64,000 nucleotides of DNA from Streptomyces albireticuli (GTDB lineage: Bacteria > Actinomycetota > Actinomycetes > Streptomycetales > Streptomycetaceae). The stretch is taken from assembly GCF_021228125.1 (NCBI RefSeq), contig NZ_JAJQQS010000002.1, positions 310,001 through 374,000 on the forward strand, read 5' to 3'. Below, in pieces: positions 1-64,000 of this stretch (positions are counted from its first letter, which is position 1; each line of letters starts with the position of its first letter). The position numbers and the translations under genes are program-made. Under the pieces are notes generated by a model. That model was given only the letters and a program-made list of their open reading frames with translations, did no database searches and was not told where the DNA came from.

Positions 1-1033
1 GGCGGCCTACGAGGCGCTCGGCGGCAAGACCGGCGCCGCCGTCGCCCTCGACCCCGCCACCGGCGCGATCCTCGGGATGGCCAGCACACCCTCGTACGAC
101 CCCGGGCGCTTCGCCGGGAACGGGTCGGCCGACCGCAAGGCGTGGGAGGCGCTCCAGAACGACAAGAACCAGCCGATGCTCAACCGCGCGCTGCGCCAGA
201 CCTACCCGCCGGGCTCCACCTTCAAGCTCGTCGTCGCCGCGGCCGCCCTGGAGAACGGCCTCTACACCTCCGTCGACCAGCCGACCGACAGCCCCGACCC
301 CTACCTCCTGCCCGGCACCACCACCTACCTGCGCAACGAGAACACCGCCGCGCCCTGCGCGAACGCCTCGATCCGCACCGCGCTCCAGTACTCCTGCAAC
401 AACGTCTTCGGCCACCTCGCCGAGCGGCTCGGCCAGCAGAAGGTCGCCGAACAGGCGAAGAAGCTCGGCTTCGGCGACGGCAAGCTCGACACGCCCGTAC
501 GCGCCGCCGAGAGCCTCTACCCGACCGGCATGGACAAGGCGCAGACCGCGCTCTCCGGCATCGGCCAGTTCGACGTCCGGGCCACCCCGCTCCAGATGGC
601 CATGGTCTCCTCGGCCATCGCCAATGACGGACTGCTGATGACGCCCCGCCTCGTCGACCGCGTCACCGACGGCACCTCCGGCGTCCTGGAGAAGAGCGAT
701 CCGAAGGAGTACGGCCGGGCGATGTCGGCCGACACGGCCCAGCAGCTCCGGTCCGCCATGCGGACGGTCGTGGAGAAGGGCACCGGCACCAACGCCCGGA
801 TCGACGGGCTCACCGTCGGCGGCAAGACCGGCACCGCTCAGCACGGGGTCGACAACAGCGGTACGCCTTATGCCTGGTTCGTGTCGTACGCCCAGAACGC
901 CCAGGGCAAGCAGATCGCCGTAGCCGTCGTGATCGCCGACAGCGACGCCGCCCGCTCGGAGGTCAGCGGCAACGGCCTCGCCGCACCCGTGGCCGAAGCG
1001 ATCATGCGCGCCGGGCTGGCCCCGGCCGCCTGA
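1..1033 (+). CDS. Class B penicillin-binding protein, transpeptidase domain (5' end outside window)
   Basis: This is the C-terminal part of a peptidoglycan DD-transpeptidase that cross-links stem peptides outside the membrane. The frame is already open at base 2, so the membrane anchor and N-terminal domain lie upstream. All three penicilloyl-transferase motifs are present: STFK (Ser codon 215-217), SCN (392-400) and KTGTA (Lys codon 824-826). Text such as LNRALRQTYPPGSTFKLV and the GQFDVRATPLQMA block resembles PbpA-type proteins of Streptomyces rather than the MreD-linked PBP2 found later in this window. It ends at TGA 1031-1033, 38 nt before the preferred folC start. In S. coelicolor, as I recall, valS lies directly upstream of folC, so a PBP gene here may be a lineage-specific arrangement. 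The family assignment is secure; the exact subclass is not. Confidence 0.9.
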   Translation, partial: AAYEALGGKTGAAVALDPATGAILGMASTPSYDPGRFAGNGSADRKAWEALQNDKNQPMLNRALRQTYPPGSTFKLVVAAAALENGLYTSVDQPTDSPDPYLLPGTTTYLRNENTAAPCANASIRTALQYSCNNVFGHLAERLGQQKVAEQAKKLGFGDGKLDTPVRAAESLYPTGMDKAQTALSGIGQFDVRATPLQMAMVSSAIANDGLLMTPRLVDRVTDGTSGVLEKSDPKEYGRAMSADTAQQLRSAMRTVVEKGTGTNARIDGLTVGGKTGTAQHGVDNSGTPYAWFVSYAQNAQGKQIAVAVVIADSDAARSEVSGNGLAAPVAEAIMRAGLAPAA

Positions 1034-1071
1034 TGCCCGCGGTGTCGGTGCCGCTCCGTAGACTGGTCGGC

Positions 1072-2619
1072 GTGAGCGAGCGCCCCCTGAACGACGACAA
1101 CGGCGACACCGGCACCGGCGAGGACGACCGGTTCGCCGAGATTGTCGACGCCGAGACCGACCTCCCCCGAACCGAGGGGACCCCCACCCCCGACCTCGCC
1201 GTGATCGAGGCCGGCAGCCGCACCCTGCGCGCCCAGTCCGCGCCCCCGCGGAGCGACGTCCCCGCCCGCCCCGCCGACCCCGAGGTCGACCGGGCGCTGC
1301 GCGAGGTCGAGACCGAGCTCGCCGGCCGCTGGGGCGAGACCAAGCTCGACCCGTCGCTGCGGCGCGTCGAGGCGCTGATGGACATCCTGGGGCAGCCGCA
1401 GCGCGCCTACCCCGCGATCCACATCACCGGCACCAACGGCAAGACCAGCACCGCCCGCATGATCGAGGCCCTGCTGAGCGCCTTCGACCTGCGCACCGGC
1501 CGCTACACCAGCCCGCACGTCCAGTCCGTCACCGAGCGCATCAGCCTCGACGGCGCGCCCATCGCGGCCGAGCGGTTCATCGAGACCTACCGCGACATCC
1601 AGCCGTACGTCGAGATGGTCGACGACCGCGAGGAGCACCGCCTCTCCTTCTTCGAGGTGCTCACCGCCATGGCCTACGCGGCCTTCGCGGACGCCCCCGT
1701 CGACGTGGCCGTCGTCGAGGTCGGCATGGGCGGCACCTGGGACGCCACCAACGTCCTCGACGGCAACGTCGCCGTGGTCACCCCCATCTCGCTCGACCAC
1801 ACCGACCGGCTCGGCACCACCCCCGGCGAGATCGCCGAGGAGAAGGCCGGCATCGTCAAGCCCGACGCCACCGTCGTCCTCGCCCAGCAGCCCGTGGACG
1901 CCGCTCAGGTGCTCCTCAAGCGCGCCGTCGAGAAGGACGCGACCGTGGCCCGCGAGGGCATGGAGTTCGGCGTCGTCTCCCGCGAGGTCGCCGTCGGCGG
2001 CCAGCTGCTGACGCTGCGCGGCCTCGGCGGCGAGTACCCCGGCGTCTTCCTGCCGCTCTACGGCGCCCACCAGGCGCACAACGCCGCCGTCGCCCTGGCC
2101 GCCGTCGAGGCGTTCTTCGGCATCGGCTCGCAGCACGCCCGCACGCTCGACCTCGACACCGTCCGCCGCGCCTTCGCCACCGTCACCTCGCCGGGCCGCC
2201 TGGAGGTCGTGCGCCGCAGCCCCACCGTGGTGCTGGACGCCGCGCACAACCCCGCCGGTGCCGCGGCGGCGGCCGAGGCCGTCACCGAGGCGTTCGGCTT
2301 CAGCCGGCTCATCGGCGTCGTCGGCGCCAGCGGCGACAAGGACGTCCGCGGTCTGCTGGAGGCCTTCGAGCCGATCTTCGCCGAGGTCGTGGTCACGAAG
2401 AACTCCACCGCCCGCGCGATGGACGCCGACGCCCTGGCGGGCATCGCGGTCGAGGTCTTCGGCGCCGACCGGGTCCAGGTCGAGCCCCGTCTTGACGACG
2501 CACTCGAAGCGGCCATCACCCTCGCGGAGGAAGAGGGCGAGTTCGCCGGCGCGGGTGTGCTGGTGACCGGCTCGGTGATCACGGTCGGCGAGGCCCGGCT
2601 GCTCCTGGGAAGGGACTGA
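1072..2619 (+). CDS. folC: Bifunctional folylpolyglutamate synthase / dihydrofolate synthase
   Basis: This cytoplasmic Mur-ligase-family enzyme joins glutamate to dihydropteroate and extends folate polyglutamate tails using ATP. The P-loop is ITGTNGKTSTARM near residue 125, followed by the VVEVGMGGTWDATNV and PISLDHTDRLG blocks typical of FolC; the C-terminal ligase domain has VLDAAHNPAGA. A polar stretch of about 85 residues precedes the catalytic core, as is usual in Streptomyces. An in-frame ATG exists at 1033, overlapping the previous stop, but the GTG at 1072 is preferred because TAGACT (1059-1064) lies 7 nt ahead of it, the geometry of a leaderless -10 box. The next gene starts one base after the stop, so the two are probably co-transcribed. 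Confidence 0.93.
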   Translation: MSERPLNDDNGDTGTGEDDRFAEIVDAETDLPRTEGTPTPDLAVIEAGSRTLRAQSAPPRSDVPARPADPEVDRALREVETELAGRWGETKLDPSLRRVEALMDILGQPQRAYPAIHITGTNGKTSTARMIEALLSAFDLRTGRYTSPHVQSVTERISLDGAPIAAERFIETYRDIQPYVEMVDDREEHRLSFFEVLTAMAYAAFADAPVDVAVVEVGMGGTWDATNVLDGNVAVVTPISLDHTDRLGTTPGEIAEEKAGIVKPDATVVLAQQPVDAAQVLLKRAVEKDATVAREGMEFGVVSREVAVGGQLLTLRGLGGEYPGVFLPLYGAHQAHNAAVALAAVEAFFGIGSQHARTLDLDTVRRAFATVTSPGRLEVVRRSPTVVLDAAHNPAGAAAAAEAVTEAFGFSRLIGVVGASGDKDVRGLLEAFEPIFAEVVVTKNSTARAMDADALAGIAVEVFGADRVQVEPRLDDALEAAITLAEEEGEFAGAGVLVTGSVITVGEARLLLGRD

Positions 2620-2620
2620 C

Positions 2621-2968
2621 ATGCGAATGCTGTGCGCCAGCACTCTGATCGGTGAATTCTTCATCATCGGATTCGCCGGCCTGGTCGCCATGCAGACGTC
2701 CGACCTGTCGTCCGGCACGGTCTGGGCCGTCAGCGGCACGGCGATGGTGCTGAGCGTCCTGCTGTGCGGGATGCTCGCCCGCCCCGGCGGCGTGCAGCTG
2801 GGCTGGCTGCTCCAGATCGGCCTGGTCCTGAGCGGCTTCATCGTCCCGATGATGTTCATCCTGGGCGTGGTCTTCGGCGGCCTGTGGTGGGCGTCGGTCC
2901 ACTTCGGCCGCAAGATCGACGAAGCGAAGGCCCGCTTCGCGGCGCAGGCGGCGGCCGAGACCGCGTAG
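2621..2968 (+). CDS. Small membrane protein, DUF4233 family
   Basis: This is a 115-residue hydrophobic protein with about four predicted transmembrane segments (roughly residues 8-25, 31-51, 58-78 and 82-92) and a short basic/alanine-rich cytoplasmic tail. It matches the DUF4233 family, found in actinobacteria between folC and ndk. No catalytic motif is visible and its function is unknown. The start ATG is one base after the folC stop, implying an operon and probable translational coupling. The next ATG, two codons further on, cannot be excluded as the start. Confidence 0.85.
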   Translation: MRMLCASTLIGEFFIIGFAGLVAMQTSDLSSGTVWAVSGTAMVLSVLLCGMLARPGGVQLGWLLQIGLVLSGFIVPMMFILGVVFGGLWWASVHFGRKIDEAKARFAAQAAAETA

Positions 2969-3150
2969 CGGGACGCCGGTGCCGGGTGCTTGACTTGGGT
3001 GAGGCACCCGGACCCCTTCCCCGCACCGGCGGGGGTGACCCACCCGACGCCGTCCGACGAGGGCTGACCGGAGCTCGGTCCGGGTGCCACGTCTCCCCGG
3101 CGGCCCTGTAGCCTCTGCCGCACTGCACCCTGCCCGCAAGGAGCCGCACC

Positions 3151-3564
3151 ATGTCCCAGCGCACCCTCGTCCTGCTCAAGCCCGACGCCGTCAAGAGGCG
3201 CCTGGTGGGCGAGATCCTCCGCCGCATCGAGAACAAGGCGGGCTGGACGATCGAGGCGCTGGAGCTGCGCACGCTGGAGCGCGAGGTCCTGGAGCAGCAC
3301 TACGCCGAGCACGTGGGCAAGCCGTTCTACGAGCCCCTGATGACGTTCATGTCCTCCGGGCCCGTCGTGGCGCTCGTGGTCGAGGGGGAGCGAGTGATCG
3401 AGGGCGTCCGGGCGCTCGCCGGCCCGACCGACCCCATCTCGGCCGCCCCCGGTTCCATCCGTGGTGACTTCGGCACCATCACGCGCGAGAACCTCATCCA
3501 CGCCTCGGACTCCGAGGAGTCCGCACAGCGGGAAATCAAGATTTTCTTTCCCGGCCTGGCCTGA
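3151..3564 (+). CDS. ndk: Nucleoside diphosphate kinase
   Basis: Ndk transfers the gamma-phosphate of ATP to nucleoside diphosphates through a phosphohistidine intermediate, balancing NTP and dNTP pools. The 137-residue length is normal. The sequence begins with the family hallmark RTLVLLKPDAV, and the active-site His is H117 in NLIHASDS. GSIRGDFG near residue 101 forms part of the nucleotide site. AAGGAG lies 7 nt upstream of the ATG. A strong hairpin at 3596-3624 ends the transcript before mreB. Confidence 0.97.
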   Translation: MSQRTLVLLKPDAVKRRLVGEILRRIENKAGWTIEALELRTLEREVLEQHYAEHVGKPFYEPLMTFMSSGPVVALVVEGERVIEGVRALAGPTDPISAAPGSIRGDFGTITRENLIHASDSEESAQREIKIFFPGLA

Positions 3565-3595
3565 TAGCACATCAGCCACGCACCCATTCTGATCA

Positions 3596-3624
3596 GGGGC
3601 GACCGATTTCTTTTCGGTCGCCCC
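3596..3624 (+). terminator. Hairpin terminator after ndk
   Basis: A perfect 11-bp stem (GGGGCGACCGA at 3596-3606 and its complement at 3614-3624) encloses the loop TTTCTTT. There is no T tract, which is normal for Streptomyces terminators. It separates the folC-ndk unit from mreB. Confidence 0.75.
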
Positions 3625-3839
3625 CTGGCATATGCGGGGCGTACGCGGGAACCTCTCACTCCGACACGACGTCACCATTACTGAGGGGAGCTCCCGTTCC
3701 GCCGACAATGGCGGAGGAACCCTCGCACCGCGTTCGAGTCGTCGAGACTACGATGAAGCTTCCGCGCCCCGCGGCGCACCGCACACCTGCCGACCTCAAG
3801 TAAGCAATCGCTCCAGCTGGGAAGGCCAGACGTATCCTC

Positions 3840-4871
3840 ATGGGGAACAACATGTCGTTCATCGGCCGTGACATGGCTGTCGACCTCGGGACCGCCAACA
3901 CGCTGGTGTACGTCAGAGGTCGCGGAATCGTCCTCAACGAGCCATCCGTCGTCGCCATCAATACCAACACCGGCGGGATCCTCGCGGTCGGGGCCGAGGC
4001 GAAGAAGATGATCGGCCGAACCCCGGGCAACATCGTCGCGGTCCGCCCCCTGAAGGACGGCGTGATCGCCGACTTCGAGATCACCGAGCGGATGCTCCGC
4101 TACTTCATTCTCAAGATCCATAAGCGGCGCTGGATGGCCCGCCCCCGGGTCGTCGTCTGTGTGCCCTCCGGCATCACCGGCGTCGAGCGCCGCGCCGTCA
4201 TCGAGGCGTCCACCCAGGCCGGCGCCCGTCAGGTGCACATCATCGAGGAGCCGATGGCCGCCGCCATCGGATCCGGCCTCCCCGTCCACGAGGCCACCGG
4301 CAACATGGTCGTCGACATCGGCGGCGGCACCACCGAGGTCGCCGTGATCTCCCTCGGCGGGATCGTCACCGCGCAGTCCATCCGCGTCGCGGGCGACGAG
4401 CTGGACAACGCGATCATCCAGCACATCAAGAAGGAGTACAGCCTCCTCCTCGGTGAGCGCACCGCCGAGCAGATCAAGATCACCATCGGCTCGGCCTACG
4501 ACCTCGAACAGGACGAGCACACCGAGATCCGCGGCCGAGACCTGGTCAGCGGCCTGCCCAAGACCGTGGTCATCTCCGCCGCCGAGGTCCGCAAGGCCAT
4601 CGAGGAGCCGGTCAACTCCATCGTCGACGCCGTCAAGACCACCCTCGACAAGTGCCCGCCCGAGCTCTCGGGTGACGTCATGGACCGCGGCATCGTTCTC
4701 ACCGGGGGCGGCGCCCTGCTCCGCGGCCTCGACGAGCGGCTGCGCCGGGAGACCGGCATGCCGATCCACATCGCCGAGGACCCGCTGGACTCCGTGGCCC
4801 TCGGCTCCGGCAAGTGCGTCGAGGAGTTCGAGGCCCTCCAGCAGGTCCTGGACGCCCAGCCCCGCCGCTGA
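3840..4871 (+). CDS. mreB: Rod-shape-determining actin homologue MreB
   Basis: MreB is an ATP-binding cytoskeletal protein; in Streptomyces it mainly protects spore-wall assembly rather than vegetative tip growth. The actin-fold signatures are clear: phosphate 1 loop [10 protein letters not shown], phosphate 2 loop [13 protein letters not shown] and adenosine motif [14 protein letters not shown]. The length of 343 residues is typical. The start is either ATG 3840 or ATG 3852 ([11 protein letters not shown]); no clear ribosome-binding site decides between them. It heads the mreB-mreC-mreD-PBP2-rodA cluster but is separated from mreC by about 240 nt, which could hold a separate promoter. The 275 nt before it contain the ndk terminator and no gene. 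Confidence 0.96.
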
Positions 4872-5113
4872 CCGTCCCGCCGGTCCCCACGGCCCCTCCA
4901 GGGCCGCCGGGGACCCGGCCGGAACCGGCGGGCCCGGCGGCCTCGCGGCCACCCCGTACCGCCCGCGCACCCGGCCGGCGCGGACCGGCGCGCGAGGGCG
5001 GCGCACGGCGTACCCGACGCCGCGAAACAACCTGATATACAGGCAGAACGCTCCCGATGACCGGGCCCGCGCCCGCAGCGGACCGGTCCGACGAGAAGGG
5101 CACGCCGCCGCAC

Positions 5114-6046
5114 GTGAGGGACACACGAGAGAGCCGGCTGCTGCTGGTGCTGCTGGTCGCCGTCGCGTTCGCGCTGATCACGGTCGACATCCGCGGCGGC
5201 GAGCAGTCCCCGCTCGACGGCGTCCGGCACGCCGCCGCCTCGGTCTTCGGCCCGGTCGAGAAGGGCGTCGCCGCGGCCGTCGACCCCGTCGGCAACGCCG
5301 TCGCGGCCGTCCGGGACTCCGGCGAGCGGCACGACCGCATCAGCGAGCTGGAGCGCGAGAACGCGACCCTCAAGCAGCGCCTCGGCAGCGACGACCGCAA
5401 CCGCGGCCGCGCCCGTGAGCTCGACGCCATGCTCAAGACCGCCGGAGCCGGCCAGTACGGCATCAAGGGCGCCCAGGTCATCGCCATAGGAGCCGCCCAG
5501 GGCTTCTCCTGGACCGTCACCATCGACGCCGGCAGCAACGACGGCATCCGGCGCGACATGACCGTCCTCAACGGCGACGGCCTCGTCGGCCGCGTCACCA
5601 CCGTGGCCCGCACCTCCGCCACCGTGCTGCTCGCCAACGACCCCAAGTTCACCGTCGGCACCCGCATGGAGAAGACCGGCGAGCTCGGCTTCGCCAACGG
5701 CCAGGGCGACCGCTCCCTGCGCGTCGAACTCCTCAACGGCAAGGCCGTCGTCCGCGAGGGCGACCGCCTCGTCACCTTCGGCTCCAGCCGCGACAAGCCC
5801 TTCGTCCCCGGCGTCCCCGTCGGCGAGGTCACCCGCGTCGAGCCCTCCGGCGGCGGCCTCACCCGCACCCTCCAGGTCCGCCCCTACGTCGGCTACAGCA
5901 AGCTCGACATCGTCGGCGTCGTCGTCCAGCCCCCGCGCACCGACCCCCGCGACACCGTCCTGCCGCCCAAGCCCGAGGGCCCCAAACCCACCCCCACCGT
6001 GACCGTCACCGTCACCCCCACCCCGAGCGCCAAACCCGAGGACTGA
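5114..6046 (+). CDS. mreC: Rod-shape-determining protein MreC
   Basis: MreC is a bitopic membrane protein of the elongation/spore-wall complex that links MreB and MreD to the PBP2 and RodA synthases. One transmembrane helix (LLLVLLVAVAFALITV) follows the start; then come a coiled coil (ISELERENATLKQRL), the two beta-barrel domains typical of MreC, and a Pro/Thr-rich C-terminal tail. The GTG at 5114 (VRDTRESRLLL) is preferred because it matches the usual Streptomyces N-terminus and GAGAAGGG lies upstream. An in-frame ATG at 5057 would add 19 polar residues. mreD starts 3 nt after the stop. Confidence 0.93.
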   Translation: MRDTRESRLLLVLLVAVAFALITVDIRGGEQSPLDGVRHAAASVFGPVEKGVAAAVDPVGNAVAAVRDSGERHDRISELERENATLKQRLGSDDRNRGRARELDAMLKTAGAGQYGIKGAQVIAIGAAQGFSWTVTIDAGSNDGIRRDMTVLNGDGLVGRVTTVARTSATVLLANDPKFTVGTRMEKTGELGFANGQGDRSLRVELLNGKAVVREGDRLVTFGSSRDKPFVPGVPVGEVTRVEPSGGGLTRTLQVRPYVGYSKLDIVGVVVQPPRTDPRDTVLPPKPEGPKPTPTVTVTVTPTPSAKPED

Positions 6047-6049
6047 CCG

Positions 6050-6718
6050 ATGCGCCTCAACCGGATCCTGCTCTCGACCGCGCTCGTGGTGGTCGCCCTC
6101 GTCGTCCAGGTCACCGTGCTCGCCCGCCTCCACCTCCCCGGCGCCGTACCCGACCTGCTCCTCCTCGTCGTCATCGGCCTCGCGCTCGTCTACGGCCATA
6201 CCAGCGGCGCCCTCCTCGGCTTCGGCGCCGGCCTCCTCGCCGACATCGCGCCCCCCGCCGACCACGCCACCGGCCGCTACGCCCTCGTGCTCTGCCTCGT
6301 CGGCTACGCCGTCGGCCTCGTCCGCCCCGAGAACGGACGACTCCGCTCCGCCACCGTGCCCATGATCGTCGTGGTCGTCGCCGCCATCGGATCCACCCTG
6401 CTCTACGCGGGCGTCGGCTCCCTCGTCGGCGACACCTCGGCCCGCCACGTCGGCCTCACCGGACTGCTCTTCAGCGCCGCCCTCTACGACCTGCTGCTCG
6501 CCCCCTTCACCGTCCCCCTGATCATGACCCTCGCCCGCCGCACCGAGAACGACCCGCTGGCCGGCGAGGGGCCCAGCACCATGGGCGGCGGCGAGGGCGC
6601 CTACGGCTGGCTCGGCGGCGGCGGCCGCGGCAGCCGCATCGGCGGCCAGCGCACCGGCCTCCTCGGCAGGTCGGCGCGCAACCGCCAGGGCCGCATGAAG
6701 GGAGCCAAGCGCCTGTGA
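6050..6718 (+). CDS. mreD: Rod-shape-determining membrane protein MreD
   Basis: MreD is the polytopic partner of MreC in the cell-wall synthesis complex. About five hydrophobic segments fill residues 5-165. They are followed by a Gly/Arg-rich basic cytoplasmic tail ending in RMKGAKRL, longer than in E. coli but usual in Streptomyces. The gene starts 3 nt after mreC and ends 34 nt before the PBP2 gene, consistent with one transcript. The assignment rests on topology, size and position as well as sequence, since MreD is poorly conserved. Confidence 0.9.
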   Translation: MRLNRILLSTALVVVALVVQVTVLARLHLPGAVPDLLLLVVIGLALVYGHTSGALLGFGAGLLADIAPPADHATGRYALVLCLVGYAVGLVRPENGRLRSATVPMIVVVVAAIGSTLLYAGVGSLVGDTSARHVGLTGLLFSAALYDLLLAPFTVPLIMTLARRTENDPLAGEGPSTMGGGEGAYGWLGGGGRGSRIGGQRTGLLGRSARNRQGRMKGAKRL

Positions 6719-6752
6719 GACCGCCCGCTTCCGACACCCGGGAGGACGCCCG

Positions 6753-8906
6753 ATGAGCAACCTCCCCGAGACCGGGCGGGACTCCCGGGTCACCATCCGG
6801 CTCGTCGTCATCCAGATCCTGGTCTTCTCACTCCTGCTCACCCTCGGCGGCCGCCTCTGGTACCTCCAGATCCGCAACGGCGACCAGTACACCGCCGAGG
6901 CCGCCGACAACCACATCCAGCAGGTCGTCGCCCCCGCCACCCGGGGCTCGATACTGGACGCCCGCGGCATCCCCCTCGCCGACAACGAGACCCGCCTCGT
7001 CGTCTCCGCCAGCCGCACCGACCTGATGAAGATGAAGGACCGCGGCAAGGCCGTCCTCACCCGCCTCGCCGGAGTCCTCGGCCTCCCCGCCGACGAGGTC
7101 GCCGCCAAGGTCCGGCTGTGCGACGCCAAGACCCCCAAGCCCTGCTGGGCGGGCTCGCCCTACCAGCCCATCCCCATCACCGACGAGGCCACCACCCAGC
7201 AGGCCCTCCAGATCCGCGAGCGCGCCGAGGACTTCCCCGGCATCACCGCCGAACCCACCGCCGTACGCCGCTACGCCGGCCCCGGCGGCTCCAACACCGC
7301 CCAGGTCCTCGGCTACCTCTCACCCGTCTCCGACGACGAGATCATCAAGGCCAAGGCCGCCGGCCGCCCCCCGCTGCTCCGCTCCGACCAGGTCGGCCGC
7401 TCCGGCCTGGAGCGGCAGTACGACGCCGAGCTGCGCGGCAAGGCCGGCGTCACCCGCTACGAGGTCGACAACCTCGGCCGCGTCATCGGCAAGGCCAAGA
7501 GCGACAAGGCCGTCCCCGGCGCCAACGTCATCACCAGCATCGACGCCCGCGTGCAGGCCATAGCGGAACGCGAGCTCGACCAGGCCATGAAGGACGCCCG
7601 CAAGGAGCTCGACAAGAACACCGGCGTCAACTACAAGGCCGACGCCGGCGCCGTCGTGGTGATGGAGTCCAGGACCGGCCGCGTCGTCGCGATGGCCTCC
7701 AACCCCACCTACGACCCCAACGCCTGGGTCGGCGGCATCAGCGCCAAGGACTACCAGCAGCTCACCGGCAAGGATTCCGACTACCCGCTGCTCAACCGCG
7801 CCATCCAGGGCCAGGCCGCCCCCGGCTCGGTCTTCAAGGTCATCTCCGCCACGGCCGCGGTCAACGCCGGCTACTCCTTCACCGACAACTACAACTGCTC
7901 CAGCTCCTACAGCATCGGCAACCAGGTCTTCAAGAACTTCGAGTCCAAGGGATACGGCCCCATCAACCTCGGCCGCGCCCTGGAGGTCTCCTGCGACACC
8001 GTCTTCTACGACCTGGCCTACCGCCAGTGGCAGAAGGACGGCGGGAACAACCCTAAGCACCCCAAGGACTGGTTCTACCGCACCGCCCACCAGTTCGGCC
8101 TCGGCAAGGAGACCGGCATCGACCTCCCCAACGAGGTCAAGGGCCGCGTCCCCGACCGCGAGTGGAAGAAGCGCTACTGGGAGGCCAACAAGGACACCTG
8201 GTGCAAGCAGGGCGGCAACGCCGAGGACTACGCCGCCAAGATCGCCAAGGAGAACTGCGAATCCGGCATGCGCATGCGCGCCGGTGACTCCGTCAACTAC
8301 TCCATCGGCCAGGGCGACACCCTCGTCACCCCCGTCCAGATGGCCACCATCTACGCCGCCATCAGCAACGGCGGCACCCTCTACAACCCCACCGTCGGCA
8401 AGGCCGTCGCCAGCCCCGACGGCAAGACCGTCCGCGAGATCCGGCCCACCGCCCACGGCAAGCTGCCCTTCGACACCCGCACCCGCAACCAGCTCGACGC
8501 CGCCCTGGCCGGCGTCGCCACCCAGGGCAGCGCCGCCTGGCGGTTCGAGGGCTGGCCGCAGAAGGAGATCCCGATGCACGCCAAGACCGGCACCGCCGAG
8601 GTCTACGGCAAGCAGACGACCTCCTGGTTCGCCACCTACACCCAGGACTACACGATCGTCATGACGATCTCCCAGGGCGGCACCGGCTCCGGCGCCTCCG
8701 GCCCGGCCGTACGCAAGATCTACAACGGCCTCTACGGCGTCGACGACAAGGGCAAGATCGACCCGAAGAAGGCGCTCCTCCCGCACCCCCAGGAGAAGCT
8801 CCCCACCATCGAGAAGGACGGCACGATCGAGGCCCAGAAGATCGATCCGCCCGCCCCGAAGCCCAAGGAGAGCGACGCCGCCCGGAAGGAGGAGAAGGAC
8901 GAATGA
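6753..8906 (+). CDS. mrdA: Penicillin-binding protein 2 (MreD-linked transpeptidase)
   Basis: This class B PBP cross-links glycan strands made by its SEDS partner RodA. One N-terminal membrane anchor lies at about residues 15-35. A dimerisation/pedestal domain follows, then the transpeptidase domain with S359-V-F-K362, S413-C-D415 and K611-T-G-T. The second motif is SCD, where many class B PBPs have SxN. The 717 residues end in a Lys/Glu/Pro-rich tail. A GGAGG box precedes the ATG. The stop overlaps the rodA start in an ATGA, so the transpeptidase and its glycosyltransferase are translationally coupled. Confidence 0.96.
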   Translation: MSNLPETGRDSRVTIRLVVIQILVFSLLLTLGGRLWYLQIRNGDQYTAEAADNHIQQVVAPATRGSILDARGIPLADNETRLVVSASRTDLMKMKDRGKAVLTRLAGVLGLPADEVAAKVRLCDAKTPKPCWAGSPYQPIPITDEATTQQALQIRERAEDFPGITAEPTAVRRYAGPGGSNTAQVLGYLSPVSDDEIIKAKAAGRPPLLRSDQVGRSGLERQYDAELRGKAGVTRYEVDNLGRVIGKAKSDKAVPGANVITSIDARVQAIAERELDQAMKDARKELDKNTGVNYKADAGAVVVMESRTGRVVAMASNPTYDPNAWVGGISAKDYQQLTGKDSDYPLLNRAIQGQAAPGSVFKVISATAAVNAGYSFTDNYNCSSSYSIGNQVFKNFESKGYGPINLGRALEVSCDTVFYDLAYRQWQKDGGNNPKHPKDWFYRTAHQFGLGKETGIDLPNEVKGRVPDREWKKRYWEANKDTWCKQGGNAEDYAAKIAKENCESGMRMRAGDSVNYSIGQGDTLVTPVQMATIYAAISNGGTLYNPTVGKAVASPDGKTVREIRPTAHGKLPFDTRTRNQLDAALAGVATQGSAAWRFEGWPQKEIPMHAKTGTAEVYGKQTTSWFATYTQDYTIVMTISQGGTGSGASGPAVRKIYNGLYGVDDKGKIDPKKALLPHPQEKLPTIEKDGTIEAQKIDPPAPKPKESDAARKEEKDE

Positions 8907-10102
8907 GCGCCACCGACGGCTACAACGTCCGCCGCTACACCCCCGAGCGCTCCACCTGGGGCCGGCTCACCGCCCGCGACTCCGTCGTCCGCCGCCTCGA
9001 CTGGGTCATGCTCCTCGCCGCCCTCGCCCTCTCCGGCATCGGCACCCTGCTCGTCTACTCCGCCACCCGAAACCGCACCGAGCTCAACCAGGGCGACCCC
9101 TACTACTTCCTGCTCCGCAACATCCTCAACACCGGCATCGGACTCGGCCTCGCCGTCGCCGCCGTCTGGGTCGGCCACCGCGCCCTGCGCGGCGGCGTCC
9201 CCATCCTCTACGCGATCTCCGTACTGCTCACCGCCGCCGTCCTCACCCCGCTCGGCGCGACCATCAACGGCGCCCGCTCCTGGATCCAGCTCGGCGCCGG
9301 CTTCTCCATCCAGCCCTCCGAGTTCACCAAGATCACCATCACGCTGGGGATGGCGATGCTGCTGGCCGCCAAGGTCGACGCCGGCGACCGGCAGCACCCC
9401 GACCACCGCACCGTCGTGGAGGCCCTCGGCCTCGCCGCCCTCCCGATCGTCATCATCCTGCTGATGCCCGACCTCGGCTCCGTCATGGTGCTGGTGGTCA
9501 TCGTCCTCGCCGTGCTGCTCGCCTCCGGCGCCTCCCACCGCTGGATCGCCGGCCTGCTCGGCGCCGGCGTCCTCGGCTGCGTCCTCATCTGGCAGCTAGG
9601 CGTCCTGGACGAATACCAGATCAACCGCTTCGCCGCCTTCGCCAACCCCGCCCTCGACCCCTCCGGCGTCGGCTACAACACCAACCAGGCCAGGATCGCC
9701 ATCGGCTCCGGCGGCCTCACCGGCTCCGGCCTCTTCCACGGCAGCCAGACCACCGGCCAGTTCGTCCCCGAGCAGCAGACCGACTTCATCTTCACCGTCG
9801 CCGGCGAGGAACTCGGCTTCGTCGGCGCCGGCGCGATCGTCTTCCTCGTCGGCGTCGTGCTCTGGCGCGCCTGCCGGATCGCCCGCGAGACCACCGAGCT
9901 CTACGGCACGGTCGTCGCCGCCGGGATCATCGCCTGGTTCGCCTTCCAGTCCTTCGAGAACATCGGGATGACCCTCGGCATCATGCCCGTCACCGGACTG
10001 CCCCTGCCCTTCGTCTCCTACGGCGGCTCGTCCATGTTCGCCGCCTGGATCGCGATCGGACTGCTCCAGTCGATCAAGGTCCAGCGGCCGGTCTCCGCCT
10101 GA
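8903..10102 (+). CDS. rodA: SEDS peptidoglycan glycosyltransferase RodA
   Basis: RodA is a polytopic lipid-II polymerase of the SEDS family, working with PBP2. The protein has 399 residues and about ten transmembrane helices. Family signatures include PSEFTKITI, MPDLGSVMVL, and the C-terminal PVTGLPLPFVSYGGSSM. The ATG overlaps the preceding TGA, giving 1:1 coupled expression with PBP2. It is the last gene of the mre cluster; the next gene has its own -10-like box. Confidence 0.95.
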   Translation: MSATDGYNVRRYTPERSTWGRLTARDSVVRRLDWVMLLAALALSGIGTLLVYSATRNRTELNQGDPYYFLLRNILNTGIGLGLAVAAVWVGHRALRGGVPILYAISVLLTAAVLTPLGATINGARSWIQLGAGFSIQPSEFTKITITLGMAMLLAAKVDAGDRQHPDHRTVVEALGLAALPIVIILLMPDLGSVMVLVVIVLAVLLASGASHRWIAGLLGAGVLGCVLIWQLGVLDEYQINRFAAFANPALDPSGVGYNTNQARIAIGSGGLTGSGLFHGSQTTGQFVPEQQTDFIFTVAGEELGFVGAGAIVFLVGVVLWRACRIARETTELYGTVVAAGIIAWFAFQSFENIGMTLGIMPVTGLPLPFVSYGGSSMFAAWIAIGLLQSIKVQRPVSA

Positions 10103-10159
10103 CGCGCCTGTCCGCCGGGGGACTGCCGCGGAAGCCTCCGGGGCACTAGATTCGAGCAC

Positions 10160-11773
10160 ATGGCGGACACCGTGCGAGAGATCGAGCGGAAGTACGAAAC
10201 CGGTGACCGGAACGGCGCCGGCCCGGCCCTGCCGCCCGACCTCGGCCGGATCCCGGGCGTCGCCACCGTCACCGACCGGGGGACGGCCGAGCTCGACGCC
10301 GTCTACTACGACACCACCGACCACCGGCTGGCCGCGGCGGGCATCACCCTCCGCCGCCGCACCGGCGGCCAGGACGCCGGCTGGCACCTCAAACTCCCCG
10401 TGGCCCCCGGGGTGCGCGACGAGATCCGCGCCCCGCTGTCCCCGGACGTCCCGCGCGGCCTCACCGACCTCGTACGCTCCCGGATCCGGCGCAGCGGACT
10501 CCAGCCGCTCGTCCGCATCCGCTCCCACCGCGACGTGCGCCACCTCCTCGACGCCGACGGCACCCTCCTCGCCGAGGCCAGCGCCGACACGGTCACCGCG
10601 GACCTCCTCGCGCCCGGCGGCGGCACCACCCACTGGACCGAGTACGAGATCGAGCTCGCCCCCGACGGCGACCCCGATTTCCTCGATACCGTCGAACCCC
10701 ACCTCCGCGAGGCCGGCCTGCGCCCCTCCGACGCCCCCTCCAAGCTGGCCCGCGCGCTGGCCGCGACCCGGCCGGAGCCGGGGAAGGAGCGGGCGAAGCC
10801 CGAGAAGCGGCCGAAGGCCGGGAAGCGGCCGCCGAAAGGCGGGAAGAAGCCGGCCGGGAAGAAGCGGACCCCCGAGGGCGGCGCCCCGCGCACCACCGGC
10901 GACCACGTCCTCGCCTACCTCCGCGAGCAGGTCGAGGCGGTCGTGACCCTCGACCCCGCCGTCCGCCGCGACGCCGAGGACTCCGTCCACCAGATGCGCG
11001 TCGCCACCCGCCGCCTGCGCAGCGCCTTCCGCACCTACGGCAAGGTCCTCGACCGGCGGACCACCGACCCCGTCGCCGCCGAGCTGAAGTGGCTCGCCGC
11101 CGAGCTGGGCGTCGACCGCGACCGCGAGGTCCTCGCCGCACGGCTCCGCGAACGGCTGGCCGAACTGGACGCGCCGCTCGTCCTCGGCCCCGTCCGCGCC
11201 CGGCTGCGCGTCTGGGCCGCGGGCCGCCGCAAGGGCTCCCGCAAGCGCCTCACCGCCGTCCTCGACGGCGACCGCTACCTCGCCCTCCTCGACACCCTCG
11301 ACGCCCTCCTCGCCGACCCGCCCCTGCGCCCGGCCGCCGCCCGCCCGGCCGGAACCGTGCTGGCCGAGGCCGTCCTGCGCGACTACGGCCGGCTGGCCGC
11401 CCGCGTCGAGCACGCCCTCGCCACCGAGCCCGGCCCGGACCGCGACACCGTCCTCCACGACGCCCGCAAGGCCGCCAAGCGCGCCCGCTACGCCGCGGAG
11501 GCGGCGACCCCCGCCCTCGGCAAGCCCGCCAAGCGCTTCGCCTCTCGCATGAAGTCCGTCCAGACCCTGCTGGGCGACCACCAGGACAGCGTCATGGCGC
11601 GCGGCGCCCTCCGCGAGATCGCCGTGCGCGCCCACGCGGCGGGGGAGAGCACCTTCACATTCGGCCTGATGCACGGGCACGAGGAGCGGCTGTCGGCCGC
11701 GTACGAGGCGAAGCTGCCGAAGCTGTGGCGCAAGGCGTCCCGGAAGCGGTACCGGGGGGCGCTGGGGGCGTGA
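10160..11773 (+). CDS. CYTH and CHAD domain-containing protein
   Basis: The N-terminal CYTH (triphosphate tunnel) domain covers about residues 1-200 and begins with the ExExK motif as E7-I-E9-R-K11, which binds triphosphates and metal ions. A Lys/Pro-rich basic linker (about 205-245) leads to a CHAD domain (about 250-520), an all-helical module with conserved basic residues (HQMRVATRRLRSAFRTY) that binds polyphosphate. The combination suggests a polyphosphate- or triphosphate-binding protein, possibly a triphosphatase; the substrate cannot be read from sequence. TAGATT at 10146-10151, 8 nt before the ATG, suggests a leaderless transcript separate from rodA. Confidence 0.9.
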   Translation: MADTVREIERKYETGDRNGAGPALPPDLGRIPGVATVTDRGTAELDAVYYDTTDHRLAAAGITLRRRTGGQDAGWHLKLPVAPGVRDEIRAPLSPDVPRGLTDLVRSRIRRSGLQPLVRIRSHRDVRHLLDADGTLLAEASADTVTADLLAPGGGTTHWTEYEIELAPDGDPDFLDTVEPHLREAGLRPSDAPSKLARALAATRPEPGKERAKPEKRPKAGKRPPKGGKKPAGKKRTPEGGAPRTTGDHVLAYLREQVEAVVTLDPAVRRDAEDSVHQMRVATRRLRSAFRTYGKVLDRRTTDPVAAELKWLAAELGVDRDREVLAARLRERLAELDAPLVLGPVRARLRVWAAGRRKGSRKRLTAVLDGDRYLALLDTLDALLADPPLRPAAARPAGTVLAEAVLRDYGRLAARVEHALATEPGPDRDTVLHDARKAAKRARYAAEAATPALGKPAKRFASRMKSVQTLLGDHQDSVMARGALREIAVRAHAAGESTFTFGLMHGHEERLSAAYEAKLPKLWRKASRKRYRGALGA

Positions 11774-11873
11774 CGGGGCGGGCGGTCGATCGTTCTGCTG
11801 GTGGCACGACTTCTCCGCTGCCGCGGAGGTGAGCCGCCGTGAGAGAGAACCGACGTTCGCTGGGCCCTTTACT

Positions 11874-11893
11874 CCCCGCCGCTGCGGGGTTTT
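11874..11893 (+). terminator. Intrinsic terminator after the CYTH-CHAD gene
   Basis: A 6-bp GC stem (CCCCGC/GCGGGG) with a 4-nt loop is followed directly by TTTT. It lies 100 nt after the CYTH-CHAD stop and 81 nt before the radical-SAM gene, separating the two transcription units. Confidence 0.65.
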
Positions 11894-11973
11894 GAAGATC
11901 GTCGTGCAAAGGGGTGGCCCCACCCGCGTTAGTCTTGAGGGTCACCCCTGTCAGCTCACGAAGGTTTTCGGGT

Positions 11974-13899
11974 ATGTCTGCCGATTCGGTCTTCCCGCAG
12001 CTCGAAGCTCTGCTCCCGCATGTGCAGAAGCCGATCCAGTACGTCGGCGGAGAGCTCAACTCCACCGTCAAGCCCTGGGAATCCTGTGACGTGCGTTGGG
12101 CGCTCATGTACCCCGATGCCTACGAGGTCGGGCTGCCCAACCAGGGCGTCATGATCCTTTACGAGGTGCTCAACGAGCGCGAGGGCGTCCTCGCCGAGCG
12201 CACGTACAGCGTCTGGCCGGACCTCGAAGCGCTGATGCGCGAGCACAAGGTCCCGCAGTTCACAGTGGACGCGCACCGCCCGGTCCGCGCCTTCGACGTC
12301 TTCGGCCTGAGCTTCTCCACCGAGCTCGGCTACACCAACATGCTCACGGCCCTGGACCTCGCGGGCATCCCGCTGGAGTCCAAGGACCGCACGATCGACG
12401 ACCCGATCGTCCTCGCGGGCGGCCACGCGGCGTTCAACCCCGAGCCCATCGCGGACTTCATCGACTGCGCGGTGATCGGCGACGGCGAGCAGGCCGTCCT
12501 GGAGATCACCGACATCATCCGGGCCTGGAAGGCCGAGGGCCGCCCCGGTGGCCGCGAGGAGGTGCTGCTCCGCCTGTCCAAGACGGGTGGCGTGTACGTC
12601 CCGGGCTTCTACGACGTGGAGTACCTGGAGGACGGCCGGATCGCCCGTGTCGTGCCCAACCGCTCCGGCGTGCCGTGGCGGGTGTCCAAGCACACCGTCA
12701 TGGACCTCGACGAGTGGCCCTACCCCAAGCAGCCGCTCGTCCCGCTCGCCGAGACCGTCCACGAGCGGATGTCCGTCGAGATCTTCCGCGGCTGCACCCG
12801 CGGCTGCCGTTTCTGCCAGGCCGGCATGATCACGCGCCCCGTGCGGGAGCGAAGCATCACCGGCATCGGCGAGATGGTCGAGAAGGGTCTGAAGGCGACC
12901 GGTTTCGAGGAGGTCGGCCTGCTGTCGCTGTCCTCGGCCGACCACACCGAGATCGGTGACATCGCCAAGGGCCTGGCCGACCGCTACACCGAGGACAAGA
13001 TCGGCCTCTCCCTGCCGTCGACCCGCGTGGACGCCTTCAACGTCGACCTCGCGAACGAGCTGACGCGCAACGGCCGCCGGTCGGGCCTCACCTTCGCCCC
13101 CGAGGGCGGCTCCGAGCGCATGCGCAAGGTCATCAACAAGATGGTCTCGGAGGAGGACCTGATCCGCACGGTCTCCACCGCGTACGGCAACGGCTGGCGC
13201 CAGGTGAAGCTGTACTTCATGTGCGGCCTGCCGACCGAGACCGACGAGGACGTCCTCCAGATCGGCGACATGGCGGTCAACGTCATCGCCGAGGGCCGCA
13301 AGGTCTCCGGCCAGAACGACATCCGCTGCACGGTCTCCATCGGTGGATTCGTCCCCAAGCCGCACACCCCCTTCCAGTGGGCGCCGCAGCTCTCCGCCGA
13401 GGAGACCGACGCCCGCCTGGAGAAGCTGCGCGACAAGATCCGCGGCGACAAGAAGTACGGCCGCTCGATCGGCTTCCGCTACCACGACGGCAAGCCCGGC
13501 ATCATCGAGGGCCTGCTCTCGCGCGGTGACCGCCGCGTCGGCGCCGTGATCCGCGAGGTCTACGAGTCGGGCGGCCGCTTCGACGGCTGGCGCGAGCACT
13601 TCAGCTACGACCTGTGGATGAAGTGCGCCGAGCGCACGCTGCCCGGGCAGGGCGTCGACGTCGCCTGGTACACCACGCGCGAGCGCACCTACGAAGAGGT
13701 CCTGCCCTGGGACCACCTGGACTCCGGTCTCGACAAGGACTGGCTCTGGGAGGACTGGCAGGACGCCCTCGACGAGACCGAGGTCGAGGACTGCCGCTGG
13801 ACCCCGTGCTTCGACTGCGGCGTCTGCCCGCAGATGGACACGAGCATCCAGATCGGCCCCACGGGCAAGAAGCTTCTGCCACTGTCCGTCATCAAGTGA
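11974..13899 (+). CDS. Radical SAM protein, TIGR03960 family
   Basis: This 641-residue protein belongs to the uncharacterised radical-SAM family often fused to, or adjacent to, a DUF2344 protein. The [4Fe-4S]/SAM motif is C274-x3-C278-x2-C281 (GCTRGCRFC). The N-terminal 200 residues have a Rossmann-like pattern reminiscent of cobalamin-binding domains, but no classical DxHxxG motif. The C-terminus holds a further Cys cluster (TPCFDCGVCPQMD) that could bind an auxiliary cluster. The ATG at 11974 has AAGG 9 nt upstream. The gene is followed by its DUF2344 partner and then RNase E, L21, L27 and Obg. The reaction is unknown; RNA or ribosome modification is only an inference from context. Confidence 0.88.
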   Translation: MSADSVFPQLEALLPHVQKPIQYVGGELNSTVKPWESCDVRWALMYPDAYEVGLPNQGVMILYEVLNEREGVLAERTYSVWPDLEALMREHKVPQFTVDAHRPVRAFDVFGLSFSTELGYTNMLTALDLAGIPLESKDRTIDDPIVLAGGHAAFNPEPIADFIDCAVIGDGEQAVLEITDIIRAWKAEGRPGGREEVLLRLSKTGGVYVPGFYDVEYLEDGRIARVVPNRSGVPWRVSKHTVMDLDEWPYPKQPLVPLAETVHERMSVEIFRGCTRGCRFCQAGMITRPVRERSITGIGEMVEKGLKATGFEEVGLLSLSSADHTEIGDIAKGLADRYTEDKIGLSLPSTRVDAFNVDLANELTRNGRRSGLTFAPEGGSERMRKVINKMVSEEDLIRTVSTAYGNGWRQVKLYFMCGLPTETDEDVLQIGDMAVNVIAEGRKVSGQNDIRCTVSIGGFVPKPHTPFQWAPQLSAEETDARLEKLRDKIRGDKKYGRSIGFRYHDGKPGIIEGLLSRGDRRVGAVIREVYESGGRFDGWREHFSYDLWMKCAERTLPGQGVDVAWYTTRERTYEEVLPWDHLDSGLDKDWLWEDWQDALDETEVEDCRWTPCFDCGVCPQMDTSIQIGPTGKKLLPLSVIK

Positions 13900-13912
13900 T
13901 TCCACCGCGCCG

Positions 13913-13940
13913 AAGCCCCGCCGCACCCCGGCGGGGCTTT
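13913..13940 (+). terminator. Hairpin terminator after radical SAM gene
   Basis: An 11-bp perfect stem (AAGCCCCGCCG at 13913-13923 with 13929-13939) has a 5-nt loop and ends in TTT. It begins 14 nt after the stop codon, so the following DUF2344 gene needs its own promoter or read-through. Confidence 0.75.
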
Positions 13941-14021
13941 CGCGCGCCCTCCGGGACCCGCCCCTCCGCCGGGCACGTACTCTAGGTAGCAGTACGACCG
14001 CACTCACGAAGGACTAGAACA

Positions 14022-14849
14022 CTGGGTAAGCGTCAGCCCGAAGGTCCGCCTCCCGCACCCGTGGTGCAGCGCATTCGTCTGCGCTACACCAAGCGCGGCC
14101 GCCTCCGGTTCACCAGCCACCGTGATTTCCAGCGCGCCTTCGAGCGGGCCCTGCGCCGTGCCGAGGTGCCCATGGCGTACTCGGCCGGCTTCACCCCGCA
14201 CCCCAAGGTGTCGTACGCCAATGCCGCACCCACCGGCACGGGCAGTGAGGCCGAGTTCCTGGAGATCCAGCTCGCCGAGGTCCGCGACCCGCAGGAGCTG
14301 CGCGAGCTGCTCGACGAGTCGCTGCCCGACGGGCTCGACATCACGGACGCGGTGGAGGCCCACACCTCCTCGTTCGCCGACCGGCTCCAGGCATCCCTCT
14401 GGGAGATGCGGCTCGACGGCGTCGAGGTCGCGGACGCCGAGCGCGCCGTCGCGGCGTTCCTCGCCGCGGAGACGGTGGAGGTGCAGCGCCGGACGAAAAA
14501 CGGGTTGCGCACCTTCGACGCGCGTGCGGCCGTCGCCCGACTCGAGGCGCTCGACGGTCCGGCCGATAGGCCCGGCGTCGGTGCCTGTGCGATACTGCGG
14601 CTGGTTGTTCGGCACTTGACACCTGCCGTTCGACCCGACGACGTCCTGTCCGGTCTCCGCGCCACGGCCGACCTGGCGCCGCCGGTCCCCGCTGCGGTGA
14701 CCAGGCTGGCGCAGGGGCTGCTCGATGAGGAGTCCGGCACGGTGACCGACCCGCTCGCGCCCGACCGCGACGCTTCCCCGGCCGCAACAACCACCACGGC
14801 CGCCGGACCGAGCGCCGGTGCCGCGCAGGTGCCGGAAGGTCCCGCGTAA
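14022..14849 (+). CDS. TIGR03936 / DUF2344 radical-SAM-associated protein, probable CTG start
   Basis: This is the small partner of the upstream radical-SAM enzyme; in some bacteria the two are a single polypeptide. The conserved N-terminal core (RLRYTKRGRLRFTSHRDFQRAFERALRRAEVP, then SAGFTPHPKVS) identifies the family. The rest is less conserved and ends in an Ala/Thr/Pro-rich tail. No ATG or GTG precedes codon 14061 in frame, but a CTG at 14022 has an excellent Shine-Dalgarno (GAAGGA, 14008-14013, 8 nt spacing). It gives the N-terminus GKRQPEGPPPAPV, which matches homologues as I recall them. The conservative alternative start is GTG 14061. Function unknown. Confidence 0.82.
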   Translation: MGKRQPEGPPPAPVVQRIRLRYTKRGRLRFTSHRDFQRAFERALRRAEVPMAYSAGFTPHPKVSYANAAPTGTGSEAEFLEIQLAEVRDPQELRELLDESLPDGLDITDAVEAHTSSFADRLQASLWEMRLDGVEVADAERAVAAFLAAETVEVQRRTKNGLRTFDARAAVARLEALDGPADRPGVGACAILRLVVRHLTPAVRPDDVLSGLRATADLAPPVPAAVTRLAQGLLDEESGTVTDPLAPDRDASPAATTTTAAGPSAGAAQVPEGPA

Positions 14850-15070
14850 GGACGGCCGTCGCCGCGCCGCCGCGCCGCCAGGGAGCCACCCAGGTTCGGC
14901 AGGCGCATTGACCAGGAGACTTTCGCCGGTGCCCACCATTTCGGCCCCGGCGAGCGAGACGACAGCTCCCGTGCGGCGCCCATGCCCCGGACGGCGGTAT
15001 CCGCGCATCGCGCGGTGCCGCGGCCGGATCAAGGCCCGGCGCCCGGGAGCGTGACGGGAGAACCGCCCGC

Positions 15071-18000
15071 ATGCTCGAGCCCACTGAGCCCACCGAGCCC
15101 ACCAATAACCCCGACAGCGGCCCCGGCGACACACTGCCGCCGCGTCGCCGCCGCCGTGCGGCGTCCCGCCCCGCGGGCCCGCCGTCGGGTGCCGAGACCG
15201 CCGTGACGGCCCCGCAGGCCGCCCCCGCGGAGGCGCCCGCCGCCGCACCGGCCGAGCAGGCCCCGGCCGCCGAGGCGCCGGCCACCCCGGCCCGCCCCCG
15301 CCGCCGCGCGACCCGCAAGGCCACCGCCCCGGCCGGCGCTCCCCGTACGGGTGAGCAGGCCGCCGCCGAGCCGGCCCCGGCCGAGGTCGTCGCGGAGCCC
15401 GTCGCCGAGGCCCCCGAGGCCGTGGAGACGGTCGAGGCCAAGCCGGCCCGTACGCGTCGTCGTGCGGTCCGTAAGGCCACCGCCCCCGCGGGCGCCCCGC
15501 AGGCCGCCGAGACCGCCCCGCCGGTCGTGGAGGAGGCCCCGGCCGCCGCCGTGGAGCCCGCCGCCGTCGAGGCTCCCGCCGAGGCCCCGGCCGCCGCCCC
15601 CGCCCGTACGCGCCGTCGTGCCGTGCGCAAGGCCACCGCGCCCGCCGGTTCCCCGCAGACGGCCGAGACGGTCGCCCCGCCGGTGGCCGAGCCGGCCCCG
15701 GCCGAGGTCGTCGCCGAGGCCCCCGAGGCCGTGGAGACGGTCGAGGCCAAGCCTGCCCGTACGCGTCGTCGTGCGGTCCGTAAGGCCACCGCCCCCGCGG
15801 GCGCCCCGCAGGCCGCCGAGGCCGAGCCCGTCGCCGAGCAGGCCGCCGAGGCCGTCGCCGCCCCGGCGGAGGAGCAGGCCCCCGCCGCTGAGCCCCGTGG
15901 TCGCCGTACCCGCCGCCGGGCCGCCGCCGGCGATGCCGAGCAGCCCGCCGAGGCCGCCGAGGCCCCGGCCAAGGGCCGTACGCGCCGCCGTGTCGCCGCC
16001 GGTGACGCCGAGGCCGCGGCCGCCGCGCTGGAGGCCGCCAAGGAGGCGAGCCGTGCCCGTGGCCCCGTGAGCGAGGCCGAGCCCGTCAAGGCCGCCGAGG
16101 CCGAGGAGACCGCCGCCCCCGCGCGTGGCCGTCGCCGCGCCGTGCGCCCGCCGACCGCCGTCTTCCAGGCGCCGGTCTTCACCGAGCCGATGTTCCAGAC
16201 GCCGGAGACCGCCGCCGCTGCCGCCGCCGCGGGCCCGGTCGAGGAGGAGCCCGAGGAGGAGGCGGCCGAGGCCGTCGTCGAGCAGCCGCAGCCCGCCGGC
16301 CGTCGTCGCCGTCGCCGCCGCGGTGAGCCCGCCGAGGCCGCCGAGCAGGCGGTGACCGCCCCCGCGGCCCCTGCCGCCCCCGCCGTCCAGCAGGACGAGG
16401 AGGGCGAGGAGGAGGCCGAGGAGACCGAGGGCGCCGCGCTGGAGGACGAGGGCGACCGCCCGTCGCGCCGCCGTCGTCGCGGTGGCCGCCGCCGTCGCCG
16501 TGGTGAGTCCGGTGACGCCGAGGGCGAGCTGTCCGAGGACGAGCAGCAGGACGGTGCCGAGCAGGAAGAGGCCGCCGAGGAGGAGCCGGAGGAGGCGCCG
16601 GACGAGGAGTCCGGCGCGGGTTCCGCCAGCAGCCGCCGTCGCCGCCGTCGCCGTCGCCGCAGTGGTGACGGTGCCGAGGCCGAGGTGGGCGGCGACGACC
16701 CGGAGCGGACCGTCGTCAAGGTCCGCGAGCCCCGCAAGCGCGAGGAGCGCGAGCCGGGCACGGGCTTCGACGAGGTGCAGTCCATCAAGGGCTCGACCCG
16801 CATGGAGGCGAAGAAGCAGCGCCGCCGTGAGGGCCGCGAGCAGGGCCGCCGCCGCGTGCCGATCATCACGGAGGCCGAGTTCCTGGCCCGCCGCGAGGCC
16901 GTCGAGCGCGTCATGGTCGTCCGCCAGAGCGGTGAGCGCACCCAGATCGGCGTGCTGGAGGACAACGTCCTCGTCGAGCACTACGTCAACAAGGAGCAGG
17001 CCACCAGCTACGTCGGCAACGTCTACCTGGGCAAGGTCCAGAACGTGCTGCCGTCGATGGAGGCCGCGTTCGTCGACATCGGCAAGGGCCGCAACGCCGT
17101 CCTGTACGCCGGTGAGGTCAACTTCGAGGCGCTCGGCATGGGCAACGGCCCGCGCCGCATCGAGTCCGCGCTGAAGTCCGGCCAGTCCGTGCTCGTGCAG
17201 GTCACCAAGGACCCGATCGGTCACAAGGGCGCCCGCCTGACCAGCCAGGTCTCGCTGCCGGGCCGCTACCTGGTCTATGTGCCCGAGGGCTCGATGACCG
17301 GCATCAGCCGGAAGCTGCCCGACACCGAGCGCGCCCGTCTGAAGCAGATCCTCAAGAAGATCGTCCCCGAGGACGCGGGCGTCATCGTCCGTACCGCCGC
17401 GGAGGGCGCCAGCGAGGACGAGCTGGCCCGTGACGTGCAGCGCCTCCAGGCGCAGTGGGAAGAGATCCAGAAGAAGGCGAAGAGCGGCAACGCCCCGACC
17501 CTGCTGTACGGCGAGCCGGACATGACCGTCCGCGTCGTCCGCGACATCTTCAACGAGGACTTCTCCAAGGTCATCGTCAGCGGTGACACCGCCTGGGAGA
17601 CCATCCACGGCTATGTCTCGCACGTCGCCCCGGACCTGACCGACCGGCTGCAGAAGTGGACGTCGGACGTCGACGTCTTCGCCACGTACCGGATCGACGA
17701 GCAGCTGATGAAGGCGCTGGACCGCAAGGTCTGGCTGCCGAGCGGCGGCTCGCTGGTGATCGACCGGACCGAGGCGATGGTCGTCGTCGACGTCAACACC
17801 GGCAAGTTCACCGGCCAGGGCGGCAACCTGGAGGAGACGGTCACCAAGAACAACCTCGAGGCGGCCGAGGAGATCGTGCGTCAGCTGCGGCTGCGCGACC
17901 TCGGTGGCATCGTGGTGATCGACTTCATCGACATGGTGCTGGAGGCCAACCGCGACCTCGTGCTGCGGCGTCTGCTGGAGTGCCTGGGCCGGGACCGTAC

Positions 18001-19120
18001 GAAGCACCAGGTCGCCGAGGTGACCTCGCTGGGTCTGGTCCAGATGACCCGTAAGCGGGTCGGCCAGGGCCTGCTGGAGTCCTTCTCCGAGTCCTGCGTG
18101 CACTGCAACGGCCGCGGCGTGATCGTCCACATGGACCAGCCGACGACCGTCGGTGGCGGCGGTGGCGGCAAGCGCGGCAAGAAGAAGGGCAAGGCCGCTC
18201 CGGCGCACGAGCACGACCACGAGCACGTGACGGAGACCGCCGAGGCCGTGGAGTCCGCGGAGGAGGCCGAGGCCCCCGAGCTGGAGCCCGTCGCGGTCGC
18301 CGAGGCCGACCTGCGGCCGTCGGTCGGCGGTGACGAGGAGTGGTTCGGCAGCCCGGCCGAGGCGGAGAACGCCGCGAAGCGCGGTGGCCGTACACGCCGC
18401 CGTGCGACCCGTAAGGCGACGGCCCCGGCCGGCGCCCCGCGGGCGGAGCGCGAGCCGGAGGCCGTCGTGGAGCCGGTCCGGGCCGAGCCGGTGGCCGAGG
18501 CCGAGCCGGTCGTCGAGCCGGAGGCCGCGCCGGCGGCCGAGGCCGTCGTCGAGGTCCCCGCCGAGGCCCCCGCCGAGGTTCCCGTGGAGACGGTGACCCC
18601 GGAGGCGCCCGTGGAGGAGCCCGCTCCGGCTGCTCCGGCCCGTACGCGCCGCCGGGCCACCCGCCGGGTGTCCGCGCCCGCGGGTTCGCCGGCGGACGCG
18701 GAGGCGGCCGTGGTGGTCGTCGAGTCCGCGGCCCGTCCGGAGGCCGAGGAGGCCCCGGCGGAGCCCACGACGGCCGAGGAGGTCACCGAGGCGGTCGTGG
18801 AGCTGGTCGAGCAGGCCGAGGCGGTCGAGGCCGCCGAGGTGGCGGAGGCCGCCGAGTCGGTCGAGGAGGCCGCGCCGGTCAAGAAGACCGCGCGCAAGAC
18901 GGCCGCCAAGACCGCCAAGAAGGCCCCGGCGAAGAAGGCGGCCACCAAGACGGCCGCCGCCAAGAAGACGGCTGCCAAGAAGACCGCCACCAAGACGGCG
19001 GCGGCCAAGAAGACGACCGCGAAGAAGGCCGCCACCAAGACGGCGGCCAAGAAGGCTCCGGCCAAGCGGGCGACGAAGAAGACCGCGGAAGCGGCCGCCG
19101 CGGCCTCCTCGGAGGACTGA
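15071..19120 (+). CDS. rne: Ribonuclease E/G with large repetitive N- and C-terminal extensions
   Basis: This endoribonuclease cleaves single-stranded AU-rich RNA and processes rRNA and mRNA. At 1349 residues, its catalytic core sits in the middle, as in the Streptomyces RNase ES type. An S1 RNA-binding domain spans about 620-700 (IGVLEDNVLVEHYVNKEQ). The catalytic metal-binding Asp residues are about D907 (VVDVNTGKFTG) and D951 (VVIDFIDM). The Zn-link Cys pair is C1009 and C1012 (CVHCNGRG). Residues 1-600 are Ala/Glu/Pro-rich with basic R-T-R-R-R-A-V-R-K-A-T-A-P-A-G modules. Two more modules lie after the core, and the tail (about 1270-1340) is a histone-H1-like Lys/Ala run. The flanks probably bind RNA and degradosome partners. 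A terminator hairpin follows. Confidence 0.95.
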   Translation: MLEPTEPTEPTNNPDSGPGDTLPPRRRRRAASRPAGPPSGAETAVTAPQAAPAEAPAAAPAEQAPAAEAPATPARPRRRATRKATAPAGAPRTGEQAAAEPAPAEVVAEPVAEAPEAVETVEAKPARTRRRAVRKATAPAGAPQAAETAPPVVEEAPAAAVEPAAVEAPAEAPAAAPARTRRRAVRKATAPAGSPQTAETVAPPVAEPAPAEVVAEAPEAVETVEAKPARTRRRAVRKATAPAGAPQAAEAEPVAEQAAEAVAAPAEEQAPAAEPRGRRTRRRAAAGDAEQPAEAAEAPAKGRTRRRVAAGDAEAAAAALEAAKEASRARGPVSEAEPVKAAEAEETAAPARGRRRAVRPPTAVFQAPVFTEPMFQTPETAAAAAAAGPVEEEPEEEAAEAVVEQPQPAGRRRRRRRGEPAEAAEQAVTAPAAPAAPAVQQDEEGEEEAEETEGAALEDEGDRPSRRRRRGGRRRRRGESGDAEGELSEDEQQDGAEQEEAAEEEPEEAPDEESGAGSASSRRRRRRRRRSGDGAEAEVGGDDPERTVVKVREPRKREEREPGTGFDEVQSIKGSTRMEAKKQRRREGREQGRRRVPIITEAEFLARREAVERVMVVRQSGERTQIGVLEDNVLVEHYVNKEQATSYVGNVYLGKVQNVLPSMEAAFVDIGKGRNAVLYAGEVNFEALGMGNGPRRIESALKSGQSVLVQVTKDPIGHKGARLTSQVSLPGRYLVYVPEGSMTGISRKLPDTERARLKQILKKIVPEDAGVIVRTAAEGASEDELARDVQRLQAQWEEIQKKAKSGNAPTLLYGEPDMTVRVVRDIFNEDFSKVIVSGDTAWETIHGYVSHVAPDLTDRLQKWTSDVDVFATYRIDEQLMKALDRKVWLPSGGSLVIDRTEAMVVVDVNTGKFTGQGGNLEETVTKNNLEAAEEIVRQLRLRDLGGIVVIDFIDMVLEANRDLVLRRLLECLGRDRTKHQVAEVTSLGLVQMTRKRVGQGLLESFSESCVHCNGRGVIVHMDQPTTVGGGGGGKRGKKKGKAAPAHEHDHEHVTETAEAVESAEEAEAPELEPVAVAEADLRPSVGGDEEWFGSPAEAENAAKRGGRTRRRATRKATAPAGAPRAEREPEAVVEPVRAEPVAEAEPVVEPEAAPAAEAVVEVPAEAPAEVPVETVTPEAPVEEPAPAAPARTRRRATRRVSAPAGSPADAEAAVVVVESAARPEAEEAPAEPTTAEEVTEAVVELVEQAEAVEAAEVAEAAESVEEAAPVKKTARKTAAKTAKKAPAKKAATKTAAAKKTAAKKTATKTAAAKKTTAKKAATKTAAKKAPAKRATKKTAEAAAAASSED
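15401..15511 (+). repeat. 111-bp duplicated segment in rne, copy 1
   Basis: By eye, this 111-bp segment differs at a single base from 15710-15820, 309 bp (103 codons) downstream in the same frame. It encodes the VETVEAKPARTRRRAVRK-type module. Such identity, including third positions, suggests a recent tandem duplication or gene conversion. Confidence 0.9.
15710..15820 (+). repeat. 111-bp duplicated segment in rne, copy 2
   Basis: This is the second copy of the 15401-15511 segment, with one G-to-T difference in the Lys-Pro-Ala codons. A third, more diverged module lies between them at about 15600-15660. Confidence 0.9.
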
Positions 19121-19128
19121 GCGACACC

Positions 19129-19160
19129 GGGGTCCGGGTCCCGTTTGGGACCCGGACCTC
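19129..19160 (+). terminator. Hairpin terminator after rne
   Basis: A perfect 12-bp stem (GGTCCGGGTCCC, 19131-19142, with 19147-19158) has a GTTT loop, extendable by two pairs. No T tract follows. The rplU promoter begins immediately downstream. Confidence 0.8.
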
Positions 19161-19164
19161 CGGT

Positions 19165-19193
19165 TTGACCCCATGGGCCGGGCCCCGTAACCT
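19165..19193 (+). promoter_or_regulatory. Candidate sigma-70 (HrdB-type) promoter for rplU-rpmA
   Basis: TTGACC (19165-19170), a 17-nt spacer and TAACCT (19188-19193) fit the Streptomyces housekeeping consensus. Transcription would start near 19200, leaving a leader of about 150 nt before rplU. That leader is long enough for ribosomal-protein feedback control, but no known leader fold was recognised. Confidence 0.7.
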
Positions 19194-19347
19194 TGTCCAT
19201 CGGCGTCTGTACGCCAAACCCCTGAGCAAATCCCTCCCCGCTCCGGCAGGGAGAGGCCGCTCGTCCACTCGGATGTTCACGGGCATGCCCCGTGCGTGAG
19301 CGGCTGGCATCAGAGGTCCCGATTATCAGCGAGAGAGTGAGATCCGC

Positions 19348-19668
19348 GTGTACGCAATCGTGCGTAGCGGTGGTCGCCAGCACAAGGTTGCTGTCGGCGA
19401 CATCGTCGAGGTTGACAAGATTTCCGACGGCAAGGTGGGCGACTCTGTCGAGCTCTCCACGCTGCTCGTGGTCGACGGCGAGTCCGTCACCAGCGACCCG
19501 TGGGTGCTGGCCGGGATCAAGGTCCAGGCCGAGATCGTGGACCACCACAAGGGTGCCAAGATCGACATCCTGAAGTACAAGAACAAGACCGGCTACCGCA
19601 AGCGCATTGGTCACCGCCAGCAGTACACGGCGATCAAGGTCACCGGCATCCCCACGGCTGCGAAGTAA
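19348..19668 (+). CDS. rplU: 50S ribosomal protein L21
   Basis: This 106-residue large-subunit protein binds 23S rRNA. It starts with the canonical [13 protein letters not shown] and ends with the family pattern [17 protein letters not shown]. The start is GTG at 19348. It is followed 11 nt later by rpmA, the usual rplU-rpmA pair upstream of obg. In many Firmicutes a protease gene separates L21 and L27; it is absent here, and L27 carries no cleavable N-terminal extension. Confidence 0.98.
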
Positions 19669-19679
19669 GGGACTGAGAC

Positions 19680-19937
19680 ATGGCACACAAGAAGGGCGCA
19701 TCGTCCACTCGGAACGGTCGCGATTCCAACGCTCAGCGGCTCGGCGTCAAGCGCTTCGGCGGCCAGGCCGTCAACGCCGGTGAGATCCTGGTCCGCCAGC
19801 GCGGCACCCACTTCCACCCGGGCGCGGGCGTCGGTCGCGGTGGCGACGACACCCTGTTCGCCCTGCAGGCCGGTGCGGTCGAGTTCGGCACGCACCGTGG
19901 CCGCAAGGTCGTGAACATCGTCCCGATCGCTGAGTAA
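19680..19937 (+). CDS. rpmA: 50S ribosomal protein L27
   Basis: L27 is an 85-residue protein whose N-terminal tail reaches the peptidyl-transferase centre. The sequence opens with [28 protein letters not shown], the standard bacterial form, and includes [24 protein letters not shown]. The tail begins directly at the mature residues. A long hairpin follows the stop. Confidence 0.98.
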
Positions 19938-19967
19938 TCAGCTTTTCGGTACGACATAAGCACCTTT

Positions 19968-20014
19968 CCGAGGGCGGGCCGCTTTTCCTGACGGGGAAGC
20001 CGGTCCGCCCTCGG
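19968..20014 (+). terminator. Long hairpin terminator after rpmA
   Basis: An outer 10-bp stem (CCGAGGGCGG/CCGCCCTCGG) is continued by an inner CCG/CGG and a CTTTTCC/GGGGAAG helix closing on TGAC. There is no T tract. obg follows 46 nt later, so it probably has its own promoter or depends on read-through. Confidence 0.75.
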
Positions 20015-20060
20015 CGTGTTAGTACAGAGACATTCCCGTAAGTATCTGGAGGCAACCGCA

Positions 20061-21497
20061 ATGACCACCTTCGTGGACCGCGTCGAGCTGCACGTCGCCG
20101 CGGGTAACGGAGGCCATGGCTGCGCCTCCGTTCACCGTGAGAAGTTCAAGCCCCTCGGCGGCCCCGACGGCGGCAACGGCGGCCGTGGCGGCGATGTGAC
20201 CCTGGTCGTCGACCAGTCGGTCACCACGCTCCTCGAGTACCACCACAACCCGCACCGCAAGGCCACCAACGGCGCGCCGGGCGCGGGCGACAACCGCTCC
20301 GGCAAGGACGGCCAGGACCTCGTCCTGCCCGTGCCGGACGGCACCGTGGTCCTCGACAAGCAGGGCAACGTCCTCGCCGACCTGGTGGGCGAGGGCACGA
20401 CCTTCGTCGCCGGCCAGGGCGGCCGCGGCGGTCTCGGCAACGCCGCGCTCTCCTCGGCCCGCCGCAAGGCCCCCGGCTTCGCGCTGCTCGGCGAGCCGGG
20501 CGAGTCCCGCGACATCGTCATGGAGCTCAAGACCGTCGCCGACGTGGCGCTGGTCGGCTACCCGAGCGCGGGCAAGTCCTCGCTGATCTCGGTGCTCTCC
20601 GCCGCCAAGCCGAAGATCGCGGACTACCCCTTCACAACGCTGGTCCCGAACCTGGGCGTCGTCACGGCCGGCTCGACGGTCTACACCATCGCGGACGTCC
20701 CGGGCCTGATCCCGGGCGCGAGCCAGGGCAAGGGCCTCGGCCTGGAGTTCCTGCGGCACGTCGAGCGCTGCTCGGTGCTGGTGCACGTGCTGGACACGGC
20801 GACCCTGGAGTCCGACCGCGACCCGGTCTCCGACCTGGACGTCATCGAGGCCGAGCTGACGCAGTACGGCGGCCTCGACGACCGTCCGCGCATCGTCGTC
20901 CTCAACAAGATCGACATCCCGGACGGCCAGGACCTCGCCGACATGATCCGCCCGGATCTGGAGGCGCGCGGCTACCAGGTCTTCGAGGTGTCCGCCGTGG
21001 CCCGTACGGGCCTGAAGGAGCTCTCCTTCGCGCTGGCCGGCATCATCGCCCAGGCGCGCGCGGCCAAGCCGAAGGAGGAGGCGACCCGCATCGTCATCCG
21101 CCCGAAGGCCGTGGACGACGCGGGCTTCACGGTCACGCTGGAGGACGACGGCATCTACCGGGTGCGCGGCGAGAAGCCGGAGCGCTGGGTGCGCCAGACC
21201 GACTTCAACAACGACGAGGCCGTGGGTTACCTGGCCGACCGTCTCAACCGCCTCGGTGTCGAGGACGAGCTGATGAAGGCCGGTGCCCGCGCGGGCGACG
21301 GCGTGGCCATCGGCGCCGAGGACAACGCGGTCGTCTTCGACTGGGAGCCCACCATGATGGCGGGCGCCGAGATGCTCGGCCGCCGTGGCGAGGACCACCG
21401 TCTGGAGGCCCCGCGCCCGGCCGCGACGCGCCGTCGCGAGCGCGAGGCGGAGCGGGACGAGGCCCAGCGCGAGTTCGACGACTTCAAGCCGTTCTGA
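20061..21497 (+). CDS. obgE: Obg family GTPase (CgtA/ObgE)
   Basis: Obg is a ribosome-associated GTPase acting in 50S maturation, and in Streptomyces it influences the onset of sporulation. The glycine-rich Obg fold spans about 1-160 ([27 protein letters not shown]). The G domain carries G1 at G166 (GYPSAGKSS), G3 DVPGLIPGA and G4 NKID. The C-terminal OCT domain (about 355-430) contains [23 protein letters not shown] 20061 is chosen for its GGAGG box 8 nt upstream; the frame is open further 5' but lacks a ribosome site. The 478-residue length is typical for Streptomyces. Confidence 0.97.
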
Positions 21498-21609
21498 GGC
21501 GCGTGAGGGGCTGACCCTCACCCCGGCCCTCCGGCCCCCGGGTGCTCCGCGCCCGGGGGCTTCGTCGTGCCCGCGCGGGGCGCGGTCCGAGAGCTGGTAT
21601 CGGGGGCCC

Positions 21610-21860
21610 GGGGCCCGAGGGCGCGTACGGGGAGCCCCCGGACCTGAGGCGCGTTCGGGGAAGGCCCTGTGGGCCCGAGGCGCGTTCGGGGAAGGCCCCT
21701 GGGATCCGGGGGCGGGTAACGGGGCGGCCCGGGTCCGCGGGCGCGTGCGCGCCTACGGGGAGGGCCCGCGGCCCCGGGCGCGTACCGGGAAGGCCCCCGG
21801 AACCCGCGGCGGATACGGGGAAGGCCCCGGGAGGATCTCCTCCCGGGGCCTTCCCCGTAC
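21610..21860. repeat. Degenerate tandem repeat array ending in a 21-bp hairpin
   Basis: The gap of about 380 nt between convergent obg and the minus-strand gene contains no gene. It holds about seven imperfect units of 30-45 bp, each carrying a version of GCGCGTACGGGGAAGGCCCC. The last unit is the left arm of the perfect hairpin at 21814-21859, so the array looks like iterated copies of one terminator arm. Confidence 0.75.
21814..21859. terminator. Bidirectional 21-bp hairpin terminator
   Basis: Bases 21814-21834 pair perfectly with 21839-21859 around the loop ATCT. The hairpin ends 18 nt from the stop of the minus-strand gene and can terminate transcription from both directions. Confidence 0.85.
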
Positions 21861-21876
21861 GTGCGGTGCGGGCGGC

Positions 21877-23913
21877 TCAGACTGCCGCCGTCTCGTCCGC
21901 CTCGCGCTGCGTCGGGATCTCCGAGGCCCGCGCCTCCATCCGCTCGCGCCGCTCGTCGGCCTCCGCGGCCAGCGCCAGCGCGGCCTGGTTGAAGCGGACC
22001 AGCGACGGCGGGTCGGACGGGCCGAGCAGCTGGACCTTGAGCTCCGCGCGGGCCGCCGCGAGGGCGTCCCGGCCGGGCTCGCGGACGGCAGCGAGGAGCG
22101 CCGGTACGCCCTCCGCCTCGGGGGTGAGGATCGTGGCGGCGCTGACGGTCGGGAAGACCGCCCGGAACTCCTCCTCGGCCATGCCGCTGGTGTTGGCCAC
22201 CGCGTACGGCTTCTCGCTGATCAGGTAGTCCGAGACGACGCTGGAGACGTCGCTGATCAGCAGGTCGGACTGGTTGAAGCAGGTGAAGAGGGCCGGGCGG
22301 GCCGAGGTGATGATCTGGTGCTCCCAGACCGGCAGCGAGGCCCAGTAGGCGGCCTCCCAGGCCGCCGTGGCGGACTCGACGCGCGCCGAGCGGCCCTTCT
22401 CCGGGGTGCCCTGGAGCAGCATCCGCTCGATCTCGTCGGCGCTGCGCCGGAAGGAGCTGGTGGTGAGCTGCTCCAGCTCGGCGGTGCGGCGCACCAGCTC
22501 GGCGGCGGCCTCCGGGCCGGGGCGGGCGCCGTCACGGCGGGTGTTGGCCTCGCGGATCATGGCCTGGATGCGCTCGTTGGCGCGGCCCGCGCGGGGGTCG
22601 ACGGAGCCGGTCATCGGGTGCGGCTTGTAGAGCAGCCGGACCCCGGGGTCGGCGAGCAGCGCGCGGACGATGTTCTCGCCGGCGAGCATGACCGAGGTGT
22701 TGCCGGGGTTGCCGTCCCAGCCCTCCCACGTCGGCGCGTAGAGGACCGTCGTGTACTGACCGGTGGGGACGCCCGTGTACGGCTGGATGGGCGCGAGCTG
22801 CGGGCGGCCCACCTCGACGACGTCGCGGTCGTCGACGCCGATGTCGGCCAGCTGGTAGCGCTCGCGGGCGGCGGGGCCGGCTACCCAGATCTCGTCGTAC
22901 GCCTTGGAGTACGGGTTGCAGCTGGAGAGCTTGTCGCTCTCGCCGTGGTTGGTGAAGGCGTGCTTGATCGACGGCATGCGCAGGACCTGCGAGGTCTTAC
23001 CGGAGTTCGCCGGGTGCAGCATCATCTTCAGCGAGGACTTCTCCAGCGCCATCAGGTGCACGACCTTGGGGATGCAGACGATCGGCACGTCGGTGGCGTC
23101 GATCTTCTGCACCATGAACCGCTCACGCAGCACGATGACGGGGTTGCCGTCGAGCGCGGCGAGGGTGGAGAGCCACATGTTGGCCTGGTAGGCCGAGCTC
23201 GTGCCGCCGGAGAAGTACATGCCGACGGTCGGGCGGTAGTCGGCCAGCCAGCGGTCCAGCCACTCCAGGGCCTGCTGGTCGTTGGCGATGCGCTTCTTGG
23301 GGCGGAGCCAGCTCGCCAGGTAGGCGGTGCCGCCGAGGCCGAGCAGGACCGCGAGGCCCATGCCGATCTCGGCCCACAGGACCCGCTCGGTGCCCGCGGT
23401 GATCAGGAGGCCCACGGTGGCCGGGACGGCGAAGCGCAGCAGCCGGCGGCCGTGCTGGCGGCCGAGCAGGCGCGGCGGCGCGGCGGACAGGCGCAGGCCG
23501 GTGGTGTCGATGTTGCGGGTGAGGAAGGGGAGCGTGCGGCTGCGGCGGACCATGATCGCGGTGGCCTGGCAGGCCAGGTGCGAGCCGTAGAAGAGGACCA
23601 GTCCGACGAACACCGGTGCGTAGTCGCGCAGCGAGCCGTCGCCGTGCAGGCGCAGCAGCCCGACCAGGAGCAGCATGTCGCGCAGCAGCTGCCGCACCAT
23701 GACATCGAAGCGGATCTTGCCGAGCACGGCGACCAGACCGGGGTCCCGGTGCTGGAGGTAGAGATCGAGCGCGAGGCCCGCCGCCGAGGCGGTGATCAAG
23801 AGCGGCACGTTGGGCAGCAGGGCTCCCACGAGCTGGGTGGCGAAGAACACCAGCATCGCGAGCAGCGCCGCGAGCTGTACGGCTCGGCGGGAGGCTGTTC
23901 CGGCAGAAGGCAC
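21877..23913 (-). CDS. Membrane protein with CDP-glycerol glycerophosphotransferase-like domain
   Basis: This 678-residue protein has about five N-terminal transmembrane segments (residues 10-65, 90-120 and 165-205), then a cytoplasmic domain resembling the TagB/TagF (Glyphos_transf) family. Family-like blocks include TNHGESDK, VLYAPTWEG, LLYKPHP and the nucleotide-binding LLISDVSSVVSDYL. Such enzymes polymerise glycerol- or polyol-phosphate wall polymers; the substrate here is unknown, and Streptomyces walls contain teichoic/teichulosonic-type polymers. The start is GTG at 23913, with AGGAG 8 nt upstream on the minus strand. It is divergent from proB and convergent with obg. Confidence 0.8.
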   Translation of the reverse strand: MPSAGTASRRAVQLAALLAMLVFFATQLVGALLPNVPLLITASAAGLALDLYLQHRDPGLVAVLGKIRFDVMVRQLLRDMLLLVGLLRLHGDGSLRDYAPVFVGLVLFYGSHLACQATAIMVRRSRTLPFLTRNIDTTGLRLSAAPPRLLGRQHGRRLLRFAVPATVGLLITAGTERVLWAEIGMGLAVLLGLGGTAYLASWLRPKKRIANDQQALEWLDRWLADYRPTVGMYFSGGTSSAYQANMWLSTLAALDGNPVIVLRERFMVQKIDATDVPIVCIPKVVHLMALEKSSLKMMLHPANSGKTSQVLRMPSIKHAFTNHGESDKLSSCNPYSKAYDEIWVAGPAARERYQLADIGVDDRDVVEVGRPQLAPIQPYTGVPTGQYTTVLYAPTWEGWDGNPGNTSVMLAGENIVRALLADPGVRLLYKPHPMTGSVDPRAGRANERIQAMIREANTRRDGARPGPEAAAELVRRTAELEQLTTSSFRRSADEIERMLLQGTPEKGRSARVESATAAWEAAYWASLPVWEHQIITSARPALFTCFNQSDLLISDVSSVVSDYLISEKPYAVANTSGMAEEEFRAVFPTVSAATILTPEAEGVPALLAAVREPGRDALAAARAELKVQLLGPSDPPSLVRFNQAALALAAEADERRERMEARASEIPTQREADETAAV

Positions 23914-24162
23914 TGGGCGGGCTCCTGGCAGGAGAACGGGGGGATAGGGCGGGTCGTGCTGGGGTGGGGGACCGCGGCCGGGCGGCGATCGGACGGCGCC
24001 GGACAGTGGTCAGCTACCGACCGTATGACGACGGCTGGTCCGGGAGCAATCTTCCGCGACGGTAATCATCGCAAAATAGGGCCGAACGACCACAATCGTC
24101 CGCGCGGTAGATTTGCGGGCCGGAGCAGACAGACGACCGGCGATCACTTGAGGTGTGCGTAC

Positions 24163-25335
24163 GTGACTGGGGCAGGGGCGGATTCAGGGGCGGCGGCGAC
24201 GGCGCGGGCGGAGGTGACGGGCGCCCGCAGGATCGTGGTCAAGGTGGGATCCTCCTCACTCACCACCGCGGGCGGGGGGCTGGACGCCGACCGCGTTGAC
24301 GCGCTCGTCGACACGCTGGCCAAGGCCGGCGGGGGCGCGCCGGGCGAGCCGGGCGCGAGGGAGATCGTGCTGGTCTCCTCCGGGGCCATCGCCGCGGGCC
24401 TGGCGCCGCTGGGCCTGGAGCGCCGGCCGCGCGACCTGGCCCGCCAGCAGGCCGCCGCCAGCGTGGGCCAGGGGCTGCTGGTCGCCCGCTACACCGCGTC
24501 CTTCGCGCGCTACGGCCGCCGTGTCGGCCAGGTGCTGCTGACCACGGACGACACCAGCCGCCGCGCGCACTACCGCAACGCGTTCCGGACCCTGGAGCAG
24601 CTGCTGGCGATGGGCGCGGTGCCGATCGTCAACGAGAACGACACGGTCGCCACGGACGAGATCCGGTTCGGTGACAACGACCGGCTGGCGGCGCTGGTCG
24701 CCCATCTGGTCCGGGCCGACCTGCTGGTCCTGCTGTCGGACGTCGACGGTCTGTACGACGGCGACCCCAGCACCCCGGGCACCTCGCGGATCGCCGAGGT
24801 CGCGGGCCCGGCGGACCTGGCGGGCGTCTCCATCGGCAGCGCCGGCAAGGCGGGCGTGGGCACCGGCGGCATGGTCACCAAGGTCGAGGCGGCCCGGATC
24901 GCGGCCGCGGCCGGCATCCCCGTCGTCCTCACCTCCGCCAGCCAGGCCGCCGACGCCCTCGCGGGCCGGCCGACCGGCACGCTCTTCCACCGCACCGGCC
25001 GCCGCTCGGCCGACCGGCTGCTGTGGCTCGCGCACGCTTCCACCCCGCGTGGCGCCCTGACGCTGGACGAGGGTGCCGTGCGGGCCGTGATCGAGGGCAG
25101 CGCCTCGCTGCTGCCGGCGGGCATCGCCTCGGTCGAGGGGGAGTTCTCCGCGGGTGACCCCGTCGAGCTGCGGGACCAGGCCGGGCGGGCGGTGGCGCGC
25201 GGGCTCGTCGCCTTCGACGCGGGGGAGATCCCGCAGCTGCTGGGCCGCTCCACCCGTGATCTCGCCCGGGACCTGGGCCCCGGCTACGAGCGCGAGGTCG
25301 TGCACCGGGACGACCTGGTCGTGCTGCACCGCTGA
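24163..25335 (+). CDS. proB: Glutamate 5-kinase
   Basis: ProB phosphorylates glutamate to gamma-glutamyl phosphate, the first step of proline synthesis. The amino-acid kinase domain has IVVKVGSSSLTT, LVSSGAIAAGL, VNENDTVATDEIRFGDND, LLSDVDGLY and IGSAGKAGVGTGGMVTK. A C-terminal PUA domain (about residues 290-385) contains LPAGIASVEGEFSAGDPVEL. The frame stays open far upstream, but the GTG at 24163 is chosen because GAGG (24150-24153) lies 9 nt before it and the kinase core begins about 20 residues later. proA lies downstream with one small gene between. Confidence 0.93.
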   Translation: MTGAGADSGAAATARAEVTGARRIVVKVGSSSLTTAGGGLDADRVDALVDTLAKAGGGAPGEPGAREIVLVSSGAIAAGLAPLGLERRPRDLARQQAAASVGQGLLVARYTASFARYGRRVGQVLLTTDDTSRRAHYRNAFRTLEQLLAMGAVPIVNENDTVATDEIRFGDNDRLAALVAHLVRADLLVLLSDVDGLYDGDPSTPGTSRIAEVAGPADLAGVSIGSAGKAGVGTGGMVTKVEAARIAAAAGIPVVLTSASQAADALAGRPTGTLFHRTGRRSADRLLWLAHASTPRGALTLDEGAVRAVIEGSASLLPAGIASVEGEFSAGDPVELRDQAGRAVARGLVAFDAGEIPQLLGRSTRDLARDLGPGYEREVVHRDDLVVLHR

Positions 25336-25490
25336 CGGGCGTCAGCCGCGGGCGAGAGTGAAGTAAGTCCAGCCTTTCCATGGGGACCTTCCGGAAAACC
25401 GCCACGCGGCCGCCCGGAGGCTGGTCAACTTTGATGCGGGGGGCCGTCACGGGCAGGCGGCCCCGAGCACCGAGCAACAGGAGGCCGCCG

Positions 25491-26012
25491 GTGAGACGAG
25501 CGCGCCCAGGGGCGCTGCCCCGAGGTGGGGGCACTCCCGCGCACGCCCGCAGGGCCGTGGGGGAGGAGCGCACACTGACCAGCGTGGGAGCGGGCCTGGA
25601 CCGAGGGGAGAGCGCGGAGAGCGGGGAGCCGGAGGGCACCGCGGCCACGGCCGTGGAGGCTCCCGGCGAGGTGTCCCGGCTGTGGCACATCACCCTGAGC
25701 GTCTCGGGCGCCGAGGCCCCGCTCGCGGAGGTCCGCCGGGGCCTCGAACAGCTGGCCAACGACCACCCCTTTCTGCTGACGAGCCGCTACGCCGACGACC
25801 ACGCCGAGATCCGGTACTGGGAGGAGGCGCGCGATCTGCACGACGCGGCGGCGGTGGCCCTGCGGCTGTGGGGCGAGCACCGCTCCACGGCCAGGCTCCC
25901 ACCGTGGGAGATCGTCGGCCTGGAGGTCATCGACCGGGAGACGTACCACCAGCGCGTCGCCGAGGGGTACGGGCCGCTGCCGGCCACTCCGGTGGGGGTG
26001 CACCCGTTCTGA
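25491..26012 (+). CDS. Conserved protein of unknown function between proB and proA
   Basis: The well-conserved part is the C-terminal 110 residues (LWHITLSVSGAEAPLAEVRRGLEQL, then HPFLLTSRYADDHAEIRYWEEARDL), ending in TPVGVHPF; no known catalytic motif is visible. The alpha/beta pattern could be a small ferredoxin-like domain. GTG 25491 is chosen for its perfect AGGAGG (25479-25484, 6 nt spacing). The resulting N-terminal 60 residues are Arg/Ala/Gly-rich and poorly structured, and GTG 25584 would remove most of them. An upstream ATG at 25380 has no ribosome site. I do not recognise a function. Confidence 0.72.
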   Translation: MRRARPGALPRGGGTPAHARRAVGEERTLTSVGAGLDRGESAESGEPEGTAATAVEAPGEVSRLWHITLSVSGAEAPLAEVRRGLEQLANDHPFLLTSRYADDHAEIRYWEEARDLHDAAAVALRLWGEHRSTARLPPWEIVGLEVIDRETYHQRVAEGYGPLPATPVGVHPF

Positions 26013-26418
26013 GCGGCGGTGCTCCCGCCGGTCCGCCATGAGCCGCCGCGGTGGCGGCGTGCCCGTGCCCTGAGCGGTCCGGTGCTGCCGGACGGCCGGG
26101 GGAAGCCGGCCGGGCGCGGCGGAGCGGGCCGGGGCCGGTGGGACCTCTTCCGGGCTCCTCCGGGACTTCCGGGCTCCTCCGGGACCGCTTCCTTCCGGGG
26201 TTTCTTCCTGGCGGCCCGCCCGGCGCCCGGCGGCACCACGCCGACTGTCGCCGCAGAGGTCGCCGAGGCCCCCGATCGGGCTCCTCTCCGGGGCACGCGG
26301 CGGACGCCGCGCCGGGGGCCGGTCCCGCGCCCGCGGACGTCTCGCCGAGGGGCGGTCCCCGCGTCCACAGTCCGGAACGCGTGGTCGCCCCGGGCCCCGC
26401 CCGACTACGCTGCGGGCC
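26013..26418. other. Intergenic region upstream of proA
   Basis: I see no gene in these 406 nt. They contain a 19-bp unit (TTCCGGGCTCCTCCGGGAC) repeated twice in tandem at 26148-26185. At the end is TACGCT (26406-26411), 7 nt before the proA ATG, which reads as a -10 box for a leaderless proA transcript. Confidence 0.6.
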
Positions 26419-27738
26419 ATGAGCAGCGTTTTCCCCTCCCCCCTCGCCGATCCGATGCCGCAGTCCCCGGTGCTGCGCGCGGCCTACCGGGCCCGCGCCG
26501 CGGCCGCCGAGCTGGCGCCACTGCCGCGCTCGGTGAAGGACGAGGCGCTGCTGGCGATCGCCGACGCCCTGGAGGTCCGGACCAAGGAGATCGTCGAGGC
26601 CAACGCCGAGGACGTCGAGCGCGCCCGGGCCGCCGGCACCAGCGAGACCGTCATCGACCGGCTGACCCTCACCCCCGAGCGGGTGCGGGCCATCGCCAAG
26701 GACGTCCGCGACGTCGTCGCCCTCCCCGACCCGGTCGGCGAGGTCGTCCGCGGCTCGACCCTCCCCAACGGCATCGACCTGCGCCAGGTCCGGGTGCCGC
26801 TCGGCGTGGTCGGGATCATCTACGAGGCCCGGCCCAATGTGACCGTGGACGCCGCCGCCCTGTGCCTGAAGGCCGGCAACGCCGTGCTGCTGCGCGGCTC
26901 GTCCTCCGCGTACGCCTCCAACACCGCCCTGGTGCGGGTCCTGCGCGACGCCGTCGGCGGCGCCGGGCTGCCCGCGGACGCGGTGCAGCTGGTCCCGGGC
27001 GAGAGCCGGGACTCCGTGCGGGAGCTGATGCGCGCCCGCGGCATGGTCGACGTGCTGATCCCGCGCGGCGGCGCCTCGCTGATCCGCACGGTCGTCGAGG
27101 AGTCCACCGTCCCCGTGATCGAGACGGGCACGGGCAACTGCCACGTCTACGTCGACGCCGAGGCCGACCTCGACATGGCCGTCGACATCCTGATCAACTC
27201 CAAGGCCCAGCGGCCCAGCGTCTGCAACGCCGCCGAGACCCTCCTCGTGCACCAGGACATCGCCCTGGACTTCCTGCCCCGCGCGCTGGCGGCACTGGCC
27301 GAGGCCGGCGTCACCGTGCACGGCGACGAGCGGGTCCTCGCGCTGGCCGAGGGCGGCCCGGCCACCGTGGTGCCCGCGACCGCCGAGGACTGGGAGACCG
27401 AGTACCTCTCGTACGACATCGCCGCCGCCGTCGTGGACTCCCTGGACGCCGCGGTGCGGCACATCCGGCTGTGGACCTCCGGCCACACGGAGGCCATCGT
27501 CACGACCTCGCAGGCCGCCGCCCGCCGCTTCACCCAGCTGGTGGATTCCACGACGGTCGCGGTCAACGCGTCGACGCGGTTCACGGACGGCAGCCAGTTC
27601 GGCTTCGGCGCGGAGATCGGCATCTCCACCCAGAAGCTGCACGCGCGCGGCCCGATGGGCCTGCCGGAGCTCACCTCGACCAAGTACATCGTCACGGGCG
27701 ACGGCCACGTGCGCGGAGGCGGGCCCGCCGCGGGCTGA
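26419..27738 (+). CDS. proA: Gamma-glutamyl phosphate reductase (glutamate-5-semialdehyde dehydrogenase)
   Basis: ProA reduces gamma-glutamyl phosphate with NADPH to glutamate semialdehyde, the second step of proline synthesis. The 439-residue aldehyde-dehydrogenase-fold protein has [35 protein letters not shown], and the catalytic Cys at about C269 in [12 protein letters not shown]. The C-terminal [20 protein letters not shown] block is diagnostic. A TACGCT -10 box just upstream suggests a leaderless start at ATG 26419. Confidence 0.97.
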
Positions 27739-27788
27739 ATTCCCGTACCGGACGCACGGATTGACCACTTCGGGGCTACGCTGGACGG

Positions 27789-28409
27789 GTGCCGGACGAC
27801 GTGGGGGGCCAGCCGTTCCCGGACGGCGAGGAGCCCGACAGCAACCGCAGCGGGGACGACGCGTTCGCCTCCGTGGTCTTCGACGAGGAGTTCGTGCGGT
27901 CCGCCGCGGTCCACGAACCCTCAGCGGTCGAGCGGATGCTCGCCGCCGCCCAGGCCCGCGCGGAGGCGGAGTCCTCCCGGGCCCGGGCGGGCGGCGGCAC
28001 CGCCGACGACGACTTCGACCTCGACGACTTCCCCGAGGACGCCGCCGGCCCGGCGGCCGGCCGCCCCGCCACCCGCGCGGACGGCTGGTACGCCCTGGCC
28101 CATGACCTCGATCCCGACGACGCCTACGGTCCGTACGGCCGCTACGGCTCCGCCCGCCGCCCGTACCGCGGCCATCCCCGCTGGCACCGCCCGGTGGCGT
28201 GGGTGCTCGCCGTGCTGATGGGCATCGGCGTGGTGGCCCTCGCCTTCGCCGCCGTGTACCGCAGCGCCTCCTCCGGCGGGCGGCCCGGCTCCGATCCGCC
28301 GCCCGCGACGACCGGGGTGGACGCCCCGGCGGCCGAGCGGCCCGGACCCCTGCCCTCCGTCTCGGCCGATTCCGAGCCCCCGGTGGCCTCCGCGGCGCCC
28401 CGCGGCTAG
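27789..28409 (+). CDS. Single-pass membrane protein with VVFDExFVR motif (shorter member of pair)
   Basis: This 206-residue protein has an acidic, disordered cytoplasmic N-terminus containing SVVFDEEFVRSAAVHEPSA, then an Asp-rich linker and a Tyr/Gly/Arg patch. One transmembrane helix follows (about 137-160, VAWVLAVLMGIGVVALAFAAV), then a short Pro/Ser-rich external tail. The motif recurs in the next gene, so the two are paralogous in their cytoplasmic parts. The start is GTG 27789, with TACGCT (27777-27782) 6 nt upstream indicating a leaderless transcript. The family is actinobacterial and of unknown function; I infer a membrane-envelope role. Confidence 0.8.
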   Translation: MPDDVGGQPFPDGEEPDSNRSGDDAFASVVFDEEFVRSAAVHEPSAVERMLAAAQARAEAESSRARAGGGTADDDFDLDDFPEDAAGPAAGRPATRADGWYALAHDLDPDDAYGPYGRYGSARRPYRGHPRWHRPVAWVLAVLMGIGVVALAFAAVYRSASSGGRPGSDPPPATTGVDAPAAERPGPLPSVSADSEPPVASAAPRG

Positions 28410-28518
28410 CCCCCGGCGACCGGCGGTGACATGCGTGCATCGACCAGTCGGATTTTTCCTCACAACTTGTCGTGTACCAGCGCGTTTACCGAAGGCCCGG
28501 CAGACCTACTCTTGAGGT

Positions 28519-29610
28519 ATGGACGGGCCTGGAGACCCTCCTGAAGGGACGCCCGAAGGCGCCCCTGGAGGCGGGGAGGACGAGTACCGATCCGTCGTCT
28601 TCGACGAATCGTTTGTCCGGGCTGCCCGCCTCCAGGAGTACTCCGCGCGCGAGCGCATGGGCGACCACGCCCTCGCTGTCCGTAACCGCCATGTGTGGAC
28701 GCGCGTCAGCACCTCGCGCCAGGTCGTCGTCCTGGTGATCCTGATCGCCCTCGCCTTCGGCACGGCCGTCTATATGGGCCTGCGCCACCCCTACAAGGAC
28801 CCGGCCGCCCCCGTCGCCGAGCCGATGCGCTCCACCCTGATCCCGCTGGCACCCCGCGACCCCGTGCCCGGCGGCCCGGCCGCGGAGCTCTTCGACCACA
28901 GCCCGGCCGCCCAGTTCCGGCTGGGGCACGAGGGCATCACCCTGCCGGCCGCGCGCAGCACCCAGCACTTCTCCGAGAGCCAGGTCATGGCCGCGCTCGC
29001 CGCCGCCAAGGAGTACACCGTGAAGTCCGCCCTGGACCCGGCCGTGCTCACCGGCGGCACCCAGCGCGGCGTGCGGCTGCTGCTCGATCCCCAGCAGCTC
29101 GACCAGTTCGACCGCAGCTTCGACCACCCCGCCGACGACGGGCGGCACGCGGCCACCGCCTGGCTGATCCGCTTCGACCCGGCACAGGTCGCCCTGGTCG
29201 ACACCCCCGTACGGACGCGGGGCGTCTTCACCGTCACCGAGACGGGCTCCTCCACCCTGGAGGTCACCTCCGACCACACCTTCGTCTACGCCCTGCGCCC
29301 CGCGAAGGCGGGCAGCGAGCACAAGGCGGCCACGGACGAGGCGTCGCTGTTCACGGTGCGCCGGGCGATGAAGTTCCGCTTCGACCGCGAGGGCCTCCAG
29401 GACCACCACCTGACCGTGGTCCAGAGCCAGCTCCAGGCGGGCCCGGAGTCCTGCGCCGCGGACGACGAGGTCTATCTGCGCCCCCTCCTGGCGGGCCAGC
29501 GCCCCACGGGCGACGGCCCGGCGGGCACGGACCCGTACGCGACGGACCAGGTGACGGCGGCGCTGTGCGGCACGCTGGCGGGCGAGGCGCAGCCGACGCC
29601 ACGGCGGTGA
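28519..29610 (+). CDS. Single-pass membrane protein with VVFDExFVR motif and large external domain
   Basis: The N-terminal 60 residues carry YRSVVFDESFVRAARLQEYSARERM, matching the motif of the upstream protein. One transmembrane helix (about 69-88, VVVLVILIALAFGTAVYMGL) is followed by an external domain of about 270 residues. That domain is predicted alpha/beta, with two Cys residues near the C-terminus (SCAADD and LCGTL) that could form a disulfide. No enzyme motif is visible. TACTCT (28507-28512) lies 6 nt before the ATG, so the gene probably has its own leaderless promoter. Function unknown; co-location with its paralogue and an M48 protease is notable. Confidence 0.82.
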   Translation: MDGPGDPPEGTPEGAPGGGEDEYRSVVFDESFVRAARLQEYSARERMGDHALAVRNRHVWTRVSTSRQVVVLVILIALAFGTAVYMGLRHPYKDPAAPVAEPMRSTLIPLAPRDPVPGGPAAELFDHSPAAQFRLGHEGITLPAARSTQHFSESQVMAALAAAKEYTVKSALDPAVLTGGTQRGVRLLLDPQQLDQFDRSFDHPADDGRHAATAWLIRFDPAQVALVDTPVRTRGVFTVTETGSSTLEVTSDHTFVYALRPAKAGSEHKAATDEASLFTVRRAMKFRFDREGLQDHHLTVVQSQLQAGPESCAADDEVYLRPLLAGQRPTGDGPAGTDPYATDQVTAALCGTLAGEAQPTPRR

Positions 29611-29659
29611 TTCCCGGTCCTCGCTCTCCCCGGGCTACCCCTTGGAGGTGCCCCTGGGG

Positions 29660-29745
29660 GCGGAAATCCAGCCCGTCCGGCGCTTGAGGACACCGTGCGA
29701 AGCGCGAAGCCCCCCGGTTGCGGGAAGGGGCGGGGCTGGGGAAAG
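29660..29745. repeat. Dispersed Streptomyces-type intergenic repeat
   Basis: This contains CCAGCCCGTCCGGCGCTTGA followed by GCGAAGCCCCCCGGTTGCGGGAAGGGGCGGG. The second block recurs with one change at 58264-58294 and, inverted and diverged, near 57905-57940. The first block is the reverse complement of a sequence near 58075-58095. It looks like a non-coding dispersed element near gene ends, perhaps a terminator. Confidence 0.65.
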
Positions 29746-29800
29746 GCCGCCCGCAGGGCCCTCAGCGCGCACCCGGCCCCCGCACCGCCCCCGCCACCCC

Positions 29801-30934
29801 CTACGCCCGCCCAGAACCCTCCCCGGGCCCCTCAGGCCCCTTCCCGGGCCCCTCGGACCCCTTCGGCGGAGTCGTTCCCCCGCCCTTGAAGGAATCCCGC
29901 AGGCGCCCGCCCAGCCCGCCCGCCCCCGACGCCAGATCCCGCACCAGCCCCAGCAGCGGGTCCTTGCTCGCGCGCACCGACTCCGCGTAGTGGTTCGCGG
30001 ACTCCCGGAACGAGTCGCTCACGGACGTGTCCTTGTCCGCCGAGCGCCGCGGGTAGTGACCGTCCATGATCCGCTGGTGTTCGCGGCTCCCGGCCCACTT
30101 CCGCAGCTCCGCCGCCCGCACGGTCGTGAAGGGGTGCGAGCGCGGCAGCACGTTCATGATCTTCAGCACGGAGTCGCGCAGGTCGCCGCCCGCCTCGTAC
30201 TCCTCCGCCTGGGCGAGGAACGCGTCCACGTTCATCTCGTGGAGGTGGTTGCCGCCCGCGATCTTCATCAGGCCGCGCATCGAGGCCGTGAGGTCCTGGC
30301 CCACCAGCAGCCCCGCCCGGTCCGCCGACAGCTCCGACTTGCGGAACCACTCGCGGAGTCCCGTGACGATCGCCATCACGGCGAGGTTGCCCAGCGGGAT
30401 CCACGCCACCTTCAGGGCGAAGTTCGTCAGGAACAGCAGGATCGTGCGGTAGACCGAGTGTCCCGACAGGGCGTGGCCCACCTCGTGGCCCACGACGGCC
30501 CGCATCTCCTCCTCGTCCAGCAGTTCGACGAGGCCCGTGGTCACCACGATGATCGGCTCGTCCAGGCCGATGCACATGGCGTTCGGCTGCGGGTCCTGGG
30601 TGACGTACATCGGCGGGACCTTCGGCAGGTCCAGGATGTAGCAGGCGTCCAGCAGCATCGTGTGCAGATGGGGGAACTGCTCCTCGCCCACCCGCACCGA
30701 GTCCGACAGGTACAGCAGCCGCAGGCTGCGCTCGGGCAGCAGCCCGCTCAGCGCCTTGAAGACGGTGTCGAAGCCGCTCAGCTTGCGCAGGGCCACCAGG
30801 GCGGAGCGGTCCGCCGGGTGCTCGTAGGCGCGCGAGGAGATGTCCGGGAAGCGCTTCCGCTGCCGGCCGGGCGCCCGCTCCCGTTCCTCGCCCGAACCGT
30901 TCCCCGCCGTGCTGCCGCCGTTGCCGTCGCTCAT
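29801..30934 (-). CDS. M48 family membrane-associated metalloprotease
   Basis: This is a zinc endopeptidase of the HtpX/Ste24 clan. The zinc site is H150-E151-x2-H154 (VVGHEVGHALSGH), with E201 in ELSADRAG as the third ligand. Hydrophobic stretches at about 160-195 could associate with the membrane, although canonical HtpX has more helices. The C-terminal 70 residues are Gly/Pro-rich and disordered. The start is ATG 30934. It is transcribed toward the VVFDE-motif genes. In E. coli the related HtpX degrades damaged membrane proteins; the substrate here is unknown. Confidence 0.9.
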   Translation of the reverse strand: MSDGNGGSTAGNGSGEERERAPGRQRKRFPDISSRAYEHPADRSALVALRKLSGFDTVFKALSGLLPERSLRLLYLSDSVRVGEEQFPHLHTMLLDACYILDLPKVPPMYVTQDPQPNAMCIGLDEPIIVVTTGLVELLDEEEMRAVVGHEVGHALSGHSVYRTILLFLTNFALKVAWIPLGNLAVMAIVTGLREWFRKSELSADRAGLLVGQDLTASMRGLMKIAGGNHLHEMNVDAFLAQAEEYEAGGDLRDSVLKIMNVLPRSHPFTTVRAAELRKWAGSREHQRIMDGHYPRRSADKDTSVSDSFRESANHYAESVRASKDPLLGLVRDLASGAGGLGGRLRDSFKGGGTTPPKGSEGPGKGPEGPGEGSGRA

Positions 30935-31058
30935 GAAGACCCCCTCGATCCGTGTCGGTCGGCTTGCGTCATGGCCGCGTGGCGGCCGTGTCCTGGCCCG
31001 TCCCCCGGGTCGCCGACCCCACAGTAAGCGCTGCCGCGGCTATGGCTACCGTGGAGAC

Positions 31059-31229
31059 ATGCCCGACATCAACGCTTTCACCGCGCACCCCGCGTTCACC
31101 GAGTTCCTCGCCGTCTCCAAGGGGGACCAGGGGCCCGGCGTGGTGCTCCGCACGGTCCTGGTGGTCGGCGTCGTCGGCGTCGCCTTCCTCGCGTGGTTCC
31201 TGCTGCGCGGATACGGCAAGAAGGACTGA
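31059..31229 (+). CDS. 56-residue single-pass membrane protein
   Basis: The sequence begins MPDINAFTAHPAFTEFLAV, has one transmembrane helix (about 29-48, VLRTVLVVGVVGVAFLAWFLL) and ends in GYGKKD. TACCGT (31047-31052) lies 6 nt before the ATG, the leaderless geometry seen repeatedly here. It lies divergent from the M48 protease gene, 124 nt away. The orderly topology and promoter argue for a real gene; the function is unknown. Confidence 0.72.
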   Translation: MPDINAFTAHPAFTEFLAVSKGDQGPGVVLRTVLVVGVVGVAFLAWFLLRGYGKKD

Positions 31230-31363
31230 GCGGGCGCCCGGCGCGCCCCGCGGAGGACCGGAAGGCCCCGACAGGTGGAGTCGGGGTGATGTTGCGGGCG
31301 GCCCCCGCATACGATGTGGCAGAAATCTCCGCCCGATACCGTCCCGGATAGGTCCTGCCGACG

Positions 31364-31537
31364 ATGACTGCCTCCTCTGGCTTCGCCTCAGCCCACACCG
31401 CCCTGGTCAGCCTCGCCTCCGAGGGCGAGCACGTGGACACCCACCCGAGCATCAGCCCGTACATGACCGGCGGCGCCGCCCTCGTCATCCTGCTGCTCCT
31501 CGTCTGGATCACCACCCGCTTCAACCGCGACCGCTGA
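31364..31537 (+). CDS. 57-residue single-pass membrane protein
   Basis: Reading from ATG 31364 to TGA 31535-31537 gives a small protein beginning [21 protein letters not shown] His/Asp-containing loop follows, then a transmembrane helix ([16 protein letters not shown]) and a basic end, RFNRDR. I recall a similar small protein at this place in other Streptomyces, just before nadD. It resembles the preceding small protein in layout but not in sequence. Function unknown. Confidence 0.7.
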
Positions 31538-31592
31538 GCGGACCGGTCCCTGCGGGTCCGGTGCTCCGCCACGCCCAGTAGGGTCTGCACGC

Positions 31593-32198
31593 ATGGGAGA
31601 GCAGACAGGGCCCGTGAAGCGGCGGCTCGGCGTGATGGGCGGGACATTCGACCCGGTCCACCACGGCCACCTGGTCGCCGCGAGCGAGGTGGCCGCGCAG
31701 TTCCACCTGGACGAGGTGGTCTTCGTACCGACGGGACAGCCGTGGCAGAAGAGCCACAAGGTGGTGTCGCCGGCCGAGGACCGCTATCTGATGACGGTGA
31801 TCGCCACCGCGTCCAACCCACAGTTCTCGGTCAGCCGCATCGACATCGACCGCGGCGGGCCGACGTACACCACGGACACGCTCCGCGACCTGCGCGCCCT
31901 CAACGACGACGCGGACCTGTTCTTCATCACCGGGGCCGACGCGCTGGCCCAGATCCTCACCTGGCGGGACACCGAGGAGCTCTTCTCGCTGGCCCACTTC
32001 ATCGGCGTGACCCGGCCCGGCCACATACTGGCCAACCCGGGACTTCCCGAGGGAGGCGTCTCGTTCGTCGAGGTGCCGGCGCTCGCCATCTCCTCCTCCG
32101 ACTGCCGCGCCCGTGTGGCGAAGGGCGACCCGGTCTGGTACCTGGTGCCGGACGGCGTGGTGCGCTACATCGACAAGCGCAAGCTCTACCGCGACTGA
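31593..32198 (+). CDS. nadD: Nicotinate-nucleotide adenylyltransferase
   Basis: NadD adenylates nicotinic acid mononucleotide to deamido-NAD, a key step of NAD synthesis. The nucleotidyltransferase signatures are [11 protein letters not shown] (H23-H24-G25-H26) and [10 protein letters not shown] near residue 167, with [12 protein letters not shown] and the [16 protein letters not shown] block between. The 201-residue length is normal. TAGGGT (31579-31584) is 8 nt before the ATG. It opens the nadD-LCP-rsfS-phosphatase group. Confidence 0.96.
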
Positions 32199-32220
32199 CA
32201 GGGCACTGAGGGGCGCACTG

Positions 32221-33834
32221 GTGAACGACCGACAGGATCCGTACGCGCAGGACCCGTACGGACAGCAGCCGCAGCTGTACGGCTACGACGCCTACGGTCA
32301 GCCGGTGTACCGGCCGGACGCCCCGGAGCGCGTGTACGACCAGTACGGCCGGCCGGTCCAGCAGCCCGTACAGCAGCCGCTCCAGCAGCCCGCCGAGGCG
32401 CAGGGACACGGCTACGGCGGTCACCACGAGGGCTACGCCGCCCCGTACGCCCAGCACCAGGGTCAGGACCAGGGCGGGACGCGGACGCGGCAGCAGGAGT
32501 GGATCCCGCGCCAGGCCGGCCCGCCCGCCCCCGAGGAGGCCCACGCCGGCCCCGGAGCGGGCTCCGGCCCGGAGCGGGATTCCGTCCCCGCCCCGGAGTA
32601 CCGCACCGAGCAGTTCTCCTTCATCGAGGAGCCGGACGAGGACTCCGAGGACGTCATCGACTGGCTCAAGTTCAGCGAGAGCCGTACCGAGCGGCGTGAC
32701 GAGCGCAAGCGCAAGGGCCGCAACCGTGTGGTCGCCCTTGTCGTGGCCGTCGTCCTGGTGGTGGCCGGAGTGGCCGGATACCTGTGGTTCGCCGGTTCCG
32801 GCGAAGAGAAGGGCCCGGTGGCGGCGGGCGGCGCGCAGAAGCGCGACGTGATCGTCGTCCATCTGCGGCAGACCCAGGGCGGCGGCAGCTCCACGGCCCT
32901 GCTCGTCGATAACGAGACCACCCGTAAGGGCACCACGATCCTGCTGCCCAACTCCCTGGCCGTCGCCAGGGAGGGCGGTGGCTCCACCACGCTCGGCAAG
33001 TCCGTGCAGGACGACGGGACCGGCGCGACCCGGGACGCCCTGAACACCCTGCTCGGCGCCGACATCAAGGGCAGCTGGCGGCTGGACACGCCCTACCTGG
33101 AGAACCTCGTCGAGCTGGTCGGCGGGATCGCCGTGGACACCGACACCGACGTGGCCGGCGCCAAGGCCGGCGAGAGTCCCGTCGTCCGTAAGGGCGAGGG
33201 GCAGGACCTCAGCGGTCAGATGGCCGTCGCCTACGCCACCTACCGGGCGCCCGGGGAGGCCCCGGACAAGCAGCTGGCCCGCTTCGGGCAGGTCATGCGG
33301 GCGGTGCTGAAGAAGCTCTCCGCCGACACCGGCGCGACCACCCGGACCGTGGAGTCGCTCGCCCAGATCCCCGATCCCTCGCTCTCCGTGGAACAGCTCG
33401 GCGCCTCGCTGGCCCAGCTCGCCGCGCTGGCCAGGAAGGGCTCGTACGACACCGCCCTCCTGCCCGTGCAGGCCGACGGCACCCTGGGGGACAAGGCGAC
33501 CGAGGGCGTCGTGAAGGACGTCCTGGGCGGCACGGTGAAGAACACCGACAAGAACGCCGCGCCCCGGGTCAGCGTGAAGAACGCCACAGGCAACAAGGGC
33601 GCCACCGGTTCCGCGCTCGTCACGCTCGTCAACGGTGGCTACACCGCGGTCGACGGCGGCACGGCGGGCCAGGCAGGGGCGGCGTCCTCGGTCACCTACG
33701 CCGACGACCGGCGGGCCGCCGAGGCCAAGGAGGTCGCCAAGACGCTGGGGCTGCCCGCGTCGGCGGTGAAGCAGGCGCAGGGGGCGTCCAACGCGGACGT
33801 CACCGTGGTCCTGGGCAAGGACTACAAGGGCTGA
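32221..33834 (+). CDS. LCP-like (LytR-CpsA-Psr) membrane protein with C-terminal LytR_C domain
   Basis: The 537 residues comprise a Gln/Pro/Tyr-rich cytoplasmic region (1-165), one transmembrane helix (about 169-191), an LCP-like external domain (about 200-400) and a LytR_C domain (about 440-537, PRVSVKNATGNKGATGSALV). Canonical LCP proteins attach wall polymers to peptidoglycan using Asp/Arg residues in blocks such as RSDT and PRD. Here the equivalent places read KRDVIVVH and LPNSLAV, so catalysis may be lost. The start is GTG 32221, immediately downstream of nadD; the frame is open further upstream inside nadD but is not used. The family assignment is moderate. Confidence 0.78.
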   Translation: MNDRQDPYAQDPYGQQPQLYGYDAYGQPVYRPDAPERVYDQYGRPVQQPVQQPLQQPAEAQGHGYGGHHEGYAAPYAQHQGQDQGGTRTRQQEWIPRQAGPPAPEEAHAGPGAGSGPERDSVPAPEYRTEQFSFIEEPDEDSEDVIDWLKFSESRTERRDERKRKGRNRVVALVVAVVLVVAGVAGYLWFAGSGEEKGPVAAGGAQKRDVIVVHLRQTQGGGSSTALLVDNETTRKGTTILLPNSLAVAREGGGSTTLGKSVQDDGTGATRDALNTLLGADIKGSWRLDTPYLENLVELVGGIAVDTDTDVAGAKAGESPVVRKGEGQDLSGQMAVAYATYRAPGEAPDKQLARFGQVMRAVLKKLSADTGATTRTVESLAQIPDPSLSVEQLGASLAQLAALARKGSYDTALLPVQADGTLGDKATEGVVKDVLGGTVKNTDKNAAPRVSVKNATGNKGATGSALVTLVNGGYTAVDGGTAGQAGAASSVTYADDRRAAEAKEVAKTLGLPASAVKQAQGASNADVTVVLGKDYKG

Positions 33835-33847
33835 GCGGGGCGGGGCA

Positions 33848-33874
33848 CCGCCCGGTCCCGGGCGTGCCGGGCGG
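33848..33874 (+). terminator. Hairpin terminator after LCP-like gene
   Basis: An 8-bp stem (CCGCCCGG/CCGGGCGG) has an 11-nt loop that can itself pair. It starts 14 nt after the stop and separates the LCP-like gene from rsfS. Confidence 0.6.
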
Positions 33875-33994
33875 GGACGCGCGGGGGTGAGCCGTAAGGG
33901 TCGAGGAAGACGCGGGCCGAAATGCCCAGGAGGGCTGTCGGCGGCTCGTGAGACCCTTGACGGGTACTGACCCTTTTTAGCGAAAGCATGGCTT

Positions 33995-34429
33995 GTGACC
34001 GCCACGGACCGCTCCATCGAGCTCATCAAGGCCGCCGCCCAGGCGGCTGCGGACAAGCTCGCGCACGACATCATCGCCTACGACGTCAGCGACGTGCTGT
34101 CGATCACCGACGCCTTCCTGCTCGCCTCGGCCCCGAACGACCGCCAGGTCAAGTCGATCGTCGACGAGATCGAGGAGCGCCTCAACAAGGAGCTCGGCGC
34201 CAAGCCGGTGCGCCGTGAGGGCGACCGCGACGCCCGCTGGGTGCTGCTCGACTACGTCGACATCGTCGTCCACGTCCAGCACAGCGAGGAGCGCGTCTTC
34301 TACGCCCTGGAGCGGCTGTGGAAGGACTGCCCCGAGATCGAGCTGCCCGCCGACGCCGTCGCCACCCGCGGCAAGGCCGCCGAGCACGCCGAGGCGCAGG
34401 CCGCCGACCTGGACGGTGAGCTGAGCTGA
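33995..34429 (+). CDS. rsfS: Ribosomal silencing factor RsfS
   Basis: RsfS binds L14 on the free 50S subunit and blocks joining to 30S, lowering translation under poor nutrition. The 144-residue protein has the DUF143 core: IIAYDVSDVLSITDAFLLASAPNDRQVKSI and GDRDARWVLLDYVDIVVHVQ. The start is GTG 33995; an ATG 7 nt upstream is out of frame. The C-terminal Ala/Glu-rich tail is longer than in E. coli. The stop overlaps a possible CTG start of the next gene. Confidence 0.95.
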   Translation: MTATDRSIELIKAAAQAAADKLAHDIIAYDVSDVLSITDAFLLASAPNDRQVKSIVDEIEERLNKELGAKPVRREGDRDARWVLLDYVDIVVHVQHSEERVFYALERLWKDCPEIELPADAVATRGKAAEHAEAQAADLDGELS

Positions 34430-34461
34430 GCGGCGGCGAGCGCGGCACCGGCACGGGCGCC

Positions 34462-35103
34462 GTGGCCGGCAGGGGGCGTCGCATCGTCCTCTGGCGCCAC
34501 GGCCAGACCTCATGGAACCTGGAGCGCCGTTTCCAGGGCTCCACGGACATCGAGCTGACCCCCGCCGGCGTCGCGCAGGCACGCCGGGCCGCCCGGCTGC
34601 TGGCGGCGCTGCGGCCGGACGCGATCGTCTCCTCCGACCTCGGCCGGGCCAGGGCCACGGCCGCCGAGCTGGCGGCCCTCACCGGCCTGCCGGTGGAGAG
34701 CGACGCGGCGCTGCGGGAGACCTACGCGGGTGTGTGGCAGGGCCTCACGCATGACGAGATCATCGAGCGGCACGGCGCGGAGTACGCGGCGTGGAAGCGC
34801 GGCGAGCCCGTGCGGCGCGGCGGCGGCGAGCTGGAGACCGAGGTCGCCGACCGGGCCGCCCCGGTCGTCCTCGCCCAGGCCGACAAGCTGCCCGACGGCG
34901 GCATCCTCGTCGTCGTCAGTCACGGTGGCACCATCCGTACGACCATCGGCCGGCTGCTCGGTCTGGAGTCGGCCTCCTGGGAAGCGCTCGGCGGCCTCAC
35001 CAACTGCTGCTGGTCGGTGCTGGGCGAGGGCGCGCGCGGCTGGCGGCTGCTGGAGCACAACGCCGGAACGCTGCCCGAGCCCGTCCTGGGTGACGACGAC
35101 TGA
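34462..35103 (+). CDS. Histidine phosphatase superfamily protein (phosphoglycerate-mutase-like)
   Basis: The phosphoacceptor motif is LWRHGQTSWN near residue 11, and the second catalytic His is in VVVSHGGTIRTT, with the acid in LRETYAG. The substrate is unknown; this branch holds cofactor-independent phosphatases as well as true mutases. GTG 34462 is the only GTG/ATG in frame after an upstream stop. However, a CTG at 34426, overlapping the rsfS stop as CTGA with GGTGAG just upstream, would give an N-terminus beginning SGGERGTGTG and may be the real start. It sits beside rsfS as in other actinobacteria. Confidence 0.86.
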   Translation: MAGRGRRIVLWRHGQTSWNLERRFQGSTDIELTPAGVAQARRAARLLAALRPDAIVSSDLGRARATAAELAALTGLPVESDAALRETYAGVWQGLTHDEIIERHGAEYAAWKRGEPVRRGGGELETEVADRAAPVVLAQADKLPDGGILVVVSHGGTIRTTIGRLLGLESASWEALGGLTNCCWSVLGEGARGWRLLEHNAGTLPEPVLGDDD

Positions 35104-35166
35104 CGGCCTGGTGACGGCCCGACGGCGGTCCTTCGAGGGCCCGCTGACGGCCGCGATCGGCCCGAT

Positions 35167-35196
35167 TTCACATCTGGGCAGGTCACAGGCTAAAGT
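35167..35196 (+). promoter_or_regulatory. Promoter for tRNA-Ala copy 1
   Basis: TTCACA (35167-35172), an 18-nt spacer and TAAAGT (35191-35196) are close to the sigma-70 consensus, about 55 nt before the tRNA. Confidence 0.65.
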
Positions 35197-35250
35197 TCTT
35201 CTTGTTCGCGGGGAACGCGGAGGGAAACCTCCGGGGGAACCGAGAACAGC

Positions 35251-35323
35251 GGGGCTATAGCTCAGTTGGTAGAGCGCCTGCATGGCATGCAGGAGGTCAG
35301 GAGTTCAATTCTCCTTAGCTCCA
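35251..35323 (+). tRNA. tRNA-Ala(GGC), copy 1
   Basis: This is a 73-nt cloverleaf. The acceptor GGGGCTA/TAGCTCC contains the G3-U70 wobble that marks alanine tRNAs. The D arm is AGCTCAGTTGGTAGAGC, the anticodon stem CCTGC/GCAGG encloses ATGGCAT with anticodon GGC, and the T arm AGGAG/CTCCT has loop TTCAATT. The discriminator is A and the CCA end is not encoded. It reads GCC (and GCU), the dominant Ala codons of this genome. It is identical to the copy at 37838. Confidence 0.98.
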
Positions 35324-35331
35324 CAACCCGG

Positions 35332-35368
35332 ACAATCCCGTCTCCCACTCACAGGGAGGCGGGATTGT
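35332..35368 (+). terminator. Hairpin terminator after tRNA-Ala copy 1
   Basis: A 15-bp stem with one G-U pair (ACAATCCCGTCTCCC with GGGAGGCGGGATTGT) has a 7-nt loop and is followed by TGCTGTT. It ends the single-tRNA transcript. Confidence 0.85.
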
Positions 35369-35444
35369 TGCTGTTCGGACGCGGTCCCGTGGCAGAATCG
35401 GGCCGGGAGCGGACAGGGCCGAAGGGGAGGGAACAGGCTGATCC

Positions 35445-35678
35445 ATGGGTGCACACAGCCGGAAGTGCGACTGGTGCGGCAGCGGGACGCCGATCGTGCG
35501 CGACATGGAACCGCTCAACTCCGCTTACCAGTACTGGTGCGTGGAGTGCGCGCGGGCGCTGATCATAAAAGGCGACCCGATCGAGACCTACCGCGAGTTG
35601 GAGGGCGAGCCCATCTACGGCCGCCTCCTCGACGAACACTGCGCGTTGAAGCGCTTCTACTCCTTCGCCACCGCCTGA
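35445..35678 (+). CDS. Small zinc-ribbon-like protein of unknown function
   Basis: This 77-residue protein has two CxxC pairs, C8-x2-C11 and C32-x2-C35, suited to binding one zinc ion. The remainder ([35 protein letters not shown]) is charged and probably helical. I recall close homologues next to this tRNA gene in other Streptomyces. No ribosome site is obvious at ATG 35445. A nucleic-acid-binding role is possible, but only from the ribbon. Confidence 0.75.
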
Positions 35679-35829
35679 CCCCCTTCCGGTCTCCTCTTCC
35701 GGCTTCTTCCCGATTTCCCGCCGCGCTGTCCCCGCCGGGGCAACCGTCCCCTCGCGCGGGAGCGTCCTGAGGGGTGAAGCTGCCGCCGGCAACGGCCGGT
35801 GGCACGGGGGAAGCGATGGAGGTCACCTG

Positions 35830-37635
35830 GTGACCGAGACAGCGATCAGCCCTGTCCGCGACGCGGAAGCGGCAGCCGGACTCACACCCTTTCTCGACGC
35901 CCTGCGCGTTCCGCCGCTGCTGCGGCCGAGCCGCGCGGAAGCCCTCGCCGGCATCGACATCGACCTGAAGGCCACCTGGGTCAGGCTGCACTCGCAGCTG
36001 CCGCCCACCCGCGTATGGGCCTACGACGGCCACTTCCCGGGTCCGACGATCGAGGTCCGCCGCAACCGGCGGCTGAGGATCTCCTGGAACAACCGCCTCA
36101 CCGGAACCCACCCGGTGACCGCCGTGGAGGCGACGCCCGCGCCGGGCGCCCCGCCGCCCGGCGACGTACCCGGCCGGGGCGACGCCCCGCCGCTCGCCGA
36201 CGTCGCCGCGCTGCCGCCCTGGACGGTGACCCACCTGCACGGCGCGCCCACCGGCGGGGGCAACGACGGCTGGTCGGAGAACGCCGTCTCGCCCGGTGAC
36301 AGCCAGCTCTCCGAATACCCCAACGACCACCGTGCGGTGGCCTGGTGGTACCACGACCACGCCATGGACATCACCCGCTGGAACGTCTTCGCGGGCCTCG
36401 CCGGGATGTACCTCGTCCGTGACGACGAGGAGGACGCGCTGCGACTGCCGCGCGGCGAGCACGAGATCCCGCTGATCCTCCAGGACCGCAACCTCGACCT
36501 GGACGAGGACGGCCGGCCCACCGGCGGGCTGCTCCACAAGACCGTCGTCGTCGGCAAGGACGCCCACGGCAAGAACGTCACCGCCGCGTTCACCGGCCCG
36601 TACACCCTCGTCAACGGCGTCATCTGGCCCTACCTGGACGTCTCCGCCCGGTGGTACCGCTTCCGGCTGCTCAACGGCGCCAACGCCCGCGTCTTCCGGC
36701 TCCGGCTGGTCGACGACGAGACCGGCGAGCCCGTCGAGGGCGCGGCCTGGCAGATCGGCACGGACGGCGGGCTGCTGCCGCGCCCCGTGCCGCTGGACGG
36801 GCCGCTGCCCGTGGCGCCCGCCGAGCGCATGGACCTGCTGGTCGACTTCGGCCGGCTGCGGGGGCGCCGGATCCGGCTGGACAACGTGGCGCCCGGGGTG
36901 GCCCACCCGCGGGTGATGCAGTTCCGGGTGGACTCCCGGCCGGTGCGCGACCCGTTCGTCCTGCCGCCGGTCATCTCCGGCTCGTTCCGGCGCATCACCC
37001 ACGGCACCGTGCCCGGCCACGAGCACCGCCTGATCGTCCTGACCCCGCCCGGCACCGCCGGGGACGCCCACCCGGGGCTCTGGGAGATGCACCCGGCGAA
37101 GCCGGGCGAGGTGCCGGTGCCCGGCGCGGGGGTGATCCAGGTCAAGGGCGCGGACGGCACGGTGCGTACGTACCGCAGGGGCGCGCGCACCTTCGACGAC
37201 GCGCTCGGCTTCATGGTCACCCACGGCGCGTGGGAGCAGTGGAGCTTCCTCAATCTGGGCGGGCCCACCCACCCGATGCACATCCACCTGATCGACTTTC
37301 AGGTGCTCGGCCGCGATGTCTACCCCGCCGGGGCGGGCAGCCCCTTCGACACCGCCCTGGGCGGCACCCGCGCCCCGCTGGAGTTCGGCGGGCGGGTGCC
37401 GGTCTCCGCCCACGACGCGGGCTGGAAGGACGTGATCCAGGTGCCCGCCGGGCAGATGGTCAACGTCATCGGCCGCTTCCAGGGCGCCAAAGGCCGGTTC
37501 ATGTACCACTGCCATCTGCTGGAGCACGAGGACATGGGGATGATGCGGCCCTTCGTGGTGATGCCGGGCGAGGTGCTGAAGTTTCACCACGGGGAGACGG
37601 GCGGCCACCACGGCGGCCACCACGACGGATCCTGA
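35830..37635 (+). CDS. Multicopper oxidase (phenoxazinone-synthase / CotA laccase-like)
   Basis: This copper enzyme couples one-electron oxidation of phenolics or aminophenols to reduction of O2 to water. All ligand motifs are present: H135-L-H137, H175-D-H177, H481-P-M-H484-I-H486, and H560-C561-H562 with H566 and axial M571 ([12 protein letters not shown]). The 601-residue, three-cupredoxin size fits PhsA/CotA rather than the small two-domain Streptomyces laccases. No signal peptide or twin-arginine motif is seen, so it is probably cytoplasmic. The C-terminus is His-rich ([16 protein letters not shown]). The start is GTG 35830, with GGAGG 7 nt upstream. It lies between two identical tRNA-Ala genes. 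The substrate is unknown. Confidence 0.94.
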
Positions 37636-37645
37636 CGTCCGCGTC

Positions 37646-37666
37646 CCGCCGTGCTCCTTACGGCGG
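37646..37666 (+). terminator. Hairpin terminator after multicopper oxidase
   Basis: A perfect 7-bp stem (CCGCCGT/ACGGCGG) with a 7-nt loop starts 10 nt after the stop. Confidence 0.6.
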
Positions 37667-37766
37667 TCGTGGGCCGGGGCGGGCCGGGGGAGATCCACGG
37701 CACCCGGGAACGAGGGTCCGCCCCGGGTCCGCCCCGGCCCGTTCCGGGCGCCGGCCGGGAGGCGAT

Positions 37767-37797
37767 TTGGCAGATGGGGGGGACCTCCGTGTAATGT
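37767..37797 (+). promoter_or_regulatory. Promoter for tRNA-Ala copy 2
   Basis: TTGGCA (37767-37772), a 19-nt spacer and TAATGT (37792-37797) are about 40 nt before the tRNA. The region differs from the promoter of copy 1, so only the tRNA itself is duplicated. Confidence 0.55.
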
Positions 37798-37837
37798 AAT
37801 CCGTGTCGCCAGGGAAACCGGGCGGAAAACAAAACAA

Positions 37838-37910
37838 GGGGCTATAGCTCAGTTGGTAGAGCGCCTGCATGGCATGCAGGAGGTCAGGAGTTCAATTCTC
37901 CTTAGCTCCA
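37838..37910 (+). tRNA. tRNA-Ala(GGC), copy 2
   Basis: This is identical over all 73 nt to 35251-35323, with the same GGC anticodon and G3-U70 pair; identity stops 2 nt after the discriminator. It has its own promoter-like box and terminator, so both copies look functional. Confidence 0.98.
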
Positions 37911-37918
37911 CAGCGAAT

Positions 37919-37958
37919 GAGCGGGTCGTCCGGAAACGGACGGCCCGCTCTTCGTTTT
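37919..37958 (+). terminator. Hairpin terminator after tRNA-Ala copy 2
   Basis: A 14-bp stem with one G-U pair (GAGCGGGTCGTCCG/CGGACGGCCCGCTC) closes on a GAAA tetraloop and is followed by TTCGTTTT, a textbook intrinsic terminator. It lies 36 nt from the stop of the convergent NuoF-like gene. Confidence 0.88.
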
Positions 37959-37993
37959 GCCCCCCGGTGTCGTTTCGCGCCGGGGGCGCCCGG

Positions 37994-39532
37994 TCAGTTC
38001 CCCTGGTCGGCCTCCCGGCCGAGCTCGCGGTCGAGGCGGAGGGCGAGCGCCGGACAGCGGCGGACGGCTCGTAGGGCCCGGCCGCGCAGGTGCGCCGGCA
38101 CGCCCGCCTCCGCGAGCGCCGGATAGCCGTCCGGTCCGAGGCGTACGAGCTCGGGCAGCAGCCCCGCGCACAGCCCGTGCCCCTCGCACAGCGTCCAGTC
38201 CACCGCCAGCCGCTCGGCGCTCTCCGGGCTCCCCTCGGTGGCGCCGGCGGCCAGGGGCAGCGGCAGCGACCCGAGGGTGGGCCGCCCGCAGCCACCGCCC
38301 AGGACGTGCGCGGCCAGATCGTCGGTGAACGCCGACAGCGCGGTCAAGGTGAAGCGCGCCGCGCCGTCCGGGTGGGCGCACGCGCCGCGCCCCCGGACGG
38401 CGCCGGCCGCCTGGCGCACGGTCTCCAGCGCGCTCCTGCCGCCCCCGGCGACCACGTCGGCCAGGGCCCCGGCCACCGAGGGCAGGCCGAGCCGGCAGGG
38501 CCCGCACTGCCCGGCGGACTCGGCGGCCAGCCAGTGGGCGACCCGGACCGCCTCGCCCAGCGGGCAGGTGCCGGCCGGCAGGGGCAGCACGGCGCCCGCG
38601 CCGAGGGAGCCGCCGCACGAGGCCAGTCCGTCCCGCGAGACGTCCGCCGCGTACGCGGTCGGCGCGTCCAGCCAGGCCCCGTGGTAGCCGCCCGTCAGCA
38701 CCGCCTGGAGGTCCGGACCGGCGCCGCAGGACCGCAGGACGTGTGCCATCGGCACCCCGCTCGGCGCCTCGACGACCCTGGGCTCCGGCACCGCCCCGGA
38801 GACGGTGAGCAGCAGGGTGCCGGGCTCGGTCGCGGTGCCGGACGCGGCGTAGCGCTCGGCGCCGAGGTGGGCGGCGAGGGCGAGTTGGGCGAAGGTCTCG
38901 GTGTTGGACAGCAGCGTCGGGGCGCCGCCGAGGCCCTCCTCGGAGGCGTGGGCGTGTCTGCCGGGCGGCAGGGGCGGTCCGCCGTCGGCGGCCCGCAGCA
39001 GGGCGGAGGACTCGCCGGAGACCAACCGCTCGGGCAGCCGCACCACCCGTGCGCGCAGGGCGCGGCCGCGCCGGTCGGTGAGGCCGCGCTCCGCCAGGGC
39101 CTCCCGGACGGACTCCTCGGCCGTGCGCCGGGTCACTCCGACGACCAGGGTGGCCGCGTCGAGGGCCTCGGCGGCCAGCAGGGCGCCGTCGAGCACCAGG
39201 TGCGGTGTGCGGGTGAGCAGCACCGCGTCCTTACGGCAGGCCGGTTCGCCCTCGCAGCCGTTGACGACCACGGCCGGGCGGGTGCCGCGTCGCCGTGCGG
39301 CGACGCCCACGGCCCGTAGCTTCCGGGCGAGGGGGAAGCCCGCACCGCCCCTCCCGCGCAGAGTGACCGTTTCCGCGAGGGCGGTGAGCCCGGCCTCGGT
39401 GAGCCGGGGCGGCGGGCCGTGCACGGCGAGGTGGGACGGGCGGTCCAGGCGGGCGGCAAGGTCGAAGCCGGCCGTCAGACGCGGCTGCCCGAGGGCGAGG
39501 ACGGCCGGCAGCTCGGGAAGGGGGGCGTTCAC
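37994..39532 (-). CDS. NuoF-like (NADH dehydrogenase 51 kDa family) protein with C-terminal ferredoxin domain
   Basis: The 512-residue protein has a NuoF-type FMN/NAD domain (LRGRGGAGFPLARKLRAV, then VVVNGCEGEPACRKD) and a SLBB-like central part. An iron-sulfur region follows with AGQCGPCRLGLP, RGACAHPDG and GGGCGRP. The last 60 residues form a small ferredoxin domain (VDWTLCEGHGLCAG with RRCPALAL), the 3Fe-4S type. It is an orphan, not part of a complete complex I operon, and probably moves electrons between a soluble donor and the coupled membrane protein. The start GTG 39532 overlaps the upstream stop as GTGA; no Shine-Dalgarno is evident, consistent with coupling. Confidence 0.85.
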   Translation of the reverse strand: MNAPLPELPAVLALGQPRLTAGFDLAARLDRPSHLAVHGPPPRLTEAGLTALAETVTLRGRGGAGFPLARKLRAVGVAARRRGTRPAVVVNGCEGEPACRKDAVLLTRTPHLVLDGALLAAEALDAATLVVGVTRRTAEESVREALAERGLTDRRGRALRARVVRLPERLVSGESSALLRAADGGPPLPPGRHAHASEEGLGGAPTLLSNTETFAQLALAAHLGAERYAASGTATEPGTLLLTVSGAVPEPRVVEAPSGVPMAHVLRSCGAGPDLQAVLTGGYHGAWLDAPTAYAADVSRDGLASCGGSLGAGAVLPLPAGTCPLGEAVRVAHWLAAESAGQCGPCRLGLPSVAGALADVVAGGGRSALETVRQAAGAVRGRGACAHPDGAARFTLTALSAFTDDLAAHVLGGGCGRPTLGSLPLPLAAGATEGSPESAERLAVDWTLCEGHGLCAGLLPELVRLGPDGYPALAEAGVPAHLRGRALRAVRRCPALALRLDRELGREADQGN

Positions 39533-39972
39533 CGCGCGCGGCCCATGGCGCCGTGCGCGGTGAACGCGGGCGCGGCCGGGCGTGGGGGCCGGGGCCGGGC
39601 GCGGGGGAGGCCGTGGCGGGCCGTACGGGCGCCGGGGGCGGTGCCGGCGGGACGAGTCGCCCCCGGTGCCCTGGCCGCCCCGGCGAGCGCCGTCGGACAG
39701 GCCGCGAGCGCGCCCGGGCCGATCAGCCCGGCCCGCCCCCGCGGGCCGTCCCGGAAGGGCGGCGGGGTGCCGGGCGGGGCGTGGGCCTCCGTGACCTTGA
39801 CGCCGATGTGCCCGAGCGCGCCGGCCGCCGCCGCCCGGTGGACGGCCTGGGCGAGCAGCCGGGCGCGCGGGGTGAGGAGCGGCCGGTCGGCGGCGATGAG
39901 CCCCCAGGCGACGGTGGCGGTGAGCGAGACCAGGGTGAGGACTCCACCGGTGTGGTCGAGGAAGCGGTTCAT
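39529..39972 (-). CDS. Small membrane protein coupled to the NuoF-like gene
   Basis: This 147-residue protein has two probable transmembrane helices at about 8-27 and 38-58, with His residues at about 45, 55 and 64 that could ligate haem, as in cytochrome-b or ferric-reductase-like partners. The C-terminal half is Pro/Arg/Ala-rich and disordered. The stop overlaps the next GTG, so the two proteins are made together. TAGCGT 8 nt before ATG 39972 suggests a leaderless transcript. The haem idea is inference only. Confidence 0.68.
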   Translation of the reverse strand: MNRFLDHTGGVLTLVSLTATVAWGLIAADRPLLTPRARLLAQAVHRAAAAGALGHIGVKVTEAHAPPGTPPPFRDGPRGRAGLIGPGALAACPTALAGAARAPGATRPAGTAPGARTARHGLPRARPRPPRPAAPAFTAHGAMGRAR

Positions 39973-40458
39973 GCCCCCGCACGCTAGGCAGCGCGCGGGG
40001 GCGCCGGGTCCGCTTCCCGCAAGCCCGGTGCGGTGGGCGCTCGCGCTGCTAACGTCGGTTCGTTCGGCGGAACTTCCGCCGCTCGGGCAACTCCAGCGGC
40101 CTCCGGCGCGTCAATGCGCCCGGGTTTCACGGGCGTTGATCCGGATTCCGCCCGTCCGTCCCCGGCGCCGCCCCGGGCGAACGCGTGCTCCTGAGTGAAC
40201 GGCTGTCCGTAAGGACGACGCGTAAGGTGCCTACCCCTGCCCACCCGGCCGGGAGGTGTCCGCGCCGCGGGGGCGTCCCAGGGGGCGCCGGGCAGGTGTC
40301 CCCGCCGTCCGGGTGCTCCCGTGAGGGCGCCGTGGGCCGGCCGGCGGCAGCGGCCCGTCACCGGTCCCGGGAGGCCCGGAGGCGCCGCGGAGGCGGGCCC
40401 GGAGGCGACTCGGCGGCGGCCGTACGCGGGCCGGGGCCGCGCGGGAGCCGGCCCGCCC

Positions 40459-40558
40459 GGGGCCGGAAGGCCCGCACCGGTCGGGGGCCGAAGGGCCCGC
40501 ACCGCTGCCGGGGCCGGAAGGCCCGCGCCGCTCACCTTCGTGCGGGCCCTTCGGCCCC
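40459..40558. repeat. Tandem hairpin-arm repeats upstream of leuS
   Basis: Three related units start at 40459, 40483 and 40510. The middle one contains a 19-nt arm (40484-40502) that pairs perfectly with 40540-40558 across a 37-nt loop. The right arm overlaps the likely -35 region of the leuS leader promoter. The layout mirrors the array after obg. Confidence 0.7.
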
Positions 40559-40563
40559 TGCGG

Positions 40564-40569
40564 TAACCT
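40564..40569 (+). promoter_or_regulatory. -10 box of the leuS leader transcript
   Basis: TAACCT ends 6 nt before the ATG of the leader peptide, so the transcript probably starts at or next to the start codon. The same hexamer serves rplU, rpsT and degV in this window. The -35 region is weak. Confidence 0.6.
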
Positions 40570-40575
40570 GACCCC

Positions 40576-40614
40576 ATGCGTGCCGTACGCCTTCTGCTTA
40601 GCGGGCCGCGCTGA
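40576..40614 (+). CDS. Leucine leader peptide upstream of leuS
   Basis: This is a 12-codon reading frame, MRAVRLLLSGPR, ending in TGA. The three adjacent Leu codons (40591-40599) are CTT-CTG-CTT; CTT is rare in this genome, which makes the ribosome sensitive to leucyl-tRNA supply. The frame begins at a leaderless start behind TAACCT. A hairpin and an intrinsic terminator follow before leuS. This is the layout of a translation-coupled attenuator sensing charged tRNA-Leu, fitting for leucyl-tRNA synthetase. It is inferred from sequence only. Confidence 0.72.
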   Translation: MRAVRLLLSGPR

Positions 40615-40734
40615 TCAGTACCGACCGGTGAGATCCGGTCGGCATCGGCGCGGCGTCCCCTCCTGTGCGAGGGGATTTTTCATTTCCGCGGATGCCCGCA
40701 GGTAGAGACGACGATCGATGGAGCTTTGAGGACG
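40615..40734 (+). promoter_or_regulatory. leuS attenuator leader RNA
   Basis: Hairpin 1 is CCGACCGG/CCGGTCGG (40621-40628 with 40635-40642). The leader stop region 40605-40615 can pair with 40644-40654, enclosing hairpin 1. A terminator at 40656-40680 follows. Alternatively 40641-40653 can pair with 40686-40696. Ribosome position on the Leu codons would decide which upstream helix forms; which state opens the terminator cannot be settled by eye. Confidence 0.65.
40656..40680 (+). terminator. Attenuator terminator of leuS
   Basis: A 7-bp stem (TCCCCTC, 40656-40662, with GAGGGGA, 40669-40675) has a 6-nt loop, followed by TTTTT. It is the clearest T-tract terminator in the window and lies 54 nt before the leuS start, so it must act as an attenuator. 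Confidence 0.8.
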
Positions 40735-43623
<2,889 letters not shown>

Positions 43624-43695
43624 CGGTGTGACGCCCGCGCGCGACGCGGAGGCGGGGGACGGCCCCGCTCCGCGGGGGTGAGGGTTTGTCCCTAC

Positions 43696-43737
43696 GGGCA
43701 GGTTGGGGGTTCCGCTGGAACCCCCGGCCTGCCCTTT
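43696..43737 (+). terminator. Hairpin terminator after leuS
   Basis: An 18-bp imperfect stem (GGGCAGGTTGGGGGTTCC with GGAACCCCCGGCCTGCCC, two G-U pairs) closes on GCT and is followed by TTT. Confidence 0.85.
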
Positions 43738-43829
43738 CCGTTTACGGTGGAGGGGTACGCACGAACACCCGTCTGCCCGGGCGAACCCGCTGGAACCGCC
43801 GAACCCCGCCGAACCGCTGAGGAGCGTTC

Positions 43830-44582
43830 ATGGAAGCCGTGGCCGTGATCGTCGCGCTGATCTTCGCGGTCCTCGTGGCGCTCGGCGTGATCGCCACGGT
43901 CAAGACCGTGCGCGCGGTCAAGCGCGGTGTCGACCGGACCGTCACGCAGGCCCGCCGGACCGTCGAGGACACCCGCCTGAAGGCGAGACAGTACGTGCAG
44001 CCCGGTGCGGCCGGTGAGGTCGCGCAGCTGCGCCTCTCGCTGCGCACGTCGATGCGCGCCACCCAGGACGCGCTGCGGCTGGCCGCCCCCGAGGACGCCT
44101 CGCTGTCCGAGGCGCTCCAGCTCTTCGAGCGGCTCAGTGCCCACGGCCACGAGCTCGACGAGGAGCTGAGGCGCCTGGAGGCCGAGCCGGACCGGGAGCG
44201 GATCGCCGCCTGCCTGCCCGAGCTGCGCGAGCGCACGGAGCGCGTCCGGGAGTCGGCCGATTCCCTGCGGTGGGCGGCACAGGACCGCGCCCGGCGCTTC
44301 GCCGAGGACGACCTGGAGGCGCTGAGCGGCCAGATCCGGATGGAGGCGGGGGCGCTGCGGCACTGGACGGTGGAGGAGCCGGAGGGCGCGGCCCCGGCCT
44401 CCGCTTCCGACGGGGCCGCCGCTCCCGCCTCCGGCCGGGGTTCCGGCCCCGCCGCCCACCCGGAGCCCGGGCCCGCGGCCGAGCCGGCGGCCGGCGAACG
44501 CCCCGCGATCACCGACGGCGCCGAGGCGTGGCGGCCCGGCTACTCCTGGCAGAAGACTCACCGCCCCGAGAGCACTACCTGA
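43830..44582 (+). CDS. Membrane-anchored coiled-coil protein of unknown function
   Basis: This 250-residue protein has one N-terminal transmembrane helix (about 3-24, AVAVIVALIFAVLVALGVIATV) and then a basic, helical, coiled-coil-rich region (25-185) of heptad-like Leu/Ala/Glu/Arg pattern. The last 65 residues are Ala/Pro/Gly-rich and end in GYSWQKTHRPESTT. Because the helix starts at the N-terminus and is followed by Lys/Arg, the bulk is probably cytoplasmic. There is no enzymatic motif. Conserved neighbours are leuS and degV. Function unknown. Confidence 0.78.
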   Translation: MEAVAVIVALIFAVLVALGVIATVKTVRAVKRGVDRTVTQARRTVEDTRLKARQYVQPGAAGEVAQLRLSLRTSMRATQDALRLAAPEDASLSEALQLFERLSAHGHELDEELRRLEAEPDRERIAACLPELRERTERVRESADSLRWAAQDRARRFAEDDLEALSGQIRMEAGALRHWTVEEPEGAAPASASDGAAAPASGRGSGPAAHPEPGPAAEPAAGERPAITDGAEAWRPGYSWQKTHRPESTT

Positions 44583-44675
44583 CAATGTGGCCCGCTGTCC
44601 GGCCGTCCGGCCGGATGATCACGCGTACGGGGCCCGTACTGCCGTCGGAGCGTCCCGGCGGGTAACCTCCGGAAC

Positions 44676-45521
44676 ATGTCCCGCCACGTCGCTGTCGTCA
44701 CCGATTCCACGGCCTATCTGCCGCAGCAGGCGATGCGGAGACACGGCATCACGGCCGTGCCGCTGACGGTCGTCCTGGGTGACGAGGCGCTCCTGGAGGG
44801 CACCGAGGTCTCTGCCCGGTGCGTCGCGCAGGCCCTTCAGAAGCGCGGGCCGGTGACCACGTCCCGCCCCGGCCCCGAGGTCTTCGCGGCCACGTACCGC
44901 GCGGCGGCCGAGGCGGGCGCCGAGGGCGTCGTCTCGCTGCACCTCTCCTCCGAGTTCTCCGGCACGTACGACGCGGCGGTCCTCGCGGCGCGGGAGGCCC
45001 CCGTCCCGGTGCGGGTCGTGGACACCGGGATGGTCGCCATGGCCCTCGGCTTCTGCGCGCTGGCCGCCGCGGAGACGGTGGAGGCGGGCGGCACGCTCGA
45101 CGAGGCGGTCGCCGCGGCCGAGAAGCGGGCACAGGGCACCGCCGCGTTCTTCTACGTCGACACGCTCGACTACCTGCGGCGCGGCGGCCGCATCGGCGCG
45201 GCGCAGGCGCTCCTGGGCTCGGCCCTCGCCGTCAAGCCGCTGCTCCAGCTCGACGGCGGCCGTATCGAGCTGCGCGAGAAGGTCCGCACGGCGTCCAAGG
45301 CCATCGCCCGCCTGGAGGAGATCGCGGTCGAGCGGGCCGCCGCCGCGCCCGTCGACATCGCCGTCCACCACCTGGCGGCGCCCGAGCGGGCGGCGCTCCT
45401 CGCGGAGCGGCTGCGGGAGCGGGTGCCGGGGCTGGTGGAGATGCACGTCAGCGAGGTGGGGGCGGTCATCGGGGCACACACGGGGCCGGGGCTGCTGGGT
45501 GTGGTCGTCGCACCGCGGTAG
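44676..45521 (+). CDS. DegV family protein (fatty-acid-binding)
   Basis: DegV proteins bind a fatty acid in a cleft and in Firmicutes feed fatty-acid kinase. The 281-residue sequence has AVVTDSTAYLP at the N-terminus, TTSRPGPEVF, VVSLHLSSEFSGTYDAA, and FFYVDTLDYLRRGGRIGAAQALLGS, all diagnostic. It ends with AVIGAHTGPGLLGVV. No FakA-like kinase gene is nearby, so its role here is uncertain. TAACCT (44663-44668) lies 7 nt before the ATG, suggesting a leaderless transcript. Confidence 0.94.
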   Translation: MSRHVAVVTDSTAYLPQQAMRRHGITAVPLTVVLGDEALLEGTEVSARCVAQALQKRGPVTTSRPGPEVFAATYRAAAEAGAEGVVSLHLSSEFSGTYDAAVLAAREAPVPVRVVDTGMVAMALGFCALAAAETVEAGGTLDEAVAAAEKRAQGTAAFFYVDTLDYLRRGGRIGAAQALLGSALAVKPLLQLDGGRIELREKVRTASKAIARLEEIAVERAAAAPVDIAVHHLAAPERAALLAERLRERVPGLVEMHVSEVGAVIGAHTGPGLLGVVVAPR

Positions 45522-45619
45522 ACCCCGTTCGGGTGGTGCGGTTATCCCCAACTCGCGGGTTTTCCACGGTTTTCGGGGCGCTTCGGCGGGGACGCGGGAA
45601 CGCGCCTACGGTCGTCGTC

Positions 45620-46501
45620 ATGACCGAACGTCTCGCGACTGATCACCTCGACGGACCGGCCCCCGCTCCCGCCCTCTCCGGCGGCTCGCCGCGGGAACGC
45701 GCGGCGACGCTGTTCCCGGGTGTGCCCGCACCCGTCCGCGACGGCCCGGGCCCGCCGGGCCGCGACGCGGACGCCCCCGATCCGGGCCGGGGCGGGGCCG
45801 GTTGGCGGTCGGCGCTGGGGGAGCGGCTGCCGCTGTGGGTGCGGCTGCGGTGCGGCATCGAACCGAGGACGCTGGGCGCGCTGGCGGTCGTGCTGGTCGC
45901 GGCCTGCGCGTTCGCCGTCCACCACTTCTGGGCGGGCCGCCCCGGGCCCGTACGGCCGCCCGACCGGCGGCTGCCCGCGGTGTCCGCGGCGGGGGCGGAG
46001 CGGGCGGCTTCCGCGGATCCGACGGGCGTGCCGCCGGCGGCCCGTGCGGACGGCCCGTCCCGGGGCACTGGGGTGGTCGTGGACGTGGCGGGCAAGGTGC
46101 CGCGACCGGGGCTCCAGCGGCTGCCCGCGGGGTCGCGGGTCGCGGACGCCCTGGAGGCGGCCGGGGGAGCCCGCCCGGGGACGGACACGACGGGCCTCAA
46201 CCGGGCGCGGGTCCTCACCGACGGCGAGCAGATCGTGGTGGGCGCCTCCCCGCAGGCTCCCCCGCCGCCGGGCGGCCCGGCCCCACCCGGCGGACCAGGC
46301 GCGCCCGCTGGACCGATCAGCCTCAACACCGCCACGGCCGAGCAGCTGGACGCCCTCCCGGGCGTCGGCCCGGTCCTCGCCCGGCACATCCTCGACTACC
46401 GCGCCCGGAACGGCGGCTTCCGCTCGGTGGACGACCTCCGCCACGTCAACGGCATCGGCACCCGCCGCCTCACGGACCTACGCCCCTTGGTGCGGCCGTG
46501 A
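45620..46501 (+). CDS. comEA: ComEA family DNA-binding protein
   Basis: This 293-residue protein has a disordered N-terminus, one transmembrane helix (about 84-103), a SLBB domain (about 150-215, VVVDVAGKVPRPGLQRLPAGSRVADAL) and a C-terminal helix-hairpin-helix DNA-binding pair (about 232-293, LNTATAEQLDALPGVGPVLA and HVNGIGTRRL). In competent bacteria ComEA receives double-stranded DNA outside the membrane. Natural competence is not established in Streptomyces, so the role is unclear. TACGGT (45607-45612) is 7 nt before the ATG. The stop overlaps the comEC start as GTGA. Confidence 0.92.
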   Translation: MTERLATDHLDGPAPAPALSGGSPRERAATLFPGVPAPVRDGPGPPGRDADAPDPGRGGAGWRSALGERLPLWVRLRCGIEPRTLGALAVVLVAACAFAVHHFWAGRPGPVRPPDRRLPAVSAAGAERAASADPTGVPPAARADGPSRGTGVVVDVAGKVPRPGLQRLPAGSRVADALEAAGGARPGTDTTGLNRARVLTDGEQIVVGASPQAPPPPGGPAPPGGPGAPAGPISLNTATAEQLDALPGVGPVLARHILDYRARNGGFRSVDDLRHVNGIGTRRLTDLRPLVRP

Positions 46502-49401
46502 GACGGGCGGGCGTGAGACGGACGGCCAGGGCAGCCGTGCGGCGCCCCGGAGGCGCATCCCGGCCAGGCGCACCCCGGCCAGGGGCGCCCCGGCCCGAAG
46601 GGATCGGACGCGCCCGCCGGGCGCGGGTGCCGGCCGCTTCCCGGGCCGCCCTGCGAGGGGCTGACGCGCCTCATCCGGTGCGCGGGCGGGAAGAGACGGA
46701 GCCGGTCGCCGCCCGGTGGGGGAGGGCGGTCTGCCACGCCGGGCCCGGGGGTGGGGCCGGCGCCCGGGTGGTGAGGGAGGCCGGGCGGGCCGGTGCGCCG
46801 ACGGTAGTGGGCGAGGGGGCCGTGGGGTCCTGTGCCGGGGCGGTCGGCGAGGGCGACGGGAGAGTCGTCGCGGGGGAGGCCGGGCAGCCGCTCGATCTTC
46901 GGCTGGCGGTGCCCGCGGGCGCGGCGTGGGCGGCCGCCGCCTGGGCGCTGACGGCCGGTGAGCGGGTCGTCCTGGGCGCGGCGGCGGTGGCCGTGCTCGT
47001 GGCCTGCGGCCTGCTCCTCCGGGCGTGGTGGCGGAACCGGGAGAGGCCGGAGGCGTTGCCTTCGCCTTCGCCTTCGCCTTCGCCTTCGCCTTCGCCTTCG
47101 CCTTCGCCTTCGCCTTCGCCTTCGCCTTCGCCTTCGCCTTCGCCTTCGCCCGGGGCCGGGGCCGGGGCAGGGGCCGGCCGTAGCGGGGCGGCCGTCGCGC
47201 TGGCCGCCGTGCTGCTCTGCGCCGTGGCCGGAGCGGCCGCGGGCGCGCTGCGGGCCGCCGACACACGCCGCGGCCCCCTCCCCGAGCTGGCCCGGCGGTA
47301 CGGCGACGCCACCGTCGAAGTCACGGTGACCGCCGACCCCAGGGCCGCCCGCCCCCACGTCCGAGGCGCGGCGCGCGCCGCGCCCGCCGCCCTGGTCGAG
47401 GCGGAGGCCACCCGTGTGGTCACCGCGAGCGGCGCGGTCCGCGTCCGTACCCCCGTCCTGGTGATCGCGGATCCGTCCTGGCTGGGGCTGCTCCCTTCCA
47501 CCCGGGTCCGGGTGGAAGGGAGGCTCGCCCCGCCCTCCCGCGAGGGCGATCGCGCCGCCGCCGTCGTACGGGCCGCGGGCCACGGCCCGCCCCAGGTCGT
47601 GGAGCGGCCCACCACGCTCCAGCGCGCGGCCGGCCGGCTCCGCGCGGGCCTGCGGGCGGCCACGGACGGTCTGGATCCGGACGCGCGGGCGCTCCTCCCC
47701 GGGCTGGTCGTCGGAGACACCTCCCGCATCCCGCCCGACCTCGAAGACGCCTTCCGGGCCACGGATCTGACGCACCTGCTGGCCGTGTCCGGCAGCAACC
47801 TCGCGATCCTGATCGCGGTCCTCATCGGACCGCCCCACCTCGCGGGCCGCGCCGAGCGCCGAGGCCTGGCCGCCCGGCTGGGCATCCCGCTGCGGCTGAC
47901 GGCACTGCTGGGCGCGGGGCTCGCGCTGGGGTTCGTGGTCGTGTGCCGCCCGGAGCCGAGCGTGCTGCGGGCCGCCGCGTGCGGGCTCGTCACGCTGCTG
48001 GCCCTCGCCACGGGCAGGCGCCGCAGCCTGCTCCCGGCACTCGCGGCGGCCGTCCTGCTGCTCGTGCTCTACGACCCGTGGCTCGCGCGCTCCTACGGCT
48101 TCCTGCTGTCCGTCCTGGCCACCGGCGCCCTGCTGACCCTCGCTCCCCGCTGGAGCGCGGCCCTGCGCCGCCGCGGGGTGCCGCCCCGGCTCGCGGAGGG
48201 ACTCGCCGCCGCGGCCGCCGCGCAGGCCGTGTGCGCGCTCGTGATCGTCGTGATCGCGGCGAGGGTGAGCCTGGTGGCCGTTCCGTGCAACCTCCTCGCC
48301 GAGGTGGCCGTGGCCCCCGCCACCGTCCTCGGCTTCGCCGCCCTCGCCACGGCCCCGCTCGCCCCGCCCGTCGCGGAGGCCCTGGCCCGGCTCGCCGGCT
48401 GGCCCACCTCATGGACGGCGGCCGTGGCCCGCACCGGCGCCGGCCTGCCCGGAGCCGAGCTCGACTGGCCCGGCGGCGCCCCGGGCGCCCTCCTGCTGGC
48501 CGTGACGCTGGCCGCGGCCGCCCTTGTCACCCGGAGAATCCTCCGCCGCCCGTGGGTGTGCGCCGCCTGCGCCCTGCTCCTGCTGGTCGCGCTCGTCCGC
48601 CCGGCACCGCTGACGAGGGCCGTCACGGGCTGGCCGCCGCCCGACTGGAGGTTCGCCGTGTGCGCGGTGGGCCAGGGGGACGCGCTGGCGCTGGCCGCGG
48701 GCGACGGCGCCGCCGTGGTCGTGGACACCGGCCCCGATCCGCACGTCGTCGACGGATGCCTGCGCGCCCTGGGCGTCGACCGCGTCCCGCTCCTGATCCT
48801 CAGTCACTACCACGCCGACCACGTCGACGGGCTGCCCGGCGTGCTCCGGGGCCGCGAGGTCGGGGAGATCGAGGCGACGCCGTACGCCCGGCCGCCGGGG
48901 CAGGCCGCGTTCGTGCGCCGGCTGGCGGAGCGGGCCAAAGTCCCGGTCGTGGAGGCCGTGCCGGGGGAGCGGCGGAGCGTCGGCGAGCTGTCCTGGGAAG
49001 TGCTGTGGCCCCCGCCGGTGGGGACCCCCTCCGTGGCCGAGGACGGGCCCAACGACGCCAGCCTCACCCTCCTCGTCCGCACCGGCGGCCTCACCCTCCT
49101 GCTCCCCGGCGACCTCGAACCGCCCGCGCAGCACGCCCTGCTGGAGGCCCACCCCACGCTGCCGCCGGTGGACGTGCTCAAGGTCGCCCACCACGGCTCC
49201 GCCCACCAGGATCCCGGGCTGATACGGAAGCTCCGGCCGCGGCTGGCTGTTGTCCCGGTCGGCGCCGGAAATCCGTACGGGCACCCGTCACCCCGCACGG
49301 TCGGCGCGCTCAGGTCACGGGGCGCGGCCGTGCTGCGCACCGACACCGACGGCGCCGTCGCCGTGACCCGGGACGGTACGGCTTTCCCGGACCGCCCGTG
49401 A
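46498..49401 (+). CDS. comEC: ComEC/Rec2 family DNA-uptake channel-like protein
   Basis: ComEC is a polytopic membrane protein thought to carry single-stranded DNA inward. It has two N-terminal helices and an external OB-like region, then a competence domain (LLPGLVVGDTSRIPPDLEDAF, TDLTHLLAVSGSNLAI) with many helices. A C-terminal metallo-beta-lactamase domain carries SHYHADHVDG and VAHHGSAH. The start is uncertain: GTG 46498 overlaps the comEA stop (GTGA) and gives 967 residues, about 120 of them a low-complexity N-terminus, and later starts are possible. Between the first two helices lies a (Pro-Ser)15 stretch coded by a perfect hexanucleotide repeat. Confidence 0.9.
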   Translation: MRRAGVRRTARAAVRRPGGASRPGAPRPGAPRPEGIGRARRARVPAASRAALRGADAPHPVRGREETEPVAARWGRAVCHAGPGGGAGARVVREAGRAGAPTVVGEGAVGSCAGAVGEGDGRVVAGEAGQPLDLRLAVPAGAAWAAAAWALTAGERVVLGAAAVAVLVACGLLLRAWWRNRERPEALPSPSPSPSPSPSPSPSPSPSPSPSPSPSPSPGAGAGAGAGRSGAAVALAAVLLCAVAGAAAGALRAADTRRGPLPELARRYGDATVEVTVTADPRAARPHVRGAARAAPAALVEAEATRVVTASGAVRVRTPVLVIADPSWLGLLPSTRVRVEGRLAPPSREGDRAAAVVRAAGHGPPQVVERPTTLQRAAGRLRAGLRAATDGLDPDARALLPGLVVGDTSRIPPDLEDAFRATDLTHLLAVSGSNLAILIAVLIGPPHLAGRAERRGLAARLGIPLRLTALLGAGLALGFVVVCRPEPSVLRAAACGLVTLLALATGRRRSLLPALAAAVLLLVLYDPWLARSYGFLLSVLATGALLTLAPRWSAALRRRGVPPRLAEGLAAAAAAQAVCALVIVVIAARVSLVAVPCNLLAEVAVAPATVLGFAALATAPLAPPVAEALARLAGWPTSWTAAVARTGAGLPGAELDWPGGAPGALLLAVTLAAAALVTRRILRRPWVCAACALLLLVALVRPAPLTRAVTGWPPPDWRFAVCAVGQGDALALAAGDGAAVVVDTGPDPHVVDGCLRALGVDRVPLLILSHYHADHVDGLPGVLRGREVGEIEATPYARPPGQAAFVRRLAERAKVPVVEAVPGERRSVGELSWEVLWPPPVGTPSVAEDGPNDASLTLLVRTGGLTLLLPGDLEPPAQHALLEAHPTLPPVDVLKVAHHGSAHQDPGLIRKLRPRLAVVPVGAGNPYGHPSPRTVGALRSRGAAVLRTDTDGAVAVTRDGTAFPDRP
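47059..47148 (+). repeat. Perfect (CCTTCG)15 hexanucleotide microsatellite in comEC
   Basis: Ninety bases consist of 15 uninterrupted CCTTCG units coding for (Pro-Ser)15, followed by a short GGGGCC-type run coding Gly-Ala. Because the unit is a multiple of three, slippage changes loop length without a frameshift. Confidence 0.97.
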
Positions 49402-49453
49402 TCCCGGCCGCATTCGCTGTGCCCCGGCCACCGGAGAGAGGGATAACTGATCC

Positions 49454-50257
49454 ATGACCGACACCAAGATCGATGTTGATGCCTATCTGCGCCGCATCGG
49501 CGCCACCCGCCCGGCCGCGCCCGACGAGGCCGCCCTGCGGGAACTCCAGCTCCGCCATCTGCGTGCCGTGCCCTTCGAGAACCTGTCCATCCACCGCGGA
49601 GAGGAGATCGTGCTGGACGGCGAGGCCCTTGTCCGGAAGATCGTCGAGCGTGGCCGGGGCGGGTTCTGCTACGAACTCAACGGCGCCTTCGCCGAGCTGC
49701 TGACCGGCCTCGGCTTCCGGGTGACGCTGCTCGCCGGCCGGGTGATGGGGCCGACAGGAGAGTTCGGCGTGCCGTTCGACCACCTCGCGCTGCGGGTCGA
49801 CACGCCGGAACCCTGGCTGGTGGACGTCGGCTTCGGCCAGAACAGCCACCACCCCCTCCGCTTCGACGAGCGGGGCGACCAGGCCGACCCCGGCGGCGTC
49901 TTCCGGATCGCCGAGGCGGCGGACGGCGACCTGGAGGTGTTCCGCGACGGCAAGGTGCAGTACCGGCTGGAGCGGCGCCCGAGGGAGCTGGCCGACTTCG
50001 TGAGCGGCTGCTGGTGGAACAGCACGTCACCGAAGTCCTTCTTCACCCGGTCCCTGATCTGTTCCCGGCTCACACCGACCGGCCGCGTCACCCTCAGCGG
50101 CCGGACCTTCGTGACCACCGACGCGACGGGCCGTCAGGAACGGCGGCTGACCGGTGAGGAGGTCCTGCCCGCCTACCGGACGCACTTCGGCATCGAGCTG
50201 GACCGCGAGCCGGAGGTGCGGACGCCGGACCACGGGCCGGGCGGCGCCGCGGCCTGA
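49454..50257 (+). CDS. nat: Arylamine N-acetyltransferase
   Basis: NAT moves an acetyl (or other acyl) group from CoA to aromatic amines or hydrazines by a ping-pong mechanism. The Cys-His-Asp triad is C72 (GRGGFCYELNGAF), H110 (VPFDHLAL) and D124 (WLVDVGFG). The N-terminal YLRRIG and VPFENLSIHRGE blocks are typical. Some actinomycete homologues act as amide synthases in antibiotic pathways, but no such cluster is present, so a detoxifying or housekeeping NAT is likelier. It sits 52 nt after comEC, with AGAGGGA before the ATG. I do not recall a NAT gene here in S. coelicolor. Confidence 0.95.
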   Translation: MTDTKIDVDAYLRRIGATRPAAPDEAALRELQLRHLRAVPFENLSIHRGEEIVLDGEALVRKIVERGRGGFCYELNGAFAELLTGLGFRVTLLAGRVMGPTGEFGVPFDHLALRVDTPEPWLVDVGFGQNSHHPLRFDERGDQADPGGVFRIAEAADGDLEVFRDGKVQYRLERRPRELADFVSGCWWNSTSPKSFFTRSLICSRLTPTGRVTLSGRTFVTTDATGRQERRLTGEEVLPAYRTHFGIELDREPEVRTPDHGPGGAAA

Positions 50258-50272
50258 CAGGCTGCCGCACCT

Positions 50273-50304
50273 CGGTCGGGCCGGGCCGAGGCCCCGCCCG
50301 ACCG
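50273..50304. terminator. Convergent terminator between nat and the minus-strand gene
   Basis: CGGTCGGGC (50273-50281) pairs with GCCCGACCG (50296-50304), continued inward by a 4-bp helix after one mismatch. It lies between two convergent stops. Confidence 0.65.
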
Positions 50305-50325
50305 CCCACCCCGACTCACTCCTGC

Positions 50326-50625
50326 TCACTCCGACTCGAGCCAGCCCTCGTACTCCTCGGCCAGCTCGCGCAGCGCCTCGGCGTCCAGGGTGCCGCGCGG
50401 GTCCTCGACGACCACCAGCCACTGCGCGTCCTCGGCGTCGTCCTCCCCGGCGAGGGCCTCGCGCACGACCTGCGGCGTCTCCTCCAGCGGGAACCGCTGC
50501 CCGGCCTCCTCGGCCACCTCGTCGGCGGCGTCGCGGTCGGGGAGCACCAGCAGGTGCCGTACGGAGTCGGCGGCGTCGAAGGCCGGGGACGGGGCGGAAG
50601 CGGGGTAAGGGGTAGCGCTGCTCAC
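50326..50625 (-). CDS. RraB-like small acidic protein (possible RNase E regulator)
   Basis: This 99-residue acidic protein contains HLLVLPDRDAADEVAEEAG, QVVREALAGEDDAEDAQWLVVVED and a C-terminal LAEEYEGWLES. The pattern of a small alpha/beta domain ending in a Tyr/Glu-Gly-Trp segment resembles the RraB family, whose E. coli member binds and inhibits RNase E. The start is GTG 50625, where CACAAT lies 6 nt upstream on the minus strand as a leaderless -10 box. A longer frame begins at 50715 but is not supported. The RraB link is by pattern recognition and should be treated as tentative. Confidence 0.6.
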   Translation of the reverse strand: MSSATPYPASAPSPAFDAADSVRHLLVLPDRDAADEVAEEAGQRFPLEETPQVVREALAGEDDAEDAQWLVVVEDPRGTLDAEALRELAEEYEGWLESE

Positions 50626-50696
50626 CCGATCATTGTGCGATACGCGCGCACGGAAGCGCGGCGGGAGTGTCAGCGGGGCGTGGGATGCTGGACGCG

Positions 50697-51683
50697 ATGG
50701 CCAGGAAGACTGCAAACGACGATCCGCTCGCCCCCGTCACGCTCGCCGTGGGACAGGAGGACCTCCTGCTGGACCGCGCGGTCCGGGAGGTGGTCACGGC
50801 CGCCCGAGCCGCCGACGCCGACACCGATGTGCGCGACCTCAGCTCCGACGCGCTCCAGCCCGGCACGCTCGCCGAGCTGACCAGCCCGTCGCTCTTCGCG
50901 GAGCGCAAGGTCGTGATCGTGCGCAACGCCCAGGACCTGTCCGCCGACACGATCAAGGACGTCAAGGGCTATCTCGGCGCGCCCGCCGAGGAGATCACCC
51001 TCGTCCTGCTGCACGCCGGCGGCGCCAAGGGCAAGGGGCTGCTGGACGCCGCCCGCAAGGCGGGGGCCCGGGAGGTCGCCTGCCCGAAGATGACCAAGCC
51101 GGCCGACCGCCTGGCGTTCGTCCGTTCGGAGTTCCGGGCGACCGGCCGCTCCGCGACCCCGGAGGCGTGCCAGGCCCTGGTCGACGCCATCGGCAGCGAC
51201 CTGCGGGAGCTGGCCAGCGCCTGCGCCCAGCTCGTCGCCGACGTCGAGGGCACCATCGACGAGTCCGTCGTCGCCCGCTACTACACGGGTCGCGCCGAGG
51301 CGTCCAGCTTCACCGTCGCCGACCGGGCCGTGGAGGGCAGGGCCGCCGAGGCGCTGGAGGCGCTGCGCTGGTCGATGTCGACCGGCGTCGCCCCCGTGCT
51401 GATCACCAGCGCCCTCGCCCAGGCCGTCCGCGCCATCGGGAAGCTCGCCTCCGCCCCGCGCGGCGCCCGCCCCGGCGATCTCGCCCGTGACCTCGGAATG
51501 CCGCCCTGGAAGATCGACCGGGTGCGGCAGCAGATGCGCGGCTGGTCGGCGGACGGCGTCGCCACGGCGTTGCGGGCCGTGGCCCAGGCGGACGCGGGGG
51601 TGAAGGGCGGCGGGGACGACCCGGAGTACGCCCTGGAGAAGGCGGTCGTGGCGGTGGCGCGGGCGGCACGCAGCCGCGGCTGA
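50697..51683 (+). CDS. holA: DNA polymerase III delta subunit
   Basis: The delta subunit opens the beta sliding clamp within the clamp loader. The 328-residue sequence has the expected N-terminal AAA+-like domain (LAVGQEDLLLDRAVREVV, LFAERKVVIVRNAQ), a middle lid (SDLRELASACAQLVADV, then ESVVARYYTGRAEASSFTVADRAVEG) and a helical collar domain (PPWKIDRVRQQMRGWSADGVATAL). It is too divergent for a single active-site motif; the delta subunit has no ATPase. ATG 50697 is preferred over upstream starts because GATGCT (50684-50689) is placed 7 nt before it. Confidence 0.93.
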   Translation: MARKTANDDPLAPVTLAVGQEDLLLDRAVREVVTAARAADADTDVRDLSSDALQPGTLAELTSPSLFAERKVVIVRNAQDLSADTIKDVKGYLGAPAEEITLVLLHAGGAKGKGLLDAARKAGAREVACPKMTKPADRLAFVRSEFRATGRSATPEACQALVDAIGSDLRELASACAQLVADVEGTIDESVVARYYTGRAEASSFTVADRAVEGRAAEALEALRWSMSTGVAPVLITSALAQAVRAIGKLASAPRGARPGDLARDLGMPPWKIDRVRQQMRGWSADGVATALRAVAQADAGVKGGGDDPEYALEKAVVAVARAARSRG

Positions 51684-51735
51684 GGCCGGGCCCCTCCCTC
51701 TGCCCGGCCCCTGCCGTGAACCGCCTGCCGTGAAA

Positions 51736-51754
51736 CCGGGGGCTCCGCCCCCGG
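51736..51754 (+). terminator. Hairpin after holA
   Basis: CCGGGGGC and GCCCCCGG pair around TCC within the 326-nt gap between holA and rpsT. The surrounding text (GGGGGCTCCGCCCCCGGACGGGCT) is a common Streptomyces gene-end repeat. No gene is seen in this gap. Confidence 0.55.
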
Positions 51755-51825
51755 ACGGGCTAACCCTCCAGCCCCGAAGCCCGACAGCCCTGACAGCCCT
51801 GACAGCTCCGGCAGCTCCGGAAAAC

Positions 51826-51873
51826 CCGAAGGCCCGGTGCCGCCCTGGGGAAGGGCAGGCACCGGGCCTTCGG
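51826..51873. terminator. Bidirectional terminator between holA and rpsT
   Basis: A perfect 16-bp outer stem (51826-51841 with 51858-51873) plus a 5-bp inner stem GCCCT/AGGGC and a single bulged A make a hairpin of about 21 bp between two convergent genes. Confidence 0.85.
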
Positions 51874-52009
51874 ATCGTTCAGCGAGCCCCGAGGGGCTCA
51901 TGCCGCGCCCGCGTGGCGAACGACCGGGGGCGGCGGGGTGCCGGTACGGAGCGGTAGAGGGGCCGCTGGATCCGTGCCGACGGGGTGGGGCTCACGCCCC
52001 GGTGAGGCT

Positions 52010-52276
52010 TCAGGCCTTGAGAGCGGCAGCCTGCTTGGCGAGCGCCGACTTCTTGTTGGCGGCGGCGTTCTTGTGCAGGACACCCTTGCTGGCGGCCTTG
52101 TCGAGCTTGCGGCCGGCCGCGGCGACGGCGGCGGTGGCCTTCTCGACGTCGCCGGCGAGCAGGGCCTCGCGGGCAGCGCGCACAGCGGTCTTGACCGAGG
52201 ACTTGACGGCCTTGTTACGCAGGCGCGCCTTCTCGTTGGTCTTGTTCCGCTTGATCTGGGACTTGATGTTCGCCAC
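52010..52276 (-). CDS. rpsT: 30S ribosomal protein S20
   Basis: This 88-residue basic helical protein binds the 5' and 3' minor domains of 16S rRNA. It begins [32 protein letters not shown] and ends in the Ala/Lys-rich [15 protein letters not shown], fully typical. The start is GTG 52276, with AAAGG 9 nt upstream on the minus strand; a longer frame to 52339 lacks support. It is divergent from lepA across 220 nt, the usual actinobacterial arrangement. Confidence 0.98.
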
Positions 52277-52366
52277 GAAAAGAGCCTTTACAGGTTCGTT
52301 GGATTTCGATGAGTGCCCCGTGCGCAGACGGAAGGGCATCCGAAGGCGTACAAAGCACAGTGGACC

Positions 52367-52396
52367 AGGTTACCAGCAGGCGCTCCGGCCTCCCAA
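52367..52396 (-). promoter_or_regulatory. Candidate promoter of rpsT
   Basis: On the minus strand, TTGGGA (complement of 52391-52396), an 18-nt spacer and TAACCT (complement of 52367-52372) fit a housekeeping promoter and would give an 84-nt leader. Confidence 0.6.
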
Positions 52397-52496
52397 ACCG
52401 GACCGAGGCCGCCGCTCATGGGACGATGGAGGGGTCGTATACCCGACTCCCGCCGAGACTGGCGTACCAACGCCGAAGTCACCGAATGGATCCTGC

Positions 52497-54359
52497 GTGC
52501 CCGCGACCCCTACCAACGTGCCCGAGCCGAGCCGTACCGACCCGGCTCTGATCCGCAACTTCTGCATCATCGCGCACATCGACCATGGCAAGTCGACGCT
52601 TGCCGACCGGATGCTCCAGCTCACCGGCGTGGTCGACCAGCGGCAGATGCGCGCGCAGTACCTCGACCGGATGGACATCGAGCGCGAGCGCGGCATCACG
52701 ATCAAGTCCCAGGCGGTCCGTCTGCCGTGGGCGCCCACGGAGGACGAGGGCAACACCCACATCCTCAACATGATCGACACCCCCGGTCACGTCGACTTCA
52801 CCTATGAGGTCTCGCGCTCGCTCGCCGCGTGCGAGGGCTGCATCCTGCTGGTCGACGCCGCCCAGGGCATCGAGGCCCAGACCCTCGCCAACCTCTACCT
52901 GGCGATGGAGAACGACCTCACGATCATCCCGGTCCTCAACAAGATCGACCTACCTGCCGCCCAGCCCGAGAAGTTCGCCGCCGAGCTCGCGAACCTCATC
53001 GGCTGCGACCCCTCCGACGTGCTCATGGTCTCGGCCAAGACCGGCGTCGGCGTGCCCGAGCTGCTCGACCGCGTCGTCCGTGACGTCCCGGCCCCGGTCG
53101 GCGTCAAGGACGCCCCCGCCCGCGCGATGATCTTCGACTCGGTCTACGACTCCTACCGCGGCGTGGTCACCTACGTCAGGGTCGTCGACGGCGAGCTGAA
53201 GAAGCGCGAGCGCATCAAGATGATGTCGACCGGCGCCACGCACGAGCTGCTGGAGATCGGCGTCTCCTCGCCCGAGATGACGCCTTCCGACGGCCTCGGC
53301 GTCGGCGAGGTGGGCTACATCATCACCGGTGTGAAGGACGTCCGGCAGTCCAAGGTCGGTGACACGATCACCTCCCAGCAGAACGGCGCCACCGAGGCCC
53401 TGGGCGGTTACAAGGACCCCAAGCCGATGGTGTTCTCCGGCCTCTACCCGCTGGACGGCTCGGACTACCCGGAGCTCCGCGAGGCCCTGGACAAGCTCCA
53501 GCTCAACGACGCCGCGCTGGTCTACGAGCCGGAGACCTCGGCGGCGCTCGGCTTCGGCTTCCGCGTCGGCTTCCTCGGCCTGCTCCACCTGGACGTGATC
53601 CGCGAGCGCCTGGAGCGCGAGTTCGGCCTCGACCTGATCGCCACCGCGCCCAACGTGGTCTACCGGGTCAAGATGGAGGACGGCGCCGAGCACACCGTCA
53701 CCAACCCGAGCGAGTTCCCCGAGGGGAAGATCGCGGAGGTGCACGAGCCGGTCGTCAAGGCCACCGTCCTGGCGCCCAACGAGTTCGTCGGCGCGATCAT
53801 GGAGCTCTGCCAGTCCCGCCGCGGTTCGCTGCTGGGCATGGACTACCTCTCCGAGGACCGTGTCGAGCTGCGCTACACCCTCCCGCTCGCCGAGATCGTC
53901 TTCGACTTCTTCGACCAGCTGAAGTCCAAGACCCGCGGCTACGCCTCGCTGGACTACGAGCCCACCGGCGAGCAGCAGGCCAGCCTGGTCAAGGTCGACA
54001 TCCTGCTGCACGGCGACAAGGTCGACGCCTTCTCCGCGATCACGCACAAGGACAAGGCGTACGCGTACGGCGTGCGGCTCGTGGCCAAGCTGCGCGAGCT
54101 CATCCCGCGGCAGAACTTCGAGGTGCCGATCCAGGCCGCCATCGGCTCGCGGGTCATCGCCCGTGAGACCGTCCGCGCCATCCGCAAGGACGTCCTCGCC
54201 AAGTGCTACGGCGGTGACATCTCGCGTAAGCGCAAGCTGCTGGAGAAGCAGAAGGAGGGCAAGAAGCGGATGAAGATGGTCGGTAACGTCGAGGTTCCGC
54301 AGGAGGCCTTCATCGCGGTCCTGTCCTCGGACACCGACGGCGGCGAGAAGAAGAAGTAG
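52497..54359 (+). CDS. lepA: Elongation factor 4 (LepA)
   Basis: LepA is a translational GTPase that acts on the ribosome during initiation/back-translocation and under ionic stress. It has EF-G-like domains: G1 AHIDHGKST, switch [10 protein letters not shown] and G4 NKIDLP. Then come domains II and III ([22 protein letters not shown]) and the LepA-specific C-terminus ([53 protein letters not shown]). GTG 52497 gives the N-terminus [22 protein letters not shown], matching Streptomyces homologues. The open frame continues upstream through rpsT but is not coding. The 620-residue length is normal. Confidence 0.97.
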
Positions 54360-54387
54360 CCCGGAGCCGGCCCCGGCCCGGAGCCTT

Positions 54388-54423
54388 GCGCCCGTCCCCT
54401 TTTCTCCAGGGGGCGGGCGCTTT
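54388..54423 (+). terminator. Hairpin terminator after lepA
   Basis: A 12-bp stem (GCGCCCGTCCCC with GGGGGCGGGCGC, one G-U pair) has a T-rich 9-nt loop and is followed by TTT. Confidence 0.8.
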
Positions 54424-54557
54424 GCGCACCGGGCCGTACGCGCTGTGTACGCGGCCCGTACGCGCTGTGTGCACGTCCCGCGCGCCCCCGCCCGGCCGGA
54501 AACATGCAATCCCCAGGTATCTCCCGGTCACAGCTTCGACAAGCCTTTCAAAGGCTC

Positions 54558-54586
54558 TTACGCGGCGGCCCCGTGCGTTCTACTCT
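54558..54586 (+). promoter_or_regulatory. Candidate promoter of the acyl-CoA synthetase gene
   Basis: TTACGC (54558-54563), a 17-nt spacer and TACTCT (54581-54586) are seen. A 7-1-7 inverted repeat AGCCTTT-C-AAAGGCT (54542-54556) lies directly upstream, and an 18-bp dyad follows the probable start site. Confidence 0.5.
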
Positions 54587-54600
54587 GATCACTGCTTGCA

Positions 54601-54618
54601 GGTTACTCGTGAGTCACC
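54601..54618 (+). promoter_or_regulatory. Operator-like dyad upstream of the acyl-CoA synthetase gene
   Basis: GGTTACTCGTGAGTCACC is an 18-bp near-perfect inverted repeat (one mismatched pair) located about 8 nt after the predicted transcription start. The TTACTC-GAGT core resembles TetR-family operators seen at fatty-acid genes of actinobacteria, so it may bind an acyl-CoA-responsive repressor. That assignment is from memory of motif style, not a search. Confidence 0.5.
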
Positions 54619-54645
54619 AGTAGGAAATCGGACCGGAGGGACGCC

Positions 54646-56535
<1,890 letters not shown>

Positions 56536-56665
56536 GCGAGCCGGGCCGGATCCGTACGCCGCCGCCCGGGCCCGGGCGGGTCCGCCCGGGGCCGCCCGGG
56601 TCTGCCCGGAGCCGCCCGGTCCGGTCGGCGCCGGGCGACTCCGTCCGATGCCGGACAATGGACCC

Positions 56666-57898
56666 ATGCCTTCCGTACTGCCTGACGGCGAACCCATGCC
56701 CGAGGACGGGGCGCTGCCCCTCCACGCCCTGCGGGGCGCCGGGCAGCGGCCCCTCGGGTTCTACCTGCACGTGCCGTACTGCGCGACACGCTGCGGATAC
56801 TGCGACTTCAACACCTACACCGCGAGTGAGCTGCGCGGTTCCGGCGGCGCGCTCGCGTCCCGGGACAACTACGCGGAGACGGTCGCCGAGGAGATCCGCC
56901 TCGCGCGGAAGGTCCTGGGCGACGACCCGCGCCCGGTGGAGACCGTCTTCGTCGGCGGCGGCACGCCCACGCTGCTGCCCGCCGCCGGCCTCGTACGGAT
57001 GCTGGCCGCGATCCGTGACGAGTTCGGCCTCGCCGACGGCGCGGAGATCACCACCGAGGCCAACCCCGAGTCCGTGGACCCGGCCTACCTGGCCGAGCTG
57101 CGCGCGGGCGGCTTCAACCGGATCTCCTTCGGCATGCAGAGCGCCCGGCAGCACGTCCTGAAGATCCTCGACCGTACGCACACCCCGGGCCGCCCGGAGG
57201 CCTGCGTCGCCGAGGCCAGGGCCGCCGGCTTCGAGCACGTCAACCTCGACCTGATCTACGGCACGCCGGGCGAGTCGGACGACGACTGGCGGGCCTCCCT
57301 GGACGCCGCGCTCGGCGCCGGCCCCGACCACGTCTCCGCCTACGCGCTGATCGTCGAGGAGGGCACCCAGCTCGCCCGGCGGATCCGCCGCGGCGAGGTC
57401 CCCATGACCGACGACGACGTCCACGCCGACCGCTACCTCATCGCCGAGGAGATGCTCACGGCCGCGGGCTTCAGCTGGTACGAGGTCTCCAACTGGGCCA
57501 CCGGCGAGGCAGGCCGCTGCCGTCACAACGAGCTCTACTGGCGCGGCGCGGACTGGTGGGGCGCCGGCCCCGGGGCGCACTCCCACGTGGGGGGCGTGCG
57601 GTGGTGGAACGTCAAGCACCCCGGCGCGTACGCCCAGGCCCTGTCCGAGGGCCGCTCCCCGGGGGCGGGCCGCGAGGTCCTGCCGGACGAGGACCGGCGG
57701 GTGGAGCGGATCCTGCTGGAGCTGCGGCTGATCGACGGCTGCCCGCTGTCGCTGCTGCGGCCGGCCGGGGCGGCGGCGGCCGCGCGGGCCCTGGCGGACG
57801 GCCTGCTCCAGCCGGAGCCGTACGCGGCGGGCCGGGCGGTGCTGACGCTCCAGGGCCGCCTGCTGGCGGACGCGGTGGTCAGGGACCTGGTGGATTAG
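56666..57898 (+). CDS. hemW: Radical SAM haem chaperone HemW (coproporphyrinogen III oxidase-like)
   Basis: HemW proteins bind haem and deliver it to enzymes; they were formerly annotated as oxygen-independent coproporphyrinogen oxidase (HemN). The radical-SAM motif is C39-x3-C43-x2-C46 (VPYCATRCGYCDF). The HemN-type fourth Cys just after the motif is absent (CDF), which favours HemW. Other blocks are FVGGGTPTLL, TTEANPESVD, FGMQSARQHVLKILDRTH and VNLDLIYGTPGES. GACAAT (56654-56659) is 6 nt before ATG 56666, so the transcript is probably leaderless and the 410-residue form is preferred. It follows lepA as in many bacteria. Confidence 0.93.
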   Translation: MPSVLPDGEPMPEDGALPLHALRGAGQRPLGFYLHVPYCATRCGYCDFNTYTASELRGSGGALASRDNYAETVAEEIRLARKVLGDDPRPVETVFVGGGTPTLLPAAGLVRMLAAIRDEFGLADGAEITTEANPESVDPAYLAELRAGGFNRISFGMQSARQHVLKILDRTHTPGRPEACVAEARAAGFEHVNLDLIYGTPGESDDDWRASLDAALGAGPDHVSAYALIVEEGTQLARRIRRGEVPMTDDDVHADRYLIAEEMLTAAGFSWYEVSNWATGEAGRCRHNELYWRGADWWGAGPGAHSHVGGVRWWNVKHPGAYAQALSEGRSPGAGREVLPDEDRRVERILLELRLIDGCPLSLLRPAGAAAAARALADGLLQPEPYAAGRAVLTLQGRLLADAVVRDLVD

Positions 57899-58314
57899 AC
57901 GGGTCTTTTCCCCACCCCGCCCCTTCCCGAACCGGGGGCAAGCCCCCGGGCCCCCGGTTCCGCGTCGACGCGTGGTGGCCTCAATCGCCGGCCGGGCTGG
58001 ATCCCGTTCCTTCCCGCTGCATCCGATATGCGGCTCCGCCGTGTGGCGGGGCTCCGCCCCGGACCCCGGTCCTCAAGCTCCGGACGGACTGAATCGTTGC
58101 CCGGAACCGGGCGAGAAGGCCGCCCTGGCGGGGAAAAAAACCGGCCTGCGGAAAGCCGACCTCGGACAGGGGCACATCTCCAGCCCGGCCGGGGCACCTC
58201 CCAGCGGTAGTCGGGGGAGTCTGAGGCCACCGCGCGTCAGCGCGCAGAAGGGGGCCCGGGGGGGCGAAGCCCCCCGGTTACGGGAAGGGGCGGGTAGGGG
58301 AAAAAGCCCCCCGC
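57899..58314. repeat. Intergenic region with inverted dispersed repeats
   Basis: The 416 nt between convergent hemW and the DUF3097 gene contain no gene. The left end (57905-57960, CCCGCCCCTTCCCGAACCGG then GGGGGCAAGCCCCCGG) is an inverted, diverged copy of the right end (58255-58310). The middle (58040-58100) has GGGGCTCCGCCCCGGACCCC and GTCCTCAAGCTCCGGACGG. The arms could form a very long hairpin ending both genes. Related sequence lies at 29660-29745. Confidence 0.7.
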
Positions 58315-59145
58315 TCACCCCACCGGCACCGTCACGAAGTCGATCAACTCCTCCACCCGCCCCAGCAGCGCCGGCTCCAGATCCTTGTAAGACCCCACCG
58401 ACGACAGGATCCGCTGCCACGCGGCCCCCGTGTTCGACGGCCACCCCAGCGCCGCGCACACCCCCGTCTTCCAGTCCTGCCCACGCGGCACCCGCGGCCA
58501 CTCCGCGATCCCCACCGACGACGGCTTCACCGCCTCCCACACGTCGATATAGGGGTGGCCCACCACGAGTACGTGCTCTCCGGTCACCTCCGCCGCGATC
58601 CGCGACTCCTTCGAGCCCGGCACGAGGTGATCGACCAGGACGCCCAGACGGGCGTCAGGGCCGGGGGAGAAGGAGCGGACGACGGCGGGCAGATCGTCGA
58701 CGCCCTCCAGGTACTCCACGACCACGCCCTCGATGCGCAGGTCGTCGCCCCAGACCCGCTCCACGAGCTCCGCGTCGTGCCGCCCCTCGACATAGATGCG
58801 CCCGGCGCGCGCGATACGCGCACGCGCCCCCGGCACGGCGAGCGAGCCGGACGCCGTCCGCGCCGGCCCCTGGGGCGCCCGCGCGGCGGCCGGGCGTACG
58901 AGCGTGACGACGCGCCCCTCCAGCAGGAAGCCCCGCGGCTCCAGCGGGAAGACCCGGTGCTTGCCGAAGCGGTCCTCCAGGGTCACGGTGAGCCCCTGGG
59001 CCGTCTTCTCGCTGCGGATCACCGCTCCGCAGAAGCCCGTGGACACCTCCTCGACCACCAGGCCGGGATCCGCGGGCACCTCGGGCGCGGGCTGCTGACG
59101 CTTCCACGGAGGGGTGAGGTCCGGTCCGTATTGTCTGCTGCGCAT
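58315..59145 (-). CDS. DUF3097 family protein
   Basis: This 276-residue actinobacterial protein has a central Toprim-like pattern: IYVEGRHDAELVERVWGDDL followed by VVVEYLEGVDDLP and LGVLVDHLVPGSKESRI, the Glu and Asp-x-Asp-like acids expected of that fold. An N-terminal beta-rich segment has GFCGAVIRSEKTAQGLTVTLEDRFGKHRVFPL. A nucleic-acid role is plausible but unproven. ATG 59145 (MRSRQYGPDLTPPW) is preferred to ATG 59154 because CAGAAT lies 7 nt upstream on the minus strand and homologues, as I recall, start there. Confidence 0.88.
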   Translation of the reverse strand: MRSRQYGPDLTPPWKRQQPAPEVPADPGLVVEEVSTGFCGAVIRSEKTAQGLTVTLEDRFGKHRVFPLEPRGFLLEGRVVTLVRPAAARAPQGPARTASGSLAVPGARARIARAGRIYVEGRHDAELVERVWGDDLRIEGVVVEYLEGVDDLPAVVRSFSPGPDARLGVLVDHLVPGSKESRIAAEVTGEHVLVVGHPYIDVWEAVKPSSVGIAEWPRVPRGQDWKTGVCAALGWPSNTGAAWQRILSSVGSYKDLEPALLGRVEELIDFVTVPVG

Positions 59146-59243
59146 GGGTGCCATTCTGCGGGGTGAACCGGGGGGACGGGATCTTGCTGCGCGCCCCGCC
59201 CTCCTTCAGGTGAGTCACGGGCGACGCCCCACCCCTCACCGGG

Positions 59244-59975
59244 TCACGACACGCCGAACCGCTCCGCCAGCGCGTCCCGTTGCGCGCGCACGAACCGCGC
59301 GTCCACCACCGCCCCGTGCCCCGGCACGTAGACCGCGTCCTCGCCGCCCAGCGCCAGCAGCCGGTCCAGGGCGGCCGGCCACTGGCGGGGGAGCGCGTCC
59401 GGCCCGGCCTGCGGTTCGCCGGACTCCTCGACCAGGTCGCCGCAGAAGACGACCTCGGGCGCCCCGCCCGTGCCCGCGACGAACACGGCCAGGTCGTGCG
59501 CCGTGTGCCCCGGTCCGATGTTGGCCAGCAGCACCTGCCGGCCGCCGCCCAGGTCTAGGGTGAGCTCGCCGGAGACCTGGTGGTGGGGGCGTACGAGCAG
59601 CTCGGCCGCGCCCGCCGCGGCCTCCGGCTCCACCCCGTGCCGCACCGCGTCCCGGCGCAGCTCCTCGCGCTCGCGCTCCAGCAGCTCGGCGAGCCCCACC
59701 GCCCCGTACACCTCGACCCCGGAGAACGCGGCCGTCCCGAAGACATGATCGAAATGGGGGTGGGTCAGAGCGATATGCGTCACTGCGCGCCCGAAGATCT
59801 CGCGCACGTCCCGGCGGACCTCGGCGCCCTCCCGGACGGTCGCGCCGGTGTCCACGAGCAGCATGCCGTCCGCCCCCGCGACCACCCCGATCGTGGCGTC
59901 CCACCCGGGCATTCTGCGGCGCGCGACCCCTGGCGCGAGCCTCTCCCAACGCGCGGTCGCCTCATCGCTCTCCAT
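59244..59975 (-). CDS. MBL-fold metallo-hydrolase
   Basis: This 243-residue metallo-beta-lactamase-fold protein has the full binuclear metal-binding set: THPHFDHVFG, GPGHTAHDLAVF, FCGDLVEESG and VPGHGAVVDA. The fold includes beta-lactamases, lactonases and glyoxalase II; the substrate cannot be deduced. No signal peptide is seen, so it is cytoplasmic. It is divergent from the hrcA operon and 98 nt upstream of the DUF3097 gene on the same strand. Confidence 0.92.
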   Translation of the reverse strand: MESDEATARWERLAPGVARRRMPGWDATIGVVAGADGMLLVDTGATVREGAEVRRDVREIFGRAVTHIALTHPHFDHVFGTAAFSGVEVYGAVGLAELLEREREELRRDAVRHGVEPEAAAGAAELLVRPHHQVSGELTLDLGGGRQVLLANIGPGHTAHDLAVFVAGTGGAPEVVFCGDLVEESGEPQAGPDALPRQWPAALDRLLALGGEDAVYVPGHGAVVDARFVRAQRDALAERFGVS

Positions 59976-60061
59976 ACCCGGACGCTATCCGGAGCGCGGT
60001 ACGGTTGCCCGCCCGGCGGGCATACGGCAGGTGTGCGGCGGGCGCCCGGCGGGGACGGCTC

Positions 60062-60092
60062 TTGCCCTGGCCGTGGTCGGCGGCCGTACACT
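60062..60092 (+). promoter_or_regulatory. Candidate promoter of hrcA-dnaJ2
   Basis: TTGCCC (60062-60067) and TACACT (60087-60092) are separated by 19 nt. Transcription would begin near 60099, a few bases before the CIRCE element. Confidence 0.5.
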
Positions 60093-60104
60093 GGCTGGAG
60101 GTAT

Positions 60105-60131
60105 CTGGCACTCGTGACCATTGAGTGCCAG
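60105..60131 (+). promoter_or_regulatory. CIRCE element (HrcA operator)
   Basis: CTGGCACTC, a 9-nt spacer and GAGTGCCAG form a perfect 9-bp inverted repeat with the exact CIRCE spacing (consensus TTAGCACTC-N9-GAGTGCTAA). Placed just after the predicted start site and 38 nt before hrcA, it implies that HrcA represses its own operon until heat shock. Confidence 0.93.
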
Positions 60132-60169
60132 GGACGGAAACCGTAGGACGGCTGGACTGGAGGTGCGCG

Positions 60170-61186
60170 GTGCTGAGCGAACGCAGGCTCGAGGTGTTGC
60201 GCGCCATCGTCCAGGACTATGTGGGCACCGAGGAGCCGGTGGGCTCCAAGGCCCTCACCGAGCGGCACCGCCTGGGAGTCTCCCCGGCGACGGTGCGCAA
60301 CGACATGGCCGCGCTGGAGGACGAGGGCTTCATCGCCCAGCCCCACACGAGCGCCGGCCGCATCCCGACCGACAAGGGCTACCGCCTCTTCGTCGACAAA
60401 CTGGCGGGCGTCAAGCCCCTGTCGACGCCGGAGCGGCGGGCCATCCACAACTTCCTCGACGGCGCCGTCGATCTCGACGACGTGGTGGGCCGCACGGTCC
60501 GGCTGCTCGCGCAGCTGACCCGGCAGGTCGCGGTGGTGCAGTATCCGTCGCTCACCCGCTCGACGGTGCGCCATGTGGAGCTGCTCTCGCTCGCTCCCGC
60601 CCGCGTCATGCTCGTACTGATCACGGACACCGGCCGGGTCGAGCAGCGCATGGTCGACTGCCCGGCCCCGATCGGCGAGAACTCTCTCGCGGACCTGCGG
60701 GCGCGGCTGAACAGCCGGGTCGTCGGGCGGCGGTTCGCGGATGTGCCGCAGCTGGTGCAGGACCTCACCGACTCCTTCGAGCAGGAGGATCGCGGAACCG
60801 TTTCCACAGTCCTCGCGACCCTGCTGGAGACCCTGGTCGAGGAGACCGAGGAACGGCTGATGATCGGCGGCACCGCCAATCTCACCCGCTTCGGCCATGA
60901 CTTCCCTCTGATGATCCGGCCCGTGCTGGAGGCGTTGGAGGAGCAGGTCGTGCTGCTCAAGCTGCTCGGCGAGGCCAAGGATTCGGGCATGACGGTGCGG
61001 ATCGGTCATGAGAACGCTCATGAGGGACTGAACTCCACATCGGTCGTCGCCGTCGGCTACGGTTCGGGCGACGAGGCAGTCGCCAAACTCGGCGTGGTCG
61101 GACCGACCCGCATGGACTACCCCGGAACGATGGGAGCGGTACGCGCAGTGGCACGTTACGTCGGACAGATCCTGGCGGAGTCGTAA
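60170..61186 (+). CDS. hrcA: Heat-inducible transcription repressor HrcA
   Basis: HrcA binds CIRCE and represses chaperone genes; its folding depends on GroEL, giving feedback. The N-terminal winged helix (about 1-90) has [28 protein letters not shown] and [36 protein letters not shown]. The C-terminal GAF-like domain ends with [26 protein letters not shown] 60170 with GGAGG 6 nt upstream is preferred to an upstream ATG at 60125 that overlaps the CIRCE element. dnaJ2 starts at the next base after the stop. Confidence 0.97.
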
Positions 61187-62326
61187 GTGGCCACGGATTA
61201 CTACGCGGTCCTGGGCGTACGGCGCGATGCCTCGCAGGACGAGATCAAGAAGGCCTTCCGCCGACTCGCCCGCGAGCTGCACCCGGACGTCAATCCGGAC
61301 CCGAAGACCCAGGAGCGGTTCAAGGAGATCAACGCCGCTTACGAGGTGCTCTCGGACCCGCAGAAGAAGCAGGTCTACGACCTCGGTGGCGACCCGCTCT
61401 CGGCCTCCGGCGGTGCCGGTGGCGGGGCCGGCGGCTTCGGCGCGGGCTTCGGCAACTTCTCCGACATCATGGACGCCTTCTTCGGCCAGGCCTCGCAGCG
61501 CGGACCGCGCTCGCGCACCCGCCGCGGCCAGGACGCCATGATCCGCCTGGAGATCAGCCTCAACGACGCGACGTTCGGGACGACCAAGGAGATCCAGGTC
61601 GACACCGCCGTCGTCTGCACCACGTGCAGCGGCGAGGGCGCGGCCCCCGGCACCTCCGCGCAGACCTGTGACATGTGCCGCGGCCGCGGTGAGGTCTCGC
61701 AGGTCACCCGGTCGTTCCTCGGCCAGGTCATGACGTCGCGGCCGTGCCCGCAGTGCCAGGGCTTCGGCACCGTGGTGCCGACCCCGTGCCCGGAGTGCGC
61801 CGGCGACGGCCGCGTCCGCTCGCGCCGCACCCTGACGGTCAAGATCCCCGCCGGTGTCGACAACGGCACCCGCATCCAGCTCGCGGGCGAGGGCGAGGTC
61901 GGCCCCGGCGGCGGCCCTGCCGGCGATCTCTACGTCGAGATCCACGAGACCCCGCACCCCACCTTCCAGCGCCGCGGCGACGACCTGCACTGCACGGTCA
62001 CCATCCCGATGACGGCCGCGGCCCTCGGCACCAAGGTGCCGCTGGAGACCCTGGACGGCATCGAGGAGATCGACATCCGGCCGGGCACCCAGTCCGGCCA
62101 GTCGATCCCGCTGCACCAGCGCGGCGTCACGCACCTGCGCGGCGGCGGGCGCGGTGACCTCATCGTGCACGTCGAGGTGATCACCCCCAGCAAGCTGGAC
62201 CCGCAGCAGGAGGACCTGCTGCGCCAGCTCGCGAAGCTGCGCGGCGAGGAGCGCCCGATGGGCGAGTTCAAGCCGGGGCAGCAGGGGCTGTTCTCGCGCC
62301 TGAAGGACGCGTTCAACGGCCGCTAG
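61187..62326 (+). CDS. dnaJ2: Chaperone DnaJ (DnaJ2 type)
   Basis: This type I J-protein stimulates DnaK ATPase and holds unfolded clients. The J domain carries H32-P33-D34. A Gly/Phe-rich linker (about 70-90) is followed by a four-repeat zinc domain ([32 protein letters not shown]), then beta-sandwich substrate domains. The 379-residue length is typical. It begins with GTG directly after the hrcA stop, so it is co-regulated through CIRCE. The other Streptomyces dnaJ is in the dnaK operon, hence the name dnaJ2. Confidence 0.96.
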
Positions 62327-62605
62327 ACGGCAGCGTCGGCCGATGTCCCGGCGTCCGCGTCTCGGCGTTCGCGTCTTGGCGTCGGCGTTCGCGGAGGCAT
62401 CGGCGAGGCGTCAGGCGGTCAGCAAGGCATCAGGCGACCGGGCTCCGGCCCGGTCCCGCCGTCCGGCCCCGGTCCGGCAGGTTCTCATGCCGGAGCGGGG
62501 CCGGACGCATGTCCCGGGGCTTCCCTGATGTACGTCCCGGGCGCTCCCCGGGCCTCCTTCCCGGTCGGGGTCGGCGCGTCCCCCCGGGCGTGACACGATG
62601 TGGTC

Positions 62606-63787
62606 ATGGCCTTTGAATCCAGGGGAGCCACCACGCTGACCGGTCTGTACCGGCACCCGATCGTGCAGGCCCCCATGGCGGGCGGCCCCTCCTGCCCGGC
62701 GCTCGCGGCGGCCGTCTCCGAAGCCGGCGGGCTCGGCAGCCTGGCGGCCGGTTACAAGACCCCCGCGGCGATGTACGAGGAGATCAAGCAGCTCCGGGCC
62801 CGTACCGCCGCCCCCTTCGGCGTGAACCTCTTCATGCCGCAGCCCCCCGCCACCGACCCGGCCGCCGTCGAGGTCTACGCCGAGCAGCTGGCCGGCGAGG
62901 CCGCCTGGTACGGCACGCCGCTGGGCGACACCGACCGGCCGTGCGACGACGCCTACGACGCCAAGCTGGCCATCCTCCTCGACGACCCCGTGCCCCTGGT
63001 CTCCTTCACCTTCGGCTGCCCGGCCCCGGCGGTGGTCGAGGCGCTGGCGGGCGTCGGCACGGTGACGGTCGTGACCGTCACCTCCGTCGCCGAGGCGCGT
63101 GCCGCGCACGCGGCGGGCGCCGACGCCCTGTGCGTCCAGGGCACGGAGGCCGGCGGCCACCAGGGCACCCACCACGACGACCCGCACCTGGACGGCACCG
63201 GCGCGGGCGTCGGCCTGCTGACCCTGCTGGCGGAGATCGGCGAGGCCGTGGACCTCCCCATGATCGCCGCGGGCGGTCTGATGCGGGGCGCCCAGATCGC
63301 CGCCGTGCTCGCGGCCGGCGCCGTCGCGGCCCAGCTCGGCACGGCCTTCGTGCCCTGCCCCGAGTCCGGCGCCCACGACCTGCACAAGCGGGCCCTGACC
63401 GACCCCGAGCCGGTCTTCACCGGCACCGAACTGACCCGCGCCTTCTCGGGCCGCCCGGCCCGTGGCCTGGTGAACCGTTTCCTCCGGGAACACGGCCCGT
63501 ACGCCCCCGCGGCGTACCCTCAGGTCCACTACCTCACTTCCGGTCTGCGCAAGGCGGCCGCGGCGGCGGGCGACCCGCAGGGGATGAACCTCTGGGCGGG
63601 CCAGGGCCACCGGCTGTCCCGGGAACTCCCGGCCGCGCGGCTGGTGGAGGTGCTGGCCGCCGAGCTGGCGGCGGCACGCGGGGCGGACCGGCCGCCCGCC
63701 CGGGGCGAGGGGTACGGAACCGCCGGGCACGCAACCGCCGGGCAGGGCGGCGAGCAGAACAGAACGACGCGAGGGAGCGAGTCATGA
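62606..63787 (+). CDS. Nitronate monooxygenase family FMN protein (2-nitropropane dioxygenase-like)
   Basis: This TIM-barrel flavoprotein of 393 residues has HPIVQAPMAGG at the N-terminus, FGVNLFMPQP, DALCVQGTEAGGHQGTH (FMN phosphate and catalytic-His region) and MIAAGGLMRGAQIAAVLAAGA. Family members oxidise alkyl nitronates such as propionate 3-nitronate, but some have other substrates. ATG 62606 is chosen because CACGAT (62594-62599) lies 6 nt before it. The C-terminal 45 residues are Gly/Ala/Arg-rich. The stop overlaps the rsmE start as ATGA. Confidence 0.92.
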   Translation: MAFESRGATTLTGLYRHPIVQAPMAGGPSCPALAAAVSEAGGLGSLAAGYKTPAAMYEEIKQLRARTAAPFGVNLFMPQPPATDPAAVEVYAEQLAGEAAWYGTPLGDTDRPCDDAYDAKLAILLDDPVPLVSFTFGCPAPAVVEALAGVGTVTVVTVTSVAEARAAHAAGADALCVQGTEAGGHQGTHHDDPHLDGTGAGVGLLTLLAEIGEAVDLPMIAAGGLMRGAQIAAVLAAGAVAAQLGTAFVPCPESGAHDLHKRALTDPEPVFTGTELTRAFSGRPARGLVNRFLREHGPYAPAAYPQVHYLTSGLRKAAAAAGDPQGMNLWAGQGHRLSRELPAARLVEVLAAELAAARGADRPPARGEGYGTAGHATAGQGGEQNRTTRGSES

Positions 63788-64000
63788 CAGCGCCGGTGTT
63801 CCTGGTCGAGGAGGGTGCCCTCACGGGCGTCTTCCCCGGCACCGTCTTCCCGCTCTCGGGCCCGGAGGGCCGGCACGCCGTCTCCGTGCGCCGGCTGCGC
63901 GTGGGTGAGGAGATCGTCCTGACGGACGGCGAGGGCACGGGTGCGTTCGGCACCGTGGCCGCGGTCGAGGGCAAGGACCGGCTGGACGTCGCGGTCACCT
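63784..64000 (+). CDS. rsmE: 16S rRNA (uracil-1498-N3)-methyltransferase, N-terminal part
   Basis: Only the first 72 residues lie in the window: MTAPVFLVEEGALTGVFPG and the PUA-like LSGPEGRHAVSVRRLRVGEEIVLTDGEG, characteristic of RsmE. The full enzyme methylates N3 of U1498 in 16S rRNA with a SPOUT domain beyond the window. It overlaps the upstream gene by 4 nt (ATGA). Its position after hrcA-dnaJ is common in bacteria, with the monooxygenase gene inserted here. Confidence 0.9.
   Translation, partial: MTAPVFLVEEGALTGVFPGTVFPLSGPEGRHAVSVRRLRVGEEIVLTDGEGTGAFGTVAAVEGKDRLDVAVT

Follow-up and report, generated by a model that had tools for sequence, protein, structure and literature searches.

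A cytoplasmic peptide shared by the adjacent Streptomyces membrane proteins SCO2583 and SCO2584 and its recurrence ahead of unrelated outer domains

NCBIfam recognizes a 35-residue domain, NF052257 (Sc_trio_core), together with the families NF052259 (SCO2584_fam), NF052260 (SCO2583_fam), and NF052258 (SGM_3592_fam), and the stretch common to the two proteins discussed here is this same domain. The NCBIfam description names only SCO2583 and SCO2584 and gives no mechanism, whereas the module also occurs on Septum_form proteins, matrixin-like proteases, and further proteins from other actinomycete families. A preliminary description of the locus had stated that no function was assigned. This holds for the mechanism, but both families and the shared stretch are already named, and one family carries the product name 'spore wall biosynthesis protein'. 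Literature searches returned no mention of SCO2583, SCO2584, or guessed locus tags of S. venezuelae and S. lividans, and a search for papers on docking motifs gave no match. The pair is already known to NCBIfam; the use of the module across Septum_form, protease, and NTF2-like carriers was not met in this limited literature search. SCO2584 reportedly features in work by Kleinschnitz (2011), Sigle (2016), and Vollmer (2019), which may report a physical interaction of SCO2583 or SCO2584.

The Streptomyces spore wall synthesizing complex (MreBCD, PBP2, Sfr, RodZ, PkaI, and PdtA) is described in PMC4416010. SCO2578 (PdtA) is assigned to it by a 2024 paper citing an older study (PMC11481543). The likeness of the present pair to this complex consists of the gene neighborhood and the NCBIfam product name. 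Single-pass proteins of the VirB8 type with an NTF2-like outer domain share the topology of SCO2583 and give a weak fold match (Z about 7), but no sequence relation was found and no secretion genes were seen beside SCO2583. Septum_form proteins (PF13845) offer a further comparison, as many of them in one actinomycete family bear the same module, whereas SCO2583 and SCO2584 themselves have no Septum_form match in Pfam.

Two membrane proteins with a common motif

The analysis covers a window of 64,000 nucleotides from Streptomyces albireticuli (Table 1). Protein 1, of the SCO2584 type, consists of an acidic N-terminus, the motif, a long disordered linker, a single membrane helix, and a short outer tail rich in Pro, Ser, and Ala. 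Protein 2, of the SCO2583 type, has an acidic start, the motif, a single membrane helix, and an outer part of about 274 residues with a domain of predicted NTF2-like arrangement. Both reading frames, their common order of acidic start, motif, and one helix, and the difference between their outer parts agree with the preliminary description. Family membership is clear in both cases: protein 1 matches NF052259 at 251.5 bits against a cut-off of 80 (residues 1-205 of 206), and protein 2 matches NF052260 at 595.9 bits against a cut-off of 205 (residues 1-359 of 363). In the outer part of SCO2583, Cys312 and Cys350 are invariant across the 11 rows of alignment A3.

Table 1. Coordinates of the pair, its features, and selected neighbors in the window
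Feature	Position	Strand	Details or basis
mreB, mreC, mreD, class B PBP, rodA-type gene	3840..10102	+	Pfam
SCO2584-family protein gene (protein 1)	27789..28409	+	GTG start, 206 aa
Motif of protein 1, residues 26-49, FASVVFDEEFVRSAAVHEPSAVER	27864..27935	+	NF052257 Sc_trio_core 62.5 bits, residues 24-58
Predicted membrane helix of protein 1, residues 133-161	28185..28271	+	AlphaFold2
SCO2583-family protein gene (protein 2)	28519..29610	+	363 aa
Motif of protein 2, residues 23-46, YRSVVFDESFVRAARLQEYSARER	28585..28656	+	NF052257 Sc_trio_core 54.4 bits, residues 21-51
Predicted membrane helix of protein 2, residues 65-89	28711..28785	+	AlphaFold2
Predicted outer alpha+beta domain of protein 2, residues 146-317, NTF2-like arrangement	28954..29469	+	Foldseek, VIA-align
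M48-family membrane protease gene, convergent neighbor	29801..30934	-	Peptidase_M48 5.2e-26
LCP-LytR_C protein gene	32218..33834	+	LytR_C 1e-12, LytR_cpsA_psr 4e-7

After the acidic start, the N-terminal sequences read SVVFDEEFVRSAAVHEPSAVERM in protein 1 and SVVFDESFVRAARLQEYSARERM in protein 2. They have in common the peptide SVVFDE.FVR.A...E.SA.ERM, located on the cytoplasmic side ahead of the one membrane helix. The resemblance is far above chance. Local alignment of the whole proteins scores 97, a value reached by none of 2000 shuffles (mean 40.5, s.d. 6.2, maximum 78), and with the N-terminal parts alone none of 5000 shuffles attains the real score (shuffle maximum 54). Searched against the 705 open frames of at least 40 aa in the window, a motif profile matches only proteins 1 and 2 (2.5e-17 and 5.6e-17); the next best frame has an E-value of 0.1, and the motif is absent from the LCP and Mre proteins of the window. 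This profile contains the motif of protein 2 itself and relatives of both proteins, and the independent result is that of NCBIfam, where both motifs exceed the Sc_trio_core cut-off of 30 bits. Within the 8.56-Mb genome, that cut-off is passed solely at these two places.

Conservation was followed in 80 orthologous loci, mostly from Streptomyces, with two from Yinghuangia, one from Mangrovactinospora, one record titled Streptosporangium, and one titled Actinobacteria bacterium. As the preliminary description had expected, the genes co-occur and the motif is kept: 78 of the 80 loci hold at least two motif genes, and the remaining two end at a contig boundary. The number is two in 76 loci, three in Y. 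seranimata, and four in Yinghuangia soli. A tandem of four motif proteins lies between proA and the M48 gene in Y. soli (L152:3312-6776) and in L114:2773-6240, and comprises one protein of SCO2584 type, one short protein, and two SCO2583-like proteins. Searching with whole proteins recovers SCO2583 in 80 loci, SCO2584 in 77, M48 in 79, and proA in 78. Of the three loci in which SCO2584 was missed, one yields a second motif gene in the motif search, and the remaining two are those truncated at contig ends. SCO2583 and SCO2584 share a strand in all 77 pairs from the whole-protein search.

Because the pattern used to collect the loci lies inside the motif, conservation at motif positions 1-10 is in part a product of the search. 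The second-half residues E, S/T, A, E, and R lie outside this pattern and are nevertheless fixed as well. Furthermore, the full motif is present in each of six SCO2583 orthologues (L302-L307) that were retrieved by their outer domain only. Mean column entropy in SCO2583 (80 sequences) is 0.28 bits for the motif versus 1.22 for the whole protein, which makes the motif the most conserved stretch of the family. The corresponding values in SCO2584 (77 sequences) are 0.47 and 1.28 bits, and here the 24-residue windows of lowest entropy include the motif together with the membrane helix. At 13 of the 24 motif positions, the same residue is found in more than 85% of both orthologue sets, partly by construction; other positions are fixed differently in the two sets.

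Predicted structures differ between the two proteins. The AlphaFold2 model of SCO2584 (mean pLDDT 62) gives the motif as helices 33-38 and 46-68, with block pLDDT values of 73-90 over residues 31-60. That of SCO2583 (mean pLDDT 81) gives a single low-confidence helix with block values of 43-54. Because the models disagree, the fold of the isolated motif is uncertain, which would suit a peptide that becomes ordered upon binding. For the SCO2583 outer domain, block pLDDT exceeds 90 across most of the stretch from residue 101 to 330. By name, almost all of its top structural matches are NTF2-like or cystatin-like (best Foldseek E-value 0.0059, best Z 7.8), and they include LinA, the CaMKII hub, VirB8, and scytalone dehydratase, which we take to be NTF2-like or cystatin-like folds. 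The model points to an NTF2-like arrangement rather than proving kinship, and Z values below 8 may reflect a common arrangement. Searches of PDB sequences with the motif and with a SCO2583 profile returned no match up to an E-value of 10.

Spread of the module and exchange of outer parts

The profile search across actinobacterial genomes that the preliminary description had suggested shows that the module extends well beyond the pair. In a class-wide sample, the Sc_trio_core model matches 81 of 394 genomes (E <= 0.001) in 12 of 137 genera, and at least two copies occur in each of 40 same-genus genomes among the matches listed; 14 control genomes gave none at E <= 0.001. A broader profile, A1, was built from 42 sequences with the consensus DPFxxLVLDExFVRxAxxxEPSARxR, in which one Glu and one Arg are invariant. 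It matches 92 of the 394 genomes at E <= 0.01 (21 genera) and 84 at E <= 0.001. Genome-wide counts are lower bounds, as the best 19, 31, or up to 150 candidates were scored per genome, depending on the search. In a phylum-wide sample, 10 of 246 genomes matched at 0.001, and eight of these belong to the same genus.

Reading of individual matches separates convincing carriers from chance ones. A repeat search took in ten A1 genomes, three from the stronger group and seven of the eight in the weaker group; nine places were readable, and L335 had no frame. Six of the eight weaker genomes were read, with five resembling chance and one real. L328 (2e-5) and L329 (1.3e-4), from genomes outside the profile, are convincing and again place the module ahead of a membrane helix. 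L332 also appears real, with a basic tail and no helix on the hydropathy scale used. L330, L331, L333, L334, L336, and L337 were rejected as carriers since they resemble chance on reading, and L330 (genome G119) is among the 84 stronger matches. Outside the class, G635 (1.6e-5) is a convincing carrier whose hydrophobic stretch was judged by eye, and G701 (8.7e-4) is not convincing.

The preliminary description had placed the two proteins in a two-component envelope system. Such a closed pair does not survive these searches, as the module sits on at least five further protein kinds, some of them single at unrelated loci; lone carriers within the stretch read include L082-L101 and L313-L321. Two Septum_form carriers likewise pass the Sc_trio_core cut-off (L086 at 37.5 bits, L082 at 41.0 bits), as does L107 (38.6 bits). 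Most carriers were found by the motif search itself.

Matches of at least 24 bits number 386 over all loci and reduce to 199 distinct carriers (<85% identical). In 177 of these, a hydrophobic helix follows 39-141 residues downstream of the module (median 70), as called by a simple hydropathy scale with a linker limit of 170 residues. Another 20 are of the SGM_3592 type, which lacks a helix; here the C-terminus consists of PPAGW, a pair of aromatic or aliphatic residues, and an Arg/Lys stretch, and probably serves as a membrane-binding tail. The last two are L314, with a basic, amphipathic-looking tail instead of a helix, and L186, an SCO2584 with a linker beyond the limit whose helix region still aligns. 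SGM_3592-type genes adjoin ABC exporter-like genes, judged by eye, in L308:3991-7030, L312:6361-10299, and L327:4161-6208.

What follows the anchor is highly variable. Septum_form stands behind module and helix in L086 (3e-47), L093 (1.2e-55), L081 (8.6e-55), L082 (3e-13), and L088 (7e-11), and a matrixin-like zinc protease domain (Peptidase_M10) in L078 (1.5e-5, 25.4 bits versus a cut-off of 24). In other carriers, the outer part is SCO2583-like and has no Pfam name, is an unrelated domain (L117), or is almost missing. Two proteins from small-genome actinomycetes (L318:6265-7317 and L320:5912-6976, one of them scanned with Pfam) combine the motif with a matrixin-like outer metalloprotease bearing HEFGHVxGLGH. 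In genus g64, a Septum_form motif gene is followed by a relative of the protein at window positions 77-1033 (L088:7088-8983, L091:3001-4908, L099:3096-5021); the relative is 35-36% identical to this window protein, which resembles a penicillin-binding protein by eye.

The same outer part also occurs with and without the module. Septum_form was found at 25 places in 11 of 12 genomes searched, and 14 of these proteins bear the module, all in family f18 (14 of 22 there, including L274, whose matched stretch contains a stop codon). The module is missing from the single Septum_form copies of two f4 genomes and of one Streptomyces. Plasmids of Streptomyces and Embleya likewise carry SCO2583-like proteins (L343-L350). 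Residues 94-358, which follow the motif, retrieved 14 matching plasmid records, of which eight were read. Seven have a WE[RK]FL[RQ] segment followed by EPSARAR, so that the second motif half alone is complete, and L349 has no motif. The seven have a longer spacer and belong to a type of paralogue distinct from true SCO2583; a paralogue of this type is also present in the genome of the window (G000:C17:88362-89429).

SCO2583-like paralogues of the L237 group occur in 24 of 41 Streptomyces genomes (E < 1e-30). The outer domain of L237 is 31% identical to that of the window SCO2583 (4.9e-17), and the kinship rests on this domain; L237 was also the best match of a half-motif search of the genome of the window, but as it is itself a row of the profile, that E-value is void. 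In 20 of these 24 loci, a pattern search finds half motif and helix. The four in which it does not are L300 and L301, whose frames are short, L294, where the alignment starts at residue 50, and the unresolved L279. Presence and absence of the module beside the same outer part, in Septum_form proteins and plasmid relatives, indicate that module and outer domains travel partly independently. By computation, the motif is shared and conserved, keeps a constant place before the membrane anchor, and is exchanged among unrelated outer domains.

Gene neighborhood and a possible Mre link

The pair sits 22.9 kb after mreB and 2.6 kb before the LCP-LytR_C gene, which by gene order is the likely counterpart of pdtA (SCO2578). 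The mre cluster is well supported in Pfam (MreB_Mbl 8e-156, MreC 1e-35, MreD 7e-7, Transpeptidase 4e-60, FTSW_RODA_SPOVE 5e-94). Closer neighbors are proA, the M48 gene, small membrane proteins, a nadD-like gene, and LCP genes; two tiny predicted membrane proteins of 61 and 57 residues (31044-31229 and 31364-31537) have no confident family. Between the mre cluster and the pair lies a CDP-glycerol glycerophosphotransferase-like gene (21877-23913, minus strand, Glyphos_transf 2.9e-8), which fits a wall-polymer neighborhood. Elsewhere, the neighbors of motif genes are diverse by eye (an ABC exporter, glnA/htpX, ilvBNC-serA-leuA), and hence no single partner gene is indicated.

Of the 18 motif genomes tested, among them small genomes (2.4-3.4 Mb), 17 have MreB (E below 1e-140), and the one miss is an assembly 84% complete. 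MreB was also present in two of four motif-free genomes, while the other two gave weak matches of about 1e-15 to 1e-17 that are Hsp70-like by reading. With four motif-free genomes only, this co-occurrence (17/18 versus 2/4, Fisher p = 0.07) is suggestive and not decisive.

Candidate roles of the module

The preliminary description had read the motif as a docking site for a common cytoplasmic partner. Conservation, a cytoplasmic position by topology, and occurrence on unrelated outer parts are all as docking predicts; its confinement to the pair did not hold. We consider that the module is probably a modular cytoplasmic docking peptide, through which one cytoplasmic partner places different outer domains. 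The peptide would comprise some 24-35 residues in the inner tail of membrane-anchored proteins and would bind one and the same protein in all carriers. Each carrier would bring a different outer part to the same place: the NTF2-like domain with SCO2583, the flexible tail with SCO2584, and Septum_form or a matrixin-like protease in other actinomycetes. Docking fits better than its rivals because the inner peptide is preserved ahead of the anchor, whereas the outer parts are exchanged.

In Streptomyces, the most likely site would be the Mre-directed spore-wall machinery. That the partner belongs to the Mre/spore-wall complex is the weakest step and a tentative best guess, drawn from the position of the genes between mreBCD-pbp2-rodA and the LCP gene and from the presence of MreB in nearly all motif genomes tested. 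A more speculative extension, which we hold to be rather doubtful, would treat the peptide as a common address in Mre-keeping actinomycetes. This address would be read by one hub in the cytoplasm, possibly MreB, Mbl, or one of their binding proteins, which would collect a variable set of outer domains (metalloproteases, NTF2-like sensors, septum-formation domains) where septa and spore walls are built.

Alternatively, the motif could be a self-contained element acting within or between carriers, through helix pairing or SCO2583-SCO2584 oligomerization, with no third protein involved. The adjacency of carriers in all uncut pair loci, the tandem of four in Y. soli, and the good-confidence helices of the SCO2584 model agree with this account. 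However, many carriers stand alone in the stretch read, and the SCO2583 motif is modeled at low confidence, so we regard pairing as unlikely.

It appears less probable still that the motif serves M48-type membrane proteases as a recognition or adaptor site in quality control of envelope proteins. An M48 gene is present in 79 of the 80 pair loci, and the preliminary description had included it in a joint system with the pair; in the window, however, it lies on the minus strand, opposite to the pair. Of 56 other motif loci examined with a home-made profile, 43 gave no M48 match, many of these being the same locus in related genomes. Carriers of about 85 residues, which form a second motif family, have an HtpX-like gene within 3.3 kb in 11 of 12 Streptomyces loci. 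Ten Streptomyces genomes hold 6-9 M48 matches each, which gives a post hoc chance of about 0.6% for such a neighbor of one gene. Examples of this arrangement are L107:4961-6529 and L112:3101-5018, the latter followed by PspAB (2e-74), part of an envelope-stress set. Against this, the htpX locus of the window genome, with a PspAB neighbor seen by eye, contains no motif gene, and the motif gene of G133 has no M48 nearby. M48 as the docking partner, promising at first, was weakened by this motif-less htpX locus and by the 43 loci, and the link of motif genes to M48 is weak.

Equally improbable is that the motif directs targeting to, or insertion by, the membrane machinery and forms no lasting docking site, a role comparable to that of YSIRK signals. 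In the carriers examined, the motif is always on membrane-anchored proteins and N-terminal of the helix, but the distance to the helix varies over the range given above, the motif is acidic and highly specific, and SGM_3592-type proteins carry it without a membrane helix.

Least probable is a role of the carriers as membrane-bound anti-sigma factors, in which the inner peptide would hold a sigma factor and the outer domain would sense the envelope: many anti-sigma factors have such a topology, the SCO2583 outer domain matches the NTF2-like part of RsgI9, an 85-residue carrier has a very weak NCBIfam anti-sigma match (0.0089, 16 bits versus a cut-off of 100), and sigma-like genes were seen by eye about 1.6 kb from the L315 carrier and in the L116 stretch, but no sigma-factor gene lies beside the pair, none recurs in the gene lists read for other carriers, Pfam finds no anti-sigma family in 20 carriers scanned, and neither window protein has an anti-sigma domain in Pfam or NCBIfam.

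Should the docking reading apply, the partner of the peptide would be a hub of actinomycete envelope building that could be reached with a short bait. Docking would provide a first mechanism for SCO2583 and SCO2584 and would link Septum_form proteins, which are poorly understood, to that machinery. As such, a docking handle of this kind would help to explain how outer domains are recruited to the sites of wall building.
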